From positions 1 to 64,000 of the forward strand of contig JAFGEO010000006.1 in the NCBI GenBank assembly GCA_016931575.1: 64,000 bases of DNA. The letters run 5' to 3'. A model generated the notes under the pieces. That model had not been told where the DNA came from, ran no database searches, and saw nothing but the letters and a program-made list of their open reading frames with translations. Numbering within the stretch: position 1 is the first letter of the stretch; the number at the start of each line of letters is the position of its first letter. The translations under genes were made by a program, and so were the position numbers. Source of the stretch: Bacteroidales bacterium. GTDB taxonomy: Bacteria; Bacteroidota; Bacteroidia; Bacteroidales; UBA10428. Positions 1-64,000 of the stretch are shown in pieces.

Positions 1-288
1 CGAAACCTTTTTCAGTCGGCTCATCATTTCATTCATAATCAATAAATTGATAGATCCGCCATGAAATCTTCCTGAGATCATTTCTTCGGAGATAATTATA
101 GGAAGTTTCCCAATAAGTGACTGTATGGGTACAGGCGAAAATTGAGCGGGTGAAGGATGGATAATGTATTCCTGGACATATTTTCTATCCAGAAAAGAAT
201 AATTTTGTACGAGAGGAAAAACCTGGGTCTGTAACCAGGTAGTACCCGTTCTCGGATATCCGATATGTAGTAAAAATTTTGTCATCAT
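1..288 (-). CDS. Sulfotransferase family protein, N-terminal part (cut by window edge)
   Basis: The minus strand reads 96 residues without a stop up to the window edge. It opens with MMTKFLLHIGYPRTGTTWLQ. The G-Y-P-R-T-G-T-T-W-L stretch (residues 10-19) is the 5'-phosphosulfate-binding loop of PAPS-dependent sulfotransferases, so the protein probably moves a sulfate from PAPS to a sugar or another acceptor. The acceptor cannot be told from this fragment, and the 3'-phosphate motif and the C-terminus lie outside the window. Two tandem ATGs (286-288 and 283-285) are possible starts. The gene is divergent from a glycosyltransferase whose ATG begins two bases away, which suggests a shared role in decorating surface polysaccharide. 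That role is inferred from context only. Confidence 0.8.
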   Translation of the reverse strand, partial: MMTKFLLHIGYPRTGTTWLQTQVFPLVQNYSFLDRKYVQEYIIHPSPAQFSPVPIQSLIGKLPIIISEEMISGRFHGGSINLLIMNEMMSRLKKVS

Positions 289-289
289 T

Positions 290-1147
290 ATGAGCCATCA
301 GGGAAACATTGACCCAATAAATGTACAAAATATCTGTCTGGCGACCGTCACTACCACCTCATATTGGAAAGGTACAAGGGCTATGATACGCTCATTCCTC
401 TACCATAATCCCTGGTTTTTTGGGGATATACTGCTGATTACTGACCAAAAGGCTGAAATCGAGATCAGAAGGGATCGCGAAAAACTAAAGGCAGAGATAG
501 TTGAACCCTCTCTGGAATTGCGGGAAAGGTCAGAAAGGGTTGCGAAGCATATCGGGCAATACAAGGGAATAGCTTCACGCTTATATATTCTGGAGATTTT
601 CAGGCTTGAAAGATACAAAAGGGTTCTTTTTTTTGACAGTGATGTAATACATTTAAGTACGCTGGATACGACAATACTTTTTTCAGGGGAGATAGTAGCC
701 GTCAGAGATCCTTGGTATTTCAGAGGGTATGTAAGGGATAAGATCACCTTGGCAAAAATCCCGCTGAATCAATCAGGAGAGACATCTTATCGTGACTTTT
801 TCAATAGTGGTTTTCTTTCGATTGGTGAAAGTCATCTTAATACTAAACTGTATGTAGAACTTATTCAAAAAGTAGAAGTAAGTAGGTATAAAAATCACTT
901 AGACAAGATATTGGATGAATCAATATTAAATGAAGCCTTCCACAATGAGGTTAGCCTGGTTCCCGTTAACTATAATTGTTCTGTTCACCTGATTGCCGAG
1001 GGTATAATCACAACTCCTGTCAGGGTGCTTCATTTCACAGGCAGCAACAAACCCTGGATGTTCCCGGCATGGATCCGACTTATATGGCGCAAAACTACTT
1101 ATCTGGAACATTTAATCAAATGGAATAAGCATTTGCATAAGAAATAG
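290..1147 (+). CDS. Glycosyltransferase family 8-like protein
   Basis: The 285-residue protein carries the marks of a GT-A fold, retaining family 8 transferase. These are an N-terminal nucleotide-sugar strand (NICLATVTTTSYWKGT, from residue 14), a D-S-D metal-binding triad at 116-118 inside FFDSDVIHL, the acceptor-side FNSGFLSIG at 171-179, and HFTGSNKPW at 248-256, the C-terminal His/Gly/Lys signature of LgtC and glycogenin relatives. It most likely transfers a hexose from a UDP-sugar onto a lipooligosaccharide or other surface glycan at the cytoplasmic face. Donor and acceptor cannot be read from sequence. There is no signal peptide or membrane helix. The start at 290 directly abuts the divergent sulfotransferase start. 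No later ATG would preserve the first beta strand, so this start is likely even though no clear ribosome-binding site is visible. Confidence 0.85.
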   Translation: MSHQGNIDPINVQNICLATVTTTSYWKGTRAMIRSFLYHNPWFFGDILLITDQKAEIEIRRDREKLKAEIVEPSLELRERSERVAKHIGQYKGIASRLYILEIFRLERYKRVLFFDSDVIHLSTLDTTILFSGEIVAVRDPWYFRGYVRDKITLAKIPLNQSGETSYRDFFNSGFLSIGESHLNTKLYVELIQKVEVSRYKNHLDKILDESILNEAFHNEVSLVPVNYNCSVHLIAEGIITTPVRVLHFTGSNKPWMFPAWIRLIWRKTTYLEHLIKWNKHLHKK

Positions 1148-1361
1148 TTATTGATTATAAGCATTTATTTTTTAAAAATCGTGACATTCTAATACAATTC
1201 GTTCGTTAAACGCTGAGGAATCGGCCATACGCAGGGTTACTGAAACATGAAAATCTTTTTTTGTTGATAAAATAGCTTCTATTCTCCATTAATGGCTTGG
1301 TTGCCAGCTTGTTTTTACTTAATTTTCATATTATTTAATCTGTATTAATAGGAAATCCATT

Positions 1362-4300
1362 ATGAGGTTGTCGATAAGGAATATAGTTTGTGCTGTGGTC
1401 ATGATTTTAACCGGTGCCGACTTACATGCACAGGGATGGAAATACTCACAGCATTTCGCTGTTACAAAAAGGTGCGAGGTTAAAGGGCTTACCCTAGACA
1501 GTGACTCAAATATGTACGTGACATTGTATCATCGTGAGGATGTGACGCATTCAGGTCCGTTTGGGACTGCCGTATATCCAACAAGAGGTAAACAAGATAT
1601 CGAAATCGTGAAGCTTATGGCTGATGGGGATACCCTTTGGCATCGGACAATTGGTGGAGTTGACAGTGATTATCCCAGTATGGTGACACTCGATCAGAAT
1701 GAAGATCCTTATATCTGCGGGCATTATAGATTAGCTGATATTTTTATTCAGGGAAACACTTTACCAACCTATGATGGATATGATATTTTTCTTGCAAAAT
1801 TTACCAGTGAGGGGGGGGATGGTTTCGCTCGTCGGGTAGCTTTTGGTCCGGGAGATGATCTTGTTGATGAGGTTGTAATTGATAAACTTGGGAATGTCTA
1901 TATGATAGGAAGTTATCAGGACTCCATCTTTTTCGATCATGATACACTTGTTGCACAACAATCCAGCTACAACATGTTTTTGGCTAAATTTAATTCCAAT
2001 GGTGGATTCCGCTGGGCAAAAAACCTTGAGTCAACAGATGAAACAGGAAATACTAAACTGATCGAGCTTACAATTACAAGCAATACAGAGATTTATCTGG
2101 GGGGGTTTTTCCTGGGTGATCTGACCATGGGGTCAAAAACCATTTCCAGTCTGGGCACGCTGGAGGAGGATCTGATGCTGATAAAGGTAGATTCAACTGG
2201 TACACCAATCTGGGTAAGAACCGGAGGTTCGGATGATAAGGACGATCGCCTGAATGGCATTACTTCTGACCGTTATGGTAATATTTATCTTACAGGCTAT
2301 TTCTCAGGAGAAGCCCGACTCGACAGTACAGGCATGGGTTTACGGAACAGCTCACCCCTTCAGTCAGCTGGGGGATGGGATATGTTAATGGCAAAGTATA
2401 ATAAAAACGGGACACTTATTTGGAAAGCCCGAAACGGAGATGTTCAGAATGACAATGCATATGGAGCGAAAGTACATGAAAATATCGTACAGTTTACAGG
2501 ATATATTGCCGGAGAAGTTAGTTTTAATACGACTACCATAAAGACCAGCGACCCAGGAAATGAGGATACCGGGTTTTTTATCTACGATACTGAAGGGAAT
2601 CCCATAACGGCATTTAGCATTCCTGGTAATGGCGAGGACAGGGGAACCTTCATCGAGTATGATTTGAATGGGAATACGTATATCGGGGGTTCGTTTTCTT
2701 CTGATACCCTGCATATTGGTAATGATCATCTGGTAAAGAATGTCGGATCAACCATGGATGGCTTTGTAGCCAAGTATAAAAATCCTTTTACGGCAGCCTT
2801 TACAGATATTCAAGGGGTAGGCTGTTCAGGAGAGAGTAATGGACGGTTGGTTATTACCCCATATTTTGGTATAGAACCCTATACATACTCCTGGAGTCAC
2901 AATGGAGAGCTGAACGATTCAGTGGCTTCCGGATTGGGAGCCGGTATCTATACGGTGACCATTACAGATTCCAGAGCTGTTACCGCAGAAAATACCTATG
3001 AACTGATCGACCCTGCACCGCTTGTGATCCAGGCCGGAATTACCAACGTGTCATGTTACCCGGAGGATGGGCCCAGCAGTGATGGGGCAATCGATATTAC
3101 TGTGACCGGCGGGATCATAGCAGATGACTATGAATACATCTGGCAAGCCTTATCCGGTTCTGGAGTGAATGCAACAAGTCAGGATCAGAGTACGCTTACT
3201 GCCGGGGAGTATGTCGTGACCGTCACCGATGATTATGGATGTTGGGAGGATGATACCCTGTTGATTGTGCAACCGGATCCCATTATGTTTACAGGTTCAG
3301 TTGTGACAGCCGCTACAACCGGTGGAGGTAGTGACGGGGCAATTGACCTGAATCCTTCAGGAGGGAATGATGTTTCTCCTTATGTTTTCCTTTGGTCAAA
3401 TGCTGAAAGTACTGAAGACATTTCCGGTCTTACCGCCGGTTCTTACAGTGTATTATTGACAGATAGCAAAGGCTGTGCTGCAGACACCAGTTTTCTGGTA
3501 TATGATGTGGATGCATTTCTGGCATTTATTGCTAATAAGGTCAATGTGGATTGTAAAGGCAATTCAACCGGGTCCGCAACTGTTGGAACTGCTGGAGGTT
3601 CCGGTTCGTATACCTATGAATGGGAAGATGCACTCGGAAATCCAATACCCGGTGATAACAGCATAACAGGTGTATCGGCAGGAACCTATTACGTCACGGT
3701 TACCGATAATTCTGACGCCAGGACGGCCCAGGCATCAGCAATCATTAGCGAGCCGGCTTTGGTCCTGTCATCCGGAGTAATCGGAACCAACCTGGACTGC
3801 AACGGGGATAATTCAGGAATAGCTGATTTAACGGTTACCGGAGGAACCCTGCCTTATTCTTTTACCTGGAGCAATGGGAGTCTCATCGAGGATCTGGTTA
3901 ATGTTGCCGCAAATACCTATACCTATACAGTTACGGATAAAAATGGATGCCTTACAGAAGGAAGTGTTATAATAACACAACCTTCAGCCATGGATATCAG
4001 TATTTCAGTCGCAGCATCTATTCTTTGTAATGGTGAAAGTACGGGTTCACTAACGGCTCTGGCTACCGGCGGTGAGGGGATAAAAAGTTATATCTGGGAT
4101 GATCCGGGAACTCAAACTGACCCTACCGCTACGGATCTTGGAGCTGGTCTGTATACTGTAATCGCCACAGATCAGAACGGATGTAGCGTTGAAGACAGTT
4201 ACCAGCTTACTGAACCGGCTGAACTGACCCTCGCAGAAACCCACTTCAATGTTAGTTGCTATGGAGAAGGAGATGCATCAATCAACCTGATACCTGCAGG

Positions 4301-5210
4301 GGGAACCCCAAGCTATAATTATGATTGGACCGGTGGTTTGCCACCTCAGCAGGATCATACCAATATCCCTGCAGGTACCTATACGGTGATTGTGACAGAT
4401 GCAAATAATTGTGAAGCGGAACTGACAGTAGAAACTACCGAACCCATCCAGTTGGAACTTCTGTCTGTCAGCATTACCGATGTAGTTTGCCCTGAGGGAA
4501 GCACCGGGGAAATCCAGGTATCTGCATCAGGGGGAACGGGAACGATAAGCTATTCAATAAACGGAGGTGACGATCTCGCTGAAAGCGCTGTCTTCTCTGA
4601 TCTTTCAGCCGGAACATACTCTGTTCTTGCGGCAGACGAAAATGGATGTATGACGGCTGCGACAGAAACTGAAATCATCGGACCTGAACCCTGGGATCTG
4701 GATACAACTATTGTACACGCAGGAACTGACAGTTCGGGAGTTGTCACGCTTACTGCCTTGGGGGCAACGGCACCTTATAGCTATACCCTGGTGCTGCTGA
4801 CTGATGAGAATACCAATAGTACCGGAGAATTCACCCAGCTGCATGCAGGAGATTATACTGCTTATGTGACCGATGTGAATCTTTGCATTTCGGAAACGCT
4901 CTACATTACTATTCATGAGGATTCTATTCCTTCCATCAATGAAGAACTGCTTATCTATAGTGCTTTTTCACCAAATAACGATGGGAAAAATGATGTTTGG
5001 AACATCAGGAATATAGACTTGTACCCGGATTGTATCGTTGTCATCCTGAATAGCTGGGGGACAAAAGTATTCGAATCTCCCACAGGCTATCCCGAACCAT
5101 GGGATGGAACCTATAATGAGCGGGAATTACCCGCCGGGACCTATTATTACCTGATCGATCCGGGAGACGGCTCAGATGCCTTTACCGGACCAGTAAGTAT
5201 TGTCAGATAA
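1362..5210 (+). CDS. Large T9SS-secreted surface protein with SprB repeats and type B sorting domain
   Basis: This 1282-residue protein has four parts. Residues 1 to about 24 are a signal peptide ending in A-D-L-H-A-Q. Residues about 30-470 are beta-propeller-like repeats with recurring G-N-x-Y-x-x-G and F-L-A-K-F/W motifs. Residues about 480-1100 hold roughly eight SprB-type repeats, each with a conserved Cys followed by G-x-x-x-G and a Y-x-W-x-x-G core (for example VSCYGEGDASINL). Residues about 1195-1282 are the gliding-motility-associated C-terminal domain (AFSPNNDGKNDVW ... WDGTYN ... PAGTYYYLI), the type B signal for type IX secretion. It is therefore expected to cross the outer membrane through the T9SS and work on the cell surface as an adhesin or polymer-binding protein. 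The ligand is unknown. A tract of eight Gs at 1811-1818 lies inside the frame. The adjacent PorP/SprF gene, 14 bp downstream, is probably its dedicated partner. Confidence 0.88.
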   Translation: MRLSIRNIVCAVVMILTGADLHAQGWKYSQHFAVTKRCEVKGLTLDSDSNMYVTLYHREDVTHSGPFGTAVYPTRGKQDIEIVKLMADGDTLWHRTIGGVDSDYPSMVTLDQNEDPYICGHYRLADIFIQGNTLPTYDGYDIFLAKFTSEGGDGFARRVAFGPGDDLVDEVVIDKLGNVYMIGSYQDSIFFDHDTLVAQQSSYNMFLAKFNSNGGFRWAKNLESTDETGNTKLIELTITSNTEIYLGGFFLGDLTMGSKTISSLGTLEEDLMLIKVDSTGTPIWVRTGGSDDKDDRLNGITSDRYGNIYLTGYFSGEARLDSTGMGLRNSSPLQSAGGWDMLMAKYNKNGTLIWKARNGDVQNDNAYGAKVHENIVQFTGYIAGEVSFNTTTIKTSDPGNEDTGFFIYDTEGNPITAFSIPGNGEDRGTFIEYDLNGNTYIGGSFSSDTLHIGNDHLVKNVGSTMDGFVAKYKNPFTAAFTDIQGVGCSGESNGRLVITPYFGIEPYTYSWSHNGELNDSVASGLGAGIYTVTITDSRAVTAENTYELIDPAPLVIQAGITNVSCYPEDGPSSDGAIDITVTGGIIADDYEYIWQALSGSGVNATSQDQSTLTAGEYVVTVTDDYGCWEDDTLLIVQPDPIMFTGSVVTAATTGGGSDGAIDLNPSGGNDVSPYVFLWSNAESTEDISGLTAGSYSVLLTDSKGCAADTSFLVYDVDAFLAFIANKVNVDCKGNSTGSATVGTAGGSGSYTYEWEDALGNPIPGDNSITGVSAGTYYVTVTDNSDARTAQASAIISEPALVLSSGVIGTNLDCNGDNSGIADLTVTGGTLPYSFTWSNGSLIEDLVNVAANTYTYTVTDKNGCLTEGSVIITQPSAMDISISVAASILCNGESTGSLTALATGGEGIKSYIWDDPGTQTDPTATDLGAGLYTVIATDQNGCSVEDSYQLTEPAELTLAETHFNVSCYGEGDASINLIPAGGTPSYNYDWTGGLPPQQDHTNIPAGTYTVIVTDANNCEAELTVETTEPIQLELLSVSITDVVCPEGSTGEIQVSASGGTGTISYSINGGDDLAESAVFSDLSAGTYSVLAADENGCMTAATETEIIGPEPWDLDTTIVHAGTDSSGVVTLTALGATAPYSYTLVLLTDENTNSTGEFTQLHAGDYTAYVTDVNLCISETLYITIHEDSIPSINEELLIYSAFSPNNDGKNDVWNIRNIDLYPDCIVVILNSWGTKVFESPTGYPEPWDGTYNERELPAGTYYYLIDPGDGSDAFTGPVSIVR

Positions 5211-5224
5211 GAAAAAGTGAAAGC

Positions 5225-6124
5225 ATGAAAAAATATCTATTCCTAGCAGCAGTACTTGCGTTAAGTGTACAACTGTCTGCACAGCAGATCCCTGCCTCCG
5301 GTCAGTATTACTTTAATCATTATGCCTTGAATCCGGCTGCCACGGGAACGACCAATACTTTTCCATTGTCATTTTCCTATCGCAAGATGTGGACAGGTAT
5401 CGACGATTCACCCAGCAATATATATTTTTCCGGTGAGATGAATGTGGCCAAAGCCATGGGGGTTGGGCTGAAATTTTATAATTATTCCGCAGGGCCCTTG
5501 CGTCGCACGGGGGCTGAACTTAGCTACAGCTATCACCTGGAGTTTAATCAGGATCTGCACCTGGCATTCGGTCTGTCAGGTCTCTTCTACCAGTTTTACC
5601 TGGATAAAACCGAACTGAGCTTTGAGGAAGCAGATGACGCGGTACTCAGCGGTCAGGATCAGATGTTTGTTCCCGATGTCAGCTTTGGGACCTACCTTTA
5701 CGGGAAGAATTACTATGTAGGTATTTCTGTTCCCAATCTGTTTAACCGTAACATTGACCTGAAAACGGATGATGTTCTGCAGCAGAAACAGGTTCGGCAT
5801 TATTATCTTTTCGGCGGGTACAATTTCGAGGTGAATCCTGATCTGATGATAAAACCATCAGCCCTGGTCAAATTCATTGAGACAGGCTTATACCAAATTG
5901 ATGTAAATGCCCTGGTGGAATACAAAAACATGTTTGTAGGAGGTGTGGCCTTCAGAAGTTCCGATGCGGTGGTATTTCAATTGGGGTTCCGGTATCAGGA
6001 AATTTTCTTCGGATATGCGTACGATCTTTCTATTGGTGAGCTGGCAGGCAATACCTTCGGATCGCATGATATCTTTTTGCAGTATACCCTACCAAATTTC
6101 ATAGCTAAGCGGGGTCCGTACTAG
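5225..6124 (+). CDS. PorP/SprF family type IX secretion membrane protein
   Basis: The 299-residue protein begins with a signal peptide (MKKYLFLAAVLALSVQLSAQ). The mature N-terminus has the family hallmark: Q-Y-Y-F-N-H-Y-A-L-N-P-A-A-T-G followed by S-F-S-Y-R-K-M-W-T-G. The rest alternates short amphipathic strands typical of an outer-membrane beta-barrel and ends in Y-T-L-P-N-F. PorP/SprF proteins are outer-membrane partners of T9SS substrates; SprF of Flavobacterium is needed for secretion of SprB, which also has a type B C-terminus. Lying 14 bp after a SprB-repeat protein with such a domain, this copy is best read as the substrate-specific partner of that protein. No core T9SS gene (porK/L/M/N, sov) is in the window. 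The ATG at 5225 is preceded by a purine-rich aagaaaaagtgaaag. Confidence 0.92.
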   Translation: MKKYLFLAAVLALSVQLSAQQIPASGQYYFNHYALNPAATGTTNTFPLSFSYRKMWTGIDDSPSNIYFSGEMNVAKAMGVGLKFYNYSAGPLRRTGAELSYSYHLEFNQDLHLAFGLSGLFYQFYLDKTELSFEEADDAVLSGQDQMFVPDVSFGTYLYGKNYYVGISVPNLFNRNIDLKTDDVLQQKQVRHYYLFGGYNFEVNPDLMIKPSALVKFIETGLYQIDVNALVEYKNMFVGGVAFRSSDAVVFQLGFRYQEIFFGYAYDLSIGELAGNTFGSHDIFLQYTLPNFIAKRGPY

Positions 6125-6146
6125 GCCGAAATTCTTACGGATACCC

Positions 6147-6176
6147 TTCAGTTTTTAAATCATAATGCTAAGTTTG
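6147..6176 (+). promoter_or_regulatory. Probable promoter of purD
   Basis: TAAGTTTG at 6169-6176 matches the Bacteroidota -7 box TAnnTTTG exactly. A weak -33 element (TTC at 6147-6149) lies 19 bp upstream. This would give a leader of about 15 nt before the purD ATG. The -33 match is poor, so the call rests on the -7 box. Confidence 0.45.
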
Positions 6177-6195
6177 CAAATCAAATAATTAGCTT

Positions 6196-7464
6196 ATGAA
6201 AATCTTACTCCTTGGTTCAGGTGGACGTGAACATGCGCTCGCATGGAAAATGTCCCAAAGTCCTCTGCTGACAAAATTGTTTATCGCTCCCGGAAATGCA
6301 GGAACAGCACAGCTGGGTGAAAATGTTGAGATAAAAGCTGATGATTTTGAAAACCTGGGGAGGTTCTGTCTTTCAGAACGAATCGACCTGGTGGTTGTTG
6401 GTCCGGAAGATCCGCTGGTGAAAGGAGTAACTGATTATTTCAAATCGGAACCTTCCCTGAAGAAAATACCCCTGATCGGTCCCTCTGCTGAAGGAGCAAA
6501 ACTCGAAGGGAGTAAAGAGTACGCCAAGGAGTTCATGGTGCGGCACAATATCCCTACAGCACAATATTTTACTGTAACAAAGGAAAATCTGAAAGAAGGG
6601 AAAAGCTATCTGGGAACCATGAAGGCTCCCTATGTTTTGAAAGCTGATGGTCTTGCTGCCGGGAAAGGAGTGCTCATCATTCATGATCTGGAAGAAGCAC
6701 AGGGCGAACTTGAGGCGATGATTAAAGGTAAGTTTGGTGCTGCCAGCAGCAAGGTAGTGATCGAGGAGTGCCTTGTAGGGATCGAATTGTCAGTCTTCGT
6801 TCTCACTGATGGCAAATCCTATAAGATTCTGCCTGATGCAAAGGACTATAAAAGGATCGGAGAAGGAGACACCGGGCTGAATACAGGAGGTATGGGATGT
6901 ATCTCTCCTGTGCCATTTGCTGATGAGGAATTCCTGGAGAAAGTGGAAGAACGTATTGTCAGACCCACCATCGAAGGTTTACAGAACGACAACATCGACT
7001 ATACGGGATTTGTTTTCATTGGCTTGATGAACCAGGGCGGTGATCCCTATGTGATCGAATACAATGTCCGAATGGGGGATCCGGAAACGGAAGTCATTAT
7101 GCCCAGACTGAAATCTGACCTCGTTGAATGTTTTAGTCTGATGGCTGAGAAAAAACTGATTAAGGCAAACATCGAAGTGGATGATCGGGCCTGCGTGACC
7201 GTAATGCTTGTTTCCGGAGGATATCCCGAGGAATATGAAAAGGGGAAAACCATCCTTGGTACGGAGAAAGTAAAGGATAGTATCCTTTTTCATGCCGGTA
7301 CTGCACTGAAAGAGGGTGAGATTATCACCAACGGAGGAAGGGTTATGGCGGTAAGTTCACTTGCCGGCAACTTTAAGGAAGCCCTGAAAATGTCCTATAA
7401 GAACGCTGAAATCGTTAACTTCGATAAGAAATATTACCGTCGCGACATTGGGTTTGATTTGTAA
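6196..7464 (+). CDS. purD: Phosphoribosylamine-glycine ligase (GAR synthetase)
   Basis: The enzyme joins phosphoribosylamine and glycine using ATP, the second step of de novo purine synthesis, in the cytoplasm. At 422 residues it is full length for PurD. The N-domain opens with LLLGSGGREHALAWK. The ATP-grasp domain has KADGLAAGKGVLI (residues about 148-160), the NTGGMGCISPVP loop (about 230) and YNVRMGDPETE (about 289-299), which carries the metal-binding acidic and amide residues. The C-domain ends normally (YYRRDIGFDL). It is followed after 35 bp by nadB, which probably shares its transcript although the two pathways differ. No other pur gene is in the window. Confidence 0.97.
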   Translation: MKILLLGSGGREHALAWKMSQSPLLTKLFIAPGNAGTAQLGENVEIKADDFENLGRFCLSERIDLVVVGPEDPLVKGVTDYFKSEPSLKKIPLIGPSAEGAKLEGSKEYAKEFMVRHNIPTAQYFTVTKENLKEGKSYLGTMKAPYVLKADGLAAGKGVLIIHDLEEAQGELEAMIKGKFGAASSKVVIEECLVGIELSVFVLTDGKSYKILPDAKDYKRIGEGDTGLNTGGMGCISPVPFADEEFLEKVEERIVRPTIEGLQNDNIDYTGFVFIGLMNQGGDPYVIEYNVRMGDPETEVIMPRLKSDLVECFSLMAEKKLIKANIEVDDRACVTVMLVSGGYPEEYEKGKTILGTEKVKDSILFHAGTALKEGEIITNGGRVMAVSSLAGNFKEALKMSYKNAEIVNFDKKYYRRDIGFDL

Positions 7465-7499
7465 TCGATAAGCGGCAGGTTTTCTTCAGGATTTTGTAA

Positions 7500-9095
7500 A
7501 TGCTCCGGGATATGCAAAAGCAATACGATTTTTTAGTGATTGGATCTGGTTTGGCCGGCTTAAGTTTTGCGCTTAAAGTAGCAGACAAAGGCAGCGTGGC
7601 CATCCTCACCAAGGCCGAACTTCAGGATACTAATACCTCCTATGCCCAGGGAGGCATAGCGGCTGTTACCTACAAGCCGGACAATTACGAAAAACATGTT
7701 GAGGATACGCTGATTGCCGGAGATGGACTTTGCAATGAAGAAGTTGTAAGGATGGTGGTGAATGAAGCTCCGGAAAGGATACAGGAACTGATTAAATGGG
7801 GGACTAATTTTGACAGGGAAAAGAGTGGAAAATTCGACCTGGCTCGTGAAGGAGGGCATTCTGAGCATCGAATTCTGCACCATAAGGATGATACCGGAAG
7901 AGAAATACAACGCGCACTGATTGACAGGGTGCGCCAGCATCCCAATATTGATATCTTTCAGCATTTCTTTGCCCTGGATATCATTACCCAACATCACCTG
8001 GGGGTGCTTGTTAAATGGAGGTCTACAAATATTGAGTGCTATGGGGTTTATGCCCTTGATATCAAAAATAAGGAAATTGTTACTTTTCTGTCCAGGGTGA
8101 CCCTGATGGCCACAGGGGGGACCGGAAATCTTTACAGCACAACCACAAATCCGGGAATTGCCACCGGTGATGGAATAGCAATGGTTTACCGGGCAAAAGG
8201 TACTGTGGAGAACATGGAATTTGTTCAGTTTCATCCGACCTCATTATATAATCCGAATGAAAGGCCGTCCTTTCTGATCACTGAAGCCATGCGTGGTCAT
8301 GGTGGGATCCTGAAAACCATCGACGGGAAAGAATTTATGCATAAGTATGATAAACGAGCTTCCCTTGCTCCCCGTGACATTGTCGCCAGGGCAATTGACC
8401 ATGAGATGAAACTCCGTGGCGATGACTATGTTTACCTGGATTGCCGCCACCTGGATGCCGGGGAGCTGACAAATCATTTTCCGAATATTTACGAAAAATG
8501 CAAAACACTTGGGATTGACATTACCCGGAATTATATTCCTGTTGTACCGGCCGCACATTATCTCTGCGGAGGAGTGAAAGTTGATAAGGATGGCAGGACA
8601 GTTGTTAATCGTCTGTATGCCGCAGGGGAAACGGCCTCAACGGGTCTGCACGGAGCAAATAGACTGGCAAGCAATTCCTTGCTGGAAGCCATTGTTTTTT
8701 CACATAATGCTTCGGTACATGCCCTGGAACATTTCAGGGATTATTCATTCAGGATTGATATCCCGGAGTGGAGCACCCATGGTGTTAGGCATCCCGAAGA
8801 AATGGTATTGATAACCCAAAGCTACAAAGAGGTACAACAGATCTTTAGTGTTTATGTGGGGATCGTACGATCTAATGTACGTCTGAAACGTTCACTGGAC
8901 AGGTTGGAAACGATTTATCATGAAACGGAACGCCTGTACCAGAAATCCATACTAACCGTTCAGCTCTGCGAACTCCGGAATCTGATCAATGTTGGCTACC
9001 TGATTATTAAAGGTGCTATGCGCAGGGAAGAAAACAGGGGGCTTCATTATAACATCGATTATCCACTTGAGGGTAAGATGAAAATGGAGTTCTGA
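7500..9095 (+). CDS. nadB: L-aspartate oxidase
   Basis: NadB oxidises L-aspartate to iminoaspartate with FAD, the first step of de novo NAD synthesis. It belongs to the succinate dehydrogenase/fumarate reductase flavoprotein family. Visible signatures are the dinucleotide fold FLVIGSGLAGLSFALKVAD at the N-terminus, SYAQGGIAAV around residue 50, the active-site stretch EGGHSEHRILHHKDDTGRE (about 120-140), FHPTSLY near residue 245, and the FAD-binding LYAAGETASTGLHGANRLAS (about 376-395). The 531 residues match the family. The start may be 7500 or the second ATG at 7512 (MQKQYDFL); both precede the first beta strand. The partner nadA is not in the window. Confidence 0.96.
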   Translation: MLRDMQKQYDFLVIGSGLAGLSFALKVADKGSVAILTKAELQDTNTSYAQGGIAAVTYKPDNYEKHVEDTLIAGDGLCNEEVVRMVVNEAPERIQELIKWGTNFDREKSGKFDLAREGGHSEHRILHHKDDTGREIQRALIDRVRQHPNIDIFQHFFALDIITQHHLGVLVKWRSTNIECYGVYALDIKNKEIVTFLSRVTLMATGGTGNLYSTTTNPGIATGDGIAMVYRAKGTVENMEFVQFHPTSLYNPNERPSFLITEAMRGHGGILKTIDGKEFMHKYDKRASLAPRDIVARAIDHEMKLRGDDYVYLDCRHLDAGELTNHFPNIYEKCKTLGIDITRNYIPVVPAAHYLCGGVKVDKDGRTVVNRLYAAGETASTGLHGANRLASNSLLEAIVFSHNASVHALEHFRDYSFRIDIPEWSTHGVRHPEEMVLITQSYKEVQQIFSVYVGIVRSNVRLKRSLDRLETIYHETERLYQKSILTVQLCELRNLINVGYLIIKGAMRREENRGLHYNIDYPLEGKMKMEF

Positions 9096-9130
9096 GATAC
9101 TAATCTCATCCCATTTTTATTGGCATACAA

Positions 9131-9163
9131 TTTGATACATCTTCGACAGACCATCTAAGTTTA
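9131..9163 (+). promoter_or_regulatory. Possible promoter of the 9180 outer-membrane protein gene
   Basis: TTTG (9131-9134) and TAAGTTTA (9156-9163) are separated by 21 bp. This fits the Bacteroidota -33/-7 arrangement with one mismatch in the last base of the -7 box. It would start transcription about 10 bases before the ATG. Confidence 0.35.
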
Positions 9164-9179
9164 ATCTAAACCTTACATT

Positions 9180-10703
9180 ATGAGAGGAAAAACCTTTATT
9201 AGTAGTTGGCTGGGATTACTGTGCCTGTTGGTGACCGTAAATCTTTCGGCTCAGACCTCAACAATAACGTATGACCTGAGTAAATATAGACTGCCTGACC
9301 TGAAGAGGCAAACATTTGAAATGGGCTTCAATCTGGATGGTTCCGGAGAGCATAGGAGTTCACTTGGGGAAAATCCGTCAACAGGATACAGTTCAGCTTC
9401 CAGGTTAAGTGATTATACATTCGGGACTTTCATAAGTCCGAGGTACACGATCTATCGTAACACCCGAAAACTTCAGATGTACCAAAGTCTTTCACTCGGA
9501 TTACATCTACTGGACTATGGCAGGAGCAGGGATATTAACGAGTATAATTCACTAAATGCTACTCCCTATGATGAACAATTTCAACGGGAGATGTCTAATT
9601 CTGCCAATACCTATTATCAGGGGACACTAAGGGAATTTATACACGGGGAGTTATTTCTGGAACAGGGGCTTGGGCTAGGGTGGACCTATTTTAAACATAA
9701 TAGATATTCAGAAACGCTTGATTCCATGGGTGAAGTTCAGAATGATATTTTGAATTCAGAAAGCCAGCACATGATACAGCCGGACATAGAATTGCTGGTT
9801 GGCTGGGGAAGGATTGAAAGGGTTGAAGATGCGAGACTGGCGGTTTATATTCTGGATGATTTAGCCAAGGCCGGTATTTTGGCTAGAGAAGCAGAGCAGC
9901 AGGATGTTCAGGCCCTGGCCGAAATCATTTCGAAGCTCCAGAACGAGCGATTCTTTGATGCGCGCCAAAAAAAGATCTGGGAGCTTCAACAGCTTGATTC
10001 TGCCATTCAGGCCCTGGGCCTTGTTGAGGGATCAGAGATTGTATATTACACTTTGATACAGGATAATTGGGATTATGCTGCTTCCCCCGTCAGGGAATCA
10101 GGATTTCAGATTGCCGGAGGACTAACAACGAATCCTTACCTGCTTAAAAGGAATTCGCTAAGAGAGGCCAATTATTTCACCCTTGATTCTGTAGACATCT
10201 ACGAATCGACAAACACAAATTGGAATTTTGAGCTTGGCGGGATTATCAGACTGACCTATCAAAAACCGATCAATCTCTATTGGCAGGCCACCATTGAGAA
10301 CACACTCCAGCTATACAAGGGCAATTATTTGACGATCTATAACCAAACAGCTCAGGGCGAGGTCCGGGACGAAGAGGACCAATTGGTTACGGTTGATAAC
10401 CTGTATTTAAGTCTGGGATACTACCCAAATACCAGAACATCAGTACATTTTTATTCAAGTAATAGCTTTCTGCTAAGACTGGAAGACAAAACCATGGCAA
10501 CCCGTAAAGAATTAAATGTTATAGCCAGCCTGGGAATGTCAGCCAATTATTATTTTTCCCCTCAACTTAGCTTCAACTTTAACGCCAGTCTGGATAATAA
10601 CTTATTCAAATCATCTCCATCCGGATCAAATTCGGATAATAGCTATTTTTCCAATCGGCTTACCGGGGTTCTTAATGCAGGATTTACCTATAAGTTTTTA
10701 TAG
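9180..10703 (+). CDS. Unrecognised outer-membrane beta-barrel protein with a helical insert
   Basis: I do not recognise this 507-residue protein. It has a signal peptide (cleavage near NLSAQT, about residue 25). Long stretches of alternating hydrophobic and polar residues with many aromatic girdles follow, for example FGTFISPRYTIYRNTRKLQMYQ. It ends in NAGFTYKFL, whose last residues resemble a beta-barrel sorting signal. Between about residues 210 and 285 lies a clearly alpha-helical, Glu/Gln-rich segment (AREAEQQDVQALAEI ... KKIWELQQLDSAIQAL), which would form a periplasmic or surface helical domain. It stands alone between nadB and the convergent dusB. A structural or porin-like role in the outer membrane is the most that can be said. 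Confidence 0.7.
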   Translation: MRGKTFISSWLGLLCLLVTVNLSAQTSTITYDLSKYRLPDLKRQTFEMGFNLDGSGEHRSSLGENPSTGYSSASRLSDYTFGTFISPRYTIYRNTRKLQMYQSLSLGLHLLDYGRSRDINEYNSLNATPYDEQFQREMSNSANTYYQGTLREFIHGELFLEQGLGLGWTYFKHNRYSETLDSMGEVQNDILNSESQHMIQPDIELLVGWGRIERVEDARLAVYILDDLAKAGILAREAEQQDVQALAEIISKLQNERFFDARQKKIWELQQLDSAIQALGLVEGSEIVYYTLIQDNWDYAASPVRESGFQIAGGLTTNPYLLKRNSLREANYFTLDSVDIYESTNTNWNFELGGIIRLTYQKPINLYWQATIENTLQLYKGNYLTIYNQTAQGEVRDEEDQLVTVDNLYLSLGYYPNTRTSVHFYSSNSFLLRLEDKTMATRKELNVIASLGMSANYYFSPQLSFNFNASLDNNLFKSSPSGSNSDNSYFSNRLTGVLNAGFTYKFL

Positions 10704-10733
10704 TAAACCCGACGAGCCAAAAACAAAGTTAAT

Positions 10734-10771
10734 ATGGGGAAGGGGCGGTCAAAAGTCCTTTCCCCATTTTT
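10734..10771 (+). terminator. Rho-independent terminator overlapping the dusB 3' end
   Basis: ATGGGGAAGGG (10734-10744) pairs with CCTTTCCCCAT (10757-10767) with one mismatch, and a run of Ts follows on the plus strand. It would stop transcripts from the 9180 gene. The hairpin includes the stop codon (10749-10751) and last codons of the convergent dusB. Confidence 0.6.
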
Positions 10772-11735
10772 CTGAAATTTCTTCAAGGATAGCAGGGATT
10801 TTCAGGGGGTCATTTTCCGTAACGAGACGAAACCGGGTTTCCTTAAAATTAGGCAGGCTTTTAAAGTAATTGGAAAAATGACGGCGCATTTCCCAGACTC
10901 CCACCCGTTCGCCTTTTATTTCCACGGATTTTTGAAAATGCTTTTTAGCCAGCTCAACTTTTTCATGAAGGGTCAGCGGTTCTGCAGCTTCACCGGTAGT
11001 TAAGTAATGCCGGATATCTCTGAATATCCAGGGTTTGCCAACGGCAGCTCTTCCAATCATTACACCATCCACTCCATACTTTTCAAAGGCTTCTTTTGCC
11101 CCCTCAGGACTGGTAATATCACCATTACCAATGATAGGGATCCGGATCCTTGGATTGTTTTTCACTTTCCCGATCAGGGTCCAGTCGGCTTCACCCTTAT
11201 ACATTTGTGCCCGGGTACGGCCATGGATGGTTAAGGCCTGGATCCCCACATCCTGCAGTTGTTCAGCAAGGGTTTCAATTTGTTTGCTGTCTTCATCCCA
11301 TCCCAGCCGTGTTTTGACCGTCACGGGTAATTTTACGGCCTTTACGATGGACTCTGTCATTTCGATCATCAGGGGGATATTAGTTAGCATTCCTGCACCG
11401 GCTCCTCTTCTGGCGATCTTTTTCACCGGGCAACCAAAATTGATATCAATAAACTCTGGGTGGCTGGTTTCAGCTATTTTTGCCGACTCCACCATCGCAT
11501 CGATCAGGTGTCCATAAAGTTGTATGCCAATGGGCCTCTCATAGTCGTAGATCGTAAGTTTTGCCAGGCTTTTCTCAGCATCCCGTATCAGGCCATCCGA
11601 TGAAATAAACTCAGTATACATGACATCAGCTCCGAATTCTTTGCAGATGTAGCGGAAAGAAGGATCTGTTACATCCTCCATTGGCGCAAGAAACAATGCC
11701 TGATCGCCTAGTTCAATATTCCCGATCTTTATCAA
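10749..11735 (-). CDS. dusB: tRNA-dihydrouridine synthase (DusB type)
   Basis: The enzyme reduces uridine to dihydrouridine in tRNA D-loops using FMN and NADPH. The 328-residue TIM-barrel protein shows LAPMEDVTDPSFRYICKEFG near the N-terminus (FMN site), DINFGCPVKKIARRGAGAGML (about 96-116) with the catalytic Cys, the phosphate-binding IPIIGNGDI and GVMIGRAAVGKPWIF (about 225-240), and a C-terminal helical tRNA-recognition part. In Bacteroidota such proteins are often annotated dusB. The exact uridine position is not determined by sequence. It is divergent from the CPBP protease gene (51 bp apart). TAAATTTG on the minus strand (11758-11765) is an exact -7 box match, but no -33 element is visible. 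Confidence 0.93.
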   Translation of the reverse strand: MIKIGNIELGDQALFLAPMEDVTDPSFRYICKEFGADVMYTEFISSDGLIRDAEKSLAKLTIYDYERPIGIQLYGHLIDAMVESAKIAETSHPEFIDINFGCPVKKIARRGAGAGMLTNIPLMIEMTESIVKAVKLPVTVKTRLGWDEDSKQIETLAEQLQDVGIQALTIHGRTRAQMYKGEADWTLIGKVKNNPRIRIPIIGNGDITSPEGAKEAFEKYGVDGVMIGRAAVGKPWIFRDIRHYLTTGEAAEPLTLHEKVELAKKHFQKSVEIKGERVGVWEMRRHFSNYFKSLPNFKETRFRLVTENDPLKIPAILEEISEKWGKDF

Positions 11736-11786
11736 AACCTTTTAGTAAATTAGCGTGCAAATTTAAGGAATCCATTTATCATTATT

Positions 11787-12746
11787 ATGAAGGAAGGCGC
11801 ATCTCCTTTTTCATTTTTGCACCAGGTTCTGTCAGACAGCAGATCTCCTTTTAAGCTGGTAATCCTGTTGATTTTCATGGTATTTTCCATGCTCATCCTG
11901 GGTTTCCTCGGCTCCGGGCTGGCTGCTCCCCTCTTTTCGATGACTGTTGAAGAGGTGCAGAAAAGCCTGGATGGGGGATTTCAAAATGGCAATGTTACTG
12001 TGCTGAGGTACTTTCTGACCATTCAGAATGTGGCGCTTTTTCTGATTCCGGCATTGCTGGCCAACTATTTCATTCTAAATGAGGATCAGATTTTCCTAAA
12101 AACAGGTTTCAGGCATCAGAAGGTGGTCCCTGCCTTGTTGGTTTTTGTCATACTTCTCCTTACGCTTCCTTTTGTCAGTTGGTTGATCAGTATAAACAGC
12201 AAGCTCGTTCTTCCTGATTTCTTAGCTGGTCTGGAGGAAAAACTAATGAGGATGGAATCAGAGAGGGGAGATCTGACCGAGCGAATGCTAAGCACCCGGT
12301 CAGTGGCTTCACTCGGCATGAACCTTCTTTTAATTGCCGTGGTCCCTGCTCTTGGGGAGGAGTTTTTTTTCAGGGGTACGGTGCAGAATATCTTCCGTAA
12401 ATGGACCGGTAGCGCTCATGCGGCTATCTGGATCACAGCGGTGGTCTTCAGTGCCATACACATGCAGTTTTACGGCTTCCTGCCCAGGTTTTTCCTGGGC
12501 CTGTTGTTTGGGTATATATTCTTCATCACCGGAAGCATCTGGTTAACGGTATGGGCGCATTTTCTGAATAATGCACTAAGCGTTCTGTTGGTTTTTTTCC
12601 TCAGCAGGCAAGGGGATGCAATTGATGGATTGAGCGGAAATGATACATCCATGCCAGCCCTGGCCATCGTGTTGAGTTTTACAGGAATAACGGTGCTAAT
12701 GATGCTTTTGAAAAAGGGAACTCCGGACCACGAAGGGATGATATAG
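11787..12746 (+). CDS. CPBP family intramembrane metalloprotease
   Basis: The 319-residue integral membrane protein carries the three conserved CPBP (Abi/Rce1-like) motifs. E-E-F-F-F-R-G lies near residue 190, H-M-Q-F-Y-G-F-L-P-R-F near 227 and H-F-L-N-N-A-L near 258. The Glu pair, the two His and the Asn are the expected metal/catalytic residues. About eight hydrophobic segments are visible. Rce1-type members cleave prenylated proteins in eukaryotes, and bacterial members act in regulated proteolysis or bacteriocin immunity. The substrate here is unknown. It converges on the next gene with only 5 bp between the stop codons. Confidence 0.88.
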   Translation: MKEGASPFSFLHQVLSDSRSPFKLVILLIFMVFSMLILGFLGSGLAAPLFSMTVEEVQKSLDGGFQNGNVTVLRYFLTIQNVALFLIPALLANYFILNEDQIFLKTGFRHQKVVPALLVFVILLLTLPFVSWLISINSKLVLPDFLAGLEEKLMRMESERGDLTERMLSTRSVASLGMNLLLIAVVPALGEEFFFRGTVQNIFRKWTGSAHAAIWITAVVFSAIHMQFYGFLPRFFLGLLFGYIFFITGSIWLTVWAHFLNNALSVLLVFFLSRQGDAIDGLSGNDTSMPALAIVLSFTGITVLMMLLKKGTPDHEGMI

Positions 12747-12751
12747 TCAGA

Positions 12752-13474
12752 CTATGAATCTGCATTCGGCATGCTCAGGTTTTGTTGGATTTCGTTTTTC
12801 CTGAATACATAAGAAAGGCCGTAAGCCTCGGCACTTTCTCTTTTTTCATTATCCGGGAGGGCATTGTAATGTTCTTCAACTTCATTCCAGACACTAACTA
12901 TTATGTCATCAGCCTGCTTTCTTATTCCTGCAAGTTGTTCCTGCGAACGGTGGTAATTTTTTTGTAAGGTTTTCTGATACTTGTAAGCATCCAGAAATTG
13001 TTCATAGCGGACCCTTACCACTGCAATGGTGGGATTTGTTATTGGACTCAGGGCTTTCGCTTTTCGGAGATTCTCCCCATGGATCAGCTTCTCCCCCCAT
13101 TTGATGATATCCGATTCAGCATTCAGTAAAGGCAATTTATTCAGATCTTCCCGCATGCCAAAGAATTTCCGTTCATTTTCCGGAAGATCTCCCCGCATGA
13201 TAGCCATATTTACTACCTGTATAAAATGGGAAATATAGAGTTTTGCCTTTTTCAGTACCCGGAGATAATCTTTATTTTTTTTCACCTGATTTTGGTAAGC
13301 CTCTTTTGTTTCACGCATGGCCTTTTCAAATGAAGGCAAAAACGACTGAACACGTTGAAAGGTACTTTGTGAGAAGGCTAATTTAAATGGAGGGAGCTCC
13401 CTCCCAATCGTAAAAGCCTGTTTGAGGGCCTTAAGCCGTGCTGCATCCGTATTGGGTAGGCGTCGATACGGCAT
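12752..13474 (-). CDS. Conserved-looking helical protein of unknown function
   Basis: I cannot assign a function to this 240-residue protein. It has no signal peptide or membrane segment. It is rich in Lys, Glu, Gln and Arg, and is predicted by eye to be mostly alpha-helical with coiled-coil character (for example KKNKDYLRVLKKAKLYISHFIQ, about residues 84-105, and YKYQKTLQKNYHRSQEQLAGI further on). It opens with MPYRRLPNTDAARLKALKQA, a strongly basic segment. Regular codon use and a clean reading frame between two convergent or divergent neighbours support a real gene. A cytoplasmic scaffold or nucleic-acid-associated role would fit its charge, but that is speculation. Confidence 0.7.
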   Translation of the reverse strand: MPYRRLPNTDAARLKALKQAFTIGRELPPFKLAFSQSTFQRVQSFLPSFEKAMRETKEAYQNQVKKNKDYLRVLKKAKLYISHFIQVVNMAIMRGDLPENERKFFGMREDLNKLPLLNAESDIIKWGEKLIHGENLRKAKALSPITNPTIAVVRVRYEQFLDAYKYQKTLQKNYHRSQEQLAGIRKQADDIIVSVWNEVEEHYNALPDNEKRESAEAYGLSYVFRKNEIQQNLSMPNADS

Positions 13475-13654
13475 ATTAAAATATTGTAAATTAGAAAATT
13501 ACTCTATACGAAGATAAGATTTATTAGATGAAATGCAAGCCTATTCGTAAATATTTTACCTGAGGGGGGTGGAATTAAAAGGAAAAAAGACCGGACATCA
13601 TACCTTTTCTTTGCCGAATAAACTGTAATTTTTCATGGAGAAATACTGGTAAGC

Positions 13655-15046
13655 ATGATGCAGGCTGAATATATAAGCAGAAGGAAAAAATTGGCTGGGT
13701 TAGTAAAGTCAGGATTAATCCTCTTTATTTCAAATTATTATCAACCAAGAAATTACAAGTCAAATCCATTTCCTTTCAGGCAGGATAGCAGTTTCTTTTA
13801 CTACACCGGTCTCAACCGTACAGATCTTGTTTTTTTAATCGATACCGGGACCGGTGAAGAGTGGCTTTCAGGATACGATCCAGGCATTGAAGATGCTATT
13901 TGGAGTGGACCCCAGCAGAGCCTGGCTGATCTGGCAATACAGGCAGGTATTAAATACTCTCTTCAACTTGATAATCTCAAAGAGATTATTCGCAGTGCCC
14001 GGGAAAAGCATCGGACAGTACATTTTCTTCCTCCTTATACTGAAGAAAAGGAGCGGACCCTGGCCGATCTTATCGGGCTGTCTGCGGAAAATGTCAGGAA
14101 GGGGCAATCCGAGATATTAATTAAAGCTGTTGTTGCTCAGCGGTCGGTTAAAGCTCCGGATGAGGTTTCCGAGATTGAAAAAGCATTGGATGAGGTAACA
14201 GGACCAATGCATATCGCAGCTATGAAGATGGCCATGCCCGGGCTATATGAACATCAAATAGTGGCCGAGATGTATAGAATAGCAAAACAAAAAGAAATGG
14301 ATTTTGCTTACCAGGTTATTTGTTCTGTGCGTGGTGAGACCCTTCACAATGAAAGCCATCGTAATAAATTGCAGGAGGGGCAGCTTTTACTGATCGATGC
14401 AGGCGTTGAGAGCTGGAATCATTATGCATCAGACATAACCAGGACATGGCCTGTAGGGGGCAGATTTACTGAACCACAACGGGCAATATATTCCATAGTC
14501 CTTCGGGCACAGATGGAAGCTATTAAGTCTGTTCGCCCCGGAGTGCCCTTTCGTGATATTCATTTTCAGGCGGCAGGAATTATTACTGAGGGGCTGAAGG
14601 AGCTTGGACTGATGAAAGGCGATGTGCAGGAAGCTGTCGAATGTGGTGCCCATGCCCTTTTTTTCCCCCATGGACTTGGTCATATGCTTGGCCTCGATGT
14701 ACATGATATGGAGGACCTGGGAGAGGATTATGTGGGTTATGGAGATGGAGCAAAACGCAGTGCACAGTTTGGTACCGCCTACCTGCGCTTAGCCCGTCAG
14801 TTGCAGCCGGGTTTTGTACTGACCGTTGAACCAGGCATCTATTTTATTCCTGAGTTGATCACAAAATGGAAGTATGAGGGCTTGCATAAAGCATTTATTA
14901 ACTTTTCAGCTTTGGGTGATTTCCTGAATTTTGGAGGGGTCAGAATTGAGGATAATGTACTTGTAACCGAATCAGGATGCAGGGTTTTAGGAAAACCTAT
15001 CCCCAAAACTCTCAACGAAATTGAGGAATTAATCACTTTAGATTAA
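13655..15046 (+). CDS. pepP: M24B family metallopeptidase (Xaa-Pro aminopeptidase)
   Basis: The enzyme removes N-terminal residues preceding proline, using two metal ions. The 463-residue protein has the aminopeptidase P N-domain (SNYYQPRNYKSNPFPFRQDSSFFYYTGL) and a pita-bread catalytic domain. The five metal ligands are visible: Asp in LIDAG (about residue 249), Asp in SDITRTWP (about 260), His in PHGLGHMLGLDVHD (about 340), Glu in TVEPGIYF (about 393) and Glu in VRIEDNVL (about 433). The Asp-Leu-Gly-Glu-Asp insert after the VHD motif is typical. A second, degenerate member of the family lies at 22691. The start at 13655 has two successive ATGs. Confidence 0.93.
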   Translation: MMQAEYISRRKKLAGLVKSGLILFISNYYQPRNYKSNPFPFRQDSSFFYYTGLNRTDLVFLIDTGTGEEWLSGYDPGIEDAIWSGPQQSLADLAIQAGIKYSLQLDNLKEIIRSAREKHRTVHFLPPYTEEKERTLADLIGLSAENVRKGQSEILIKAVVAQRSVKAPDEVSEIEKALDEVTGPMHIAAMKMAMPGLYEHQIVAEMYRIAKQKEMDFAYQVICSVRGETLHNESHRNKLQEGQLLLIDAGVESWNHYASDITRTWPVGGRFTEPQRAIYSIVLRAQMEAIKSVRPGVPFRDIHFQAAGIITEGLKELGLMKGDVQEAVECGAHALFFPHGLGHMLGLDVHDMEDLGEDYVGYGDGAKRSAQFGTAYLRLARQLQPGFVLTVEPGIYFIPELITKWKYEGLHKAFINFSALGDFLNFGGVRIEDNVLVTESGCRVLGKPIPKTLNEIEELITLD

Positions 15047-15108
15047 GTCCTAAGGAATATCATTACTGATAAGCTCGCGTAGAGTTCGTTTTTTTTCATT
15101 AATTTAAT

Positions 15109-16284
15109 GTGGCTGAAAACGAAAAAATTCTAATGAAGAATACTCTTAATAAGATTCTGATCACAGATAATTCTGAAGACTCGTTCCGGTTCATGTCAGA
15201 AATCCTTAAGTCTGTCAGTGATGATGTTGAATTTTTCCATGCCAGGGATGGTGAATCGGCGTGTAAAATGATCCCGGAAATCCTTCCCGATTTGGTTATA
15301 ATGGATGTGATCACCAGGGAAGTGGATGGAATTACGGCGATTAAAAACCTCAAAGCCGGAACTAAAACCTGCGAAATACCTGTCATTGCGGTTTCCTCCT
15401 CAGAAAGTCTCGAGGAGGCATATGAAGCCGGGGCGAACGATGTTATCCTCAAACCTCTAAAGAACATTGAATTGCTGATCAGGGGGCGTTCTGTTCTGGG
15501 GTATCAGAATGCCATTTTCCAGTATCAAAAGGATATTCTGGCTGATGTGCAGTACGCAGAACGCATTCAAAAAGCAATTTTACCGGCTGAGGAAGCAATG
15601 GAAAATGCTTTCCCCCGGCATTTTGTGCTGGATTTGCCATGTAATAGTGTGAGTGGCGACTTTTACTGGCTGGGGGAAAAGGACAATAAAAAAATACTTG
15701 CCGTTGCTGATTGTACAGGCCATGGAGTCTCCGGGGCTTTTATGACACTGGCAGGGGCAGCTTTTCTCAACCAGATCATGAGCCAGGGTATGGCCAGAGA
15801 AACTCATGAAATCCTGATACAACTCAGGCAACTGATTATGAAACTGCTAAAGCAAAAGAGTCAGCATGAAGAAGCCAGTGCAGGGATGGATATTTCTATT
15901 GTCATTCTGGATGAAACACAGCAGACCCTGCAGTTTTCAGGAGCAAATAACCCATTGTATTTTATTCACGATGGAGAATTAATAGTTCTCAAAGGAGACA
16001 GGATGCCCATCGGAATACACCTTGATTTTAATCAGCCATTTATTAATCAGAGCCTGAATATTACCTCAGGGGATATGCTCTATCTTTTTAGCGATGGTTA
16101 TGCCGATCAGTTTGGAGGACCGAAAAACAAAAAGTTCAGGTACCGGCAATTTCAGGAACTGTTGCTGTCCATCCACAAATTACCCCTAAACGAACAAAAA
16201 GAAAGGCTGAACCGTACAATGGATGCCTGGAAAGGCAAAAACCCGCAGGTTGACGATATCCTTATTGTTGGAATCAAGATCTGA
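15109..16284 (+). CDS. Receiver domain fused to PP2C/SpoIIE-type phosphatase (SiaA/RsbU-like)
   Basis: The 391-residue protein is a response-regulator phosphatase. Residues about 14-130 form a receiver domain with the phosphoacceptor Asp66 (LVIMDV) and the conserved Lys (DVILKPL). Residues about 145-391 form a PPM/SpoIIE phosphatase domain with the linker helix YAERIQKAILP, metal-binding S-G-D-F-Y-W and A-D-C-T-G-H-G-V-S-G-A-F, L-F-S-D-G-Y-A-D, and the terminal D-D-I-L-I-V-G. Such proteins dephosphorylate an anti-anti-sigma-like or SiaC-type target. The first gene of a plus-strand run with a second phosphatase, a SiaB-like kinase and a SiaC-like phosphoprotein, it would let a two-component signal reset SiaC. 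The start is GTG at 15109 or ATG at 15133; an ATG at 15107 is out of frame. Confidence 0.88.
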   Translation: MAENEKILMKNTLNKILITDNSEDSFRFMSEILKSVSDDVEFFHARDGESACKMIPEILPDLVIMDVITREVDGITAIKNLKAGTKTCEIPVIAVSSSESLEEAYEAGANDVILKPLKNIELLIRGRSVLGYQNAIFQYQKDILADVQYAERIQKAILPAEEAMENAFPRHFVLDLPCNSVSGDFYWLGEKDNKKILAVADCTGHGVSGAFMTLAGAAFLNQIMSQGMARETHEILIQLRQLIMKLLKQKSQHEEASAGMDISIVILDETQQTLQFSGANNPLYFIHDGELIVLKGDRMPIGIHLDFNQPFINQSLNITSGDMLYLFSDGYADQFGGPKNKKFRYRQFQELLLSIHKLPLNEQKERLNRTMDAWKGKNPQVDDILIVGIKI

Positions 16285-16332
16285 TGATAACTTTTAGTGT
16301 GGTAATGATTTAAGAAAGCAAAGAAATATACG

Positions 16333-18096
16333 ATGAATCCTCTCAGGAAATATAGTTTGATATTTTTAATGATCTGCCTGGGGATGTATGCTTCATTAGA
16401 GGCACAGGATTTGGAAACAGACCTTGCTGAAAATGATAGGAAAGCCGAAGCTTACATCCGGGACAATAAGCTGAATGATGCTGCAGCAATTTATAATGCA
16501 TCCGCCAGGAGTCTCTATAATAGTAACCGACTTGAAGCGGCAACACGGTACTATGAGAAGGCGCTAAAACTATACCTTCAGCTATCCTATAAACCACAGG
16601 TCCAGAAACTTAGAGAACAGCTATCTGCGATATATTTTGTCACAGAAAAATATTCTGAAGCTATTCCTCACCTGGAAGAGCTGGTTAAGGTATACAAAAG
16701 TGGAAGGAATGAGATCGCACGAATTGATGCCCTGATCAACCTGGCAAAGGCCTTGTATGAAACGGGTTCATATAATCCGGCCTTGACCCATGCAGATTAT
16801 GCCTTTACCTATGCCAATCAGGTGAACGATTATTTTCGGCAAAAGGAAGCAGCGGAGCTATGTTCCCGTATTTATTTAAAAATGGGCAAAACTTCTGAAG
16901 CAGACACCTGGAAGGAATGGGCAGTATCAATTCAGAAGTTGTTAACGGCAGCCACCATTGAAGAAGCTGACCAGGAAGTAAAAAAGGCACATTACGAGAC
17001 AGCACAGACGAATGAAAAATATGAGAAAACAAAGGAGGAGAACCGACAGCAGAGAATGCTGATCGATTTGAAAAATAAACAGCTGGAAGATGCCATTAAA
17101 ATCCAGCAGCTTCAGGAACTGCAACTGGAAACTGAGAAACAGAAAAGAAAGGAAGAAGAGCGAAGGAGACGGGCCGAAGAAAGGACATCCAACTATCTCA
17201 GGATTGGATTGATCATCCTCTTTGTTTTCGTCATGGCACTTACCTTCCTGCTCTTGAAAATCAGGCGGGCAAACAAGCAGATCAATCAACAGCGGCTTTC
17301 CCTGGAAAAACAAAACAAGGAAATCAAGGCAAGTATACGATACGCCCAGACCATACAACAGGCGATGCTTCCTCCGCATGCACAACTAGAAAAATATTTT
17401 GAGTCGTTCATTATCTACAAGCCGAAGGATATTGTATCGGGAGATTTTTACTGGATACATTCACAGTTGGAAAAAGACAAAGAGGTGGTCTATCTCGCAG
17501 TGGTGGATTGTACCGGACATGGTGTTCCCGGAGCTTTTATGTCAATGATCGGAAACAGGCTGTTGAATGAGATCGTGAGCAAACGGAAGGTCGAATCTCC
17601 TGCAGAAATACTCAAAATCCTCAACGATATGGTCAGGACAGCACTTCGACAGGAAGAAACGGATAATAATGACGGGATGGACCTGGCACTTTGCCGGTTT
17701 GAATTATCAAATAAAGGCAAACGGACTATGACTTTTGCAGGAGCAAAGAGACCTGTCTACATCATTGATAATGAGAATAACAAGCTTGTTACGCATGCCG
17801 GGGACCGCAAATCAATCGGTGGGTACAGTTTATCCCGAAGAGAGGTGCATTTTACCGATCATCAGCAGGAAATAAAAACAGGAGATATGATTTACCTCTT
17901 CTCCGATGGTATTATAGACCAAAATGGCCCTGATCGTAAGAAGTTTGGGAGATTGCGACTCGAGGAGGCTCTTGTGGAAAGTGCAAAAATCTCTCCGATA
18001 GCTCAGAAGAAATTAATTGAACAGCGCCTTGACGAATACCAGCAGCAGGAGGATCAGCGGGATGATATCTCACTAGTTGGACTTAAAGTATTATAA
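16333..18096 (+). CDS. TPR-containing membrane-anchored PP2C/SpoIIE-type phosphatase
   Basis: The 587-residue protein has an export signal (MNPLRKYSLIFLMICLGMYA) and a periplasmic region of tetratricopeptide-like helices (residues about 30-200, with A-A-x-Y-N and Y-x-x-A-x-x-x-Y patterns). A long Gln/Glu/Lys coiled coil follows (about 215-285), then one membrane helix (LRIGLIILFVFVMALTFLLL, about 290-309), a second coil, and a cytoplasmic phosphatase domain (about 340-587). The phosphatase domain begins with YAQTIQQAMLPP and contains S-G-D-F-Y-W, D-C-T-G-H-G-V-P-G-A-F, L-F-S-D-G-I-I-D and D-D-I-S-L-V-G. It resembles SiaA in role (membrane sensor phosphatase) but uses TPRs instead of a HAMP/dCache sensor. 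Its stop is 5 bp before the SiaB-like gene, so the two are almost certainly co-transcribed. Confidence 0.9.
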   Translation: MNPLRKYSLIFLMICLGMYASLEAQDLETDLAENDRKAEAYIRDNKLNDAAAIYNASARSLYNSNRLEAATRYYEKALKLYLQLSYKPQVQKLREQLSAIYFVTEKYSEAIPHLEELVKVYKSGRNEIARIDALINLAKALYETGSYNPALTHADYAFTYANQVNDYFRQKEAAELCSRIYLKMGKTSEADTWKEWAVSIQKLLTAATIEEADQEVKKAHYETAQTNEKYEKTKEENRQQRMLIDLKNKQLEDAIKIQQLQELQLETEKQKRKEEERRRRAEERTSNYLRIGLIILFVFVMALTFLLLKIRRANKQINQQRLSLEKQNKEIKASIRYAQTIQQAMLPPHAQLEKYFESFIIYKPKDIVSGDFYWIHSQLEKDKEVVYLAVVDCTGHGVPGAFMSMIGNRLLNEIVSKRKVESPAEILKILNDMVRTALRQEETDNNDGMDLALCRFELSNKGKRTMTFAGAKRPVYIIDNENNKLVTHAGDRKSIGGYSLSRREVHFTDHQQEIKTGDMIYLFSDGIIDQNGPDRKKFGRLRLEEALVESAKISPIAQKKLIEQRLDEYQQQEDQRDDISLVGLKVL

Positions 18097-18101
18097 ACAG
18101 A

Positions 18102-18617
18102 ATGGACATACCAAAGGAAAACCTGATCAGCTATCATGGACCGATAAACATTGATCTGGTCTCATTTATAAGTAATTACCTGAAACAATATATCAAAGCA
18201 GATAATTCCGTAATCGGAAGGATTTACAAGGTATTAATTGAACTCATTCAAAATGTTTCCTACTATTCGGCTGATCAGTACAGCAACCTGCGTTCGTTTG
18301 GCTCCGGAATAGGGTGGTTCAGAATTGATGCGCAGAACGAATGCTTTACCATAACTACTGGTAATAAAATATTGAAAGAGCACGGCCCAATTCTGTTAAA
18401 AAACAGTGAAGAGATTAATGCCCTGGATGAAGAAGCTTTAAGAGACCTGAAAAGAAAGACCCGAAGCCAGGCTAATATAAGGGATATCGGAGCTCATATC
18501 GGGTTGATACAAACAGGTCTGATCACCGGGAACAATCTGGAAATCAAGGTTGAACCTATTGATAATGAGTTTTCCTTTTTAATCATTTCAGCTAGCGTGA
18601 ATAAAACAAACACTTGA
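18102..18617 (+). CDS. siaB: SiaB family protein kinase
   Basis: The 171-residue cytoplasmic protein belongs to the SiaB/DUF6272 family, a GHKL-like fold related to anti-sigma kinases. The N-box-like helix is visible at YKVLIELIQNVSYYSADQYS (about residues 42-61), and a short ATP-lid region follows (SGIGWFRIDAQNECFTITTGN). SiaB of Pseudomonas aeruginosa phosphorylates SiaC and opposes the SiaA phosphatase. The close neighbours (upstream phosphatase 5 bp away, SiaC-like gene 20 bp downstream) support the same function here. The assignment rests on gene context and general pattern, without an alignment. Confidence 0.85.
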   Translation: MDIPKENLISYHGPINIDLVSFISNYLKQYIKADNSVIGRIYKVLIELIQNVSYYSADQYSNLRSFGSGIGWFRIDAQNECFTITTGNKILKEHGPILLKNSEEINALDEEALRDLKRKTRSQANIRDIGAHIGLIQTGLITGNNLEIKVEPIDNEFSFLIISASVNKTNT

Positions 18618-18637
18618 ATACTATAAAATAAATACAT

Positions 18638-19027
18638 ATGAAAAGTCTGATGATCGAAGCCATACCTGATTCACCTTACTATCCTGAGGTCAATTTTGAT
18701 GCATCTAATGGGGTATGTCTGATTCAGGGAGAATCGTATATGGAGGAAGCCTATAAGTTTTATATGCCCTTACTTGATTGGTTGAAGGAATTTGCGGTGG
18801 AGGAAAATAATAAAGTCACATTGAATGTTATGCTGACCTATTTCAATACAAACTCTTCCCGTTTACTGTTGGATATGTTTGATATCCTGAAAAAATCGGT
18901 TGATGCCGGGAATGTAGTTGAGATCAACTGGTACTATGAGGAAGATGATCCGGATATCATGGATGAGGTTGAAGATTTTGAGATCGAAACCGGTCTGGAA
19001 ATAAACATGATCCCATTTCAGGCATAA
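18638..19027 (+). CDS. siaC: SiaC family regulatory phosphoprotein
   Basis: The 129-residue protein fits the SiaC/DUF1987 family. It opens with I-E-A-I-P-D-S-P-Y-Y-P-E-V-N-F-D, and the phosphorylation motif L-T-Y-F-N-T-N-S-S-R is at residues 66-75, with Thr71 the likely phosphosite. In Pseudomonas, unphosphorylated SiaC binds and activates the diguanylate cyclase SiaD; phosphorylation by SiaB blocks this and SiaA reverses it. No siaD or any GGDEF gene is in this window, so the output partner must lie elsewhere or be of another kind. It is the last gene of the run and is followed at once by a strong terminator. Confidence 0.88.
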   Translation: MKSLMIEAIPDSPYYPEVNFDASNGVCLIQGESYMEEAYKFYMPLLDWLKEFAVEENNKVTLNVMLTYFNTNSSRLLLDMFDILKKSVDAGNVVEINWYYEEDDPDIMDEVEDFEIETGLEINMIPFQA

Positions 19028-19029
19028 AA

Positions 19030-19053
19030 AAAAAGGAGCTTAGGCTCCTTTTT
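19030..19053. terminator. Bidirectional terminator between siaC and sdhB
   Basis: AAAAAGGAGC (19030-19039) pairs perfectly with GCTCCTTTTT (19044-19053) around a TTAG loop. A/T tracts on both sides let it act for the plus-strand siaC unit and the minus-strand sdhCAB unit. Confidence 0.85.
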
Positions 19054-19073
19054 CAGTCACATTGTCCTATCTT

Positions 19074-19814
19074 TTATAAAATTTTAGCTGCATATAATTC
19101 CCGATTTAGCCTGGCAATATGAGATAAGGATATTTCTTTTGGACATTCAGCTTCACAGGCACCGGTATTTGTGCAATTGCCAAATCCCAGTTCATCCATT
19201 TCTGCAATCATTTTTTTAACCCTTTCTTTTGCCTCAACTTTTCCCTGGGGAAGCATGGCGTATTGTGATACTTTAGCAGAAACGAAAAGCATGGCGGATG
19301 CATTTTTACATGCTGCAACACAGGCACCGCAACCAATACATGATGCAGCATCCATAGCCACATCTGCATTCTTCTTTGGAATTGGAATGGCATTGCCGTC
19401 GGGGACCCCGCCTGTATTAACTGAAATGTAACCCCCAGCTTCAATTATTTTATCAAATGCAGTCCGGTCAACCACCAGATCACGGATAATAGGGAATGGT
19501 TTTGCCCGCCATGGTTCAATAGTGATCGTGTCCCCGTCTTTAAATTTTCTCATGTGTAACTGGCAGGTGGTAACCGCTGAATCCGGTCCATGGGGTCTGC
19601 CGTTAATATAGAGTCCACAGGCACCACAAATGCCCTCCCGGCAATCATGGTCAAAACAAACCGGCATTTCAAATTTATCGACGAGTTGCTGGTTAAGAAC
19701 GTCGAGCATTTCAAAGAAGGATGAATCCGGGGAAATTCCTCTCACCAAATAGGTTTCAAATCTGCCTTTTGCGGTCCTGTTCTCCTGTCTCCAAATCTTC
19801 AGTGTAAGATCCAT
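19074..19814 (-). CDS. sdhB: Succinate dehydrogenase/fumarate reductase iron-sulfur subunit
   Basis: This subunit passes electrons between the flavoprotein and the membrane cytochrome b. The 246 residues hold the [2Fe-2S] ligand set ([17 protein letters not shown] with the later TTCQLH, residues about 53-87) and two ferredoxin-type clusters ([11 protein letters not shown] near residue 145 and [14 protein letters not shown] near 215). The second ligand of the first cluster in C-x-x-x-x-C spacing is intact. It is the last gene of sdhCAB, 16 bp after sdhA. In Bacteroidota this type of enzyme (three subunits, one b-type cytochrome subunit) can work as succinate dehydrogenase or fumarate reductase; the direction is not readable from sequence. 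Confidence 0.96.
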
Positions 19815-19830
19815 ATTTGAATGTATTGAA

Positions 19831-21771
19831 TTATTTCTTATAGTTTCTGGTCTGAACTTTTATGTTCTCATAAATAAGTGACTCTTTATGTAAAGCAGGG
19901 GCCTTATCCTCTCCCTGGTATTCCCATGCAGAAACATACATGAAATCCTTATCGTTACGCAGAGCTTCTCCCTCATCGGTTTTATATTCCTCGCGGAAAT
20001 GACCTCCGCAGGATTCTTCACGGTTGAGAGCGTCCCGTGCCATCAATTCACCGATCTCGATAAAATCCGCAACGCGTCCGGCTTTTTCAAGTTCAGGATT
20101 AAAACTGTTTTTCTCTCCCGGTATCCGGATACTCTTCCAGAATTCCTCCTTCATCTCCGTGAATATCTGCACAGATTTTTCCAGGTCGGTATTATTTCGG
20201 GACATTCCGACAGTATCCCAAAGTTGCAGGCCAAACCGTTTATGGAAACTGTCAACAGATTCCTTTCCTTTGATGCTCATCAATTTGTCGATTCGTGCGT
20301 TCACGGCAGCTTCAGCTTCCTTAAATTCAGGCAGGTCGGTACTCATCCTCGGGATCATAATTTCATCCGAGAGGTAATTCTGAATTGTATAAGGAAGAAC
20401 GAAGTAACCGTCGGCCAATCCCTGCATCAGGGCAGAAGCACCCAGGCGGTTCGCTCCGTGATCTGAGAAGTTGGCTTCCCCGATGGAAAATAGTCCGGGA
20501 ATTGTGGTCATCAACTCGTAATCCACCCAAATTCCTCCCATGGTATAATGGATGGCAGGATATATCATCATGGGGGTTTCGTAAGGATTGTCATCCACAA
20601 TTTTTTCATACATCTGGAATAAGTTGCCATAGCGCTGTTCCACAACATCTCTTCCCAGTCGGGTAATAGCTTCCGCAAAATCGAGGTACACTGCAAGTCC
20701 GGTACCAACCCCGAAACCAGCATCGCAGCGTTCTTTTGCTGCTCTTGATGCCACATCACGCGGGACGAGGTTTCCAAAGGCGGGGTAACGGCGTTCAAGA
20801 TAATAATCGCGGTTTTCTTCAGGGATATCAGTAGGTTTGAGTCTGCCTTCCCGGATGGCAACAGCATCTTCCATGTTGGCTGGTACCCAGATCCGGCCAT
20901 CATTTCGCAGACTTTCACTCATCAGGGTCAGTTTCGACTGGAAGTCTCCATGTACCGGGATACAGGTAGGATGGATCTGAACGAATGCCGGATTGGCGAA
21001 ACAGGCACCTTTCTTATAGATCTGCCAGATAGCGCTGCCATTGGATCCCATAGCATTGGTTGAAAGGAAGAAGGCATTTCCGTATCCCCCTGTGGCAATA
21101 ACCACAGCATGGGCAAAATGACGTTCGATCTCCCCGTTAACCAGGTTGCGGGTAATGATCCCTCTTGCCTTTCCGTCAACAACAACAACGTCAAGCATTT
21201 CATGTCGGGTATAGAGCTTTACCGAACCCTTATGAACCTGCCGCATCATGGCACTGTAGGCTCCAAGGAGCAGCTGTTGACCCGTTTGACCACGGGCATA
21301 AAAGGTTCGTGAAACCTGGGCGCCTCCAAAAGACCTGTTGTCGAGTAGTCCACCGTAATCACGGGCAAAAGGTACACCCTGGGCTACGCACTGGTCAATG
21401 ATGGTATTACTGACCTCTGCCAGCCGGTAAACGTTGGCTTCACGTGCGCGGTAATCACCTCCTTTAATGGTGTCATAAAACAGGCGGTATATGCTGTCTC
21501 CGTCATTCTGATAATTCTTGGCTGCGTTTATTCCTCCCTGCGCTGCAATACTATGTGCACGACGGGCACTATCCTGATAACAGAAGGTTTTCACATTGAA
21601 ACCGAGTTCTCCCAGACTGGCAGATGCAGAGGCTCCTGCAAGACCAGTTCCGACTACGATGACATCCAGCTTTCTCTTATTGGCAGGATTAACAAGGCGT
21701 TGGGTTGCTTTGTAATTCGTCCATTTATCGGCTAGCGGGCCCTGGGGTATTTTTGAATCAAGCTTTGTCAT
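19831..21771 (-). CDS. sdhA: Succinate dehydrogenase/fumarate reductase flavoprotein subunit
   Basis: The 646-residue catalytic subunit oxidises succinate or reduces fumarate with covalent FAD. It shows the FAD fold [20 protein letters not shown], the covalent-flavin region [16 protein letters not shown], the substrate-binding HPTCIP segment, [12 protein letters not shown] and [16 protein letters not shown]. The length suits the Bacteroidota/epsilon type (class with a single cytochrome subunit), longer than the E. coli enzyme. The gene lies between sdhC (19 bp upstream) and sdhB (16 bp downstream) in one transcription unit. Confidence 0.97.
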
Positions 21772-21790
21772 ATCTTAGGGTATTTCTTTA

Positions 21791-22459
21791 CTACTTTAAA
21801 AAATATATCAATACCGGGATTGCCATAAATCCCAGGGTCACTACGATAGAATATAAAACTCCCAGGAATTTTATGATCGGAGTATACACCGGATGATTAA
21901 GTCCAAGGGTTTGGAATGCCGATTGGAACCCATGGTGCAGGTGGAAACCAAGCCCAAAAAGAGCAATGACATAGATAATGACCACCCAGCCTATCTGAAA
22001 TCTCTCAATAACCAGGGTTGCCAGGTCGTGATACTCTTCCCCGTCAATAATAATGGTATCAGCGCCTCCTAAAAACTTGGACTTGATATAGAAGTCAAGC
22101 AGGTGTAATCCAAGGAAAATAAGGAGTATTATAGCCGTGTGAAACATGTACTTGGAGAAGAAGGACTTTTGGGAATGATTGGCTTTTCGATATCCCACAG
22201 GCCTGGCCAGCATGTTCTGGACAGAAAGGATGAGTCCGTAAATCATATGGAGGAAGAAGATGCCGAAAAGGACAATTTCGAAGACCTTAATCACCAGGTT
22301 GGTAGCCATGAAATGAGCGGCTATGTTGAAGGGTTCCGTAGAATCCATGAACAGGAGCAGGTTTATGCCCAAATGAACTACCAGGAAGGTGATAAGAAAT
22401 AATCCGGCAAGAGACATAATGAGTTTCTTGCCAACCGATGAACTGAATAGTGTACGCAT
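21791..22459 (-). CDS. sdhC: Succinate dehydrogenase/fumarate reductase cytochrome b subunit
   Basis: The 222-residue protein anchors the complex and binds haem b and quinone. It has five hydrophobic segments (for example LIMSLAGLFLITFLVVHLGINLLL near residue 13, FEIVLFGIFFLHMIYGLIL near 58, and IILLIFLGLHLLDFYI near 112). His residues inside helices (VVHLG, LHMIYG, LGLHLL, FHLHHG) are the candidate haem ligands. This matches the b558 family that carries two haems per subunit in related enzymes. It is the first gene of sdhCAB and has a promoter with an ideal consensus 43-73 bp upstream. Confidence 0.94.
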   Translation of the reverse strand: MRTLFSSSVGKKLIMSLAGLFLITFLVVHLGINLLLFMDSTEPFNIAAHFMATNLVIKVFEIVLFGIFFLHMIYGLILSVQNMLARPVGYRKANHSQKSFFSKYMFHTAIILLIFLGLHLLDFYIKSKFLGGADTIIIDGEEYHDLATLVIERFQIGWVVIIYVIALFGLGFHLHHGFQSAFQTLGLNHPVYTPIIKFLGVLYSIVVTLGFMAIPVLIYFLK

Positions 22460-22501
22460 TATTGAAGGTTATTATCGTTTCCCGAAAAAAATTAAAGGGC
22501 A

Positions 22502-22532
22502 CAAAGATACCTTGAAATGGCACTCTGTGCAA
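22502..22532 (-). promoter_or_regulatory. Promoter of sdhCAB
   Basis: Read on the minus strand, TTG (22530-22532), a 20-bp spacer and TATCTTTG (22502-22509) match the Bacteroidota -33/-7 consensus TTG-N17-23-TAnnTTTG without error. Transcription would start near 22495, giving a leader of about 36 nt before sdhC. Confidence 0.75.
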
Positions 22533-22690
22533 TACCTGAGACTTAATTAAATTTAATACATTTCAGTTTTAAATAGTTAGATTTTGGCCATTTATTTCAC
22601 TTAATCATTTTATATTAGTTTCTAAGTGAACGTGTTAGGTTTGTTTTATACCTCCGGACACTTTCATTTCCTTAATAAATAGAAGTACCT

Positions 22691-23008
22691 ATGCGATTTT
22701 CGGCGATGGATCCTGCTTATTTTTCGGAGAACAAGGAAAGACTAATGGGAAAGATGAAACCGGACTTGGCAACTATTCTTTCTTCCCATATTCTTGGTCT
22801 GGATGTTCATGATCTCGGGACAAAGGATATTGTTCTGGAACCAGGAATGATAAGTACCTGCGAGCCGGGAAAATATATTGCGGAAGAGCAGGTGAGTATT
22901 CGTATTGAGAATGATATTCTGATAACGGAAACAGAGAATCTGGATTTGATGGAAGAGATCTCTGTTGAGCCTTATGAGATTGAACACCAAATGAACCGCT
23001 TCCGGTAG
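22691..23008 (+). pseudogene. Internally deleted aminopeptidase P (M24) remnant, frame intact
   Basis: The 105-residue frame joins the two ends of a Bacteroidota aminopeptidase P. Residues 1-28 (MRFSAMDPAYFSENKERL, then M-G-K-M-K-P) match the usual N-terminus of that enzyme. From residue about 31 it continues with the extreme C-terminus: S-H-I-L-G-L-D-V-H-D, T-C-E-P-G-K-Y-I, I-R-I-E-N-D-I-L-I-T and E-E-I-S-V-E-P-Y-E-I-E. About 350 central residues, including both Asp metal ligands, are missing; one His and two Glu ligands remain. The peptide cannot be an active peptidase. The frame is still open and is followed after 4 bp by an alpha/beta hydrolase, so it may survive as a leader for translation of that gene. 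An exact -7 box (TAGGTTTG, 22636-22643) lies upstream. Confidence 0.75.
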
Positions 23009-23012
23009 CAAT

Positions 23013-23816
23013 ATGAAAGCGATAACTTTCAAAAAGGGGAAAATACACTATCATATTTCCGGATCCGGCCCGGTCCTGATGTTTTTGCATGGCTACCTAC
23101 TGACTTCTGAAATATGGAAGGAATTTCTGGATTACTTCAGCAAAGCGTACAGGGTCATATGTCCTGATCTGCCAGGACATGGTAGGAGCTCCTTTTCTGA
23201 TCCTCTGTCCATGGAGCTTATGGCCGAATCTGTCTATGCCCTAATGCGTGAAGAGAAAATCGATCATGTCGGGATGATAGGACATTCGATGGGAGGGTAT
23301 GTCGCTCTTGCTTTTCTAAAAAAATATCCATCCTGCCTTTCAGGATTGGTTTTGTTAAATAGCCATCCCTTTAGCGATACACCCGGGAAACGCATGAACC
23401 GTGAAAAGATCCTTTCCCTGGTCCGGAATGGAAAAAAGACACTGTTCATCAGGGAGATCATGAAATCCTTGTTCCTTTCTGAAATAAGGGATATACACCG
23501 TTTTCAGGAAGAGGTTACCGAGACTGCTTTATCGATGGATCCGAGTACCCTGATCGCGATAACAACTGCCATGCGTGACCGCGATGACTTAAGTCTGGAG
23601 CTTTGTACAACACAAGTGCCCTACCTCTGGATACTTGGTTCGCTGGATAAGCAAAACCCTTCCGGGGAGCTGAGCAAACTGTCGGGGAAAGCGGACCTGC
23701 CTCAGCCGGAACGGATGGTAACAGGGCATATGAGTTTTCTGGAGGATCCTAAGGGTCTTGCTGCCAGGGTCAAACTGTTTTTAGAAAGCAATACCCACTC
23801 GCATTCCGCAAGTTAG
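23013..23816 (+). CDS. Alpha/beta hydrolase
   Basis: The 267-residue cytoplasmic protein has a full alpha/beta-hydrolase catalytic set. The oxyanion strand is FLHGYLLTSEIW, the nucleophile elbow is G-H-S-M-G-G-Y (Ser near residue 91), the acid is probably in LGSLDKQNP, and the base is His in TGHMSFLED near the end. P-D-L-P-G-H-G-R-S-S is the usual second motif. It looks like an esterase of the RsbQ/MhpC-like group; the substrate is unknown. It begins 4 bp after the peptidase remnant and its last 36 bases overlap the convergent gene at 23781. Confidence 0.85.
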   Translation: MKAITFKKGKIHYHISGSGPVLMFLHGYLLTSEIWKEFLDYFSKAYRVICPDLPGHGRSSFSDPLSMELMAESVYALMREEKIDHVGMIGHSMGGYVALAFLKKYPSCLSGLVLLNSHPFSDTPGKRMNREKILSLVRNGKKTLFIREIMKSLFLSEIRDIHRFQEEVTETALSMDPSTLIAITTAMRDRDDLSLELCTTQVPYLWILGSLDKQNPSGELSKLSGKADLPQPERMVTGHMSFLEDPKGLAARVKLFLESNTHSHSAS

Positions 23817-24356
23817 AATCGCACCGCTAGCATTGTAATCCCACGATGTCCGGTTGAACTCTTCAAGGTCTGATATGCTGTAACGAATACCTGCACCACC
23901 ATAAATATCAACGAAAAAATAGTCCGTGGCGAAAAGCTGAAGTCCAATTAACAGATCGCCACCTACTTTATGAATATCATCAAAATGTGTAATGCTGTTT
24001 TTAGTGTGCTCAATATTAAAATAGGTATAGCTAAGTCCGTAGCTAAGATAGAAATCATAGATTTCCGGGTCACGGGAAAGGAATTTTTTATGGTAGACAG
24101 ATAGTCCGCCTCCGATCAGTCGATCAATATCTTGATTCATCAGAGCACGTGATCCGCTGTTTTCAGTGAGGTAAAACTGCGGGCAGATTTGAATAAATTT
24201 CTTGGGTTTGATCTCCTTGTCAATGTCAATCCGGATTCCATGGATGAAGGTATACTGCGGTACATAGGATAAATAGGTTTTGAAAGGGCTGGTATCCTGG
24301 GAGAATGCCTGAGAACCTAAAAAACAGAATACGAGAAGGAGAAGATACTTTTTCAT
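23781..24356 (-). CDS. Small outer-membrane beta-barrel-like protein
   Basis: This 191-residue exported protein has a clear signal peptide (MKKYLLLLVFCFLGSQAFSQ). The mature part alternates hydrophobic and polar residues with frequent Tyr, Phe and Gly (GGGLSVYHKKF, YDFYLSYGLSYTYFN, FFVDIYGGAGIRYSIS), suggesting an eight-stranded barrel, and it ends in C-G-M-R-V-G-I-A-F with a terminal Phe typical of outer-membrane proteins. It resembles DUF3575-like proteins in size and style. Its function is not recognised. The 3' end overlaps the convergent hydrolase by 36 bp. Confidence 0.75.
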   Translation of the reverse strand: MKKYLLLLVFCFLGSQAFSQDTSPFKTYLSYVPQYTFIHGIRIDIDKEIKPKKFIQICPQFYLTENSGSRALMNQDIDRLIGGGLSVYHKKFLSRDPEIYDFYLSYGLSYTYFNIEHTKNSITHFDDIHKVGGDLLIGLQLFATDYFFVDIYGGAGIRYSISDLEEFNRTSWDYNASGAILTCGMRVGIAF

Positions 24357-24458
24357 AGTGTGCAGGATTTGAAATTTAACTGTCAGTTGCTAACTCTATG
24401 ATGGGATATATTTCAAATAGGTTGCGCAGAAAGGATTAACATGCAGAAATACAAGGCA

Positions 24459-25040
24459 TTATACAGGAGCATTTTTAATTGCAGCTTCTGACCAAGGAGG
24501 GGCATTCAGAATGGCGGGAATAACCTGTTCAGGAAGGTTAACAACTGAATAGGCATTAAGGTGTTCAGGTCGTAAAAAATGGTTTTGAACCATGGTTTCA
24601 AAAAACTCAATGAGGGGATTATAAAAACCATTGGTGTTCAGAATGATGATGGGTTTAAGAAATTTCCCGAGTCGTTTCAGGGCCAGGACCTCCATAAGTT
24701 CTTCAAGGGTACCCGTACCTCCGGGCAAGGCAATAATCGCATCTGTGTCTTCCATAAGCCCTTGCTTTCGCTCATGCATGTCATGGACTATTTTCATATC
24801 CTTCACATCCGGATGTGCCCATTCAACTTTAACCATGAACTCGGGGATAATGCCTTTGATCCGTCCAGAGCCTTTAATAAAAACATCGGCGATCCGACCC
24901 ATTAAACCTAAGGCACCTCCACCATAACGCACTCCGATGTTGTGTGCCAGCAGTTCCTCCGCCAGTTCCTCCGCCGCCTTAAGATAAGGAGGCGGTGTTT
25001 TTTTGCTTGATGCACAATAGATAGTAACAGTCCGGATCAT
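24459..25040 (-). CDS. LOG family (TIGR00730-type) Rossmann-fold protein
   Basis: The 193-residue protein has the two LOG signatures: G-G-G-A-L-G-L-M-G near residue 41 and P-G-G-T-G-T-L-E-E-L near residue 106, preceded by M-H-E-R-K-Q. Characterised members release adenine-type bases from nucleoside monophosphates (cytokinin riboside 5'-monophosphate phosphoribohydrolase, or the related PpnN nucleosidase). All catalytic residues that I can recognise are present, so nucleotide monophosphate nucleosidase activity is likely. The physiological role in this organism is not known. It is a single gene between two minus-strand neighbours, with a terminator just upstream. Confidence 0.88.
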   Translation of the reverse strand: MIRTVTIYCASSKKTPPPYLKAAEELAEELLAHNIGVRYGGGALGLMGRIADVFIKGSGRIKGIIPEFMVKVEWAHPDVKDMKIVHDMHERKQGLMEDTDAIIALPGGTGTLEELMEVLALKRLGKFLKPIIILNTNGFYNPLIEFFETMVQNHFLRPEHLNAYSVVNLPEQVIPAILNAPPWSEAAIKNAPV

Positions 25041-25067
25041 AGGCAGAAGTTAATCCGTAAAAATAAT

Positions 25068-25102
25068 AAACCCCGTCAGGGATTCAACCTCTGACAGGGT
25101 TT
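25068..25102 (-). terminator. Rho-independent terminator after the ECF-linked operon
   Basis: On the minus strand AAACCCTGTCAG (25091-25102) pairs with CTGACGGGGTTT (25068-25079), with one G-T wobble, and is followed by TATTATTTTT. It lies 20 bp after the stop of the 25123 gene and separates that operon from the LOG gene. Confidence 0.8.
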
Positions 25103-25122
25103 TTTTGATGGCTATTCAAAGC

Positions 25123-26148
25123 TTAAAATGATACCACCAGACCAGCTGAAACCGGATTCAGTTGTTCGGGACCATGTCCCTTCATAAACAAAGGGGTCAG
25201 GTAGTAATTGGCATACACTTTCAATGCCTGGTAACCCAGTCGGGCTGTCAGCCCAAAACGGATGGGTGAAAGATAAAAGTCCTGTTTAAGTTTTTTCCTC
25301 TGGATTACTTCCTCATCATAGTAAACCATCTTTGCGGTTGAACCCAGCTTAATACCAGTTATGAGGCCAACTCCGACATAAGCCCGCTTGCTTCGTTTAC
25401 TCCCCAGGAACTGTCCTTCAAGAATCAGCGGAACTGTCAGATAAACAGTCTCCAGTTTATTCTTCTTGATATTCTCCATGGTGATACCGGGGCTAAACGT
25501 ATAGGAAACTATATCGTTGTTTGATTCCCGTATAGAGGTGGTGTCTTTGAAATGGTAGTTGTTCCACTCGAGTCCAAGTCCGGTTACCAAACCTACGCGA
25601 TCCGTTCCGAATCCAAGACTGTACTGGAGGATATTCCAGTTAAAGTTCCATGATTTTCCGGTATTGATATCCAGGAACTCGCTGGCGGCAGAGCGGCTCA
25701 GGGAATAGTCCGCATCCATGTAGTTGTTAAGTCCAAACTCAAATCCGGTCCAGTGGCCTTTAAATTTTTTGCCGGTATCAAAATTGAAATCCGAGTTATA
25801 ATCATCTCCGTCATCCTCACTCTCATCAGGTGTTTCAAAAGTGAAATCGTCTTCACCGGTAACTTTATCCTTGATTTTCACATCGGTCTGGCCATTTTTT
25901 TCAACGATCTGGATATTCTTATTCCCAAAGCTGATAAAAGTGGTATCTCCTTTTTTGATTACCTGTTTCTCCTGATCTGATAGTGGAAGCTCATCAAGTA
26001 CCAGTGTATCTGGCTCTACCTGTTCTTCTGCGATTATCTGATCCAGGGAATCGGCTGTCGCAAAAGCATGGTTTGCTGCGAATGTTGAGTTTATCATTCC
26101 TGGTAGAAGGATCAAGAAACTGATAAACATTAACTTAATTGTTTTCAT
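25123..26148 (-). CDS. Outer-membrane beta-barrel protein linked to an ECF sigma/anti-sigma pair
   Basis: From the ATG at 26148 (MKTIKLMFISFLILLPGMIN) the protein has 341 residues. An in-frame extension upstream would run into the anti-sigma gene and hide the signal peptide, so it is rejected. After the signal come about 120 polar, Asp/Glu-rich residues (TPDESEDDGDDYNSDFNFD). A barrel-like C-terminal half follows (FEFGLNNYMDADYSL, GLVTGLGLEWNNYHF, YVGVGLITGIKLG, FGLTARLGYQALKVYANYYL) and ends in S-A-G-L-V-V-S-F. It resembles PorT-like outer-membrane proteins in general pattern only. It is the third gene of a sigma/anti-sigma/effector unit, 4 bp after the anti-sigma gene, and so is likely a target or sensor of that system. 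Confidence 0.75.
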   Translation of the reverse strand: MKTIKLMFISFLILLPGMINSTFAANHAFATADSLDQIIAEEQVEPDTLVLDELPLSDQEKQVIKKGDTTFISFGNKNIQIVEKNGQTDVKIKDKVTGEDDFTFETPDESEDDGDDYNSDFNFDTGKKFKGHWTGFEFGLNNYMDADYSLSRSAASEFLDINTGKSWNFNWNILQYSLGFGTDRVGLVTGLGLEWNNYHFKDTTSIRESNNDIVSYTFSPGITMENIKKNKLETVYLTVPLILEGQFLGSKRSKRAYVGVGLITGIKLGSTAKMVYYDEEVIQRKKLKQDFYLSPIRFGLTARLGYQALKVYANYYLTPLFMKGHGPEQLNPVSAGLVVSF

Positions 26149-26152
26149 GATT

Positions 26153-27208
26153 TTAGTTTTTATTGATATGATTATTGAATTTTCTTTCCATTTCGAAATT
26201 CTCGCCTGAAAGGCTGATTCCCTTAATTCTACCTTCCCTGTCCTGTTCTGCATTTAATGCCAGGTCACTTTCGGTGAGGCTGTTGTATCCTTTTAATCCG
26301 ACCCTGAGGGCACCGACCAGGATGGTTTCACGGTTAATTACGCGGGAATGCCCTTCAGTCGGAGGAGGATCCGCATGGGCATGTTGGTAATTTGAAATCA
26401 CCTGACTATTCGTGCTATTTTGTACCTGGGGCATGTCAGGTTCATTTTCTTTCATTGAATAATGCACGGTCGTGACCAGGGGTTCAATTCTTGCAAGCAC
26501 AATAGTCCCCGGTGGGTCTTGTTCGGTAGTATCAAGCACGGCAAGTAGTTTCCTGGTCTGAACGGGACTTGATTTTGCCTTAGTTTCGTTTCTATTTAGT
26601 GCTTCCTGTAATTGGATGGAATTATGCTGGCTTTGTGGCAGATTTTCAATCTGGGTGTTTGCAATATTCACCCGTTTCACTGCAGGCGGAAAATCTGATT
26701 TTTCCCGGACAGAGGCAAAGTAGAGGCCAAATCCAATGAGGATAGCAGCTGCACTCGCACCAGCCAGGTAAAAGTATCTTCGCATGGGGACTATCAGGTG
26801 TTTTTTCAACTGGTCTTTAAGGGGGAACTGTATCTTAAGGTCGGCCTGAAGGCGAATTGATTTATGCAATTGAAACAATGCCTTGGCTTCAGGATTCTGT
26901 TGCAAATAAGTATCCACCCGGCCTTTTTCTTCCTCATTCAGGTCACCTTCATGATAAGCAATACAAAACTCTTCAAAATTGGTTTCGTTGATTTTGGGCA
27001 GGTCTGAAAAGGAGCGGTATAAATTGTCCAGCTCAAGCGAAGAGATATGATCAGATTCAATTATAGCCTCCTTCGTGTTTTCATATTCCTCTGCGATATC
27101 GGGATTTGCTGCCAGAAATCGTTCGACAATCCGGCGGTCATCCAGACTTAAATTTCCATCGATGTAATCGATCAGGAATATTTCATAATTATTTCTGTCT
27201 AGTTTCAT
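26153..27208 (-). CDS. Membrane-bound anti-sigma factor with two tandem helical domains
   Basis: The 351-residue protein follows the ECF sigma gene by 12 bp. Its cytoplasmic N-terminal part contains two related helical units: residues about 6-45 (YEIFLIDYIDGNLSLDDRR) and about 75-118 (FEEFCIAYHEGDLNEEEKG). Each has the pattern F/Y-x-x-Y-x-x-G-x-L, acidic turn, then a helix ending N-P-[DE]. This is the layout of anti-sigma domains, but the His-x3-Cys-x2-Cys zinc motif is absent. A single membrane helix lies at about 145-166 (FYLAGASAAAILIGFGLYFA), and the rest (about 180 residues) is periplasmic and of unknown fold. It presumably sequesters the sigma factor until an envelope signal arrives. 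Confidence 0.75.
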   Translation of the reverse strand: MKLDRNNYEIFLIDYIDGNLSLDDRRIVERFLAANPDIAEEYENTKEAIIESDHISSLELDNLYRSFSDLPKINETNFEEFCIAYHEGDLNEEEKGRVDTYLQQNPEAKALFQLHKSIRLQADLKIQFPLKDQLKKHLIVPMRRYFYLAGASAAAILIGFGLYFASVREKSDFPPAVKRVNIANTQIENLPQSQHNSIQLQEALNRNETKAKSSPVQTRKLLAVLDTTEQDPPGTIVLARIEPLVTTVHYSMKENEPDMPQVQNSTNSQVISNYQHAHADPPPTEGHSRVINRETILVGALRVGLKGYNSLTESDLALNAEQDREGRIKGISLSGENFEMERKFNNHINKN

Positions 27209-27220
27209 TTTTTCCGGTTT

Positions 27221-27706
27221 TCAGATTAGGACTTCTGGTGAACCAATTAATTTCCTCAGAGCAATGCGACCCCGGTAAATATATACCTTCACCTGGCTTT
27301 CCGACAGGTTTGTTATATCAGCAATCTCATCGTATGAATAACCTTCATAGTCGCGCAACAGGATCACATTTCGTTGAATCTCCGGAATTTGGTCTAGAGC
27401 ACGATTCAGGTTGGCTTTAAGATCGAAAGGTTCATCCTGAGGGTGACTTGCCTTCGGATGGGCTTCTTCGATGTCAAGCGTTTTTCTATCTCTGCGCGTC
27501 TGGTCTATCATCGTATGATAAGCTGTTGTGAATAGGTAGGATCTCACCTTTGAAAAATTTATCCCCTCATGCTTTAGCCACAATTTTTCGTAGGTGTCCT
27601 GAATAATATCCTGAGCTGTGCTTTCATTCCGGATATTTTTCACAACAAAGCGAAATATCCGGTCGGCGTACTCATTTACAGCGTGATTATATTCGGCAAC
27701 TGTCAT
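27221..27706 (-). CDS. ECF RNA polymerase sigma factor
   Basis: This 161-residue extracytoplasmic-function sigma factor has region 2 at about residues 10-75 (ADRIFRFVVKNIRNESTAQD, then I-I-Q-D-T-Y-E-K-L-W and V-R-S-Y-L-F-T-T-A-Y-H). Region 4 is at about 105-158 (P-E-I-Q-R-N-V-I-L-L-R-D-Y-E-G-Y-S-Y-D-E-I, then L-S-E-S-Q-V-K-V-Y-I-Y-R-G-R). It directs transcription of a small set of envelope genes, beginning with its own operon if the upstream motif is real. It is the first gene of a three-gene unit with the anti-sigma factor and a beta-barrel protein. Confidence 0.93.
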   Translation of the reverse strand: MTVAEYNHAVNEYADRIFRFVVKNIRNESTAQDIIQDTYEKLWLKHEGINFSKVRSYLFTTAYHTMIDQTRRDRKTLDIEEAHPKASHPQDEPFDLKANLNRALDQIPEIQRNVILLRDYEGYSYDEIADITNLSESQVKVYIYRGRIALRKLIGSPEVLI

Positions 27707-27728
27707 AGCTTTTCTGATTCGTTCGTGG

Positions 27729-27755
27729 GACGCACTGCCTCGTTAAAAAGTTACA
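27729..27755 (-). promoter_or_regulatory. Candidate self-regulated ECF promoter
   Basis: On the minus strand TGTAAC (27750-27755) and CGTC (27729-27732) are 17 bp apart, ending 22 bases before the sigma gene ATG. A GTAAC -35 with a CGTC -10 is a common arrangement for autoregulated ECF promoters, so I read it as the operon's own target site. It is a short motif found by eye. Confidence 0.4.
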
Positions 27756-27844
27756 GGCTGTTCTGAATTTTTATAAAAATTTGTAAATAGTTAAGGGTAG
27801 AGAGGTGATGCATCAGGTCTTAAAAAATAAAACGCGGTAAAAAT

Positions 27845-28474
27845 TTACCTTGCAATTTCATAATTATCCCATCCACTGAATATACCTCCTTCAGGAACAA
27901 CCACCACCTGAAGATGGACTTCCATCGGAAAATAACTATCAATATCCTGGATATCGTATCCGTATCCCCAGCGGTTATCGATTGGGGCGAAATTCTCATT
28001 CATCATTACTACCAGGATGCGATCCATGGGTGTAGACCAGTCAATAGGATCCTGTTCCTGGCAGGAAGGCTCCCAGAAGGATGAAAGTGTTTGGCTGGCT
28101 GTGTAAATCCCCGGCGATGTGATGGGTATCATATCCCGATGGGGAAATTTTTCTTTCAGGGAATTGCCCTCGCATCCACCTTCCCACTGAAAGCCTGTCT
28201 GATAATAAACGGTGCGGTCATCCGGTTTGGAAATAACCGAGACACGATAATATACTACGCCATCTTTAAAATTAGCAGGTTTTGTCCAGTTGGAAGGCAG
28301 GCTGTCAGGATAGGAAAAGATGGAGAATCCCATATACTTATCATCAGCATCCGTGTTAACATGGGTAAAAATAACATCAATTAGCAGCATTTCCTGGTAT
28401 GAAGCCTTTTCGCATGATCCGCACAGAAGGAACAGGGGTAGAAAAGCCGTCAAAATCCGATATCTCATTTTCAA
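27845..28474 (-). CDS. Predicted lipoprotein of unknown function
   Basis: The 209-residue protein has a basic N-terminus, a hydrophobic core and a cysteine-terminated signal (LTAFLPLFLLCGSCEK), typical of Bacteroidota lipoproteins anchored at Cys21. The mature part has alternating strands with many Trp, Tyr and Asp residues (GFSIFSYPDSLPSNWTKP, VYYRVSVISKPDDRTVYYQT) and ends near FSGWDNYEIAR. I do not recognise a family. It looks like a small beta-sandwich exposed in the periplasm or on the surface. It is a single gene, separated by 138 bp from the ECF operon and by 261 bp from the TetR gene. Confidence 0.65.
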   Translation of the reverse strand: MKMRYRILTAFLPLFLLCGSCEKASYQEMLLIDVIFTHVNTDADDKYMGFSIFSYPDSLPSNWTKPANFKDGVVYYRVSVISKPDDRTVYYQTGFQWEGGCEGNSLKEKFPHRDMIPITSPGIYTASQTLSSFWEPSCQEQDPIDWSTPMDRILVVMMNENFAPIDNRWGYGYDIQDIDSYFPMEVHLQVVVVPEGGIFSGWDNYEIAR

Positions 28475-28595
28475 GTAGTTATATAGCGTTTATAAAATTA
28501 GGATTTGCTGAACTGTTTTCCAAAAGTTACGCCCGGCTTAAAAAATGACAATTATTGCTGAAAACATGTTTTTTATAAAAAAGATCACTTTTTTC

Positions 28596-28626
28596 TTGAC
28601 ATCGCTTTTTTCAGGTATTATATTTG
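28596..28626 (+). promoter_or_regulatory. Promoter of the TetR-led export operon
   Basis: TTG (28596-28598), a 20-bp spacer and TATATTTG (28619-28626) fit the Bacteroidota consensus exactly. The last bases of the -7 box are also the first bases of operator 1, so repressor binding would directly cover the promoter. Confidence 0.75.
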
Positions 28627-28643
28627 ACCGAACGTTCATTCAA
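28624..28643. promoter_or_regulatory. TetR operator 1
   Basis: TTGACCGAACGTTCATTCAA is an imperfect 20-bp palindrome (8 of 10 pairs match) with a perfect GAACGTTC core. It overlaps the -7 box. The same core recurs 61 bp downstream and nowhere else that I noticed nearby, pointing to the adjacent TetR protein as the binder. Confidence 0.7.
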
Positions 28644-28684
28644 AAACAAAACGGCGCGAAGTCTTTGTTTGCAAGGCCTTAAAA

Positions 28685-28704
28685 ATGACTGAACGTTCAA
28701 TCTA
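28685..28704. promoter_or_regulatory. TetR operator 2
   Basis: ATGACTGAACGTTCAATCTA shares TGAC-Y-GAACGTTCA-W-TC with operator 1. Centre-to-centre distance is 61 bp, close to six DNA turns, so two dimers could bind on nearly the same helix face. It lies in the leader, 31 bp before the TetR start codon. Confidence 0.7.
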
Positions 28705-28735
28705 AAAATGAACAAGATCATTTAATCTGTACAGC

Positions 28736-29326
28736 ATGTCACCAAGAACCGAAAAGCAGTTTGAAGAAATCAGGGAAGAGCGTAAGGCTCAGATAAAAAA
28801 AGTAGCTCTTGAGATCATTTATGAAGAGGGTTACGAAGGTACTTCAATAAGTAAAATTGCTAAACGTGCCGATATCTCTAAAGGGCTCTTATATAACTAT
28901 TATGAAAGCAAGGAGGAAATGATCAGGGAGATCATACTGGACGGTTTTAATCCTTTCCTGAAGGTTTTTGATCCGGATCATGATGGCGTATTAACTCCGG
29001 ATGAAGTCCGCTATTTCATCGATGAAATGTTCAATATTCTTAAATCGAACCTGAAATACTGGAGGCTCTATTTTTCTGTTATGTTGCAACCGCGGGTAAT
29101 GAGTCTGATTGCCGAGGATCTTCAAAACATGGTAGGAAGCATTTCAGGGATATTAATCAACTACCTCAGATGGAAGGGTACTAAGAATCCTGAAGTGGAA
29201 ATCAGGCTCATATTGGCCTTACTGGATGGCATTGCATTTCATTATCTGATGGATCCCAAGCATTTTCCCATTGAAGCCATCAAGGAACGTATCTACAAAT
29301 TGATTTTGCCTGAAAAAACCACATAG
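28736..29326 (+). CDS. TetR/AcrR family transcriptional regulator
   Basis: The 196-residue protein begins with the standard N-terminal DNA-binding helices: I-K-K-V-A-L-E-I-I-Y-E-E-G-Y-E-G-T-S-I-S-K-I-A-K-R-A, then D-I-S-K-G-L-L-Y-N-Y-Y-E-S-K-E-E-M. The rest is a divergent ligand-binding helical domain of normal length. Two operator palindromes upstream, one over the promoter, indicate autorepression. Because the export genes follow after 23 bp with small spacers, it probably represses the whole operon and is released by a lipophilic ligand. The ligand is unknown. Confidence 0.93.
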   Translation: MSPRTEKQFEEIREERKAQIKKVALEIIYEEGYEGTSISKIAKRADISKGLLYNYYESKEEMIREIILDGFNPFLKVFDPDHDGVLTPDEVRYFIDEMFNILKSNLKYWRLYFSVMLQPRVMSLIAEDLQNMVGSISGILINYLRWKGTKNPEVEIRLILALLDGIAFHYLMDPKHFPIEAIKERIYKLILPEKTT

Positions 29327-29349
29327 TATAAATTTTAATAGATGAAGCC

Positions 29350-30120
29350 ATGAATAAAAAAGTGTTGGTACAAGGGATCATACTCCTGACCGGCTTCCTG
29401 TTTACATCCAGTTTACAGGCACAAAATGCCACTGAAATTGTTAAGAGGGCTGATGCTAAAATGCGGGGTGAAAACTCCGGGGTCAGCGAGATGAGTATGC
29501 AAATTATCCGGCCAAAATGGACCCGGACAATCGAGTTTAAAATCTGGAGCAAGGGGACGGACAAATCTATGGTCCTGGTTACAGCTCCTGCGGAAGAGAA
29601 AGGGCAATCCTTTCTGAAAGTGGGGAACGAAATGTGGCGCTGGAGCCCTACGATCAACCGTACGATCAAGTTGCCACCCTCAATGCTTGCCCAGGGGTGG
29701 CTGGGATCTGACTATACTAATGATGATATGGTCAATCAGCGATCTATTGTTACTGATTATGAACATGAGATCATCGGAGAGGAGACGATTGAAGGTATGG
29801 GCTGCTACCTGATTGAGCTGACTCCCAGGGAAGATTCTCCTGCAGTCTGGGGAAAGGTCCTGTTCTGGATTACTCAATCAGACGATATAATTGTAAAATC
29901 TGAATATTTTGATGAGGATGAGGAATTGGTAAAAACGGAGACCGGAAGTGGCATGAGGGTTATGGACGGCAGGAAAATACTTACGGTTTATGAGATCCTT
30001 CCTGCAGATGAAGAGGATCAGAAGACGATCGTTACGCTTAAGAGCATAAAATTCAATGAATCCAGACCGGACAGCTTCTTTTCGATTCAGAAGATGAAGA
30101 ATTTAAGAGTGACCGACTGA
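29350..30120 (+). CDS. LolA-like outer-membrane lipoprotein-sorting protein (COG2834 type)
   Basis: The 256-residue periplasmic protein has a signal peptide ending S-S-L-Q-A-Q. The mature part matches the COG2834 family: A-T-E-I-V-K-R-A-D-A-K-M-R-G, M-S-M-Q-I-I-R-P-K-W-T-R, the long I-K-L-P-P-S-M-L loop, and D-Y-E-H-E-I-I-G-E-E-T-I-E-G-M-G-C-Y-L-I-E-L-T-P-R. This fold is an open beta-sheet half-barrel that carries a lipid chain, as LolA does for lipoproteins. Members of this family often sit beside MMPL/RND or FtsX-type exporters. Here it is the likely periplasmic shuttle between the permeases and the beta-barrel encoded downstream. Confidence 0.85.
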   Translation: MNKKVLVQGIILLTGFLFTSSLQAQNATEIVKRADAKMRGENSGVSEMSMQIIRPKWTRTIEFKIWSKGTDKSMVLVTAPAEEKGQSFLKVGNEMWRWSPTINRTIKLPPSMLAQGWLGSDYTNDDMVNQRSIVTDYEHEIIGEETIEGMGCYLIELTPREDSPAVWGKVLFWITQSDDIIVKSEYFDEDEELVKTETGSGMRVMDGRKILTVYEILPADEEDQKTIVTLKSIKFNESRPDSFFSIQKMKNLRVTD

Positions 30121-30135
30121 TAAAACCGTGAAACA

Positions 30136-31767
30136 ATGAAAGTAAATTATATAAAATTAGCCTGGCGGAATCTCTGGCGTAATAAAAGGAGAACAGTCAT
30201 AACCACTGCCTCAGTTCTATTCGCTGTCTTTTTCGCGCTGTTTATGCGATCATTCCAGCTTGGATTTTATGATCACATGATTAAAAATGCCATCGAGAAC
30301 TTCTCCGGATTTATCCAGGTCCAGCATGAGGACTTTATGGATGATCCTTCAATGAACAATGTTTTTGAGTACAATGATGAGTTCATTGGCAAGCTCAAAT
30401 CTACTGATGGGATCAAAGCGGTTGTTCCTCGTGTAGAGGGAGGTATTATGGGGTCGAGCGGGAATAAAACCAAAGTAGTTCTGGTTATGGGAATTGATCC
30501 TGTTGAGGAGAGGAAACTCTCAAATCCGGAGCATTTTATCGTGAAGTACCGATTCAGCAAAGAAGTGCTGGCAACATTAAACCTAAATACCTCCATTCCC
30601 ACAGATGTCCGGGAAAGATTACATTTTCTGGAGAACAGATCCTATACCAGCCTGGGAAGCCTGGCGGTCGATATGGATATTGATCCCGAAAAAAACAGTA
30701 AATATCTTCAAATAATCGGGGAATCTGGCAAAGTGGTCCGATATTGGCTGACGGATAAAGTTATTGCCCAATTGAAGGAAGATCCTTCCATTCCACAGGC
30801 CATTAAGGATTCGCTGAATTTTAAAAGAGATACTGCCTTTTCAAATCTAAAACATATTGCTGAGGCCCTGCATATTGACAGGCAGCAGCATAAGGTTGCA
30901 CTGGATAGAATTGCCGAACTGTCTGAAGTTACCGGGGAAGCTTTGGTTCAGGGAGATGACGGGGTACTCATAGCCGATAACCTGGCAAAATTCCTGAACC
31001 TGGATCTGGGGGATACACTGATTACCTATGGATATGGATTTCAGGATTATACGGCTGAGGGGACCTTTCGGGTGAAAGGATTCATCAAACTTCCCAATCC
31101 TGATTTAAATAATAAACTGGTCTATATGGATATCGAAAAGGCTCAGAAGATGTTCATGCTCGATATTGACGGGAAGAAGAGGATTACCACCCTGGCAATA
31201 AACCTGGATAATAACTCAGAGAAGAACCTGCATGCTTTCGAAGAGAAGATAGCAGGCATGTTGAATGATTCCTCTACTCTGGTCAGAAACTGGATGGATT
31301 TTAATCCGATCCTGCAACAACAGATAGAAAGTGATAACAAGTCTGGGCAGATATTTATGGGCTTATTATATTTCATAATCTTCTTCGGGATACTGGGGAC
31401 AGTAATGATGATGATCCATGAGCGTAAGCGGGAATTCGGAGTGCTGATAGCTGTTGGGATGCAGCGGACCCGCATTGCCATTACATTTATCTATGAGATG
31501 ATCCTGATGGGTCTCCTGGGGGTTTTCTCTGGAATCCTTGTCAGCCTGCCTTTCCTCCACTATTTTCATAACCATCCGGTTCGTCTTCGGGGCGATCTTG
31601 AACAGATGATGTACGATTATGGATTTGAACCGGTTATGCCCCTGATGTGGATAGATACCTATATGCTGTGGCAGGCCATTATTGTAGCAATGATGGTAGT
31701 TATGTCCTGCATTTATCCCTTGCGGAAAGTATATAAATTGAAGGCAATTGATGCCATCAGGTCATAA
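30136..31767 (+). CDS. FtsX/LolE-type ABC transporter permease 1
   Basis: The 543-residue inner-membrane protein has the MacB/LolC topology. An N-terminal amphipathic start (KLAWRNLWRNKRRTVITTAS) leads into TM1. A large periplasmic domain (residues about 45-410) follows, and then three C-terminal membrane helices (MGLLYFIIFFGILGTVMMMI, ILMGLLGVFSGILVSLPFL and AIIVAMMVVMSCIYPL). It ends in K-L-K-A-I-D-A-I-R-S, the coupling-helix tail that contacts the ATPase. The periplasmic domain is larger than in LolC, with an insert of helices around residues 160-270. It probably forms a heterodimer with the next permease. Confidence 0.88.
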   Translation: MKVNYIKLAWRNLWRNKRRTVITTASVLFAVFFALFMRSFQLGFYDHMIKNAIENFSGFIQVQHEDFMDDPSMNNVFEYNDEFIGKLKSTDGIKAVVPRVEGGIMGSSGNKTKVVLVMGIDPVEERKLSNPEHFIVKYRFSKEVLATLNLNTSIPTDVRERLHFLENRSYTSLGSLAVDMDIDPEKNSKYLQIIGESGKVVRYWLTDKVIAQLKEDPSIPQAIKDSLNFKRDTAFSNLKHIAEALHIDRQQHKVALDRIAELSEVTGEALVQGDDGVLIADNLAKFLNLDLGDTLITYGYGFQDYTAEGTFRVKGFIKLPNPDLNNKLVYMDIEKAQKMFMLDIDGKKRITTLAINLDNNSEKNLHAFEEKIAGMLNDSSTLVRNWMDFNPILQQQIESDNKSGQIFMGLLYFIIFFGILGTVMMMIHERKREFGVLIAVGMQRTRIAITFIYEMILMGLLGVFSGILVSLPFLHYFHNHPVRLRGDLEQMMYDYGFEPVMPLMWIDTYMLWQAIIVAMMVVMSCIYPLRKVYKLKAIDAIRS

Positions 31768-31784
31768 ATTTAAAGCATAAGATC

Positions 31785-33221
31785 ATGATACTATCATTAG
31801 GATGGAAAAATATTTGGCGTAATAAGACCAGGAGCCTGGTAGTTATAATCGCCGTCATGCTGGGAATCTTCGGTGGAGTTATGGCATCCGGCATTATGCA
31901 GGGCTGGATCGAGCAGCGTATACATACCAGCATATACAATGAAATTGCCCATGTTCAGATCCATGACTCTGCCTATATGGAAAACGAGGAACTGAAGAAT
32001 ATTATTAAGGATTATAATCAGGTTGAGGGGGTACTGGATACAATGAAAGGTGTTACTGCCTGGTCCCCAAGGGTAAAGCTGATGACTATGGCTGAAATCC
32101 CAACGAACGGTGCAATTGGAGGCCTCATCCTTCGGGGAGTAGATCCTGAAAAGGAAAAGAAGGTATGTGAGATCTATCGAAATATTGTCGCAGGTGACTT
32201 TCTGGAAGAAAGACCGGGGGTACCCTCAATCGTTTTGGGAAGCAAAGCTGCGGAAACCTTCAAACTGGTGAATTACCAGATTACACCCTCCAAATTGAAA
32301 GCGATCAATCCAGATGATTTTCCGGATGAAGTTATTGGAAAAGTAGAGAAGGGGACTCAGGATAACTTTGAGAATAAGAGAGATTTTGAGAAGGAACTCA
32401 GGCATATTCTGAGTAAGGATGAATACGATGAGTATGCAACCAAGCTGATGAAATATTTTGCTTACTATGAGCTTGGCAAGAAGATGTACATCTCCTTGCC
32501 AAGCAAAGGGGATAATGAGCTCATTTCAGGCAATTTCGCAGTAAAAGTGAATGGGATCTACGATACGGATAACGACATGTGGGACGGTATGAATGCTTAT
32601 GTCGATCGGCAAGCCATGAATAAAATCACAGGGCTTACCGATACTGAGGTCCATGAGATCGGGATCATCACTCCAGACAGGGAAACAGGGGTAAATGTTG
32701 CTAAAAATCTCGGGAAGTATTTGCCTGGGTATCACATTATGTCCTGGCGCGAAGCATCTCCTGAGATAGCCATGTATACCGATTTTAGTGCAGTAATGGC
32801 GTATATATACGTAGCTATCATATTGCTGGCCCTGGCCTTTGGAATCATTAACACCATGATGATGGCCGTGCTTGAAAGGATAAAGGAACTGGGGATGCTC
32901 ATGGCTATCGGGATGAATAAGAAGCGGGTGTTTGGGATGATCATGACTGAATCCGTTCTCCTGACCCTCACCGGGGCGATTTTCGGGATGGTTTTCAGTG
33001 GAATTATCCTGGGCATCCTGGGAAGGACCGGGCTGAATTTCGAAATGTTCAGTGAAGGCTTTGAAGCTATGGGCTATGCCTCGCTGATTTATCCCAAAGT
33101 CTCCGTGCTTGATTACCTGATCACTACCCTTCTGGTCATCATTACCGCAGTAATCTCGGCTATTTGGCCGGCAAGAAAGGCATTGAAACTCAATCCTGTT
33201 GAGGCATTGCGAACAGAATAG
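31785..33221 (+). CDS. FtsX/LolE-type ABC transporter permease 2
   Basis: The 478-residue permease has the same layout as its upstream neighbour. It opens with GWKNIWRNKTRSLVVIIAVM and a TM1 of M-L-G-I-F-G-G-V-M-A-S-G. The periplasmic domain spans residues about 40-345. Three membrane helices follow (VYVAIILLALAFGIINTMMM, ESVLLTLTGAIFGMVFSGII, and LLVIITAVISAIWP). The end is L-K-L-N-P-V-E-A-L-R-T-E. It is the partner subunit of the asymmetric permease pair, 17 bp after permease 1 and 29 bp before the ATPase gene. Confidence 0.88.
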   Translation: MILSLGWKNIWRNKTRSLVVIIAVMLGIFGGVMASGIMQGWIEQRIHTSIYNEIAHVQIHDSAYMENEELKNIIKDYNQVEGVLDTMKGVTAWSPRVKLMTMAEIPTNGAIGGLILRGVDPEKEKKVCEIYRNIVAGDFLEERPGVPSIVLGSKAAETFKLVNYQITPSKLKAINPDDFPDEVIGKVEKGTQDNFENKRDFEKELRHILSKDEYDEYATKLMKYFAYYELGKKMYISLPSKGDNELISGNFAVKVNGIYDTDNDMWDGMNAYVDRQAMNKITGLTDTEVHEIGIITPDRETGVNVAKNLGKYLPGYHIMSWREASPEIAMYTDFSAVMAYIYVAIILLALAFGIINTMMMAVLERIKELGMLMAIGMNKKRVFGMIMTESVLLTLTGAIFGMVFSGIILGILGRTGLNFEMFSEGFEAMGYASLIYPKVSVLDYLITTLLVIITAVISAIWPARKALKLNPVEALRTE

Positions 33222-33250
33222 TTATTGTAACGAATATAAATTATACGATC

Positions 33251-33937
33251 ATGAAAGTCATAGAAATCAGAAACGTCGAAAAAATATATAACGACTCAGA
33301 AGTTAAGGTTCATGCTGTCAATGGTGTAGACCTGTCATTTGACGAGGGCGAATTTGCAGCTATCGTCGGTCCGTCAGGTTCGGGAAAAACTACCCTGTTG
33401 AATATGCTCGGGGGACTCGATACACCAACGAAAGGAGAGATCTTCATTGGTGGGACCAATATAAGTACATTAAAAGGTTCAAAACTCATTGATTTCAGGT
33501 TGCATAACATTGGTTTTGTATTTCAGTCGTACAACCTGATTCCTGTTCTGACAGCGAGAGAAAATACCGAATTTGTTATGCAGATGCAAGGTGTTTCCAA
33601 AAAACTTCGCGATGTCAGGGTGGAGGAATTGCTTACCGCCGTGGGTCTGGGTGACCGTTTTGAAAGCCGGCCTTCCCGCCTGTCCGGAGGTCAGCAACAA
33701 AGGGTAGCCGTTGCCAGGGCATTGGCTTCCAAACCTAAATTTATCCACGCCGATGAACCAACGGCTAACCTGGATTCAAAATCGACTGAAAACCTTCTCG
33801 ATATCATGGAACAGCTAAATCGTGAGGAAAAAATCACCTTCATCTTTTCTACGCATGATGCCCGTGTTGTAAAGAAAGCGCACAGAGTAATAAGCCTTGA
33901 GGATGGAAAGATCCTTAAGGATGAGGTCAGAAAATGA
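33251..33937 (+). CDS. LolD/MacB-type ABC transporter ATPase
   Basis: The 228-residue ATP-binding subunit shows all ABC motifs: Walker A G-P-S-G-S-G-K-T-T-L-L-N-M-L-G-G (near residue 40), the Q-loop V-F-Q-S-Y-N-L-I-P-V, the signature L-S-G-G-Q-Q-Q-R-V-A-V-A-R-A-L-A (near 140), Walker B F-I-H-A-D-E-P-T-A-N-L-D, and the switch His in F-S-T-H-D-A-R-V. The length and sequence resemble LolD and MacB, which drive lipoprotein or substrate extraction into the periplasm without passing a channel through the membrane. Its two permeases precede it. Confidence 0.95.
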   Translation: MKVIEIRNVEKIYNDSEVKVHAVNGVDLSFDEGEFAAIVGPSGSGKTTLLNMLGGLDTPTKGEIFIGGTNISTLKGSKLIDFRLHNIGFVFQSYNLIPVLTARENTEFVMQMQGVSKKLRDVRVEELLTAVGLGDRFESRPSRLSGGQQQRVAVARALASKPKFIHADEPTANLDSKSTENLLDIMEQLNREEKITFIFSTHDARVVKKAHRVISLEDGKILKDEVRK

Positions 33938-34139
33938 TCCGGCTGATTACCGGGAGATTAAAAACCATGACTATAAAAGGATAAAGATGGAGGCTGAAAA
34001 ATTCCGGACCGGATTGCTGAACCTTACCATGAGCATGATCATTGTGGCCGGGATTGTCTTGATTTTGATCAATAACTTTAATGGCTCACCTGCTGTTTCT
34101 AAGAAATCAGTTCTTTCATCGAAACAATTAACAAAATGA
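33921..34139 (+). CDS. Small single-helix membrane protein in the export operon
   Basis: The 72-residue protein (ATG at 33921, though ATGs at 33897 and 33987 are also in frame) has a charged N-terminal segment and one hydrophobic helix (LNLTMSMIIVAGIVLILINN). A short polar periplasmic tail ends in Lys-rich residues. It overlaps the ATPase end by 17 bp, and its stop overlaps the next ATG (ATGA at 34136-34139). The coupled spacing is the best evidence that it is real. It could be a small subunit of the ABC complex; I do not recognise a family. Confidence 0.55.
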   Translation: MRSENDPADYREIKNHDYKRIKMEAEKFRTGLLNLTMSMIIVAGIVLILINNFNGSPAVSKKSVLSSKQLTK

Positions 34140-35350
34140 AAGCTATCCACAAACTTCTTTCCCTCTACCTATCCTTACTGACAGTAACTGCAATGGGTGG
34201 TGATAAGCTGGAGCTGTCCGGATACCTTTCCGAAATGCCTTCTGTTATCTGGAATACAGACAGCGCCTTGTGGCAGGGCCTGATCCATAACCGGCTCGAT
34301 TTGAAATGGTATCCTACCTCCTCCCTCTCGGTTTCTGTTCAAATGCGGAACCAATTGCATAATGGGGATATGGTACTGATGATGGACATAGAAAATGGAT
34401 TTAAAAGGGAGAATTATGCCTTACCTCTGACTTTTCATCAGGGCCTGGGCAGGAGCTATTTTCTCTCCATGGACATTGATCGGGCATGGGTTCAATATAC
34501 AAAAGACAAGCTGGAAATAAAGCTGGGTCGCCAACGCATCAATTGGGGGCAAAGCTTTGTCTGGAATCCCAATGACCTGTTTAACAGCTATAGTTTTTTT
34601 GATTTTGATTATCCTGAACGTCCGGGAGCGGATGCGGTACGGATGGTATATTATCCGAATTATAGTTCATCGCTGGATCTGGCTGCCAAAATCGACAGTG
34701 CAGGGAAGGTGGTAGGAGCCGGAATGTATCGCTTTACCATGTGGAATACTGAATTTCAGTTCCTGGGGGGATATTACAGCCGGGAATACAACGATTATAA
34801 TCCTACTACTTCTCTTCCTGTCGTTGTGGAGGAGAATGATATCGTTGGAGGTTTTGGCTTTTCAACCGGGATAAATAGTTTGAGTATCCGCGGCGAGACA
34901 TCCTATTTTCACTCTCTGCTGAAATACCAGGATAAAGAGAATTTGTTTCAGGTCAGCCTGGGCATGGATTATGTTACGGCAAAAAGTGTTTCCCTGATGG
35001 TTGAGTTCTTTTATCAAAATCAGGTGAACCTGTCCCTGACCTCTATGATGGGATCTGCCCAGGCAAGTCAGGATGTTAAGAGCCTGGCCTTTACAAAGTT
35101 TAATTACTTCGGACAACTGGCCTATCCCATTACTCCATTGCTGAGCGGGAGCCTTTCAGGCATGTATTTCTATGATGTTGATCTGAATGGTTTTTATGCA
35201 GGACCCAGCATGGTGTATTCGCTTTCGAATAATTTGAATCTTTCAGCCTTCTTCCAGTTTTTTGCCTTTAACTATGAAAATCTATACACCCTGGAGAGGG
35301 AATGGTCTAACCTGAATTATGCATTTCTTAGGCTGAAATGGAGTTTTTAG
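34136..35350 (+). CDS. Outer-membrane beta-barrel protein ending the TetR operon
   Basis: The 404-residue protein has a short signal peptide (SLYLSLLTVTAMGG). A long series of alternating strands follows, with the motif K-L-G-R-Q-R-I-N-W-G-Q-S-F-V-W-N-P-N-D-L-F-N (residues about 127-148). That G-R-Q-x-x-x-W-G then N-P-x-D-x-F-N pattern occurs in DUF1302-like and alginate-export-like porins. The last residues (FLRLKWSF) form a typical C-terminal beta-signal. It is the only outer-membrane component of the TetR operon and is therefore the probable exit or insertion site for what the ABC/LolA-like parts move. It is convergent with atpG with one base between the stop codons. Confidence 0.75.
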   Translation: MKAIHKLLSLYLSLLTVTAMGGDKLELSGYLSEMPSVIWNTDSALWQGLIHNRLDLKWYPTSSLSVSVQMRNQLHNGDMVLMMDIENGFKRENYALPLTFHQGLGRSYFLSMDIDRAWVQYTKDKLEIKLGRQRINWGQSFVWNPNDLFNSYSFFDFDYPERPGADAVRMVYYPNYSSSLDLAAKIDSAGKVVGAGMYRFTMWNTEFQFLGGYYSREYNDYNPTTSLPVVVEENDIVGGFGFSTGINSLSIRGETSYFHSLLKYQDKENLFQVSLGMDYVTAKSVSLMVEFFYQNQVNLSLTSMMGSAQASQDVKSLAFTKFNYFGQLAYPITPLLSGSLSGMYFYDVDLNGFYAGPSMVYSLSNNLNLSAFFQFFAFNYENLYTLEREWSNLNYAFLRLKWSF

Positions 35351-35351
35351 C

Positions 35352-36233
35352 TTACCCTTTGAGTGCTTCAGCTCCTCCGACAATTTCAAGTATTTCTGTT
35401 GTGATGGCAGCCTGACGGGCTTTATTGTACTCAAGCTGCAGCGCCTTGATTAGTTCAGAGGCATTATCCGTAGCTTTATGCATAGCCGTCATACGCGCAC
35501 CATGTTCAGAAGCATTGGAGTCAAGCAGGGTCTTAAAGAGCTGTATTTTTAGTGATTTCGGAATTAGATCCTTAACGATAGCCTCTTTTGAAGGTTCAAG
35601 GATATAATCAGCATGGATTTGGTCCTGGTATGAAGTAACAGCAGGCAGGATGGGCAGAAATTGCTCTATCTTAAGTTCCTGAATGGCAGCATTTTTAAAC
35701 TGGTTATATACAATTTGTACTTCATCGTAGGTGCCGTCGGCAAACCAGTCCATGATTTTAGATGCCAGTTTAGCCACATCAGTAAAATCAAGGCTATCGA
35801 GTATCTCATTATGGGATTCCAGCACCTTTATCTCCCTGCTATGAAGCAGATCTGTTCCTTTTTTCCCCACAGAGATTACATCGACCTGACTTTCTCTTTT
35901 TTGTTGCCAGTAATGTTTGGTCATCAGTTCGATGGTCTTTTTCACTATATTGGAATTGAAAGCTCCACAAAGACCTTTATTTGAAGAAATAGCCAGGATG
36001 AGTACCCGTTTGATATCCCGTTCAACAGTATAAACATTATCGTGATCGTTTTCCAGACTTTCTGACAGGTTACCCAGAATCTCCTGTAATTTGACGGCAT
36101 AGGGTCGCATCTGGATAATGGCATCCTGTGCTTTTCTTAACTTGGCAGCAGAAACCATTTTCATGGCACTGGTGATCTGCCGTGTTCCCTGCACTGACAC
36201 AATCCTTGTCCGTATCTCTTTTAAATTTGCCAT
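35352..36233 (-). CDS. atpG: ATP synthase gamma subunit
   Basis: The 293-residue central stalk subunit of F1 links c-ring rotation to catalysis. Visible features are the N-terminal coiled helix (LKEIRTRIVSVQGTRQITSA), the S-S-N-K-G-L-C-G-A-F-N-S motif near residue 82, and the C-terminal helix (ARMTAMHKATDNASELIKAL). Its length and termini are normal. It is the last gene of the minus-strand atp operon. Confidence 0.96.
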   Translation of the reverse strand: MANLKEIRTRIVSVQGTRQITSAMKMVSAAKLRKAQDAIIQMRPYAVKLQEILGNLSESLENDHDNVYTVERDIKRVLILAISSNKGLCGAFNSNIVKKTIELMTKHYWQQKRESQVDVISVGKKGTDLLHSREIKVLESHNEILDSLDFTDVAKLASKIMDWFADGTYDEVQIVYNQFKNAAIQELKIEQFLPILPAVTSYQDQIHADYILEPSKEAIVKDLIPKSLKIQLFKTLLDSNASEHGARMTAMHKATDNASELIKALQLEYNKARQAAITTEILEIVGGAEALKG

Positions 36234-36259
36234 ATTGTTACCTTCCGGCGAATCAATTC

Positions 36260-37834
36260 TTAATAGTGTTCAGCAATATCTTTCGCGATTGCGGTGAGTA
36301 ATTTTTCTGTATCCTCATCGATTTTTCCGGCCTTAATTTTTTCAAGGACGGCTTTATGCTTCAGGTCGATGAAATCCAGGAATTCTTTCTCGAATTCCCT
36401 GACTTTATCCATGGGAATACCAGCGAGTAATCCTTTTGCTCCGCAATAGATGATAGCAACCTGCTTTTCCACGGACAGCGGCTGATACTGTCCCTGTTTA
36501 AGGATCTGCACATTCTTGGCACCCTTGTCGAGGATGGCGAGTGTTGCCGCATCCAGGTCGGAACCGAATTTTGCAAATGCTTCCAGCTCACGGTACTGGG
36601 CCTGATCAAGCTTGAGAGTACCGGCAACCTTTTTCATCGATTTAATCTGGGCATTACCCCCTACGCGGGATACGGAGATGCCCACATTTATTGCTGGACG
36701 GATTCCGGCATTGAACAGGTTCGATTCAAGGAAAATCTGACCGTCAGTGATTGAAATCACGTTGGTAGGAATGTAAGCTGAAACGTCTCCTGCCTGAGTC
36801 TCAATAATCGGAAGTGCCGTAAGAGAACCTCCCCCTTTAACGATAGGGCGAAGGCTGTCAGGCAAATCATTCATTTGTGAAGCGATCTCATCGTTATTGA
36901 TGATTTTAGCGGCTCTTTCCAGCAACCTTGAGTGAAGGTAGAACACATCTCCAGGATAGGCTTCACGACCTGGGGGGCGCCTTAGCAGAAGGGAAACTTC
37001 GCGATAGGAGACAGCCTGTTTGGATAAATCATCATAGATGATCAAAGCAGGTCGGCCCGTATCCCTGAAATATTCTCCAATAGATGCTCCGGAGAAAGGG
37101 GCATAGAATTGCAGGGCTGCCGGGTCAGAGGCATTGGCTGCAACAATTACGGTATAAGCCATTGCGCCATTGGCTTCCAGTGTTTTGGCTATGTTGGCAA
37201 TTGTGGAGCCTTTTTGTCCGATTGCCACGTAAATACAATAGACTGTTTCTCCGGCATCGTAAAATTCTTTCTGATTAATGATGGTATCGATTGCAATCGC
37301 AGTTTTTCCGGTTTGCCGGTCGCCTATGATCAGTTCCCGCTGACCTCGGCCGATGGGGGTCATGGCATCGATTGCTTTTATGCCGGTTTGCAAAGGTTCA
37401 TTAACAGGTTGCCTGAAGATAACACCGGGAGCCTTTCGCTCAAAGGGCATTTCATAGGTTTTTCCATGGATGGGGCCTTTCCCGTCAATTGGTTCGCCAA
37501 GGGTATTCACGATACGTCCCAGCAGTCCTTCACCTGCGAAGATCGAAGCAATTTTTTTGGTCCGTTTAACAGAATCTCCTTCTTTTATTTCCTCTGAAGA
37601 ACCCAGAAGTACCGCACCAACATTGTCTTCCTCAAGATTGAGAACAATACCGATGACGCCGCTGTCAAATTCGATCATTTCATTTGCCCTGACGTTAGTC
37701 AGACCATGAATACGGGCAATTCCATCACCAACCTGCAGAACTGTCCCGACTTCTTCCAGTTCAACATCGGTTTTAATTCCCTTTAATTGCTCTTTTAATA
37801 TTTTTGATACTTCTGAAGGCTTTATTGTTGACAT
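36260..37834 (-). CDS. atpA: ATP synthase alpha subunit
   Basis: The 524-residue non-catalytic alpha subunit has the P-loop [10 protein letters not shown] near residue 171, preceded by [11 protein letters not shown]. It also has the regulatory [15 protein letters not shown] segment, and the arginine-finger stretch [10 protein letters not shown] near residue 378. It is the usual length. It lies between atpH and atpG with short spacers (26 and 13 bp). Confidence 0.98.
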
Positions 37835-37847
37835 CTCTTACAGGATT

Positions 37848-38387
37848 TTAAGAATGGATCAATTCTCTCTTAATTTTATTAAGCTGAGCGCTTAAGCTTG
37901 CATTTATTTGCTGATCATCGATACGCAAAATAAATCCGCCGATAATGGAAGGATCTACTTTTTCTTTCAGGTCGATATTGACTTTAAACTTTTTATGAAT
38001 AACTGCATAAATTTCTTTCCGGTGCGTTTCGGTCAGTGGGATGGCGGTGGTAATTAAAGCATCATAAATGCCTTTATTTTTTTTGTAGTACGAGAGGAAG
38101 TAGATGCAAATATCCTTAAGGTACATCTCCCTGGTGTTGTTGATAAGCAGGTAGAGAAACTGTATACTCATTTTCTGTAGCTTACCTGCAAACAGGACAT
38201 CAATTATCCTAAGTTTCTCAGATATCTTGAGAATTGGATTCATAATAAACTGTTTGAACTCTTCCGATTCATCAAGGATCAACTTGATATTTTCGATATC
38301 TTTCACAACTACATCCAGCTGTTTGCTTTCTGAAGCCAGGTCGTAGAGAGCTTTCGCGTAGCGAACGGTTATGAGGCTTTCGTTCAT
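37848..38387 (-). CDS. atpH: ATP synthase delta subunit
   Basis: The 179-residue OSCP/delta subunit joins the peripheral stalk to the F1 head. It has the N-terminal helical domain starting V-R-Y-A-K-A-L-Y-D-L-A and the C-terminal motif D-P-S-I-I-G-G-F-I-L-R-I-D-D-Q-Q-I-N-A-S, which is the family signature. Spacing to atpF (14 bp) and atpA (13 bp) shows co-transcription. Confidence 0.95.
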   Translation of the reverse strand: MNESLITVRYAKALYDLASESKQLDVVVKDIENIKLILDESEEFKQFIMNPILKISEKLRIIDVLFAGKLQKMSIQFLYLLINNTREMYLKDICIYFLSYYKKNKGIYDALITTAIPLTETHRKEIYAVIHKKFKVNIDLKEKVDPSIIGGFILRIDDQQINASLSAQLNKIKRELIHS

Positions 38388-38401
38388 CTTAAGGTGTTGA
38401 T

Positions 38402-38896
38402 TTAATTCATTTTTGTATCCCTCAGCAGCCGGTCAATGAGTTCTTTCTGATCTTCTTCGCTGGCGAGTTTCTCCTTCAATAATTTTTCTGCAATGCTAAT
38501 GGAAAGACTTGCGGCATGTTCTTTAATTTCAGAAATGGCAGCGTCTTTTTCGGATTTAATATTCGCTTTGGCATCGGAGATGATCTTGTTGGCTTCCAGT
38601 GCGGCCTGTTCCTTGGCATCGATAATAATTTGTTCCTTGAGATTTTTAGCCTCTTTCAGAATGATATCCCTTTGCTTCTTTGCTTCGGCCATGGTTTTTT
38701 CATTGTCAGCCTGCATTTTTTCCATCTCCTTTTGCGTGATCTCGGCGGAACGCAAGGCATTTTCAATGGTATCCTCTCTCATTTTTAAGGCATTCATCAG
38801 GGGTTTCCAGGCGAACTTTTTAAGAACGAAGAAAACCGTAAGAAATGCAATGAGCATCCAGATTACCGTTCCGGTATGCGGTTGTAAAAGTCCCAT
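38402..38896 (-). CDS. atpF: ATP synthase subunit b
   Basis: The 164-residue peripheral stalk subunit has one N-terminal membrane helix (TVIWMLIAFLTVFFVLKKFA). A long charged coiled coil rich in Ala, Lys and Glu follows and includes A-E-I-T-Q-K-E-M-E-K and S-I-S-I-A-E-K-L-L-K-E-K. A single b gene implies a homodimeric stalk. Confidence 0.95.
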   Translation of the reverse strand: MGLLQPHTGTVIWMLIAFLTVFFVLKKFAWKPLMNALKMREDTIENALRSAEITQKEMEKMQADNEKTMAEAKKQRDIILKEAKNLKEQIIIDAKEQAALEANKIISDAKANIKSEKDAAISEIKEHAASLSISIAEKLLKEKLASEEDQKELIDRLLRDTKMN

Positions 38897-38959
38897 AATC
38901 TAGTAGTTTTTAAACAGGGAGTATGGCCAACCGCCATACTCCTGTTAATTCATCAAACA

Positions 38960-39217
<258 letters not shown>

Positions 39218-39226
39218 TTAATTGAA

Positions 39227-40399
39227 TTAATGATGTTCCTCAACCGCCATACCAAAATAGAGAGCAGAGAGGAAAGTAAATACATAAGCCTGAATAAATG
39301 CTACCAGCAATTCAAGCAAAGTCATGAATATGATAAAAAATACCGAAACAACGGAGACCCCGTATCCGAGGTATTGATTCATTTCACCAAAGAGGAAAAT
39401 CAGGGAAATGAATCCGAGCCCGATGATGTGTCCTGCCGTAATATTGGCAAAAAGCCGGATCATCAGAACCAGAGGTTTAATAAATATACCAATTGTTTCC
39501 ACAAGAGGCATAATCGGAAGTGGGGGTACTTTAAGCCAGATGGGGACACCCGGGGCGTTGAAGATATGTTTCCAGTAGTTTTTGTTTCCCTTAATAGTGG
39601 TAATGGTAAAGGTCGCCAGAGCCAGGACCATGGTCACTGCAATATTGCCCGTCACATTTGCTCCTCCCGGGAAAATGGGAATGAGCCCCAGCATATTATT
39701 GATCCAGATAAAAAAGAACACGGTAAGCAGGTAGGGCATAAATTTTTCATACTTTGCCCCGATTGAGGGTTTGGCTACATCATCACGGACAAAGAGGATG
39801 ATGGGTTCCAGAATAGACTGGATTCCCTTTGGTGCGGCTATTGGGTTTCTCTTGTAAGCATTGCCGATCCGGATGAAAATCAGTAAAATGACGAATACAC
39901 TGATGAAAAGCGAAGCAACGTTCTTAGTGATAGAAATATCAAAGGGGAGCACATCTGATCCGTCAGCAAGGGCTTCCACAATTTTGCCTTTATGATCACC
40001 CTCAGCTTCAACGCGGAATCCTTTATAGGCTTTGTGTCCGTGTTTAAATTTTGAAGACCAGAAAGCAACCAGTCCCTGCTCCTTGCTGTACAGAATGACA
40101 GGAAGAGGGATACTTACATGTGTTTCTCCAAAGGTAATAATTTGCCATTCGTAGGAATCGCCGATGTGGTCAAAGATAAATTCTCCGGGGTTGAATTTTT
40201 CATGGTCAGAATCCCCGTGCCCGGCTTTTTCGTGTGGAGTTTCTTTCTCTGCAACCCCGGATAGCACGGTGTCACTTACTATCGCGAGGGTCTCTGCTTC
40301 ACTTGCCCATGCAGATTTGGCCCCAACATAAAAAAACATTGCTATCCCGATCAGAATCAAGGATAATTTTCCATAATGGAAAGTATTATCAAATCGCAT
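39227..40399 (-). CDS. atpB: ATP synthase subunit a
   Basis: The 390-residue stator channel subunit has a leading hydrophobic segment (KLSLILIGIAMFFYVGAKSAWA) and a His/Asp-rich extension of about 90 residues. Five to six core helices follow. The key Arg is in P-L-V-L-M-I-R-L-F-A-N-I-T-A-G-H (near residue 310), and the C-terminal helices include A-F-I-Q-A-Y-V-F-T-F-L-S. Such a long N-terminal extension with a signal-like start is usual in Bacteroidota and explains the extra length over E. coli (271 residues). Confidence 0.95.
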   Translation of the reverse strand: MRFDNTFHYGKLSLILIGIAMFFYVGAKSAWASEAETLAIVSDTVLSGVAEKETPHEKAGHGDSDHEKFNPGEFIFDHIGDSYEWQIITFGETHVSIPLPVILYSKEQGLVAFWSSKFKHGHKAYKGFRVEAEGDHKGKIVEALADGSDVLPFDISITKNVASLFISVFVILLIFIRIGNAYKRNPIAAPKGIQSILEPIILFVRDDVAKPSIGAKYEKFMPYLLTVFFFIWINNMLGLIPIFPGGANVTGNIAVTMVLALATFTITTIKGNKNYWKHIFNAPGVPIWLKVPPLPIMPLVETIGIFIKPLVLMIRLFANITAGHIIGLGFISLIFLFGEMNQYLGYGVSVVSVFFIIFMTLLELLVAFIQAYVFTFLSALYFGMAVEEHH

Positions 40400-40527
40400 G
40401 AATCAAAATTCAAAATGTTGCTAACGAAATTAAAAGAGCAGGATTCAGCAAGAGCTTCCCAATCAATACTAAAGTTAATAAAGAATTTTAATTATCTAAA
40501 GCATCCGGAATAAATGTACCTTTTTTT

Positions 40528-40914
40528 TCACTTATTAAAATCGTTCTTCTCTTTCCGGATAAAAGAATTCACTTCATGAAAGGTGAAAATAATGTATAAG
40601 AAAAACTCAGTTGCAATAAGGATAATTCTTTCGGTTTTCCCCTTTTCAACCAGAACTATTACAATGGTGAGGGCGATATAGGACAGGAATTTCAGAGAAA
40701 AAGATTTGATAATGGTCTGCAAAATTTTGGAAGTGCTCTGTATCATCAACCGAAAGGTGAAGATATTGATCAGGACTGCAACTATCAGGATTACCGGGAT
40801 CAGGGGGTGGAAATAGCCGGAAAGCAGCGTTGAAAAAAGGATGAATCCTGCAAGGATCAGAAGGATTCCCAGGATAACTGTCTGCAAAAGGAATTTTCTA
40901 AGTGTCGGTTTCAT
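40528..40914 (-). CDS. Small four-helix membrane protein of the ATP synthase operon (AtpI-like)
   Basis: From the ATG at 40914, which overlaps the AtpZ stop codon as ATGA, the protein has 128 residues and about four membrane helices (LLQTVILGILLILAGFILFS, PLIPVILIVAVLINIFTFRL, LKFLSYIALTIVIVLVEKG and IILIATEFFLYIIFTFHEV). The size, topology and place before atpB fit AtpI, a c-ring assembly factor. The sequence itself is too variable to be sure. A longer in-frame start upstream would lie within AtpZ and is unlikely. Confidence 0.6.
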   Translation of the reverse strand: MKPTLRKFLLQTVILGILLILAGFILFSTLLSGYFHPLIPVILIVAVLINIFTFRLMIQSTSKILQTIIKSFSLKFLSYIALTIVIVLVEKGKTERIILIATEFFLYIIFTFHEVNSFIRKEKNDFNK

Positions 40915-41147
40915 TTCTTTTTTCTCATCAGGTCTTTCAGCATAAAATACATTGCAAAGATTACCGACAGGAGGGACAGGCCAACAGTAAATACAGGAAA
41001 TGACCACTTGATCAGTGCGTCAAGTTTAATCCCTCCAAATGTGCCAAGCAGGATAATTGCTGCCATCTGGAACACCAGGGAAGAATACTGGCTATACTTA
41101 TTTAAGCTTTTTTGGGTCTTCTGTGCCTGCTGCTGGTCCGGGCTCAT
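40911..41147 (-). CDS. atpZ: AtpZ/AtpI family protein
   Basis: The 78-residue protein has a polar Gln/Lys-rich N-terminus (MSPDQQQAQKTQKSLNKYSQ). Two membrane helices follow (VFQMAAIILLGTFGGIKLDA and FTVGLSLLSVIFAMYFMLKD) with the family motif G-x-K-L-D in the first and the charged K-D-L-M-R-K-K-K end. AtpZ/AtpI proteins assist c-ring assembly or ion movement in F-type synthases. The first 50 bases lie inside the bactofilin gene. No later start would keep helix 1, so the overlap is genuine. Confidence 0.75.
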   Translation of the reverse strand: MSPDQQQAQKTQKSLNKYSQYSSLVFQMAAIILLGTFGGIKLDALIKWSFPVFTVGLSLLSVIFAMYFMLKDLMRKKK

Positions 41148-41523
41148 TAAATGATACTTCAGAGCTCATATTACAATTACCGGTGAATTTAGCACCTGGC
41201 TCGATGGCCAGTCTTTTAGCACTGATATCTCCAAGGATAACAGAAGTAGTTTTAAGAGAGAGCAATTCCTGAACATTGATCTTTCCTTCAATTTTGCCTT
41301 CAACATCAGAATTTTTACAATGTACTTCACCCTTGATCAAACCGGTAGTACCAATCACAACCTTGCCCTTGGTTTTCAGATTTCCTTTAAGTGTTCCGTC
41401 AATTCGGATATCGCCCGTTGATTCTACGTCACCTTTGATATCTGTTCCCGCTCCTATAAGATTAATAGCGTTATTTTCCGGTTCAGTTAATTTTGCCATT
41501 TCAGTTAATATTTTCGTATTCAA
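41098..41523 (-). CDS. Bactofilin (polymer-forming cytoskeletal protein)
   Basis: The 141-residue protein has the bactofilin beta-helix core (residues about 20-115). Successive short strands are I-N-L-I-G-A-G-T-D-I-K-G-D-V-E-S-T-G-D-I-R-I-D-G-T-L-K-G-N, then G-K-V-V-I-G-T-T-G-L-I-K-G-E-V and A-K-R-L-A-I-E-P-G-A-K-F-T-G-N. Short disordered tails are present. Bactofilins polymerise without nucleotide and organise cell shape or localise envelope enzymes. Its place directly ahead of atpZ, overlapping by 50 bp, is notable and may only reflect shared transcription. Confidence 0.9.
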   Translation of the reverse strand: MNTKILTEMAKLTEPENNAINLIGAGTDIKGDVESTGDIRIDGTLKGNLKTKGKVVIGTTGLIKGEVHCKNSDVEGKIEGKINVQELLSLKTTSVILGDISAKRLAIEPGAKFTGNCNMSSEVSFNEPGPAAGTEDPKKLK

Positions 41524-41577
41524 GACTAAACGGTAAATATAAGAAATTAGTAAGTAGGATGAGAAGTTTTTTTAACA

Positions 41578-41604
41578 CAAAAAATCCCGGCCTTTAGCCG
41601 GGAT
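41578..41604 (-). terminator. Rho-independent terminator after fabH
   Basis: On the minus strand ATCCCGGC (41597-41604), a 5-base loop and GCCGGGAT (41584-41591) form a perfect 8-bp stem followed by six Ts. It ends the DUF177-rpmF-plsX-fabH transcript before the bactofilin/atp operon. Confidence 0.9.
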
Positions 41605-41646
41605 GAAATATTAACAGAGCGTAATTAATCAGTTTTTGTAACCTTA

Positions 41647-42645
41647 CTAAGCGGGATCGTAAGCCCATTTCAGATAGATTGATCCAAAGGTGAATCCGGC
41701 ACCAAAAGAGGCAATGATTACATTATCGCCTTTCTTTAATTGTTTCTCATAATCCCAAAAGCACATCGGAATGGTAGCAGCAGTGGTGTTACCGTAACGA
41801 TCGATATTGATCATGACTTGTTCCCGCTCAATACCCATGCGTCTTGCTACAGCTTCGATGATTCGCATGTTGGCCTGGTGTGGAACCAGCCATTTCAATT
41901 CATCGGAGCTAATATTATTTCGTTTCATGATATCTACCGAGATATCAGACATGGTTGAAACTGCTGACTTGAAAACGGTTTTGCCTTCCTGGAACAGAAA
42001 ATGATCACCATTATCGATGGTTTCGTAGGTAGGAGGATATAGTGAACCGCCAGCCTTCAGGTAAAGGAAATCTGTGCCCTTCCCGTCAAAACCGATGATC
42101 CTGTCGATGATACCAACATCCTCGGTTGTAGGTTCAAGCATTACAGCAGCAGCAGCATCACCAAACAGGGGAGAGGTAGACCGGTCGTTGTAATTAGTGA
42201 TCGATGACATCATGTCAGCACCTACCAGAATGGCTTTTTTATAGGCTCCGCTTTCAACCATTCTTGAAACGGTTTCTATGCCATAAACAAATCCCGAACA
42301 TGCAGCTGAAAGGTCAAAATTCAGGGCAGTTGTCATTCCCAGTTCTTTACAAACCAGGTTGGATACGGTTGGGAAACGCATATCCCCTGTGATGGTTGAT
42401 ACAACCAAAAGGTCGATCTCTCCCGGTTCAGTGTTTGTCTTTTTAAGCAGTTCCTTTATAGCATTAATGGCCAGGAATGAGGTGGCTTTTCCTTCTTCCT
42501 TCAGAATTCTGCGTTCCTTGATACCTACACGTTGAGTGATCCATTCGTCTGAGGTATCCACCATTCTGCTCAGCTCCGCATTATTCAAAATGTAATCCGG
42601 CACATAACCACCGACACCTGTGATAGCAGCTTTAATACTTGTCAT
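41647..42645 (-). CDS. fabH: 3-oxoacyl-ACP synthase III
   Basis: FabH condenses acetyl-CoA with malonyl-ACP to start fatty-acid synthesis. The 332-residue thiolase-fold protein has the catalytic Cys in L-S-A-A-C-S-G-F-V-Y-G-I (near residue 114), the His in W-L-V-P-H-Q-A-N-M-R-I-I (near 255), and the Asn in Y-G-N-T-T-A-A-T-I-P (near 285). All three catalytic residues are intact. Its start codon overlaps the plsX stop (TAATG at 42645), a sign of coupled translation. Confidence 0.96.
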   Translation of the reverse strand: MTSIKAAITGVGGYVPDYILNNAELSRMVDTSDEWITQRVGIKERRILKEEGKATSFLAINAIKELLKKTNTEPGEIDLLVVSTITGDMRFPTVSNLVCKELGMTTALNFDLSAACSGFVYGIETVSRMVESGAYKKAILVGADMMSSITNYNDRSTSPLFGDAAAAVMLEPTTEDVGIIDRIIGFDGKGTDFLYLKAGGSLYPPTYETIDNGDHFLFQEGKTVFKSAVSTMSDISVDIMKRNNISSDELKWLVPHQANMRIIEAVARRMGIEREQVMINIDRYGNTTAATIPMCFWDYEKQLKKGDNVIIASFGAGFTFGSIYLKWAYDPA

Positions 42646-43580
42646 TATTTAAAAGCTTGTTTGATTTTGTCAATAAGTCCTGCTTCTACTACGTTGGCAG
42701 TATGCAGGATCATATTTTTAATAGCCTGGGGACCTGAAATCCCATGTCCGATTATTGCGGGAGCGTTGATACCCAGGATGGGGGTTCCTCCGGTATTTTC
42801 GAAGTTGAACCTTTCCAGGAACTCGGATTGAGTTTTTTGTTTCCTGAGCATCATGTAGAAAGCTTCGGCAGTTTTAAGAATAGTATTCCCTACGAATCCG
42901 TCACAGACCAATACATCCATCTTATCGCTGAAGACATCTGTTCCTTCAGCATTTCCGATGAAATTGAAATCCGATGTGCCTTTCATGGCCTGGTGGGTCG
43001 CCTTGGTCAGAAGGTTTCCTTTTTCTTCTTCGGTACCGATGTTAAATAATGCCACGCGGGGCTTTTCGATACCATATACCATTTCAGCATACAGCGACCC
43101 AAGTATGGCATACTGATAGAGAACATCAGGTTTGCAGTCAGGGTTAAGTCCTACATCAAGCAGCAGGGTTTGTCCGGAAGGCTTTGGGATACTGGCTGTA
43201 ATACAAGGGCGCATAACGCCTGGTATCGACTTGACAACCTGCATCGCACCGACCAGCATCGCACCCGTATTACCGGCACTGGCGAAACCATCTATCTGTC
43301 CGCTTTTCAGGTAGGTAAATCCCAGAGGGATGCTGGCCGAAGGCTTTTGGGTAAAAGCCTTTGCTGGATATTCCTCCATACCGATACCTTCTGTGGTATG
43401 GATAATCTCGAATACCTCAGGGTTGAAGTTTTCAGCATCGCAAAGAGAACGGATTTTGCCCTCATCGCCAAAAAGCACGATGGTACCCTTTTCTTTTAAC
43501 TCTTCGTAGGCAAGGATTGAACCCCTGACTGTTGCTTCAGGAGCAAAATCACCTCCCAGAATGTCAATTCCAATTCTCAT
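42645..43580 (-). CDS. plsX: Phosphate acyltransferase
   Basis: PlsX makes acyl-phosphate from acyl-ACP, feeding glycerophospholipid synthesis through PlsY. The 311-residue protein opens with R-I-G-I-D-I-L-G-G-D-F-A-P-E-A-T-V-R-G and has G-T-D-V-F-S-D-K-M-D-V-L-V-C-D-G-F-V-G-N-T near residue 213, a stretch that includes the family's DGF-x-G-N motif. The usual D-x-M-G-G-D is D-I-L-G-G-D here. It is part of the conserved rpmF-plsX-fabH cluster, where it connects ribosome and membrane synthesis. Confidence 0.95.
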   Translation of the reverse strand: MRIGIDILGGDFAPEATVRGSILAYEELKEKGTIVLFGDEGKIRSLCDAENFNPEVFEIIHTTEGIGMEEYPAKAFTQKPSASIPLGFTYLKSGQIDGFASAGNTGAMLVGAMQVVKSIPGVMRPCITASIPKPSGQTLLLDVGLNPDCKPDVLYQYAILGSLYAEMVYGIEKPRVALFNIGTEEEKGNLLTKATHQAMKGTSDFNFIGNAEGTDVFSDKMDVLVCDGFVGNTILKTAEAFYMMLRKQKTQSEFLERFNFENTGGTPILGINAPAIIGHGISGPQAIKNMILHTANVVEAGLIDKIKQAFK

Positions 43581-43603
43581 TAAGAGGTGGCTTGAGCGTT
43601 AAA

Positions 43604-43789
43604 TTAAAGATTTGCTTCTTTCTCGATAGCAAGTTTTCCTTTGTAGTGCCCGCATTCCGGACATACCCTGTGGTATTGAACAGTGGCACCACAATTCTGG
43701 CAAGTCGCTGTAGTCGGAGCAACTGCCTTATAATGCGTTCTTCTCTTATCTCTTCTCTGCTTCGATGTCTTATGCTTCGGATGTGCCAT
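43604..43789 (-). CDS. rpmF: Ribosomal protein L32
   Basis: The 61-residue 50S protein starts AHPKHKTSKQRRDKRRTHYK. It keeps a zinc ribbon with two C-x-x-C pairs (C-Q-N-C at 30-33 and C-P-E-C at 43-46). Its place between DUF177 and plsX is the standard bacterial arrangement. Confidence 0.97.
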   Translation of the reverse strand: MAHPKHKTSKQRRDKRRTHYKAVAPTTATCQNCGATVQYHRVCPECGHYKGKLAIEKEANL

Positions 43790-43807
43790 TTTTAATTCGT
43801 ATTAGTA

Positions 43808-44356
43808 TTATTTATTAATATCCTTTAGTTTATTCCATCTTGGGTCATTCTCTTCTTCATGAATATCATGGGAGTGAGAATTAAGTCTCCTGAGCATGTC
43901 CTCATTACAACCTGAAGTTCCGTCTGCATGGTCTGGGTGCATCCGACTGATAGGCAGGCAAAGGCCAATGCATTCATAAAAATATTGTTGCAGTTTAAGT
44001 TGATGTTCACCGGGAGGTACTATCCAGATTTCATCATTTCCACCACTACTGTCCTCTCCAAATTTTACAACCAGCTCACCCTGATATTGGATGGGGAGCC
44101 TGAAAAAGTCGAGGCACCTGTCACACTGAACTTCAAGATAACCCTTCAGGGAAACATCAAGGCTTAACATATTGGTCTTTTTATAAAGGATAACCAGTGC
44201 GTTAAGATTCCCGCTCCGGGCATTCAGCAGTTCATACTCATCAAAGAACTCTTGCTTGAAGTCGAACTCAAAGCTATGTTCTCCCTCTATTAATCCGGTA
44301 AAGGAGATAATATATTGATTTCCAAGTTTCAACTTCACCTGTTTAAGGTCGTGCAA
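43808..44356 (-). CDS. DUF177 (YceD-type) protein
   Basis: The open frame gives up to 182 residues. The fold core resembles DUF177 proteins, with a G-L-I-E-G-E-H-S-F-E-F-D-F start, V-S-L-K-G-Y-L-E-V-Q-C-D-R-C-L-D and a C-terminal N-D-P-R-W-N-K-L-K. Members are linked with 23S rRNA and ribosome assembly in bacteria and chloroplasts. The most distal start (TTG, 44354-44356) lies inside an exact -7 box TACTTTTG (44354-44361, minus strand), so the true start is more likely GTG at 44338. It heads the rpmF-plsX-fabH transcript. Confidence 0.85.
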   Translation of the reverse strand: MHDLKQVKLKLGNQYIISFTGLIEGEHSFEFDFKQEFFDEYELLNARSGNLNALVILYKKTNMLSLDVSLKGYLEVQCDRCLDFFRLPIQYQGELVVKFGEDSSGGNDEIWIVPPGEHQLKLQQYFYECIGLCLPISRMHPDHADGTSGCNEDMLRRLNSHSHDIHEEENDPRWNKLKDINK

Positions 44357-44445
44357 AAGTAGAAATATTTATCAGAATAAAAAAAAAAATTACAGATAGG
44401 AAACTCATCCTCAGAAATCCCAGCTGGAAAAGGGGATACAAGGCA

Positions 44446-44829
44446 TTATTGCGGTTTGAAATGGGACTCTATAGTTTCAATCAGGGTATCGATAAAATAA
44501 TCATCTTTAATGACATATTTCATAGCTCCTTCCTTAATAAATTCATTGATTGTATCGCGATCTTTCTCTCTGCTAAGGATGATAACCGAAACATCTTGCT
44601 TTGATTCATTGATCATTTTCAGAGTATCCAGTCCCGTCATGGCCGCTTCACCCTCTCCTCCCATGTAATAATCTAAAACAATCAGTTCCGGATTAAGGTT
44701 GAGGTTTTGAATACAATCCTCCCCTGAGAAATATGACCTAACTTCAAATCCTTCACGGCATTTGAAGGTATATTCCATCAAATTGAGCATCATTTTATCA
44801 TCATCCACGAAAAAAATCAACTTCTCCAT
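44446..44829 (-). CDS. Stand-alone response-regulator receiver protein
   Basis: From ATG 44829 the protein is 127 residues, a single receiver domain without an output domain. The acidic pocket is V-D-D-D near residue 9, the phosphoacceptor Asp lies in L-I-V-L-D-Y-Y-M-G-G (Asp53 in this numbering), and the switch Thr/Ser is in V-I-I-L-S-R-E. The Lys of the usual K-P motif appears as Y-V-I-K-D-D-Y. It could act as a phosphorelay intermediate for hybrid kinases such as the one at 52549. No cognate kinase is adjacent. Confidence 0.85.
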   Translation of the reverse strand: MEKLIFFVDDDKMMLNLMEYTFKCREGFEVRSYFSGEDCIQNLNLNPELIVLDYYMGGEGEAAMTGLDTLKMINESKQDVSVIILSREKDRDTINEFIKEGAMKYVIKDDYFIDTLIETIESHFKPQ

Positions 44830-46679
<1,850 letters not shown>

Positions 46680-46692
46680 AAGCTGAACAGCT

Positions 46693-46935
46693 GTGAAACT
46701 AGAAGTACTGACACCTGTAAAAAAGCTCTTCGAAGGGGAGATTGAGTCCATACATGTTCCTGGGGAAAAAGGATCCTTTACTGTATTGCATAACCATGCA
46801 CCGATTGTTTCCACACTGCAGCGGGGGGTAATAAGGATCGTCAGCCGGGGCCATGCTGATCAAAACATAGAAATTAGCGGGGGGATTATCGAGGTAAAGA
46901 AAAACAATATCATTGTCCTCGCTGATCAGGAATAG
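46693..46935 (+). CDS. atpC: ATP synthase epsilon subunit (short form)
   Basis: The 80-residue protein is only the N-terminal beta-sandwich of epsilon: P-V-K-K-L-F-E-G-E-I-E-S-I-H-V-P-G-E-K-G-S-F-T-V-L-H-N-H-A-P and a final strand I-I-E-V-K-K-N-N-I-I-V-L-A-D. The C-terminal helices that latch E. coli F1 are absent. This short form is usual in Bacteroidota and means no epsilon C-terminal inhibition. The start is GTG at 46693, since no ATG is in frame nearby. Confidence 0.93.
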   Translation: MKLEVLTPVKKLFEGEIESIHVPGEKGSFTVLHNHAPIVSTLQRGVIRIVSRGHADQNIEISGGIIEVKKNNIIVLADQE

Positions 46936-47074
46936 CTTGATTACCCTGCAATTCATCCTAAATTGAACGCAGAGACCTTTTTTTAACACAGTTTCCACAG
47001 ATGTGCGGATGTACTGAATTAGTATAAGTGCTGACGGGTGGATCGGAAAGGCAGAAGGGGATAACTGACTCCGA

Positions 47075-47109
47075 TTGTCGATGCAAATTCTTATGAAATG
47101 TTATTTTTG
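47075..47109 (+). promoter_or_regulatory. Probable promoter of the DUF6165-GT9 unit
   Basis: TATTTTTG (47102-47109) matches the -7 consensus exactly. TTG (47075-47077) lies 24 bp before it, one base over the usual spacing. A 6-bp hairpin (47115-47120/47128-47133) lies in the leader just after the start. Confidence 0.5.
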
Positions 47110-47156
47110 CTGCTGGAGAAAACAGGATTCTCCTAAGAACAAAAAAATCCATTCTT

Positions 47157-47528
47157 ATGAAAATTGAAGTATCCAATGGTGAGATAATTGATAAACTAAC
47201 CATCATACAAATTAAACTGGAACGTATACATGATGCCGGGAAGGTAGCTAACCTAAAAAAGGAGTATGAGGTTTTAAGTGAGGCGGCTGAAAAAATCATT
47301 TCAAAAGAGGATGACTTATTCAGGGACCTGTATGAAGTGAATGCAGCCTTGTGGGGAATCGAAGATACGTTAAGGGACCTCGAGCGGAAGAAAGACTTCG
47401 GGACCGAATTCATAGAGTCAGCACGTTCCGTTTATTTTACCAATGATAAACGGGCCGAAATAAAGAAGAAAATCAATCTTAAAACAGGGAGTAATCTGAT
47501 TGAAGAAAAATCATACAAGAAATATTAA
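47157..47528 (+). CDS. DUF6165 family protein
   Basis: The 123-residue cytoplasmic protein is mostly alpha-helical and charged. It opens with the family-like K-I-E-V-S-N-G-E-I-I-D-K-L-T-I-I-Q-I-K-L-E-R, then D-L-Y-E-V-N-A-A-L-W-G-I-E-D and Y-F-T-N-D-K-R-A-E-I-K-K-K-I-N. Proteins of this kind are found in lipopolysaccharide gene clusters, next to glycosyltransferases. Here it overlaps the GT9 start by 29 bp. No biochemical role is known to me. Confidence 0.8.
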   Translation: MKIEVSNGEIIDKLTIIQIKLERIHDAGKVANLKKEYEVLSEAAEKIISKEDDLFRDLYEVNAALWGIEDTLRDLERKKDFGTEFIESARSVYFTNDKRAEIKKKINLKTGSNLIEEKSYKKY

Positions 47529-48588
47529 ACCGGAAGAAAAGCATATCCTGGTTATGCGTTTCTCAGCTATGGGAGATGTTGCGCTGACACTGCCGGTCAT
47601 TCGGGGAGTTTTGCAGCAGAATGCTGATTACTATATTACACTGGTTACTCGTCCGTTTTTTGCTTCTTTTTTTAAAAACATCGAACGTCTGGAGGTCATT
47701 TCGGCAGATTTTTCTGGTCGTCATAAAGGTCTTCCGGGGATTGTGCGTCTTTTCAAAGATTTATCCAGACTTCATAACTTTGATCACATTATTGATCTTC
47801 ATGGAGTAATTCGAACGCAGGTCCTTTCTTTTCTCTTCCAATTGAAAGGAAAGTTGGTTCACCGTATTAATAAGGAGCGGAAATTGAAGAATCATTATCT
47901 TCATCTAGAAAAGGCTCCAGATCTAAAGCATTCTATAGAGCGGTATATTGAGGTTTTCCGGGAAGCAAAGGTTCAGGTTGAACCCTACCCCCCTCCCGTA
48001 TTCAATTTGGATGATTCGATGAAATCCGGGGCAGAGACTTTTATCAGGGAGTCGGGGATTTCCGGTCAGAAACTTATTGGGATAGCCCCCTTTGCAAAGC
48101 ATAAACTGAAGGTCTGGCCGCTAAATCGTGTAAGGAACTTCATTGAACAGCTCAGCAGTTATCCACAGGTTCAGATCCTATTATTTGGAGGGGGAAAGTA
48201 TGAGAAAGAACAACTTAGAATACTTGCCAGCAGGTACTCCTGTTGCAGACTTGTCAATCTTTCCCTCGATGAGGAAATTGCATTGATTGGCCGGCTTGAT
48301 TTCATGATCAGTATGGATTCAGCCAATATGCATATTGCTGCCCTTTCAGGGATACCGGTTATTTCAATATGGGGAGCCACACACCCCGGAATGGGATTCA
48401 GCGCATGGAAGCAACCAGACCAACACACAATCCAGGTACCAGATGATGAACTGCGGTGCCGCCCTTGTTCAATTTACGGGAAAGGTATTTGTCACAGGGG
48501 TGATTTCGCATGTATGGACAGGCTGACTGCCGAGGCGGTGATAAACCGACTGGAACAATTGGAGCTGATTAGTGCCAGGAAGCCCTGA
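47500..48588 (+). CDS. Glycosyltransferase family 9 (heptosyltransferase-like)
   Basis: The 362-residue GT-B enzyme matches ADP-heptose:LPS heptosyltransferases. It begins with I-L-V-M-R-F-S-A-M-G-D-V-A-L-T-L-P-V-I-R-G (GT9 N-terminal strand and Asp). It has G-I-A-P-F-A-K-H-K-L-K-V-W-P-L-N-R near residue 187, and the donor-binding M-D-S-A-N-M-H-I-A-A-L-S-G-I-P-V-I-S-I-W-G-A-T-H-P near residue 268. It likely adds a heptose or other sugar to the LPS core on the cytoplasmic face. The start is TTG 47500 or the internal ATG at 47554; an earlier start is needed to keep the first strand HILVM. Confidence 0.9.
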   Translation: MKKNHTRNIKPEEKHILVMRFSAMGDVALTLPVIRGVLQQNADYYITLVTRPFFASFFKNIERLEVISADFSGRHKGLPGIVRLFKDLSRLHNFDHIIDLHGVIRTQVLSFLFQLKGKLVHRINKERKLKNHYLHLEKAPDLKHSIERYIEVFREAKVQVEPYPPPVFNLDDSMKSGAETFIRESGISGQKLIGIAPFAKHKLKVWPLNRVRNFIEQLSSYPQVQILLFGGGKYEKEQLRILASRYSCCRLVNLSLDEEIALIGRLDFMISMDSANMHIAALSGIPVISIWGATHPGMGFSAWKQPDQHTIQVPDDELRCRPCSIYGKGICHRGDFACMDRLTAEAVINRLEQLELISARKP

Positions 48589-48738
48589 TAATTTGGAAGT
48601 ACTTTACCAGGAATGGAAGGAAAACCTCCGGTATTTCCAGGGTCCGGTGAATCAGAATTTCGTGAAGAAAAATTTGCAAATTGTTTTGCCGATCAGTGAT
48701 TATTCCCAATCTTTATCCGATAAAATAAATGTTTTCAG

Positions 48739-49467
48739 ATGCTTAGAATTAGTCTTGTGCTGACTTTTCTGGCCTGTGTTCTTACCTTGAGAGCACAGCA
48801 ACAGGTCAGCTTTTATGCTGAAGACAGTCTGCGGATAACAGCTGATCTTTACTTAAAAGATACTAAGGCACCCTTCATCCTGCTTTTTCATCAGGGGGAT
48901 GCCAGCCGGGGCGAGTACAGTGAGATTGCCATCAGATTAATGAAATTGGATTATAACTGTCTGGCGGTTGACCTGAGGTATGGAGATAAGATTAACTATG
49001 TCCGGAATGAAACGGCAAATGCTGCCAAGGCAGGGGATTTTGACCGTTCAATGCTCGGGGCGCAAAAAGACATCCGGGCAGCCTTGAAATATATCCGGCG
49101 TTACAATAAGGAAAAGGTTATTCTTCTCGGGAGTTCTTTTTCAGCTTCCCTGTGCCTGCTTGAAGCCGCCGGAAACAAGGATATTAAGGCAGTCATTGCT
49201 CTAAGTCCGGGTGAATTCTTTCGCCCGGAGCTGGTGGTAAAGGAAAAGATTGGGGGAATAGCACAACCAATTTTTATTTCTGCCACAACCCTGGAGTATG
49301 ATTTTGTTAAGGAGATGTTTTCCGACATCTCTCCTGCAAGTCTTCATTACTTCCAGCCCGGAAGGGGCAGAGGTGACCATGGTGCAAAAATGTTATGGAA
49401 AAGCAGTGAATCATCCGATCAATGCTGGTTGGAGTTATTGCTTTTTTTTAAGAAGATAAGGTACTGA
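48739..49467 (+). CDS. Exported alpha/beta hydrolase (dienelactone hydrolase-like)
   Basis: The 242-residue protein has a signal peptide (MLRISLVLTFLACVLTLRAQ) and an alpha/beta-hydrolase fold. The oxyanion strand is F-I-L-L-F-H-Q-G-D-A-S-R-G, the nucleophile elbow is L-L-G-S-S-F-S-A-S (Ser near residue 133), and the base His is in G-R-G-D-H-G-A-K-M-L near residue 211. It is probably a periplasmic esterase or peptidase-like hydrolase; the substrate is not evident. The 150 bp before it contain no convincing gene. Confidence 0.8.
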   Translation: MLRISLVLTFLACVLTLRAQQQVSFYAEDSLRITADLYLKDTKAPFILLFHQGDASRGEYSEIAIRLMKLDYNCLAVDLRYGDKINYVRNETANAAKAGDFDRSMLGAQKDIRAALKYIRRYNKEKVILLGSSFSASLCLLEAAGNKDIKAVIALSPGEFFRPELVVKEKIGGIAQPIFISATTLEYDFVKEMFSDISPASLHYFQPGRGRGDHGAKMLWKSSESSDQCWLELLLFFKKIRY

Positions 49468-49739
49468 GTGAAAAATTGCATTCTACACATGCCTCTGCAA
49501 TCTATTGTGCTTGTAATGAAATGGATAGCAACCGGGACTCTGATCAGCGAGAGGATTTTACCGGGACTCTGAGCAACTTTTAATACTTTATGACGTAAAA
49601 TGCCCTGTTGCTTTAGACCTAAGTATTCGAAGAATGATAAGTTTCAAATAGTTTTTTTTAACTTTAGCTAAGAAATTCATTTCTTTATACAATGTTTAGG
49701 TTCCTACAGAGTTAATTAAGAAATACAATACACCAATTA
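49468..49739. other. Leader region of the repeat/GH16-like gene
   Basis: These 272 bp hold no gene. A 13-bp sequence occurs twice (49531 and 49560). TAACTTTA (49659-49666) is one base off the -7 consensus, without a good -33 element. The gene's promoter is therefore unclear. Confidence 0.4.
49531..49572. repeat. Two 13-bp direct repeats, 29-bp period
   Basis: ACCGGGACTCTGA occurs at 49531-49543 and, identical, at 49560-49572, in an otherwise empty leader region. A 29-bp spacing is near three DNA turns. It may be a regulatory binding site. Confidence 0.4.
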
Positions 49740-51209
49740 ATGGCAGGCATACGAGCACTTCTTGGACTTTTTCCTAAGACCGGCGACTACGAGAGCAAGC
49801 TAAACACTCTTGATGAGGAGTATAAGGAGCTCATGGCGGTTAAAAACTCAAAAGAATTACATGAACTACATGAGTTGGAAGCTACGGTAAATTCGGAAGA
49901 ATTTATTCGTAAGAAGAAAGAGATTTTGTCTCTCAGGTTTAAGCAAACTGATGACTACCAAAAAGAGCAGCAGTATAAAAAGGCAGCTAAATCAGCCGAC
50001 ATTAAGCTGTATTACAAAGTAATGAATTCATCCGACCTGCGGAATTTTGAGAGGATCGCTGGATCTGCTGATCTGAGGACCTACAACGATCTTGAAGAGT
50101 TCGTAAAATCTGCTGAGTTTTTGCATCTTAAGAAGGAATCTAAAGCGAAAGCTTTTAAAGCCTCTGATGAATATGTCAGGTTCCAGGATTATCTGAGACT
50201 CAGGAAATCAAAAGATATTCAATTCTTTGAGAAATATAAGAAATCAAAATCGCTGAGCAATTTCAACCAACTTTCGGGATCTGACAGGCTGAAACAATTC
50301 GAAGAACTTGAAGCCTATGTTAAAGGGGATGAGTTCAATAAATTTAAAGCATATTGTCTGAAACCTCCCAGGAAGAGGTGGATGGAATCCAAAGAATTTG
50401 AGATTCTGCAGGATTATGAACTAAGGAAGAAATCGGAAAAGATTGTTTGGTATTTTAAGTACGCTGAACATAAGCGTTTTGACTGGCACCGTCGCTGGAC
50501 TCTGACATTTAAGGATGAGTTTTCAGGACCCAAGCTGGACAAAAAAATATGGTTGACACGGTATTACTGGGGAGATAAAATGTTTAAAGGCAGCTATTCT
50601 CTAAGTCAGGATAAGCATTTCGTTACCGATGGTGATAATTTACTGCTGGAAAACGGGAGACTGCACATTGTTACAAAAAAGGAAGATATTAAGGGAAATT
50701 CCTGGGATACCTCCTACGGTTTTATTTCCAGGGAATTTGGATATACATCAGGGCTTATCAACAGCGCGAACAGTTTCCGTCAGAAATACGGAATTTTCAG
50801 TGCGAAAGTGAGGCTTAATGCCGAATCTAAACTGATCAATGCTTTCTGGATGGTGGGTAACAGCATGGTTCCTCATATCGATGTTGTTAAAGCAGCAAAG
50901 AAAATAAGCTTTAGCCATGCATGGGGCGATCCAAAAGACCTTAAATCTGTTAATAAATTCAGTTATAAACGGGGAAGGAAAAGGCTGGCGAATGATTTCT
51001 ATATCTTCTCTCTGGAATGGAAACCTGGTAAATTAAGCTGGTCCATCAATGGTGTAGAGGTTGCTTCAACTACCTCCGGAGTTCCTGATGAAGAAATGTA
51101 TATTGCCTTTAGTGCTGGGCTGCAGACGGATGTTAATGGTATCCTTCCGGCAAGAATGGAAATCGACTGGGTAAGATGTTACCAGTTGAACGAGCTGCTG
51201 GAAGCCTAG
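49740..51209 (+). CDS. Three 72-residue helical repeats fused to a GH16-fold domain lacking catalytic glutamates
   Basis: This 489-residue protein has two parts. Residues 37-252 form three repeats with an exact 72-residue step between repeats 1 and 2 and at the start of repeat 3 (Ser37, Ser109 and Ser181 begin SKELHELHELEATV, SADLRTYNDLEEFV and SDRLKQFEELEAYV). Inside each repeat S-x-[DE]-[hydrophobic] motifs recur at offsets 0, 15, 33, 48 and 60, as helix N-caps; repeat 3 has a 3-residue insert. Residues about 253-489 have the GH16/laminarinase fold: W-T-L-T-F-K-D-E-F-S-G, Y-G-I-F-S-A-K-V-R-L-N, and F-Y-I-F-S-L-E-W-K-P-G-K-L-S-W. GH16 enzymes carry E-x-D-x-x-E (or E-x-D-x-E). Here the stretch is H379-I-D381-V-V-K384, so nucleophile and acid/base Glu are both gone. 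It is likely a carbohydrate-binding pseudoenzyme. No signal peptide is visible. Confidence 0.8.
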   Translation: MAGIRALLGLFPKTGDYESKLNTLDEEYKELMAVKNSKELHELHELEATVNSEEFIRKKKEILSLRFKQTDDYQKEQQYKKAAKSADIKLYYKVMNSSDLRNFERIAGSADLRTYNDLEEFVKSAEFLHLKKESKAKAFKASDEYVRFQDYLRLRKSKDIQFFEKYKKSKSLSNFNQLSGSDRLKQFEELEAYVKGDEFNKFKAYCLKPPRKRWMESKEFEILQDYELRKKSEKIVWYFKYAEHKRFDWHRRWTLTFKDEFSGPKLDKKIWLTRYYWGDKMFKGSYSLSQDKHFVTDGDNLLLENGRLHIVTKKEDIKGNSWDTSYGFISREFGYTSGLINSANSFRQKYGIFSAKVRLNAESKLINAFWMVGNSMVPHIDVVKAAKKISFSHAWGDPKDLKSVNKFSYKRGRKRLANDFYIFSLEWKPGKLSWSINGVEVASTTSGVPDEEMYIAFSAGLQTDVNGILPARMEIDWVRCYQLNELLEA

Positions 51210-51242
51210 GGTCCGGCAGTTGAATACGAATAATTTCCTGAG

Positions 51243-51389
51243 TTACCTGATCGTATCGTTGGCAGGCATTAAATTGATTTCCAGCAGGTCATCAATAATA
51301 CATGTTGTACGCATCCTCATTCCGAGTTCGTAATCCGGGATCAGTTCTTCATCTGCAAAAATTACCTTGTACTGTTCAAGCTTTGTCAT
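51243..51389 (-). CDS. Possible 48-residue protein
   Basis: A minus-strand frame of 48 codons begins with ATG at 51389 and ends in TAA at 51243. It reads MTKLEQYKVIFADEELIPDY and so on to N-D-T-I-R. A purine-rich AGAAGAAG lies 8 bases before the ATG. The composition is normal for a globular or helical small protein, and it fills otherwise empty DNA. It has no recognisable relative. Whether it is translated cannot be told from sequence. Confidence 0.35.
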   Translation of the reverse strand: MTKLEQYKVIFADEELIPDYELGMRMRTTCIIDDLLEINLMPANDTIR

Positions 51390-51583
51390 CTTCTTCTGTT
51401 TTATAGTTATTGGTAAATCTATTCCTCCAATCTTAATTATACATTAAGCAGGGATTAAGCTTTTCTGTCGCAATTTACTCGAAGGATTCGGCACCAACAT
51501 CTGAGGGTGCGTATTGTCCATCCATAGACCGGTGCAGAAGAAAACTTTTAGCGCATTTCCTTATTAGCAAACCAAATAGGCCC

Positions 51584-51591
51584 TACCTTTG
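51584..51591 (+). promoter_or_regulatory. Candidate -7 box upstream of the ThiF-like gene
   Basis: TACCTTTG fits TAnnTTTG exactly. No proper TTG is found at 17-23 bp upstream (TTA at 51561-51563 only). A TTG that could look like a start codon (51589-51591) is the end of this box. Confidence 0.4.
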
Positions 51592-51645
51592 TTTAGTGTT
51601 GAAACAGACACAGAAGAATTAGCCACGTATTTCCGGATAAAGAAA

Positions 51646-52419
51646 ATGGAGCCTATGAATAGTCAGCCAAGTACTTTGAGTCAAAAAGAGATTAGGCGAT
51701 ACGCTTTACAGATAAGTGTCCCGCAAATCGGGATAAAAGGACAGGAAAAGATAAAATCCGCGAAAGTGCTGGTCATCGGTGCGGGGGGTAAGGGGACCTC
51801 AGTTATGCAAAATCTGGCTTCCATCGGTGTAGGCGAAATGGGAATAAGCGATAATTTTCCTGTTTTGGAGAGCGACTTGAGCCGACAGCATCTTTATGGG
51901 AGCAATGATATCGGTAAGCAAAAAGCCATTATTTCCAGACAAAAACTATTGGAGATCAATAACCTGAATAATTACAGGCTACATAATGTATTTTTATCTG
52001 CAGATAACATTTCTACTATCTGCAGGGATTACGATGTCCTGGTGGATACTACCGACAATGCAGCCGCTCATTACCTGATAAGTGATGCAGCAGTAGAACT
52101 GAATAAACCCCTCGTTTTTGGAGCGCTAAAGGGGGGTAATGGCCTTGTTACAATCCTGAATTATCAGCATGGCCCATCGCTCAGGTGTATATTCCCTGAA
52201 CCTGAAATGATGGAAAGGACCAATAGCGATGAAGACTTTACCTGTCACCTTTCTCTTCTTGCAATCGTGGGAGGGATTATTACCAATGAAGTAGTCAAAG
52301 TAATCCTGAAAAGGGATAGCCAGCTAAGTTCAAATTTGTTAAATATAGATCTTGGGAAGTACATTTTTAGCCTGAAACCCGTTGAAAGGAATCCCGATAA
52401 TTTCAAAGCCAATAACTAA
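51646..52419 (+). CDS. ThiF/MoeB/HesA family E1-like adenylyltransferase
   Basis: The protein activates a C-terminal Gly-Gly of a sulfur-carrier protein by adenylation, or a related carboxylate. From ATG 51646 it has 257 residues. It shows V-L-V-I-G-A-G-G-K-G (the usual G-x-G-G-L-G with K in place of L), S-D-L-S-R-Q-H-L-Y-G (Arg/Gln ATP-site pair), V-D-T-T-D-N-A-A-A-H-Y-L-I-S-D-A-A and S-L-R-C-I-F-P-E-P. The usual C-terminal zinc motif C-P-x-C is absent. Neither a thiS/moaD-like gene nor other thiamine or molybdopterin genes are in the window, so the pathway is open. It is a single gene between two regulators. Confidence 0.82.
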   Translation: MEPMNSQPSTLSQKEIRRYALQISVPQIGIKGQEKIKSAKVLVIGAGGKGTSVMQNLASIGVGEMGISDNFPVLESDLSRQHLYGSNDIGKQKAIISRQKLLEINNLNNYRLHNVFLSADNISTICRDYDVLVDTTDNAAAHYLISDAAVELNKPLVFGALKGGNGLVTILNYQHGPSLRCIFPEPEMMERTNSDEDFTCHLSLLAIVGGIITNEVVKVILKRDSQLSSNLLNIDLGKYIFSLKPVERNPDNFKANN

Positions 52420-52548
52420 TGTGGTTGGAAACTGGTTTTCAAATAGTTGAAATACTTGTATAAGAGTGTGTATAACTTTTGAGAGCAATTCCGGATATTA
52501 GGGCAGATAATGACTATTTTATGCTGCTAAATTTTGGTGACTTTTTCT

Positions 52549-55218
52549 ATGCTGAAATCTTTGAGGAACAGAGTATTAGTATTTTTTATTCTGGTTGCAT
52601 TCGTGATCGCCGGTTTGGTTTTTCCAATAAACTATTTTCATGCAAAAAAGAGGCATCAGATTGAGCAGCGTGTAGAAGACATCAATGAGGTATATTTTTG
52701 TTTTGTACGTGATTTAAAATATACATCAGCCTTCATCTCACTGGAGACCATGAATCTCGATTTCTTCGTTAAAGGAGAGAGCCCTTATCTTAAAGCGCAC
52801 GATTTAATTCAGGATTCAATTACCCATCGGATAGATTCCCAGCTGGGAGAATCCGGATCCGGCTCATCTTCCGGTGTACTTTATGATATCAGCAAAGGCT
52901 ATAAGGAATTTTGCCAGCTTTTCGACAGCATTGTATTATATACCTATAAACGGGGTTACCGATACTTGGGAGTTGAAGGGGAGATGCTCAGTTACATGTA
53001 TGCTATCGAGAAGAATTACAGTGAGCTTGAGGGCATACCAAAAATACGCTCCTTTGAGAGGGAATACCTAAATCGGAATGATCAGGATGCTGTCAGGGAG
53101 ATTCGGGAACTTTCAGAGGATTTAGTGGCATCCCTGGCAGCGAACCAGCAGTATCCTGCCGATGAAAAGCTTGAAATTCAATACTTGCTTCGGGCGTATA
53201 CCAAAAGTCTTACCGAACTTTCTGAACTCGACAACCGATTAGGGATCAGAAGTAATACCGGATTAAAGAAAGATCTCTTCTCGCAGGGTAATAAACTTGA
53301 GAAGAACCTGGCTAACTATGTTGCGTCAAACAGGAACCTGGAAAAAAAGCAATTAGTGCAGCTCAACATTTTATTTGGGATCCTGGCATTATTACTTTTT
53401 TTAAGTGTCATTGGATTAAGCATATACATTTCAAAATTTCTTGTGTACCACCTGGAGAAGCTTAGTTTTTATGTCTCCAAGTTGGCAAGGCATGATTTTA
53501 ATTATTCAGGGGACAAACTGAACCTTCATCGGTCGAGCCGCGAAATCAGAAGCATATACAGGGAGATTCGGAATATGGTGGCACAACTCAGGATTCGTGA
53601 GAAACAGCGAGATGCTGCTATTGCCGAAGCCCGTCAAAGTGAGAAACGCTACCGTGACCTTTCTGAATTGCTGCCACAAAGCATTTTTGAGACTGATAAG
53701 CTTGGCAATCTGATCTATGTGAATAAAGCCTGGTACCTGGCATTTGGTTATACAAAGGAGGATTTGAAAGAGGGACTGAACCTCATTGAAATCCTGCAGA
53801 CGAATACCGACAGCAATATTTTTGGAATTAACCGCATTGAAAACTCTGATTATATTGCAATACGCAAAGATGGTACGCGGTTTCCGGCCCAGGTTTATGC
53901 AGATATGATCCAGGTTGATATGCAGATGACTGGGCGACGGGGAATCATTATTGATGCCACCCTTAGGAATAAATACATTGAGGGCTTGAAAAAAGAGACC
54001 GCCCGGGCCGTTTCTTCGGATAAACAGAAATCTTCCTTCCTTGCGAATATGTCTCATGAGATTCGGACTCCAATGAATTCGATCATAGGATTCGCGAATC
54101 TTCTTTCAACAGAGGGAATTGAGGATGAACAGAAGGGAGAATTTGTACAGCATATTCAGGAAAGTGGCCAATTACTTCTGAACCTTATCGATGATATCAT
54201 TGACGTTGCGAAGATCGAGGCAGGTGAAATAAAAATTAAACCCGGAGCCTGTGATCCGGCAAAGATCATCCATGAGCTGATTCATAGTTTCGAAGGATAT
54301 AAAACAACCCTTGGCAAAGGAGATATTGAGCTGAAAGCAATTGTTCCGAATGCGGAAATCATGTTTAATTCAGATCCTTTCAGGCTGAAGCAGATTCTAT
54401 CTAACCTGATAAGCAATGCTATTAAGTTTACTGATAAAGGTTCGGTAAGCATTTCATGTACCCTCAAGAATGATCGCCTGGTTGAGTTTGCAGTTGAAGA
54501 TACCGGGATCGGGATGACTAAGGAAGATTTGAATGTGATCTTTTCACGTTTTACAAGGACCAGTAAGGCAGAAGCAAAAAATATTGCCGGTACCGGCTTG
54601 GGGCTCAATATCTCAAAGAACCTGGTTGAACTGCTGGGAGGCCAGATGTGGGTAAGTTCCGTTCCGGCGGAAGGAAGCAGATTTTGCTTTCACCTGCCCT
54701 TTAAGGCATTGCCGGTTGAGACAAAAATTCCTCATGCCACGCGAAAAGGAGAGTCAGATACAATTTTCAACTGGAAGGGCAGGACGATCCTGATTGCTGA
54801 AGATGACGAGAACAGTTACGTTTTTCTGAAAGAAGTATTACAGAAGACTCAAGCCCGGATTGTTCATGCTGTAAATGGGAAGGAAGTTGTAGAAGCGGTG
54901 AAATTCAGCGATGAAATAGATATCATATTAATGGATATCAATATGCCATATATCGACGGATATACAGCCACAGAACTAATAAAGAAAACCCGTCCGTCAT
55001 TGCCTGTCATAGCACAAACCGCCTATGCCATGGAGGGAGACAGGGAAAAGAGCATCCTGGCCGGATGCGATGATTATATGACTAAGCCGGTTAATCCCCA
55101 GAACCTTCTGGCGAAGATCAATCAGTTTATGCCCCTCAGGTTCAAGGATCAGGCTCCTGCTACCAACAAACCCGACCATCAGGAAACGCTGGCAAGCTAT
55201 AAAAAGAAAAACGACTAA
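52549..55218 (+). CDS. Hybrid sensor histidine kinase with PAS and receiver domains
   Basis: From ATG 52549 the protein has 889 residues. The N-terminal TM1 (RVLVFFILVAFVIAGLVFPI) and TM2 (about residues 275-298) bound a long helical periplasmic sensor of about 240 residues. A HAMP-like linker follows. A PAS domain spans about 365-480 (L-L-P-Q-S-I-F-E-T-D-K-L-G-N-L-I-Y-V-N). The dimerisation/phosphoacceptor region has M-S-H-E-I-R-T-P-M-N-S near residue 502. A HATPase domain has N-L-I-S-N-A-I-K-F-T-D and D-T-G-I-G-M. A C-terminal receiver has E-D-D-E and the phosphoacceptor in I-L-M-D-I-N-M-P. Signals pass His-Asp within one chain. The lone receiver at 44446 could be an acceptor, but no link is shown. 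Confidence 0.92.
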   Translation: MLKSLRNRVLVFFILVAFVIAGLVFPINYFHAKKRHQIEQRVEDINEVYFCFVRDLKYTSAFISLETMNLDFFVKGESPYLKAHDLIQDSITHRIDSQLGESGSGSSSGVLYDISKGYKEFCQLFDSIVLYTYKRGYRYLGVEGEMLSYMYAIEKNYSELEGIPKIRSFEREYLNRNDQDAVREIRELSEDLVASLAANQQYPADEKLEIQYLLRAYTKSLTELSELDNRLGIRSNTGLKKDLFSQGNKLEKNLANYVASNRNLEKKQLVQLNILFGILALLLFLSVIGLSIYISKFLVYHLEKLSFYVSKLARHDFNYSGDKLNLHRSSREIRSIYREIRNMVAQLRIREKQRDAAIAEARQSEKRYRDLSELLPQSIFETDKLGNLIYVNKAWYLAFGYTKEDLKEGLNLIEILQTNTDSNIFGINRIENSDYIAIRKDGTRFPAQVYADMIQVDMQMTGRRGIIIDATLRNKYIEGLKKETARAVSSDKQKSSFLANMSHEIRTPMNSIIGFANLLSTEGIEDEQKGEFVQHIQESGQLLLNLIDDIIDVAKIEAGEIKIKPGACDPAKIIHELIHSFEGYKTTLGKGDIELKAIVPNAEIMFNSDPFRLKQILSNLISNAIKFTDKGSVSISCTLKNDRLVEFAVEDTGIGMTKEDLNVIFSRFTRTSKAEAKNIAGTGLGLNISKNLVELLGGQMWVSSVPAEGSRFCFHLPFKALPVETKIPHATRKGESDTIFNWKGRTILIAEDDENSYVFLKEVLQKTQARIVHAVNGKEVVEAVKFSDEIDIILMDINMPYIDGYTATELIKKTRPSLPVIAQTAYAMEGDREKSILAGCDDYMTKPVNPQNLLAKINQFMPLRFKDQAPATNKPDHQETLASYKKKND

Positions 55219-55229
55219 TACCATCCGGA

Positions 55230-55937
55230 ATGCGACTTTTACTTTTTAGCAATTCAACGAATGCAGGAGAGGAGTATCTGGCATATACCCTGCCCTATAT
55301 AGAGGATTTCCTTCGGGATACAGGGAAGGAGGCCCTGTTTATTCCCTATGCGGGAATATCGGTTGGGTATGAAAGGTACAGCCGTATGGTGGCATCACAA
55401 CTTTCCTCAATCGGCATAAATCTTACCTCAATTCATCAAGCCGGAAATAAGGCAAAAGCGATTAAAAATGCATCGGTTATCATAATTGGAGGAGGTAATA
55501 CGTTCTATCTTCTGAACCTGCTTCAGAATGAAAAATTGATGGAACCGATCAGGAAAGAAGTGCTGGAAGGGAAAGCCTTTATTGGATGGAGTGCAGGATC
55601 AAATATGGCCTGTCCCACGATTTGTACAACTAATGATATGCCCATTGTTGAACCTCTAAGTTTTCAGTCACTGGGATTCTTACCCTTTCAGATTAATCCG
55701 CATTACACGGATTTCGTTCAGCAGGGACATGCCGGAGAAACCAGGGATATGCGTTTACGGGAATACATCCTGGCAAATCCCGGCACCTATGTCGTTGGAC
55801 TCAGGGAAGGTTCCCTCTTGCAAGTGGAAGGAAATCAACTCATGCTGAAAGGTAACAAACCCTGTAAGATCTTCCGGCATATGCAGGATGCATTCGAGAT
55901 TTCCCCCGGGGGAGATTTGAATTTTCTCATGGGATGA
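55230..55937 (+). CDS. pepE: Dipeptidase E (alpha-aspartyl dipeptidase)
   Basis: The 235-residue S51 family protein hydrolyses Asp-Xaa dipeptides. It has the nucleophile motif I-G-W-S-A-G-S-N-M-A (near residue 117; the class usually reads G-W-S-A-G-A-N). I-I-G-G-G-N-T-F-Y-L-L-N precedes it, I-N-P-H-Y-T-D with the catalytic His lies near residue 156, and the acidic residue is expected around G-L-R-E-G-S. All elements are present and length is normal. It begins 11 bp after the hybrid kinase. Confidence 0.92.
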   Translation: MRLLLFSNSTNAGEEYLAYTLPYIEDFLRDTGKEALFIPYAGISVGYERYSRMVASQLSSIGINLTSIHQAGNKAKAIKNASVIIIGGGNTFYLLNLLQNEKLMEPIRKEVLEGKAFIGWSAGSNMACPTICTTNDMPIVEPLSFQSLGFLPFQINPHYTDFVQQGHAGETRDMRLREYILANPGTYVVGLREGSLLQVEGNQLMLKGNKPCKIFRHMQDAFEISPGGDLNFLMG

Positions 55938-55980
55938 TTCGATCCTCCGCAGAATATATGATTGTAGCAGATTTGATCAG

Positions 55981-58602
55981 ATGAAAATTAAACTATCCCG
56001 GAAAATATTGAAAAGGGTCATATTTATCCTGATTGGAGTATGGCTTCTTCTTCTTGTGGCACTTTTCCTGACCAGTGGAAAGTTCGAGGAACAAGCTATT
56101 AAAATGTTCCATAATCAGGTTGCAAAATACCTTAAAACCCAGATCATCATAAAAAATACGAAGGACATTAACCTTACTTTTTTCAGGAATTTCCCCAATG
56201 CTTCGCTTACCATCCGAAACGCTTATATTTTATCGGTGACTGAGTATGATCGTTCAGAATTCAAGGATTTTAACGATCAGGATACCCTGCTTTATGCCGG
56301 ACGCGTTTCACTGGTACTGGACTTATGGAGCCTCCTGTCAAATAAATATGAACTTAAGAAAATTATCATTGAGGATGGACGGATCAATATCCTGACTGAC
56401 TCGGGAGGGGATATCAACTACGATATTTTCCGGGATGATGGTCCTGAAGATTCTGAGGAAGATGTGGAATACAATACCGAAAAGATCATCCTGACCAATA
56501 TGCAGGTAAACTATCTTGACAGAAGCCTGGATTTGGATTACACCGGAAAAATTGATGAGGCTGCGGCCTCAGGAAGTATTAAGGGCTATAACTTCAAGCT
56601 TGACATTGAAGGCAAAATAGTTAAGAATACCCTAAGGTATGAGCATTATTATTTCAAACACCCCAAGATCATTTCCACAGTTGTTACTGTTGAAAAGGAC
56701 AGGGAAAGCTACACGCTGTCCGGAGGAGTTGCCACAGCCTACGGGATTCCTGTGAATTTCCACGGCAATTATAATTTTGTCAGAAAGTCCTATGCCTATA
56801 ATTTTAAGATGAAGGATGAATCAGTCAGAGATGTTGATCCTTATCTGCTGGAAATGTATCTCTCAGACCTCCAGTTATATCCAGAGAAAGGCTACCTGTC
56901 ACTGAATCTCGATGTTTCAGCGGATTCAAACACAAATAACAAGTATGATGCCCGATTTAACCTAAAGAAAGGAGCTATGTATAATCATCCGATGAAAGTC
57001 AGGATTGAAGACATCTTTCTTTCAGGGACGTATAGCAACGGGCGACAAAGGAATGCGCTTTCAAGTACATTAACTATTGATAACTTAAGTTGTACCTCCG
57101 GACAGAGCAAGCTTTCCTTTACCGGGTCCATCAGCAATTTCGAATCCCCCCGGATAAGCGGGGATCTGAGCGGCACCCTGGAATTAGAGAAACTGATGGT
57201 CTCGAAAAATCTGGCAGATCAGGTTGTACTGGGGGGCATGGCGTATGCAGATTTCAAAGTCGATGGCAGCATAGGTTCCTTAGACAATATTAGCACAAGA
57301 GATCTGAAGTCAGTCAAACTTCAGGGGAAAGTCATTCTTGATCAGGCTTACATTCAGCAGAAGGATAATTCGCTTCCCGAGGTAAGTCTGACCGGGGAGA
57401 TCGGTCTTAAAAACCTCATGGAGATATCCCTGAAGGATCTTAAAGTTACCACCGGGAAGAGCGATTTGCTGGTAAACGGGAACCTGGATAATCTGCCCCA
57501 GTTTTCCTCTGACAAATCCCTAATTCCAAGGTTCACCGGAAATATCCGGTCGAACGAATTCAATGTAAAGGATATTATGGTGGGAGGAGATACAAAAAAG
57601 AGTGAACCACTCAGGCTGGAATTGCCGGATTCAGTGTACCTGACCGGGAGTCTCCAGATCAATAATTTTCATTTTGATAATTTTGATGCTACACAGGTGA
57701 CCAGTAACCTTGAGTATGTTCCCAGGAAACTGACCTTATCATCCTTTAATATGAATACCCAGGGAGGGAGACTTGAGAGTTCCCATACCATTGAGCAGAA
57801 AGGTGAACAGATATATACGCATTCTGATCTTAAATTCCTGAATCTGGATATTGGGGATCTGTTTTATGCTGTCAATGATTTTAACCTGGAAATCATCACC
57901 CACAACAACATCGACGGGACCCTGAATGGGACGGCAATGATAAATGGTTGCTGGGACCTGGAACTGAACCCGGTATATGATGAGCTTACCGGAGAAGCGC
58001 TGATAGCAATTGAGAAAGGGGAACTAAAAGACTATCAGCCTATGATGGCCCTGTCTGCTTTCATTGAAATGGAGGAACTTAAACATATTAAGTTTGACAG
58101 GATGACCATGGATATAGATATAAGTGATAGAAACCTGCATATTGCCGAAACAAACATTAAATCTTCGGTTTTTGCCATTTCCGGTTCCGGCGACCATCGA
58201 TTTGATAACAGCTATACCTATCGAGTACAGGTTAGATTAGATGAGGTACTCTGGAGAAAACTGATTAAACGAAAACCTCAGAGCGATGAGTTTGGCTATG
58301 TAGTTGATGATGGTCTCGGCAAAACTATTGTGCCTTTGATACTAACCGGCAAAGACACCTTATATACAGTAACATACGACCGGGAGAAAGCAGGATCGAA
58401 TTTCAGGGATAAGCTCACCCGGGAAAAGGAAGAGATCAGAAACCTAAGGAAAAGAGACCGCAAAAAGGAGGACGCGTATAAAGATGATATCAGGATAAAC
58501 TGGGAGGAAGAAAAGAAGGAAGAGGAGCAGCAACAGGATATCCGTATTGAAGAATATGAAGAGGAAGACGATGAATTTATCATTAATTTCGATCCTGGAT
58601 AA
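55981..58602 (+). CDS. Very large AsmA-like envelope protein
   Basis: The 873-residue protein is anchored by one N-terminal membrane helix (VIFILIGVWLLLLVALFLTS). A long run of beta-strand repeats typical of AsmA/TamB-related lipid-bridge proteins follows: F-R-N-F-P-N-A-S-L-T-I-R-N-A and L-V-L-D-L-W-S-L-L-S-N-K-Y-E-L-K-K-I-I-I near residue 110. The C-terminal D-L-E-L-N-P-V-Y and V-F-A-I-S-G-S-G-D-H-R-F are AsmA-like. Residues about 800-873 are a strongly charged tail alternating Lys/Arg-rich and Glu/Asp-rich blocks, ending in E-E-D-D-E-F-I-I-N-F. AsmA-like proteins help to move phospholipids across the periplasm. The acidic tail could be an attachment or regulation segment. Confidence 0.82.
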   Translation: MKIKLSRKILKRVIFILIGVWLLLLVALFLTSGKFEEQAIKMFHNQVAKYLKTQIIIKNTKDINLTFFRNFPNASLTIRNAYILSVTEYDRSEFKDFNDQDTLLYAGRVSLVLDLWSLLSNKYELKKIIIEDGRINILTDSGGDINYDIFRDDGPEDSEEDVEYNTEKIILTNMQVNYLDRSLDLDYTGKIDEAAASGSIKGYNFKLDIEGKIVKNTLRYEHYYFKHPKIISTVVTVEKDRESYTLSGGVATAYGIPVNFHGNYNFVRKSYAYNFKMKDESVRDVDPYLLEMYLSDLQLYPEKGYLSLNLDVSADSNTNNKYDARFNLKKGAMYNHPMKVRIEDIFLSGTYSNGRQRNALSSTLTIDNLSCTSGQSKLSFTGSISNFESPRISGDLSGTLELEKLMVSKNLADQVVLGGMAYADFKVDGSIGSLDNISTRDLKSVKLQGKVILDQAYIQQKDNSLPEVSLTGEIGLKNLMEISLKDLKVTTGKSDLLVNGNLDNLPQFSSDKSLIPRFTGNIRSNEFNVKDIMVGGDTKKSEPLRLELPDSVYLTGSLQINNFHFDNFDATQVTSNLEYVPRKLTLSSFNMNTQGGRLESSHTIEQKGEQIYTHSDLKFLNLDIGDLFYAVNDFNLEIITHNNIDGTLNGTAMINGCWDLELNPVYDELTGEALIAIEKGELKDYQPMMALSAFIEMEELKHIKFDRMTMDIDISDRNLHIAETNIKSSVFAISGSGDHRFDNSYTYRVQVRLDEVLWRKLIKRKPQSDEFGYVVDDGLGKTIVPLILTGKDTLYTVTYDREKAGSNFRDKLTREKEEIRNLRKRDRKKEDAYKDDIRINWEEEKKEEEQQQDIRIEEYEEEDDEFIINFDPG

Positions 58603-58661
58603 GATCTGGAAAAGGCAGGTGGGTACAGTTTGGTTTTCAGTTAACTAAGAGGAATGACAGG

Positions 58662-59837
58662 ATGAATATCTATAAAAGAAAAAATTATTGGAAGTTTTTA
58701 CTTTTCCTTGGGGCTGCGGCTATTGGATTGGGATCTCTTTGGTATACGAATAAACTGGTTAAAGATCTGGCGAATGAAGAGCAAAAGAAAATTAAGATCT
58801 GGGCTGAAGCAACCAGCCTGATTGCCAATCCGAATATTAAGCTGGATGATAACTCCGTTTTGAATTTCCTTTCAGATATCATCAAGGGAAATGAAACGGT
58901 TCCGGTGATTCTTGCAGATACAACAGGGCATATATACGAGCACAGGAATCTGAATGTTGAAAAGTCGCAAAAGCCTGCCTATCTCAAGAAAAAACTGCAT
59001 GAAATGAAGTCAGAAAATCCTTCAATTCCTGTTGCATATAGTGATAAGGGTCAGGTTTTGTACTATGACAGGTCTATCATCCTTGAAAAACTTATCTATT
59101 ATCCCTATATCCAGCTGGCGGTAATTCTCCTGTTCATACTGATTGCATATTTTGCCTTCAGCTCTTCGAGAAAAGCGGAACAAAACCAGGTTTGGGTTGG
59201 ACTTTCAAAGGAAACTGCGCATCAATTGGGGACCCCCATATCGTCCCTGCTTGCCTGGATGGAGATTATCAAGGATCAACCTGCAGACCGGGAGCTGATC
59301 AGTGAACTGGGAAAGGATGTGAACCGCCTTCATACCATTACAGAGCGTTTTTCGAAGATTGGTTCAAAGCCGGTTCTTTCGATGAACGATCTGAACAAAA
59401 CTATAATGAGTACCATTGCATACCTGAAAACCCGCTCTTCCGACAAAATAAAATTTGACATTCAGAGTAAAGAGAATAGTCTTTTCGTCCTATTTAATCC
59501 GCCCCTTTTTGAATGGGTTCTGGAGAATGTGTGTAAAAATGCCATGGATGCAATTGAGGGAGAGGGGGTGATCCGGTTAACGATGGAGAAGACCGAGAAA
59601 CATGTAGTCATTGATATTACCGACAACGGAAAAGGCATACCAAAATCGAAGCAAAGGACTATATTCAAGCCCGGCTACACGACAAAGGAAAGAGGATGGG
59701 GATTGGGACTTTCACTGACCAAGCGTATTATTCAGGAATATCATAAAGGTAAAATTTTTGTCGCAGAATCTGAGATAGGGAAAGGGACAACCATTAGGAT
59801 CATGATGAAAACTCATCCCCGGAATGAAGCATCTTAG
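58662..59837 (+). CDS. Sensor histidine kinase
   Basis: The 391-residue membrane kinase has TM1 (LLFLGAAAIGLGSLWYTNKL) and TM2 (QLAVILLFILIAYFAFSSSR) around a roughly 100-residue periplasmic domain, then the dimerisation box L-S-K-E-T-A-H-Q-L-G-T-P-I-S-S-L near residue 180. The phosphoacceptor His lies in A-H-Q-L-G-T-P. The ATP domain has N-V-C-K-N-A-M-D-A-I-E, D-I-T-D-N-G-K-G-I-P-K and G-W-G-L-G-L-S-L-T-K-R. The cognate regulator is not next to it. Its 3' end overlaps rnpA by 14 bp. Confidence 0.92.
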   Translation: MNIYKRKNYWKFLLFLGAAAIGLGSLWYTNKLVKDLANEEQKKIKIWAEATSLIANPNIKLDDNSVLNFLSDIIKGNETVPVILADTTGHIYEHRNLNVEKSQKPAYLKKKLHEMKSENPSIPVAYSDKGQVLYYDRSIILEKLIYYPYIQLAVILLFILIAYFAFSSSRKAEQNQVWVGLSKETAHQLGTPISSLLAWMEIIKDQPADRELISELGKDVNRLHTITERFSKIGSKPVLSMNDLNKTIMSTIAYLKTRSSDKIKFDIQSKENSLFVLFNPPLFEWVLENVCKNAMDAIEGEGVIRLTMEKTEKHVVIDITDNGKGIPKSKQRTIFKPGYTTKERGWGLGLSLTKRIIQEYHKGKIFVAESEIGKGTTIRIMMKTHPRNEAS

Positions 59838-60225
59838 TCGGAAATATCGTTTTGCAAAACATGAAAAGCTGTGTTCAGAAAAACAAATTTCAGAGCTCTT
59901 TGAGAAGGGCAGGTGGGAACAAGCGGGAAGGTTAAAGCTCCGGTACCTAATTAAAGCCTCAGCTCAGCCTGCCTTGCCCAATGTCCTGATATCGGTACCT
60001 AAGAAGCAGATTCGCAGGGCTGTAGGCAGAAACAGGATTAAGCGGCAAATCCGTGAAGCATACCGTCTGAATAAATGGATTCTGCTTGAAAAGCTGGAGA
60101 TATTCCCTTGTGAACTCTACATGGCCATTATCTTTTCAGGTGAGTCAGGGATCCCTTATCTGGAAATTGAAGAGGATTTGAAGAAGCTATTGGGAATACT
60201 TGGCAGGAAGGTAGGCGCAAAATAA
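59824..60225 (+). CDS. rnpA: Ribonuclease P protein component
   Basis: The 133-residue basic protein assists the RNase P RNA in making tRNA 5' ends. It has F-A-K-H-E-K-L-C-S-E-K-Q-I-S-E-L-F-E-K-G, V-L-I-S-V-P-K-K and the hallmark R-A-V-G-R-N-R-I-K-R-Q-I-R-E-A-Y-R (residues about 65-81). The start ATG lies within the last codons of the kinase gene. Neither rpmH nor yidD is next to it, unlike the usual rpmH-rnpA-yidD order. Confidence 0.93.
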   Translation: MKHLSRKYRFAKHEKLCSEKQISELFEKGRWEQAGRLKLRYLIKASAQPALPNVLISVPKKQIRRAVGRNRIKRQIREAYRLNKWILLEKLEIFPCELYMAIIFSGESGIPYLEIEEDLKKLLGILGRKVGAK

Positions 60226-60328
60226 AATTCATCTGCAATAAATCTGCTAACGGGGAGATAAAATGAAGAGAGGAGATAAAAAAAGTGAGGCAGCTTAAAA
60301 TTCTTGCTCACTCTCACTCTATTTATTG

Positions 60329-60399
60329 CTGTCCCGCCAGGACTCGAACCTAGACTGTATGGACCAAAACCACAAGTGCTGCCATTACACCACGGGACA
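60329..60399 (-). tRNA. tRNA-Gln (anticodon UUG)
   Basis: On the minus strand TGTCCCG (60393-60399) pairs with CGGGACA (60330-60336); the discriminator base G is at 60329. The D arm, a 5-bp anticodon stem (TGTGG/CCATA) around loop TTTTGGT with anticodon TTG, and the T arm with GGTTCGAGTCC are all visible. No encoded CCA. It reads CAA (and possibly CAG) codons for Gln. Confidence 0.95.
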
Positions 60400-60491
60400 A
60401 AATCGGAGTGCAAATATACAATAAAAATTATTTGTACAAACACTTGTTGGCAAGACTGGGAAAATATCTGTCAATGATTCCTGAAAACAGC

Positions 60492-60989
60492 TCAGGGAGT
60501 TATAAAAAACCGCCATGGTTTGCTAACCCAGGGTTCCCCGGCATAATCAATTCCTATCCTTGGGGATGTTTTAATGGTGACATGTTGCTCACCTTCTGTC
60601 AGCCAGATACGATCCGAGGCACATACGTTTTCACCATAAAAACTTTTATTAATCTTCAAATAGCGGGTTAGTTTGCCCGGGCCGTTGAAGCCTTCGATTC
60701 CTCTTATCAGCGCGGCCTGAGGAATATCTTTCGGACCGGTAACCAGGTTGAACATCCAATACATCCCATAGATCAGGTATACATAAATATGTCCCCCGCA
60801 CCGGTACATGACCTCAGTTCTTTCAGTTCTTCCTTTTTTTGCATGGCAGGCCATATCCTCCTCGCCCCGGTAGGCTTCAACCTCCGTGATCATATAGGGG
60901 GTATGGTTGATCACCAGGAATTTGCCAGGTAATTCGGGACAAACGGTAAGCACATCACGTTGAAAGAAAGCCAAATCAAGCCTTTTCAT
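60492..60989 (-). CDS. DNA-3-methyladenine glycosylase (AAG/MPG family)
   Basis: The enzyme removes alkylated purines from DNA. The 165-residue protein follows the AAG family: I-T-E-V-E-A-Y-R-G-E-E-D-M-A-C-H-A near residue 33 (catalytic Glu in EVEAY), Y-V-Y-L-I-Y-G-M-Y-W-M-F-N, G-P-G-K-L-T-R-Y-L-K-I-N-K-S and the end R-I-G-I-D-Y-A-G-E-P-W-V-S-K-P-W-R-F. It is shorter than typical members (about 200 residues), mostly by missing an inserted segment after L-I-R-G-I-E-G-F. Its start overlaps the upstream wzy-like gene by 14 bp. Confidence 0.9.
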   Translation of the reverse strand: MKRLDLAFFQRDVLTVCPELPGKFLVINHTPYMITEVEAYRGEEDMACHAKKGRTERTEVMYRCGGHIYVYLIYGMYWMFNLVTGPKDIPQAALIRGIEGFNGPGKLTRYLKINKSFYGENVCASDRIWLTEGEQHVTIKTSPRIGIDYAGEPWVSKPWRFFITP

Positions 60990-62565
60990 CGGAACCAGGA
61001 TCGTTTAATGGCATGGCGTATAAAAAGAAGGTATAGAAGAATGCAACAAATGAAACACCGATATGAGTGTCCAGGGTGTCCTCGTTTATCATGGAAAGCA
61101 AAATGATACAGAGGGAGGCCACAACCAGGAAATTCTGATATCTTCGGTCGATTATAACAGGAGCAATAAATGCAAAAACCATCCAGAGTGCTCCAAAGAT
61201 CCCAAAGGTGATCAGAAAAGTCAGGTACTGATTGTGTGCTCTTCGCTGAATTTCTTTCGACAACTTGGATCTCTCGATCACATACTGTTTCCGGAATTCC
61301 TGCATGAGATCTCCTGTACCGGTACCAAACCAGAAGAAGCGACCGGAGAGGTTTGAGCCTATTTTCAGATATTCCAGGCGCTGGCTCAGAGACTGACCAC
61401 TTGGATCTCCTGTTTTCCTGTAATGGTTAATTTCCCAGAGAACTTCATAGACTCTGGAGTTGAAGGAGTATTTATTCCTGAAAATATAATTTGTATAGCC
61501 GTTTTCGATCATTTTTATATCCTGATCACTGAGTTTACTGAAAGCGAGGGAGTCTTTTCGTAAACCAAGTGATGACATGTACCGGATAAGCGTAAACTGT
61601 ATGCATTGTCCTTTTTTATCAAGGCCGTTATCATACGGGATATTACTTTTCTTATCCCATTCTTTTGCCAGTTCCTCAGAAGCTACATAGATCCAGATAC
61701 GGTTGCCGTTTTCGTATTCATCGATATCCAGGTAATGTCTGTATGGATTCTCATTGGCTGTCATTTTTTCCAGGCTTGTCGGATCGATCTCTTCCCGCTG
61801 GTTAAAAGAGTTTATAGCATTGATCATATAAAGAAATACGGCGATCCAGATTAGGAGGGTAGTTCCTAAGGACAGGTATAAGAATTTCCTTTTTTTCAGG
61901 ATTTTTGCCCACCAAATTGTAGCAACCGGTAGAAGGGCAATAAAAATTACCACTCCTGTCAGGGTCTGGAAGAAGAACAGGAAGCTGATCAGCCATAAAA
62001 TTATAATCGGGTAGCTGTACTTCTCAGATTTTGCGAGGGGGATTTGTTTAAGGAATAAAATATAGAAGAGGATGTATATTGACAAAACTGCCATCAGTGA
62101 AAACCGGATATGTGAAATAAAAGGTGAGGCTTCCCGGATATCGATAAGCTCTTTTTGTGTGAACCCAAAAAGGATGAATGAGATAAGCAGTGAATTAACT
62201 ACTACACTCGCAACGAAGAACTGCAATATGATTTTAAACTGGCGTGGCGAAAACGCCTGACTAGTGCCATAAATCAGGGGGAGTATTATAAAAGGTAATT
62301 TCAGTCTCAGATCAATGAATCCCATTCTCAGATTTTGGGTATTGATCATCCACAGAACATAGACAAGATAGATAGAGAGTACGATCCAGAGAGATTTCCT
62401 CTTTTTAAGGAGCTTGAATTTTTCCCTAAAACGAGCTTCAAACAGCCAGTTTCCGGAAAGAATGAACATGGAGATACTTAAGAGGTAAGGAGAATCCGGG
62501 AGGGTAACAACCATCAGGATTGTAGTCCAGAAAAAAATAGTCTGATGAATTTTTCTTGGCAACAT
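60976..62565 (-). CDS. O-antigen ligase/polymerase-like membrane protein
   Basis: The 529-residue protein has about 10-12 hydrophobic segments and a large periplasmic loop (residues about 250-400, with the GTGTGDLMQEF motif near 412 at its end). This is the plan of WaaL/Wzy proteins (Wzy_C/O-antigen ligase family), which join or extend O-polysaccharide on lipid-linked intermediates in the periplasm. The characteristic long loop before the final helices and R-A-H-N-Q-Y-L-T-F-L-I-T (near 437, with the His expected for ligases) support it. Exact role (ligase or polymerase) is not certain. It links to the LPS genes near 47-48.6 kb only by function. Confidence 0.82.
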   Translation of the reverse strand: MLPRKIHQTIFFWTTILMVVTLPDSPYLLSISMFILSGNWLFEARFREKFKLLKKRKSLWIVLSIYLVYVLWMINTQNLRMGFIDLRLKLPFIILPLIYGTSQAFSPRQFKIILQFFVASVVVNSLLISFILFGFTQKELIDIREASPFISHIRFSLMAVLSIYILFYILFLKQIPLAKSEKYSYPIIILWLISFLFFFQTLTGVVIFIALLPVATIWWAKILKKRKFLYLSLGTTLLIWIAVFLYMINAINSFNQREEIDPTSLEKMTANENPYRHYLDIDEYENGNRIWIYVASEELAKEWDKKSNIPYDNGLDKKGQCIQFTLIRYMSSLGLRKDSLAFSKLSDQDIKMIENGYTNYIFRNKYSFNSRVYEVLWEINHYRKTGDPSGQSLSQRLEYLKIGSNLSGRFFWFGTGTGDLMQEFRKQYVIERSKLSKEIQRRAHNQYLTFLITFGIFGALWMVFAFIAPVIIDRRYQNFLVVASLCIILLSMINEDTLDTHIGVSFVAFFYTFFLYAMPLNDPGSDEKA

Positions 62566-62717
62566 CTCGCAGTACTTGAATTGGTCATCTCCAGCCGGAA
62601 GGGAAATGAGCGGATAAAAATAGTCAAATTTTGTGTAGAGAGGTACAAGAAATGGTAAGCAGTTGATTTGCTGAAATTTTTACTATTTCCTGCGCTTACA
62701 AATTAATTCATTTTTCA

Positions 62718-62750
62718 TTTGTTTATTTCATAAAATTAATTGTATTTTTG
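62718..62750 (+). promoter_or_regulatory. Promoter of rplM-rpsI
   Basis: TTTG (62718-62721), 21 bp and TATTTTTG (62743-62750) match the Bacteroidota consensus perfectly. The transcript would have a leader of about 58 nt before rplM. Confidence 0.75.
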
Positions 62751-62814
62751 CACTCCACAATTTTCAGGTGGTAGATATTGAACGAAAGAGAATTATAAAA
62801 AAATCGTACAGGAA

Positions 62815-63270
62815 GTGGACACACTGAGTTATAAAACGAAATCTGCAAACAAGGAAACTGTTATTAAGCAGTGGTTTGTTGTAGATGCTACGAACGAAGT
62901 ATTAGGACGTTTGTCTTCAAAGGTCGCAATGGTATTGCGCGGAAAGAATAAAACCAGTTTTACCCCTCATGTTGACTGTGGTGATAATGTTATTATTATC
63001 AACGCTGAAAAAATCAGACTGACGGGTAATAAAATGGCGGATAAAACATACATCCGTCACACCGGATATCCAGGAGGACAACGCAGTGAAACTGTGGCTC
63101 ACTTGCTACAGCGTGATGCTGCCAAAGTGGTTGAGATAGCAGTTAAGGGGATGCTGCCAAAGAGCAGACTCGGTAACTCGATCTCTAAAAACTTATTTGT
63201 TTATGCTGGTGGTGAACATCCACATGCAGCACAGCAACCCAAAGAACTTAATTTAAACACAATTAAATAA
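62815..63270 (+). CDS. rplM: Ribosomal protein L13
   Basis: The 151-residue large-subunit protein has the usual signatures W-F-V-V-D-A-T-N-E-V-L-G-R-L-S-S-K-V-A, F-T-P-H-V-D-C-G-D-N-V-I-I-I-N-A-E-K and Y-I-R-H-T-G-Y-P-G-G-Q-R. The start is GTG at 62815 (GTG-GAC-ACA), giving M-D-T-L-S-Y-K-T as in other Bacteroidota L13. It is followed by rpsI after 5 bp, the standard L13-S9 pair. Confidence 0.97.
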   Translation: MDTLSYKTKSANKETVIKQWFVVDATNEVLGRLSSKVAMVLRGKNKTSFTPHVDCGDNVIIINAEKIRLTGNKMADKTYIRHTGYPGGQRSETVAHLLQRDAAKVVEIAVKGMLPKSRLGNSISKNLFVYAGGEHPHAAQQPKELNLNTIK

Positions 63271-63275
63271 TTGCG

Positions 63276-63662
63276 ATGGAAGCAGTAAATGCTCTTGGTA
63301 GAAGAAAAGCAGCGGTTGCCCGCGTTTATCTGAATGATGGAAAAGGTAACATTATTGTTAACAAAAAAGATGTGAAAGTATATTTTCCACTTGAGCAACT
63401 TCAATATATTGTCAGTCAACCTCTGAGTCTTACCAATTCTGAAGGTAAATACGACATCGATGTGAATTTATATGGTGGGGGAGTAAAAGGACAGGCAGAA
63501 GCACTTAGACTGGCTATTTCCCGTGCACTGGTTAAAATCGATCCTGAACATAAAAGTGTTCTGAAATCAAACAAGCTTCTTACCAGGGATCCACGAACTG
63601 TGGAAAGAAAGAAACCCGGTAGACCGAAAGCTCGCAAGAGATTCCAGTTCAGCAAGCGTTAG
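63276..63662 (+). CDS. rpsI: Ribosomal protein S9
   Basis: The 128-residue small-subunit protein has A-L-G-R-R-K-A-A-V-A-R-V-Y-L near the N-terminus, V-K-G-Q-A-E-A-L-R-L-A-I-S-R-A-L, and the C-terminal K-K-P-G-R-P-K-A-R-K-R-F-Q-F-S-K-R. The last residues of this tail reach into the ribosomal P site. It is complete and co-transcribed with rplM. Confidence 0.97.
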   Translation: MEAVNALGRRKAAVARVYLNDGKGNIIVNKKDVKVYFPLEQLQYIVSQPLSLTNSEGKYDIDVNLYGGGVKGQAEALRLAISRALVKIDPEHKSVLKSNKLLTRDPRTVERKKPGRPKARKRFQFSKR

Positions 63663-63754
63663 CCTTGGATTTTGTTTAGTATCTAAACACTGCAGACTTC
63701 CTTTTCAGGGGCTACTGCAGCGTTGCTATGTAAAGAATGTAAACAAGTTATATT

Positions 63755-64000
63755 ATGCCACGTACAAACTTCAATGAATTACTAGAGGCAGGTGTGCACT
63801 TTGGCCACCTTAAAAGAAAATGGAATCCCAACATGGCTCCGTATATTTTTATGGAGAAAAACGGGATACACATCATCGATTTGCACAAAACTGTTGTCAA
63901 GCTTGATGAAGCTTGTTCAGCCATGAAGCAAATTGCCAAATCAGGAAGAAAGATCCTGTTTGTTGCTACCAAAAAACAGGCTAAAGATATTGTAGCCGAG
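63755..64000 (+). CDS. rpsB: Ribosomal protein S2, N-terminal part (cut by window end)
   Basis: The first 82 residues are present: [26 protein letters not shown], then [10 protein letters not shown] and [13 protein letters not shown]. These are the S2 signatures. The gene runs off the end. In many bacteria rpsB is followed by tsf, and L13-S9-S2 linkage is common in Bacteroidota. Confidence 0.95.

Follow-up and report, generated by a model that had tools for sequence, protein, structure and literature searches.

What a laminarinase-like fold is doing in a protein that displays neither the catalytic glutamates nor the export signal of its enzymatic relatives was the question raised by a gene from a Bacteroidales bacterium. 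The gene lies at positions 49740..51209 (+ strand) of the 64,000-nucleotide stretch of DNA analysed here (the window), starts with ATG and codes for 489 residues followed by a stop codon. An earlier note, written from the sequence of the window, had described its product as helical repeats fused to a GH16-fold domain and had proposed an unexported sugar-binding pseudoenzyme.

Gene model and family

The stop-to-stop frame measures 497 aa, leaving merely 8 codons between the upstream stop and the ATG. A missed leader upstream of the 489-aa ORF was thereby ruled out, and the hypothesis of an overlooked upstream start with a signal peptide was rejected. A local sequence error or pseudogene was rejected as well, since intact relatives at 30-50% identity showed the same changes and the same layout was seen across Bacteroidales. 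In one relative, L009 (G007:C49), the gene was broken near residue 432 with its last part in another frame, through either an assembly fault or decay. The Bacteroidetes-type promoter pattern occurred five times in the window but never before the gene, and 14 of 100 shuffles reached as many matches. Likewise, matches of the sigma-70-type promoter scan were no better than those of shuffles.

A single-sequence query of the named genomes returned no relatives, and an alignment-profile scan of the same genomes matched 412 loci, 80 of which were used. Added to 24 members from related whole genomes, and after removal of 10 of the 80 as copies, these provided a main set of 94 distinct proteins. The C-terminal fragment of L009 was dropped before counting, as were L027 and L181, both cut by contig ends. 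Another 19 short or divergent members were chosen by hand from the weaker end of the order-sample matches (20 were fetched, one of them devoid of a GH16 part). Named hosts included Marinilabilia salmonicolor, Thermophagus xiamenensis, Anaerophaga thermohalophila, Marinifilum sp. and Perlabentimonas gracilis; the others were mostly Bacteroidales or Bacteroidota MAGs, and two carry the label Chlorobiota.

This dead GH16 family is found in many free-living Bacteroidales. Of 393 genomes sampled evenly across the order, 102 matched the family profile at E <=1e-30. At the class level, the full profile matched 114 of 395 genomes, of which just two (G000 and G051, both Bacteroidales) showed matches extending into the repeats, the remaining ones starting at residue 226 or later. 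In the phylum sample, the repeat profile matched a single genome out of 395, the window's own. A tree of 93 rows, composed of 40 of the 94 main-set members, the 19 short or divergent ones and 34 intact GH16 sequences, was built by a quick method with the catalytic columns included. The 59 family members were split from the 34 intact sequences by a branch with an SH-aLRT value of 99, with uncertain positions for the long-branch members L172 and L180. The grouping of the family on one side of this branch would fit one loss of catalysis followed by spread within Bacteroidales.

The GH16-fold head and its former active site

The C-terminal head (residues 253-485, positions 50496..51194, + strand) indeed belongs to GH16, as the earlier note had proposed, both by fold and by sequence family. 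It matched PF00722 with 28.6 bits (cut-off 22), and the model (mean pLDDT 92.7, pTM 0.71) displayed a jelly roll. Laminarinases were its best PDB matches, with a fold Z of 25.4 and an rmsd of 2.0 over 203-204 aligned residues. The GH16_3-like laminarinases (6jh5, 4crq, 3azz and 5wut) thus share with the family their jelly roll (Z about 25) and their GH16 profile. They differ from it by their catalytic Glu pair, cleft Trp and cleft His, all lost in the window family, which also lacks their export signal and is distinguished by its N-terminal helical repeats and by a hairpin, W322...G327-F328 (positions 50703..50723, + strand). This hairpin was present in 94/94 members and corresponded to a gap in 24-26 of the 34 intact GH16 sequences.

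The former catalytic strand (residues 379-384, positions 50874..50891, + strand) occupies the ExDxxE position and reads H379-I-D381-V-V-K384, exactly as first reported. The loss of both catalytic Glu, initially noticed in one protein, proved to be family-wide: none of the 113 members read kept the pair (0/94 in the main set, 0/19 among short or divergent members). The E, D and E of the motif were kept in all 34 intact same-class GH16 sequences from the same searches. Among the 94 members, residues 379/384 were HR in 45, HK in 21, QK in 8, EK in 7, QR in 6 and HT in 3, with HE, HN, MD and EV occurring once each. The nucleophile position 379 was therefore His in 71/94 and the acid/base position 384 was Arg or Lys in 87/94. 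The nucleophile Glu was retained in 8/94 and the acid/base Glu in 1/94, never together, and these remnants leave room for a residual or unusual reaction.

This divergence extended beyond the two glutamates. Residues reported in PMC5595797 to line the cleft of laminarinase ULam111 were matched to the window protein through an alignment with the laminarinase chain. Equivalents of Arg71, Trp98, Trp102, Glu118, Asp120, Glu123 and His137 were recorded in 0, 1, 88, 8, 86, 1 and 7 of the 94 members, respectively, versus 18, 31, 34, 34, 34, 34 and 34 of the 34 intact sequences. Asn33, Gly37, Asn38 and Trp113 of ULam111 were left uncounted, being located in loops whose alignment was unreliable even in the intact set. 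Of the seven reliably aligned cleft positions, most members thus retained two, W370 (88/94) and D381 (86/94), and these counts indicate that the cleft was dismantled beyond its two Glu. Neither the ExDx(x)E motif nor the set of laminarinase cleft residues expected of an active GH16 enzyme was found, and it is well supported by the aligned sequences that the family does not operate through the GH16 mechanism.

Conservation appeared elsewhere in the head. P378, W322, G327 and F328 were invariant (94/94), and newly conserved residues included Y286 (92/94), Q348 (92/94), R347 (90/94) and W277 (84/94). Judging from the alignment, the cleft floor is turned basic, with His or Gln at 379, Asp at 381 and Arg or Lys at 384, and the charge at the former acid/base site is reversed in the family. 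Such a conserved H/Q-x-D-x-x-R/K strand might point to an enzyme with another mechanism, relying on other residues of the remodelled cleft. Yet, comparison of the 94 members with the 34 intact GH16 sequences revealed no alternative conserved acidic pair specific to the family; seven positions were acidic in at least 85 of the 94 members, and at these the intact enzymes mostly have acidic residues as well. As one or the other catalytic Glu occurred in just 9/94 members, and never both, we consider this explanation very unlikely.

The "sugar-binding" part of the earlier proposal was not supported, since the family mostly keeps two of the seven aligned laminarinase cleft positions. It implied an intracellular lectin or sensor whose old cleft would still bind beta-glucan-like or other neutral oligosaccharides. 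Some sugar binding is indeed possible given the conservation of W370 and D381, and W277 and Y286 align with a loop situated by the substrate site according to PMC5595797. Yet, the contacts made by Arg71, Trp98, Glu118, Glu123 and His137 are gone in most members, and no sugar-use genes were found to recur beside the gene when nine neighbour clusters were run against Pfam. Since, moreover, the cytosol is not a known site of such glucans, this lectin or sensor role appears unlikely.

Mutated catalytic residues in a GH16 fold are also encountered in insect beta-glucan recognition proteins (GNBP/bGRP, GH16_4). These are metazoan or fungal, secreted and equipped with an N-terminal glucan-binding domain, whereas the window family is bacterial (Bacteroidales), unexported, without any leader, and carries helical repeats. 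According to PMC6827312, one or both catalytic residues are lost in ~9% of GH16_4, 0.7% of GH16_3 and 1% of other members, the non-catalytic GH16_4 proteins occurring in Metazoa and Fungi. A bacterial GH16 fold with no detectable laminarinase activity, Rv0315, is reported in PMC4606783; it keeps both Glu and a signal peptide, neither of which is present in the window family. Searches of the open-licence literature found no published description of a family combining the repeat with a dead GH16 domain. The GH16 fold and GH16 pseudoenzymes are thus already known, and it is the architecture and the compartment that appear to be new.

The helical repeat array

The N-terminal half starts with a first helix (residues 14-36, positions 49779..49847, + strand), where T14, E18 and L24 are conserved in at least 95% of members. 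It is followed by the 72-residue repeats placed at S37, S109 and S181 by the earlier note, a periodicity which turned out to be real. Over residues 1-250, lag 72 was the strongest among lags 5-139 (z 9.1 versus 500 shuffles), lags 12, 60, 24 and 48 ranking next, and Ser was found at all three positions in 46/46 standard-length members. Lag analysis, model and family alignment together delimited repeat 1 (residues 37-108, positions 49848..50063, + strand), made of five short helices, and repeat 2 (residues 109-180, positions 50064..50279, + strand). Repeat 3 (residues 181-252, positions 50280..50495, + strand) continues into the GH16 head and includes W237 and F247, both at least 95% conserved. 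Ungapped comparisons over 72 positions gave 27 identities between repeats 1 and 2, 13 between repeats 1 and 3 and 16 between repeats 2 and 3.

The five helix caps attributed to each repeat, at +0, +15, +33, +48 and +60, were recovered in the first two repeats (Thr70 standing at +33 in the first one) but only in part in repeat 3. There, a three-residue shift past the second cap leaves matches at +0 and +15 only, the +15 residue being Gly in the window protein, and displaces the later three caps to 217, 232 and 244. Residue 244 is His in the window protein and Ser in 28 of the 46 standard-length members. Three-residue indels likewise account for the fact that the best lag in other members was often 69 to 72.

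As anticipated from the sequence, residues 1-252 were predicted to form a helical array (about 18 short helices, mean pLDDT 92.6, pTM 0.73). This array may form an alpha-solenoid, as suggested in the earlier note, or else a rod resembling a helical bundle. A PDB search with the sequence of the repeat part yielded no match at E <=1, and a Pfam search with the repeat of the window protein yielded no family, known helical-repeat families such as TPR and HEAT included. When the repeats of 40 members were scanned, 14 scattered Pfam families appeared, each in at most two members and with a best E of 0.00042, none of them convincing. At the structural level, Foldseek against the PDB found nothing at E <=0.001 (best E 0.14), a viral structure library contained no match to the repeat fold at E 0.001, and the best VIA-align result (Z 7.2, rmsd 6.8 over 126 residues) was at the level of noise expected among helical proteins. 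These weak fold matches were mostly coiled-coil rods.

Repeat number, estimated from length, ranged from about 1 to 7 among members; by profile, 3 of 113 scored none. It varied by whole units, and species of the window's own genus differed by two, five repeats being present in L004, L005, L013, L016 and L019 and three in L003 and L006. Among 60 relatives, each frame matching the repeat also contained the GH16 half, except in G018, where the contig ends. The short members L163-L180, of which L172 and L180 are very divergent, kept the dead GH16 head with about one or two repeats, so that the array can dwindle almost to nothing.

The head was also better conserved than the repeats, with a mean pairwise identity of 0.455 versus 0.371 over the 46 standard-length members, which is unlike decay. 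This difference, as well as the persistence of the head throughout the above range of repeat numbers, is difficult to reconcile with a GH16 fold serving purely as a structural or oligomerising block, with a ligand-free cleft and repeats that do the work. The loss of cleft contacts would agree with such a block, and an acidic residue at 374 (D/E in 83/94) and a basic one at 384 (87/94) could form salt bridges; on balance, we consider it rather unlikely.

Compartment, gene context and proposed role

Export was assessed by scoring the most hydrophobic stretch of 12 residues among the first 40, a simple measure rather than a trained predictor, by which 111 of 112 members stayed below 2.0 (median 1.18; L119 was left out of this test only). 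The sole export-like member, L182, displayed an extra upstream Met and a misplaced start. In contrast, the 34 intact GH16 sequences had a median of 2.38, with 26 reaching 2.0 and several more showing a visible leader. The absence of a signal peptide from the window protein, already pointed out in the earlier note, is thus shared by its relatives, and a lack of classical export is well supported at the sequence level for a family that would reside in the cytosol. The N-terminal tail of the window protein, MAGIRALLGLFPK (residues 1-13, positions 49740..49778, + strand), was modelled with low confidence; comparable tails were hydrophobic and basic in many relatives and nearly absent in a few (e.g. 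L067 and L083).

The strongly hydrophobic leaders of the homologous enzymes (26/34, several more being visible) would leave some place for a family that acts outside the cell after export by a route needing no classical signal peptide. Yet, its members have no leader, the tail is almost missing in some of them and no such route is known for these proteins, which makes this explanation most improbable. A second GH16 protein, L001 (G000:C86:4363-4959, 671 aa), was found in the window's genome; its start resembles a leader, its E-x-D-x-x-E is intact, and it constitutes a useful active counterpart to the dead-head protein.

The genes on both sides could be seen at 87 of 93 loci, and at 66 of those 87 no same-strand neighbour lay within 100 bp. 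The gene being mostly solitary, its surroundings name no partner. A search for an operon partner was unsuccessful in the 93 loci, recurrent neighbours reflecting shared chromosome order or an ECF sigma factor gene. The latter (cluster c2) came next downstream in 24/90 loci, mostly from one group of related species, and such loci (L080, L068, L108 and similar ones) often also contained a protein without Pfam match and a weak outer-membrane-barrel match. Shared gene order explained the repeated proximity of ATP synthase, ThiF, peptidase S51 and an AsmA-like cluster (named by eye, its representative having no Pfam match). In the window, a ThiF-family (E1-like) protein (51589-52419), recurrent in the same neighbourhood, lies directly downstream, and an ATP synthase beta gene, recognised by eye from its translation, is located at 45144-46679, a neighbourhood shared by several relatives. 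An anti-phage or phage origin was rejected, as PADLOC, PHROGs and phage records gave no match; matches in plasmid records were confined to the GH16 half among the best 20 of 38.

The earlier note had also listed findings that would speak against it. Instead, a helical array was predicted, no family-specific acidic pair emerged and the relatives read lacked both an intact motif and a signal peptide. The window protein probably works inside the cell, in binding or as a scaffold, and not as an enzyme. The head conserved above the repeats, the loss of catalysis throughout, the reversed charge at the acid/base site and the lack of export together argue for a cytosolic adaptor without enzymatic activity. 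Its GH16-derived head would bind a target other than the ancestral glucan at the end of a helical spacer of variable length, and we consider this reading rather probable. In such an adaptor, the head may have been reused as a binding surface composed of the basic cleft floor together with Y286, W322, G327, F328, R347 and Q348. Its ligand could be a protein, a small anionic molecule or some glycan different from beta-1,3-glucan. The helical array would act as a spacer, or as a surface for docking, whose length can be adjusted, and in members that have it the short hydrophobic-basic tail may contact the inner membrane. A more specific scenario, which we consider rather unlikely, is that a binding protein specific to Bacteroidales arose when a secreted GH16 was recruited inside the cell and that its acidic cleft became basic to accommodate an anionic ligand (nucleotide sugar, lipid-linked glycan intermediate or acidic polymer), carried on an undescribed, tunable helical spacer, perhaps at the inner membrane.

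Most descriptions of GH16 proteins without catalysis concern animals, where they are secreted receptors for glucans; here, catalytic loss is the trait of a whole bacterial family. Judging from the profile hits, its members are likely labelled "glycoside hydrolase" in public records, and they may therefore be miscounted as glucan-degrading genes in ecological surveys. The study also brought to light a helical repeat for which neither Pfam nor the solved structures offered a convincing match. As read from its sequences, the family would clearly exemplify the conversion of an exported enzyme fold into an internal non-enzyme.
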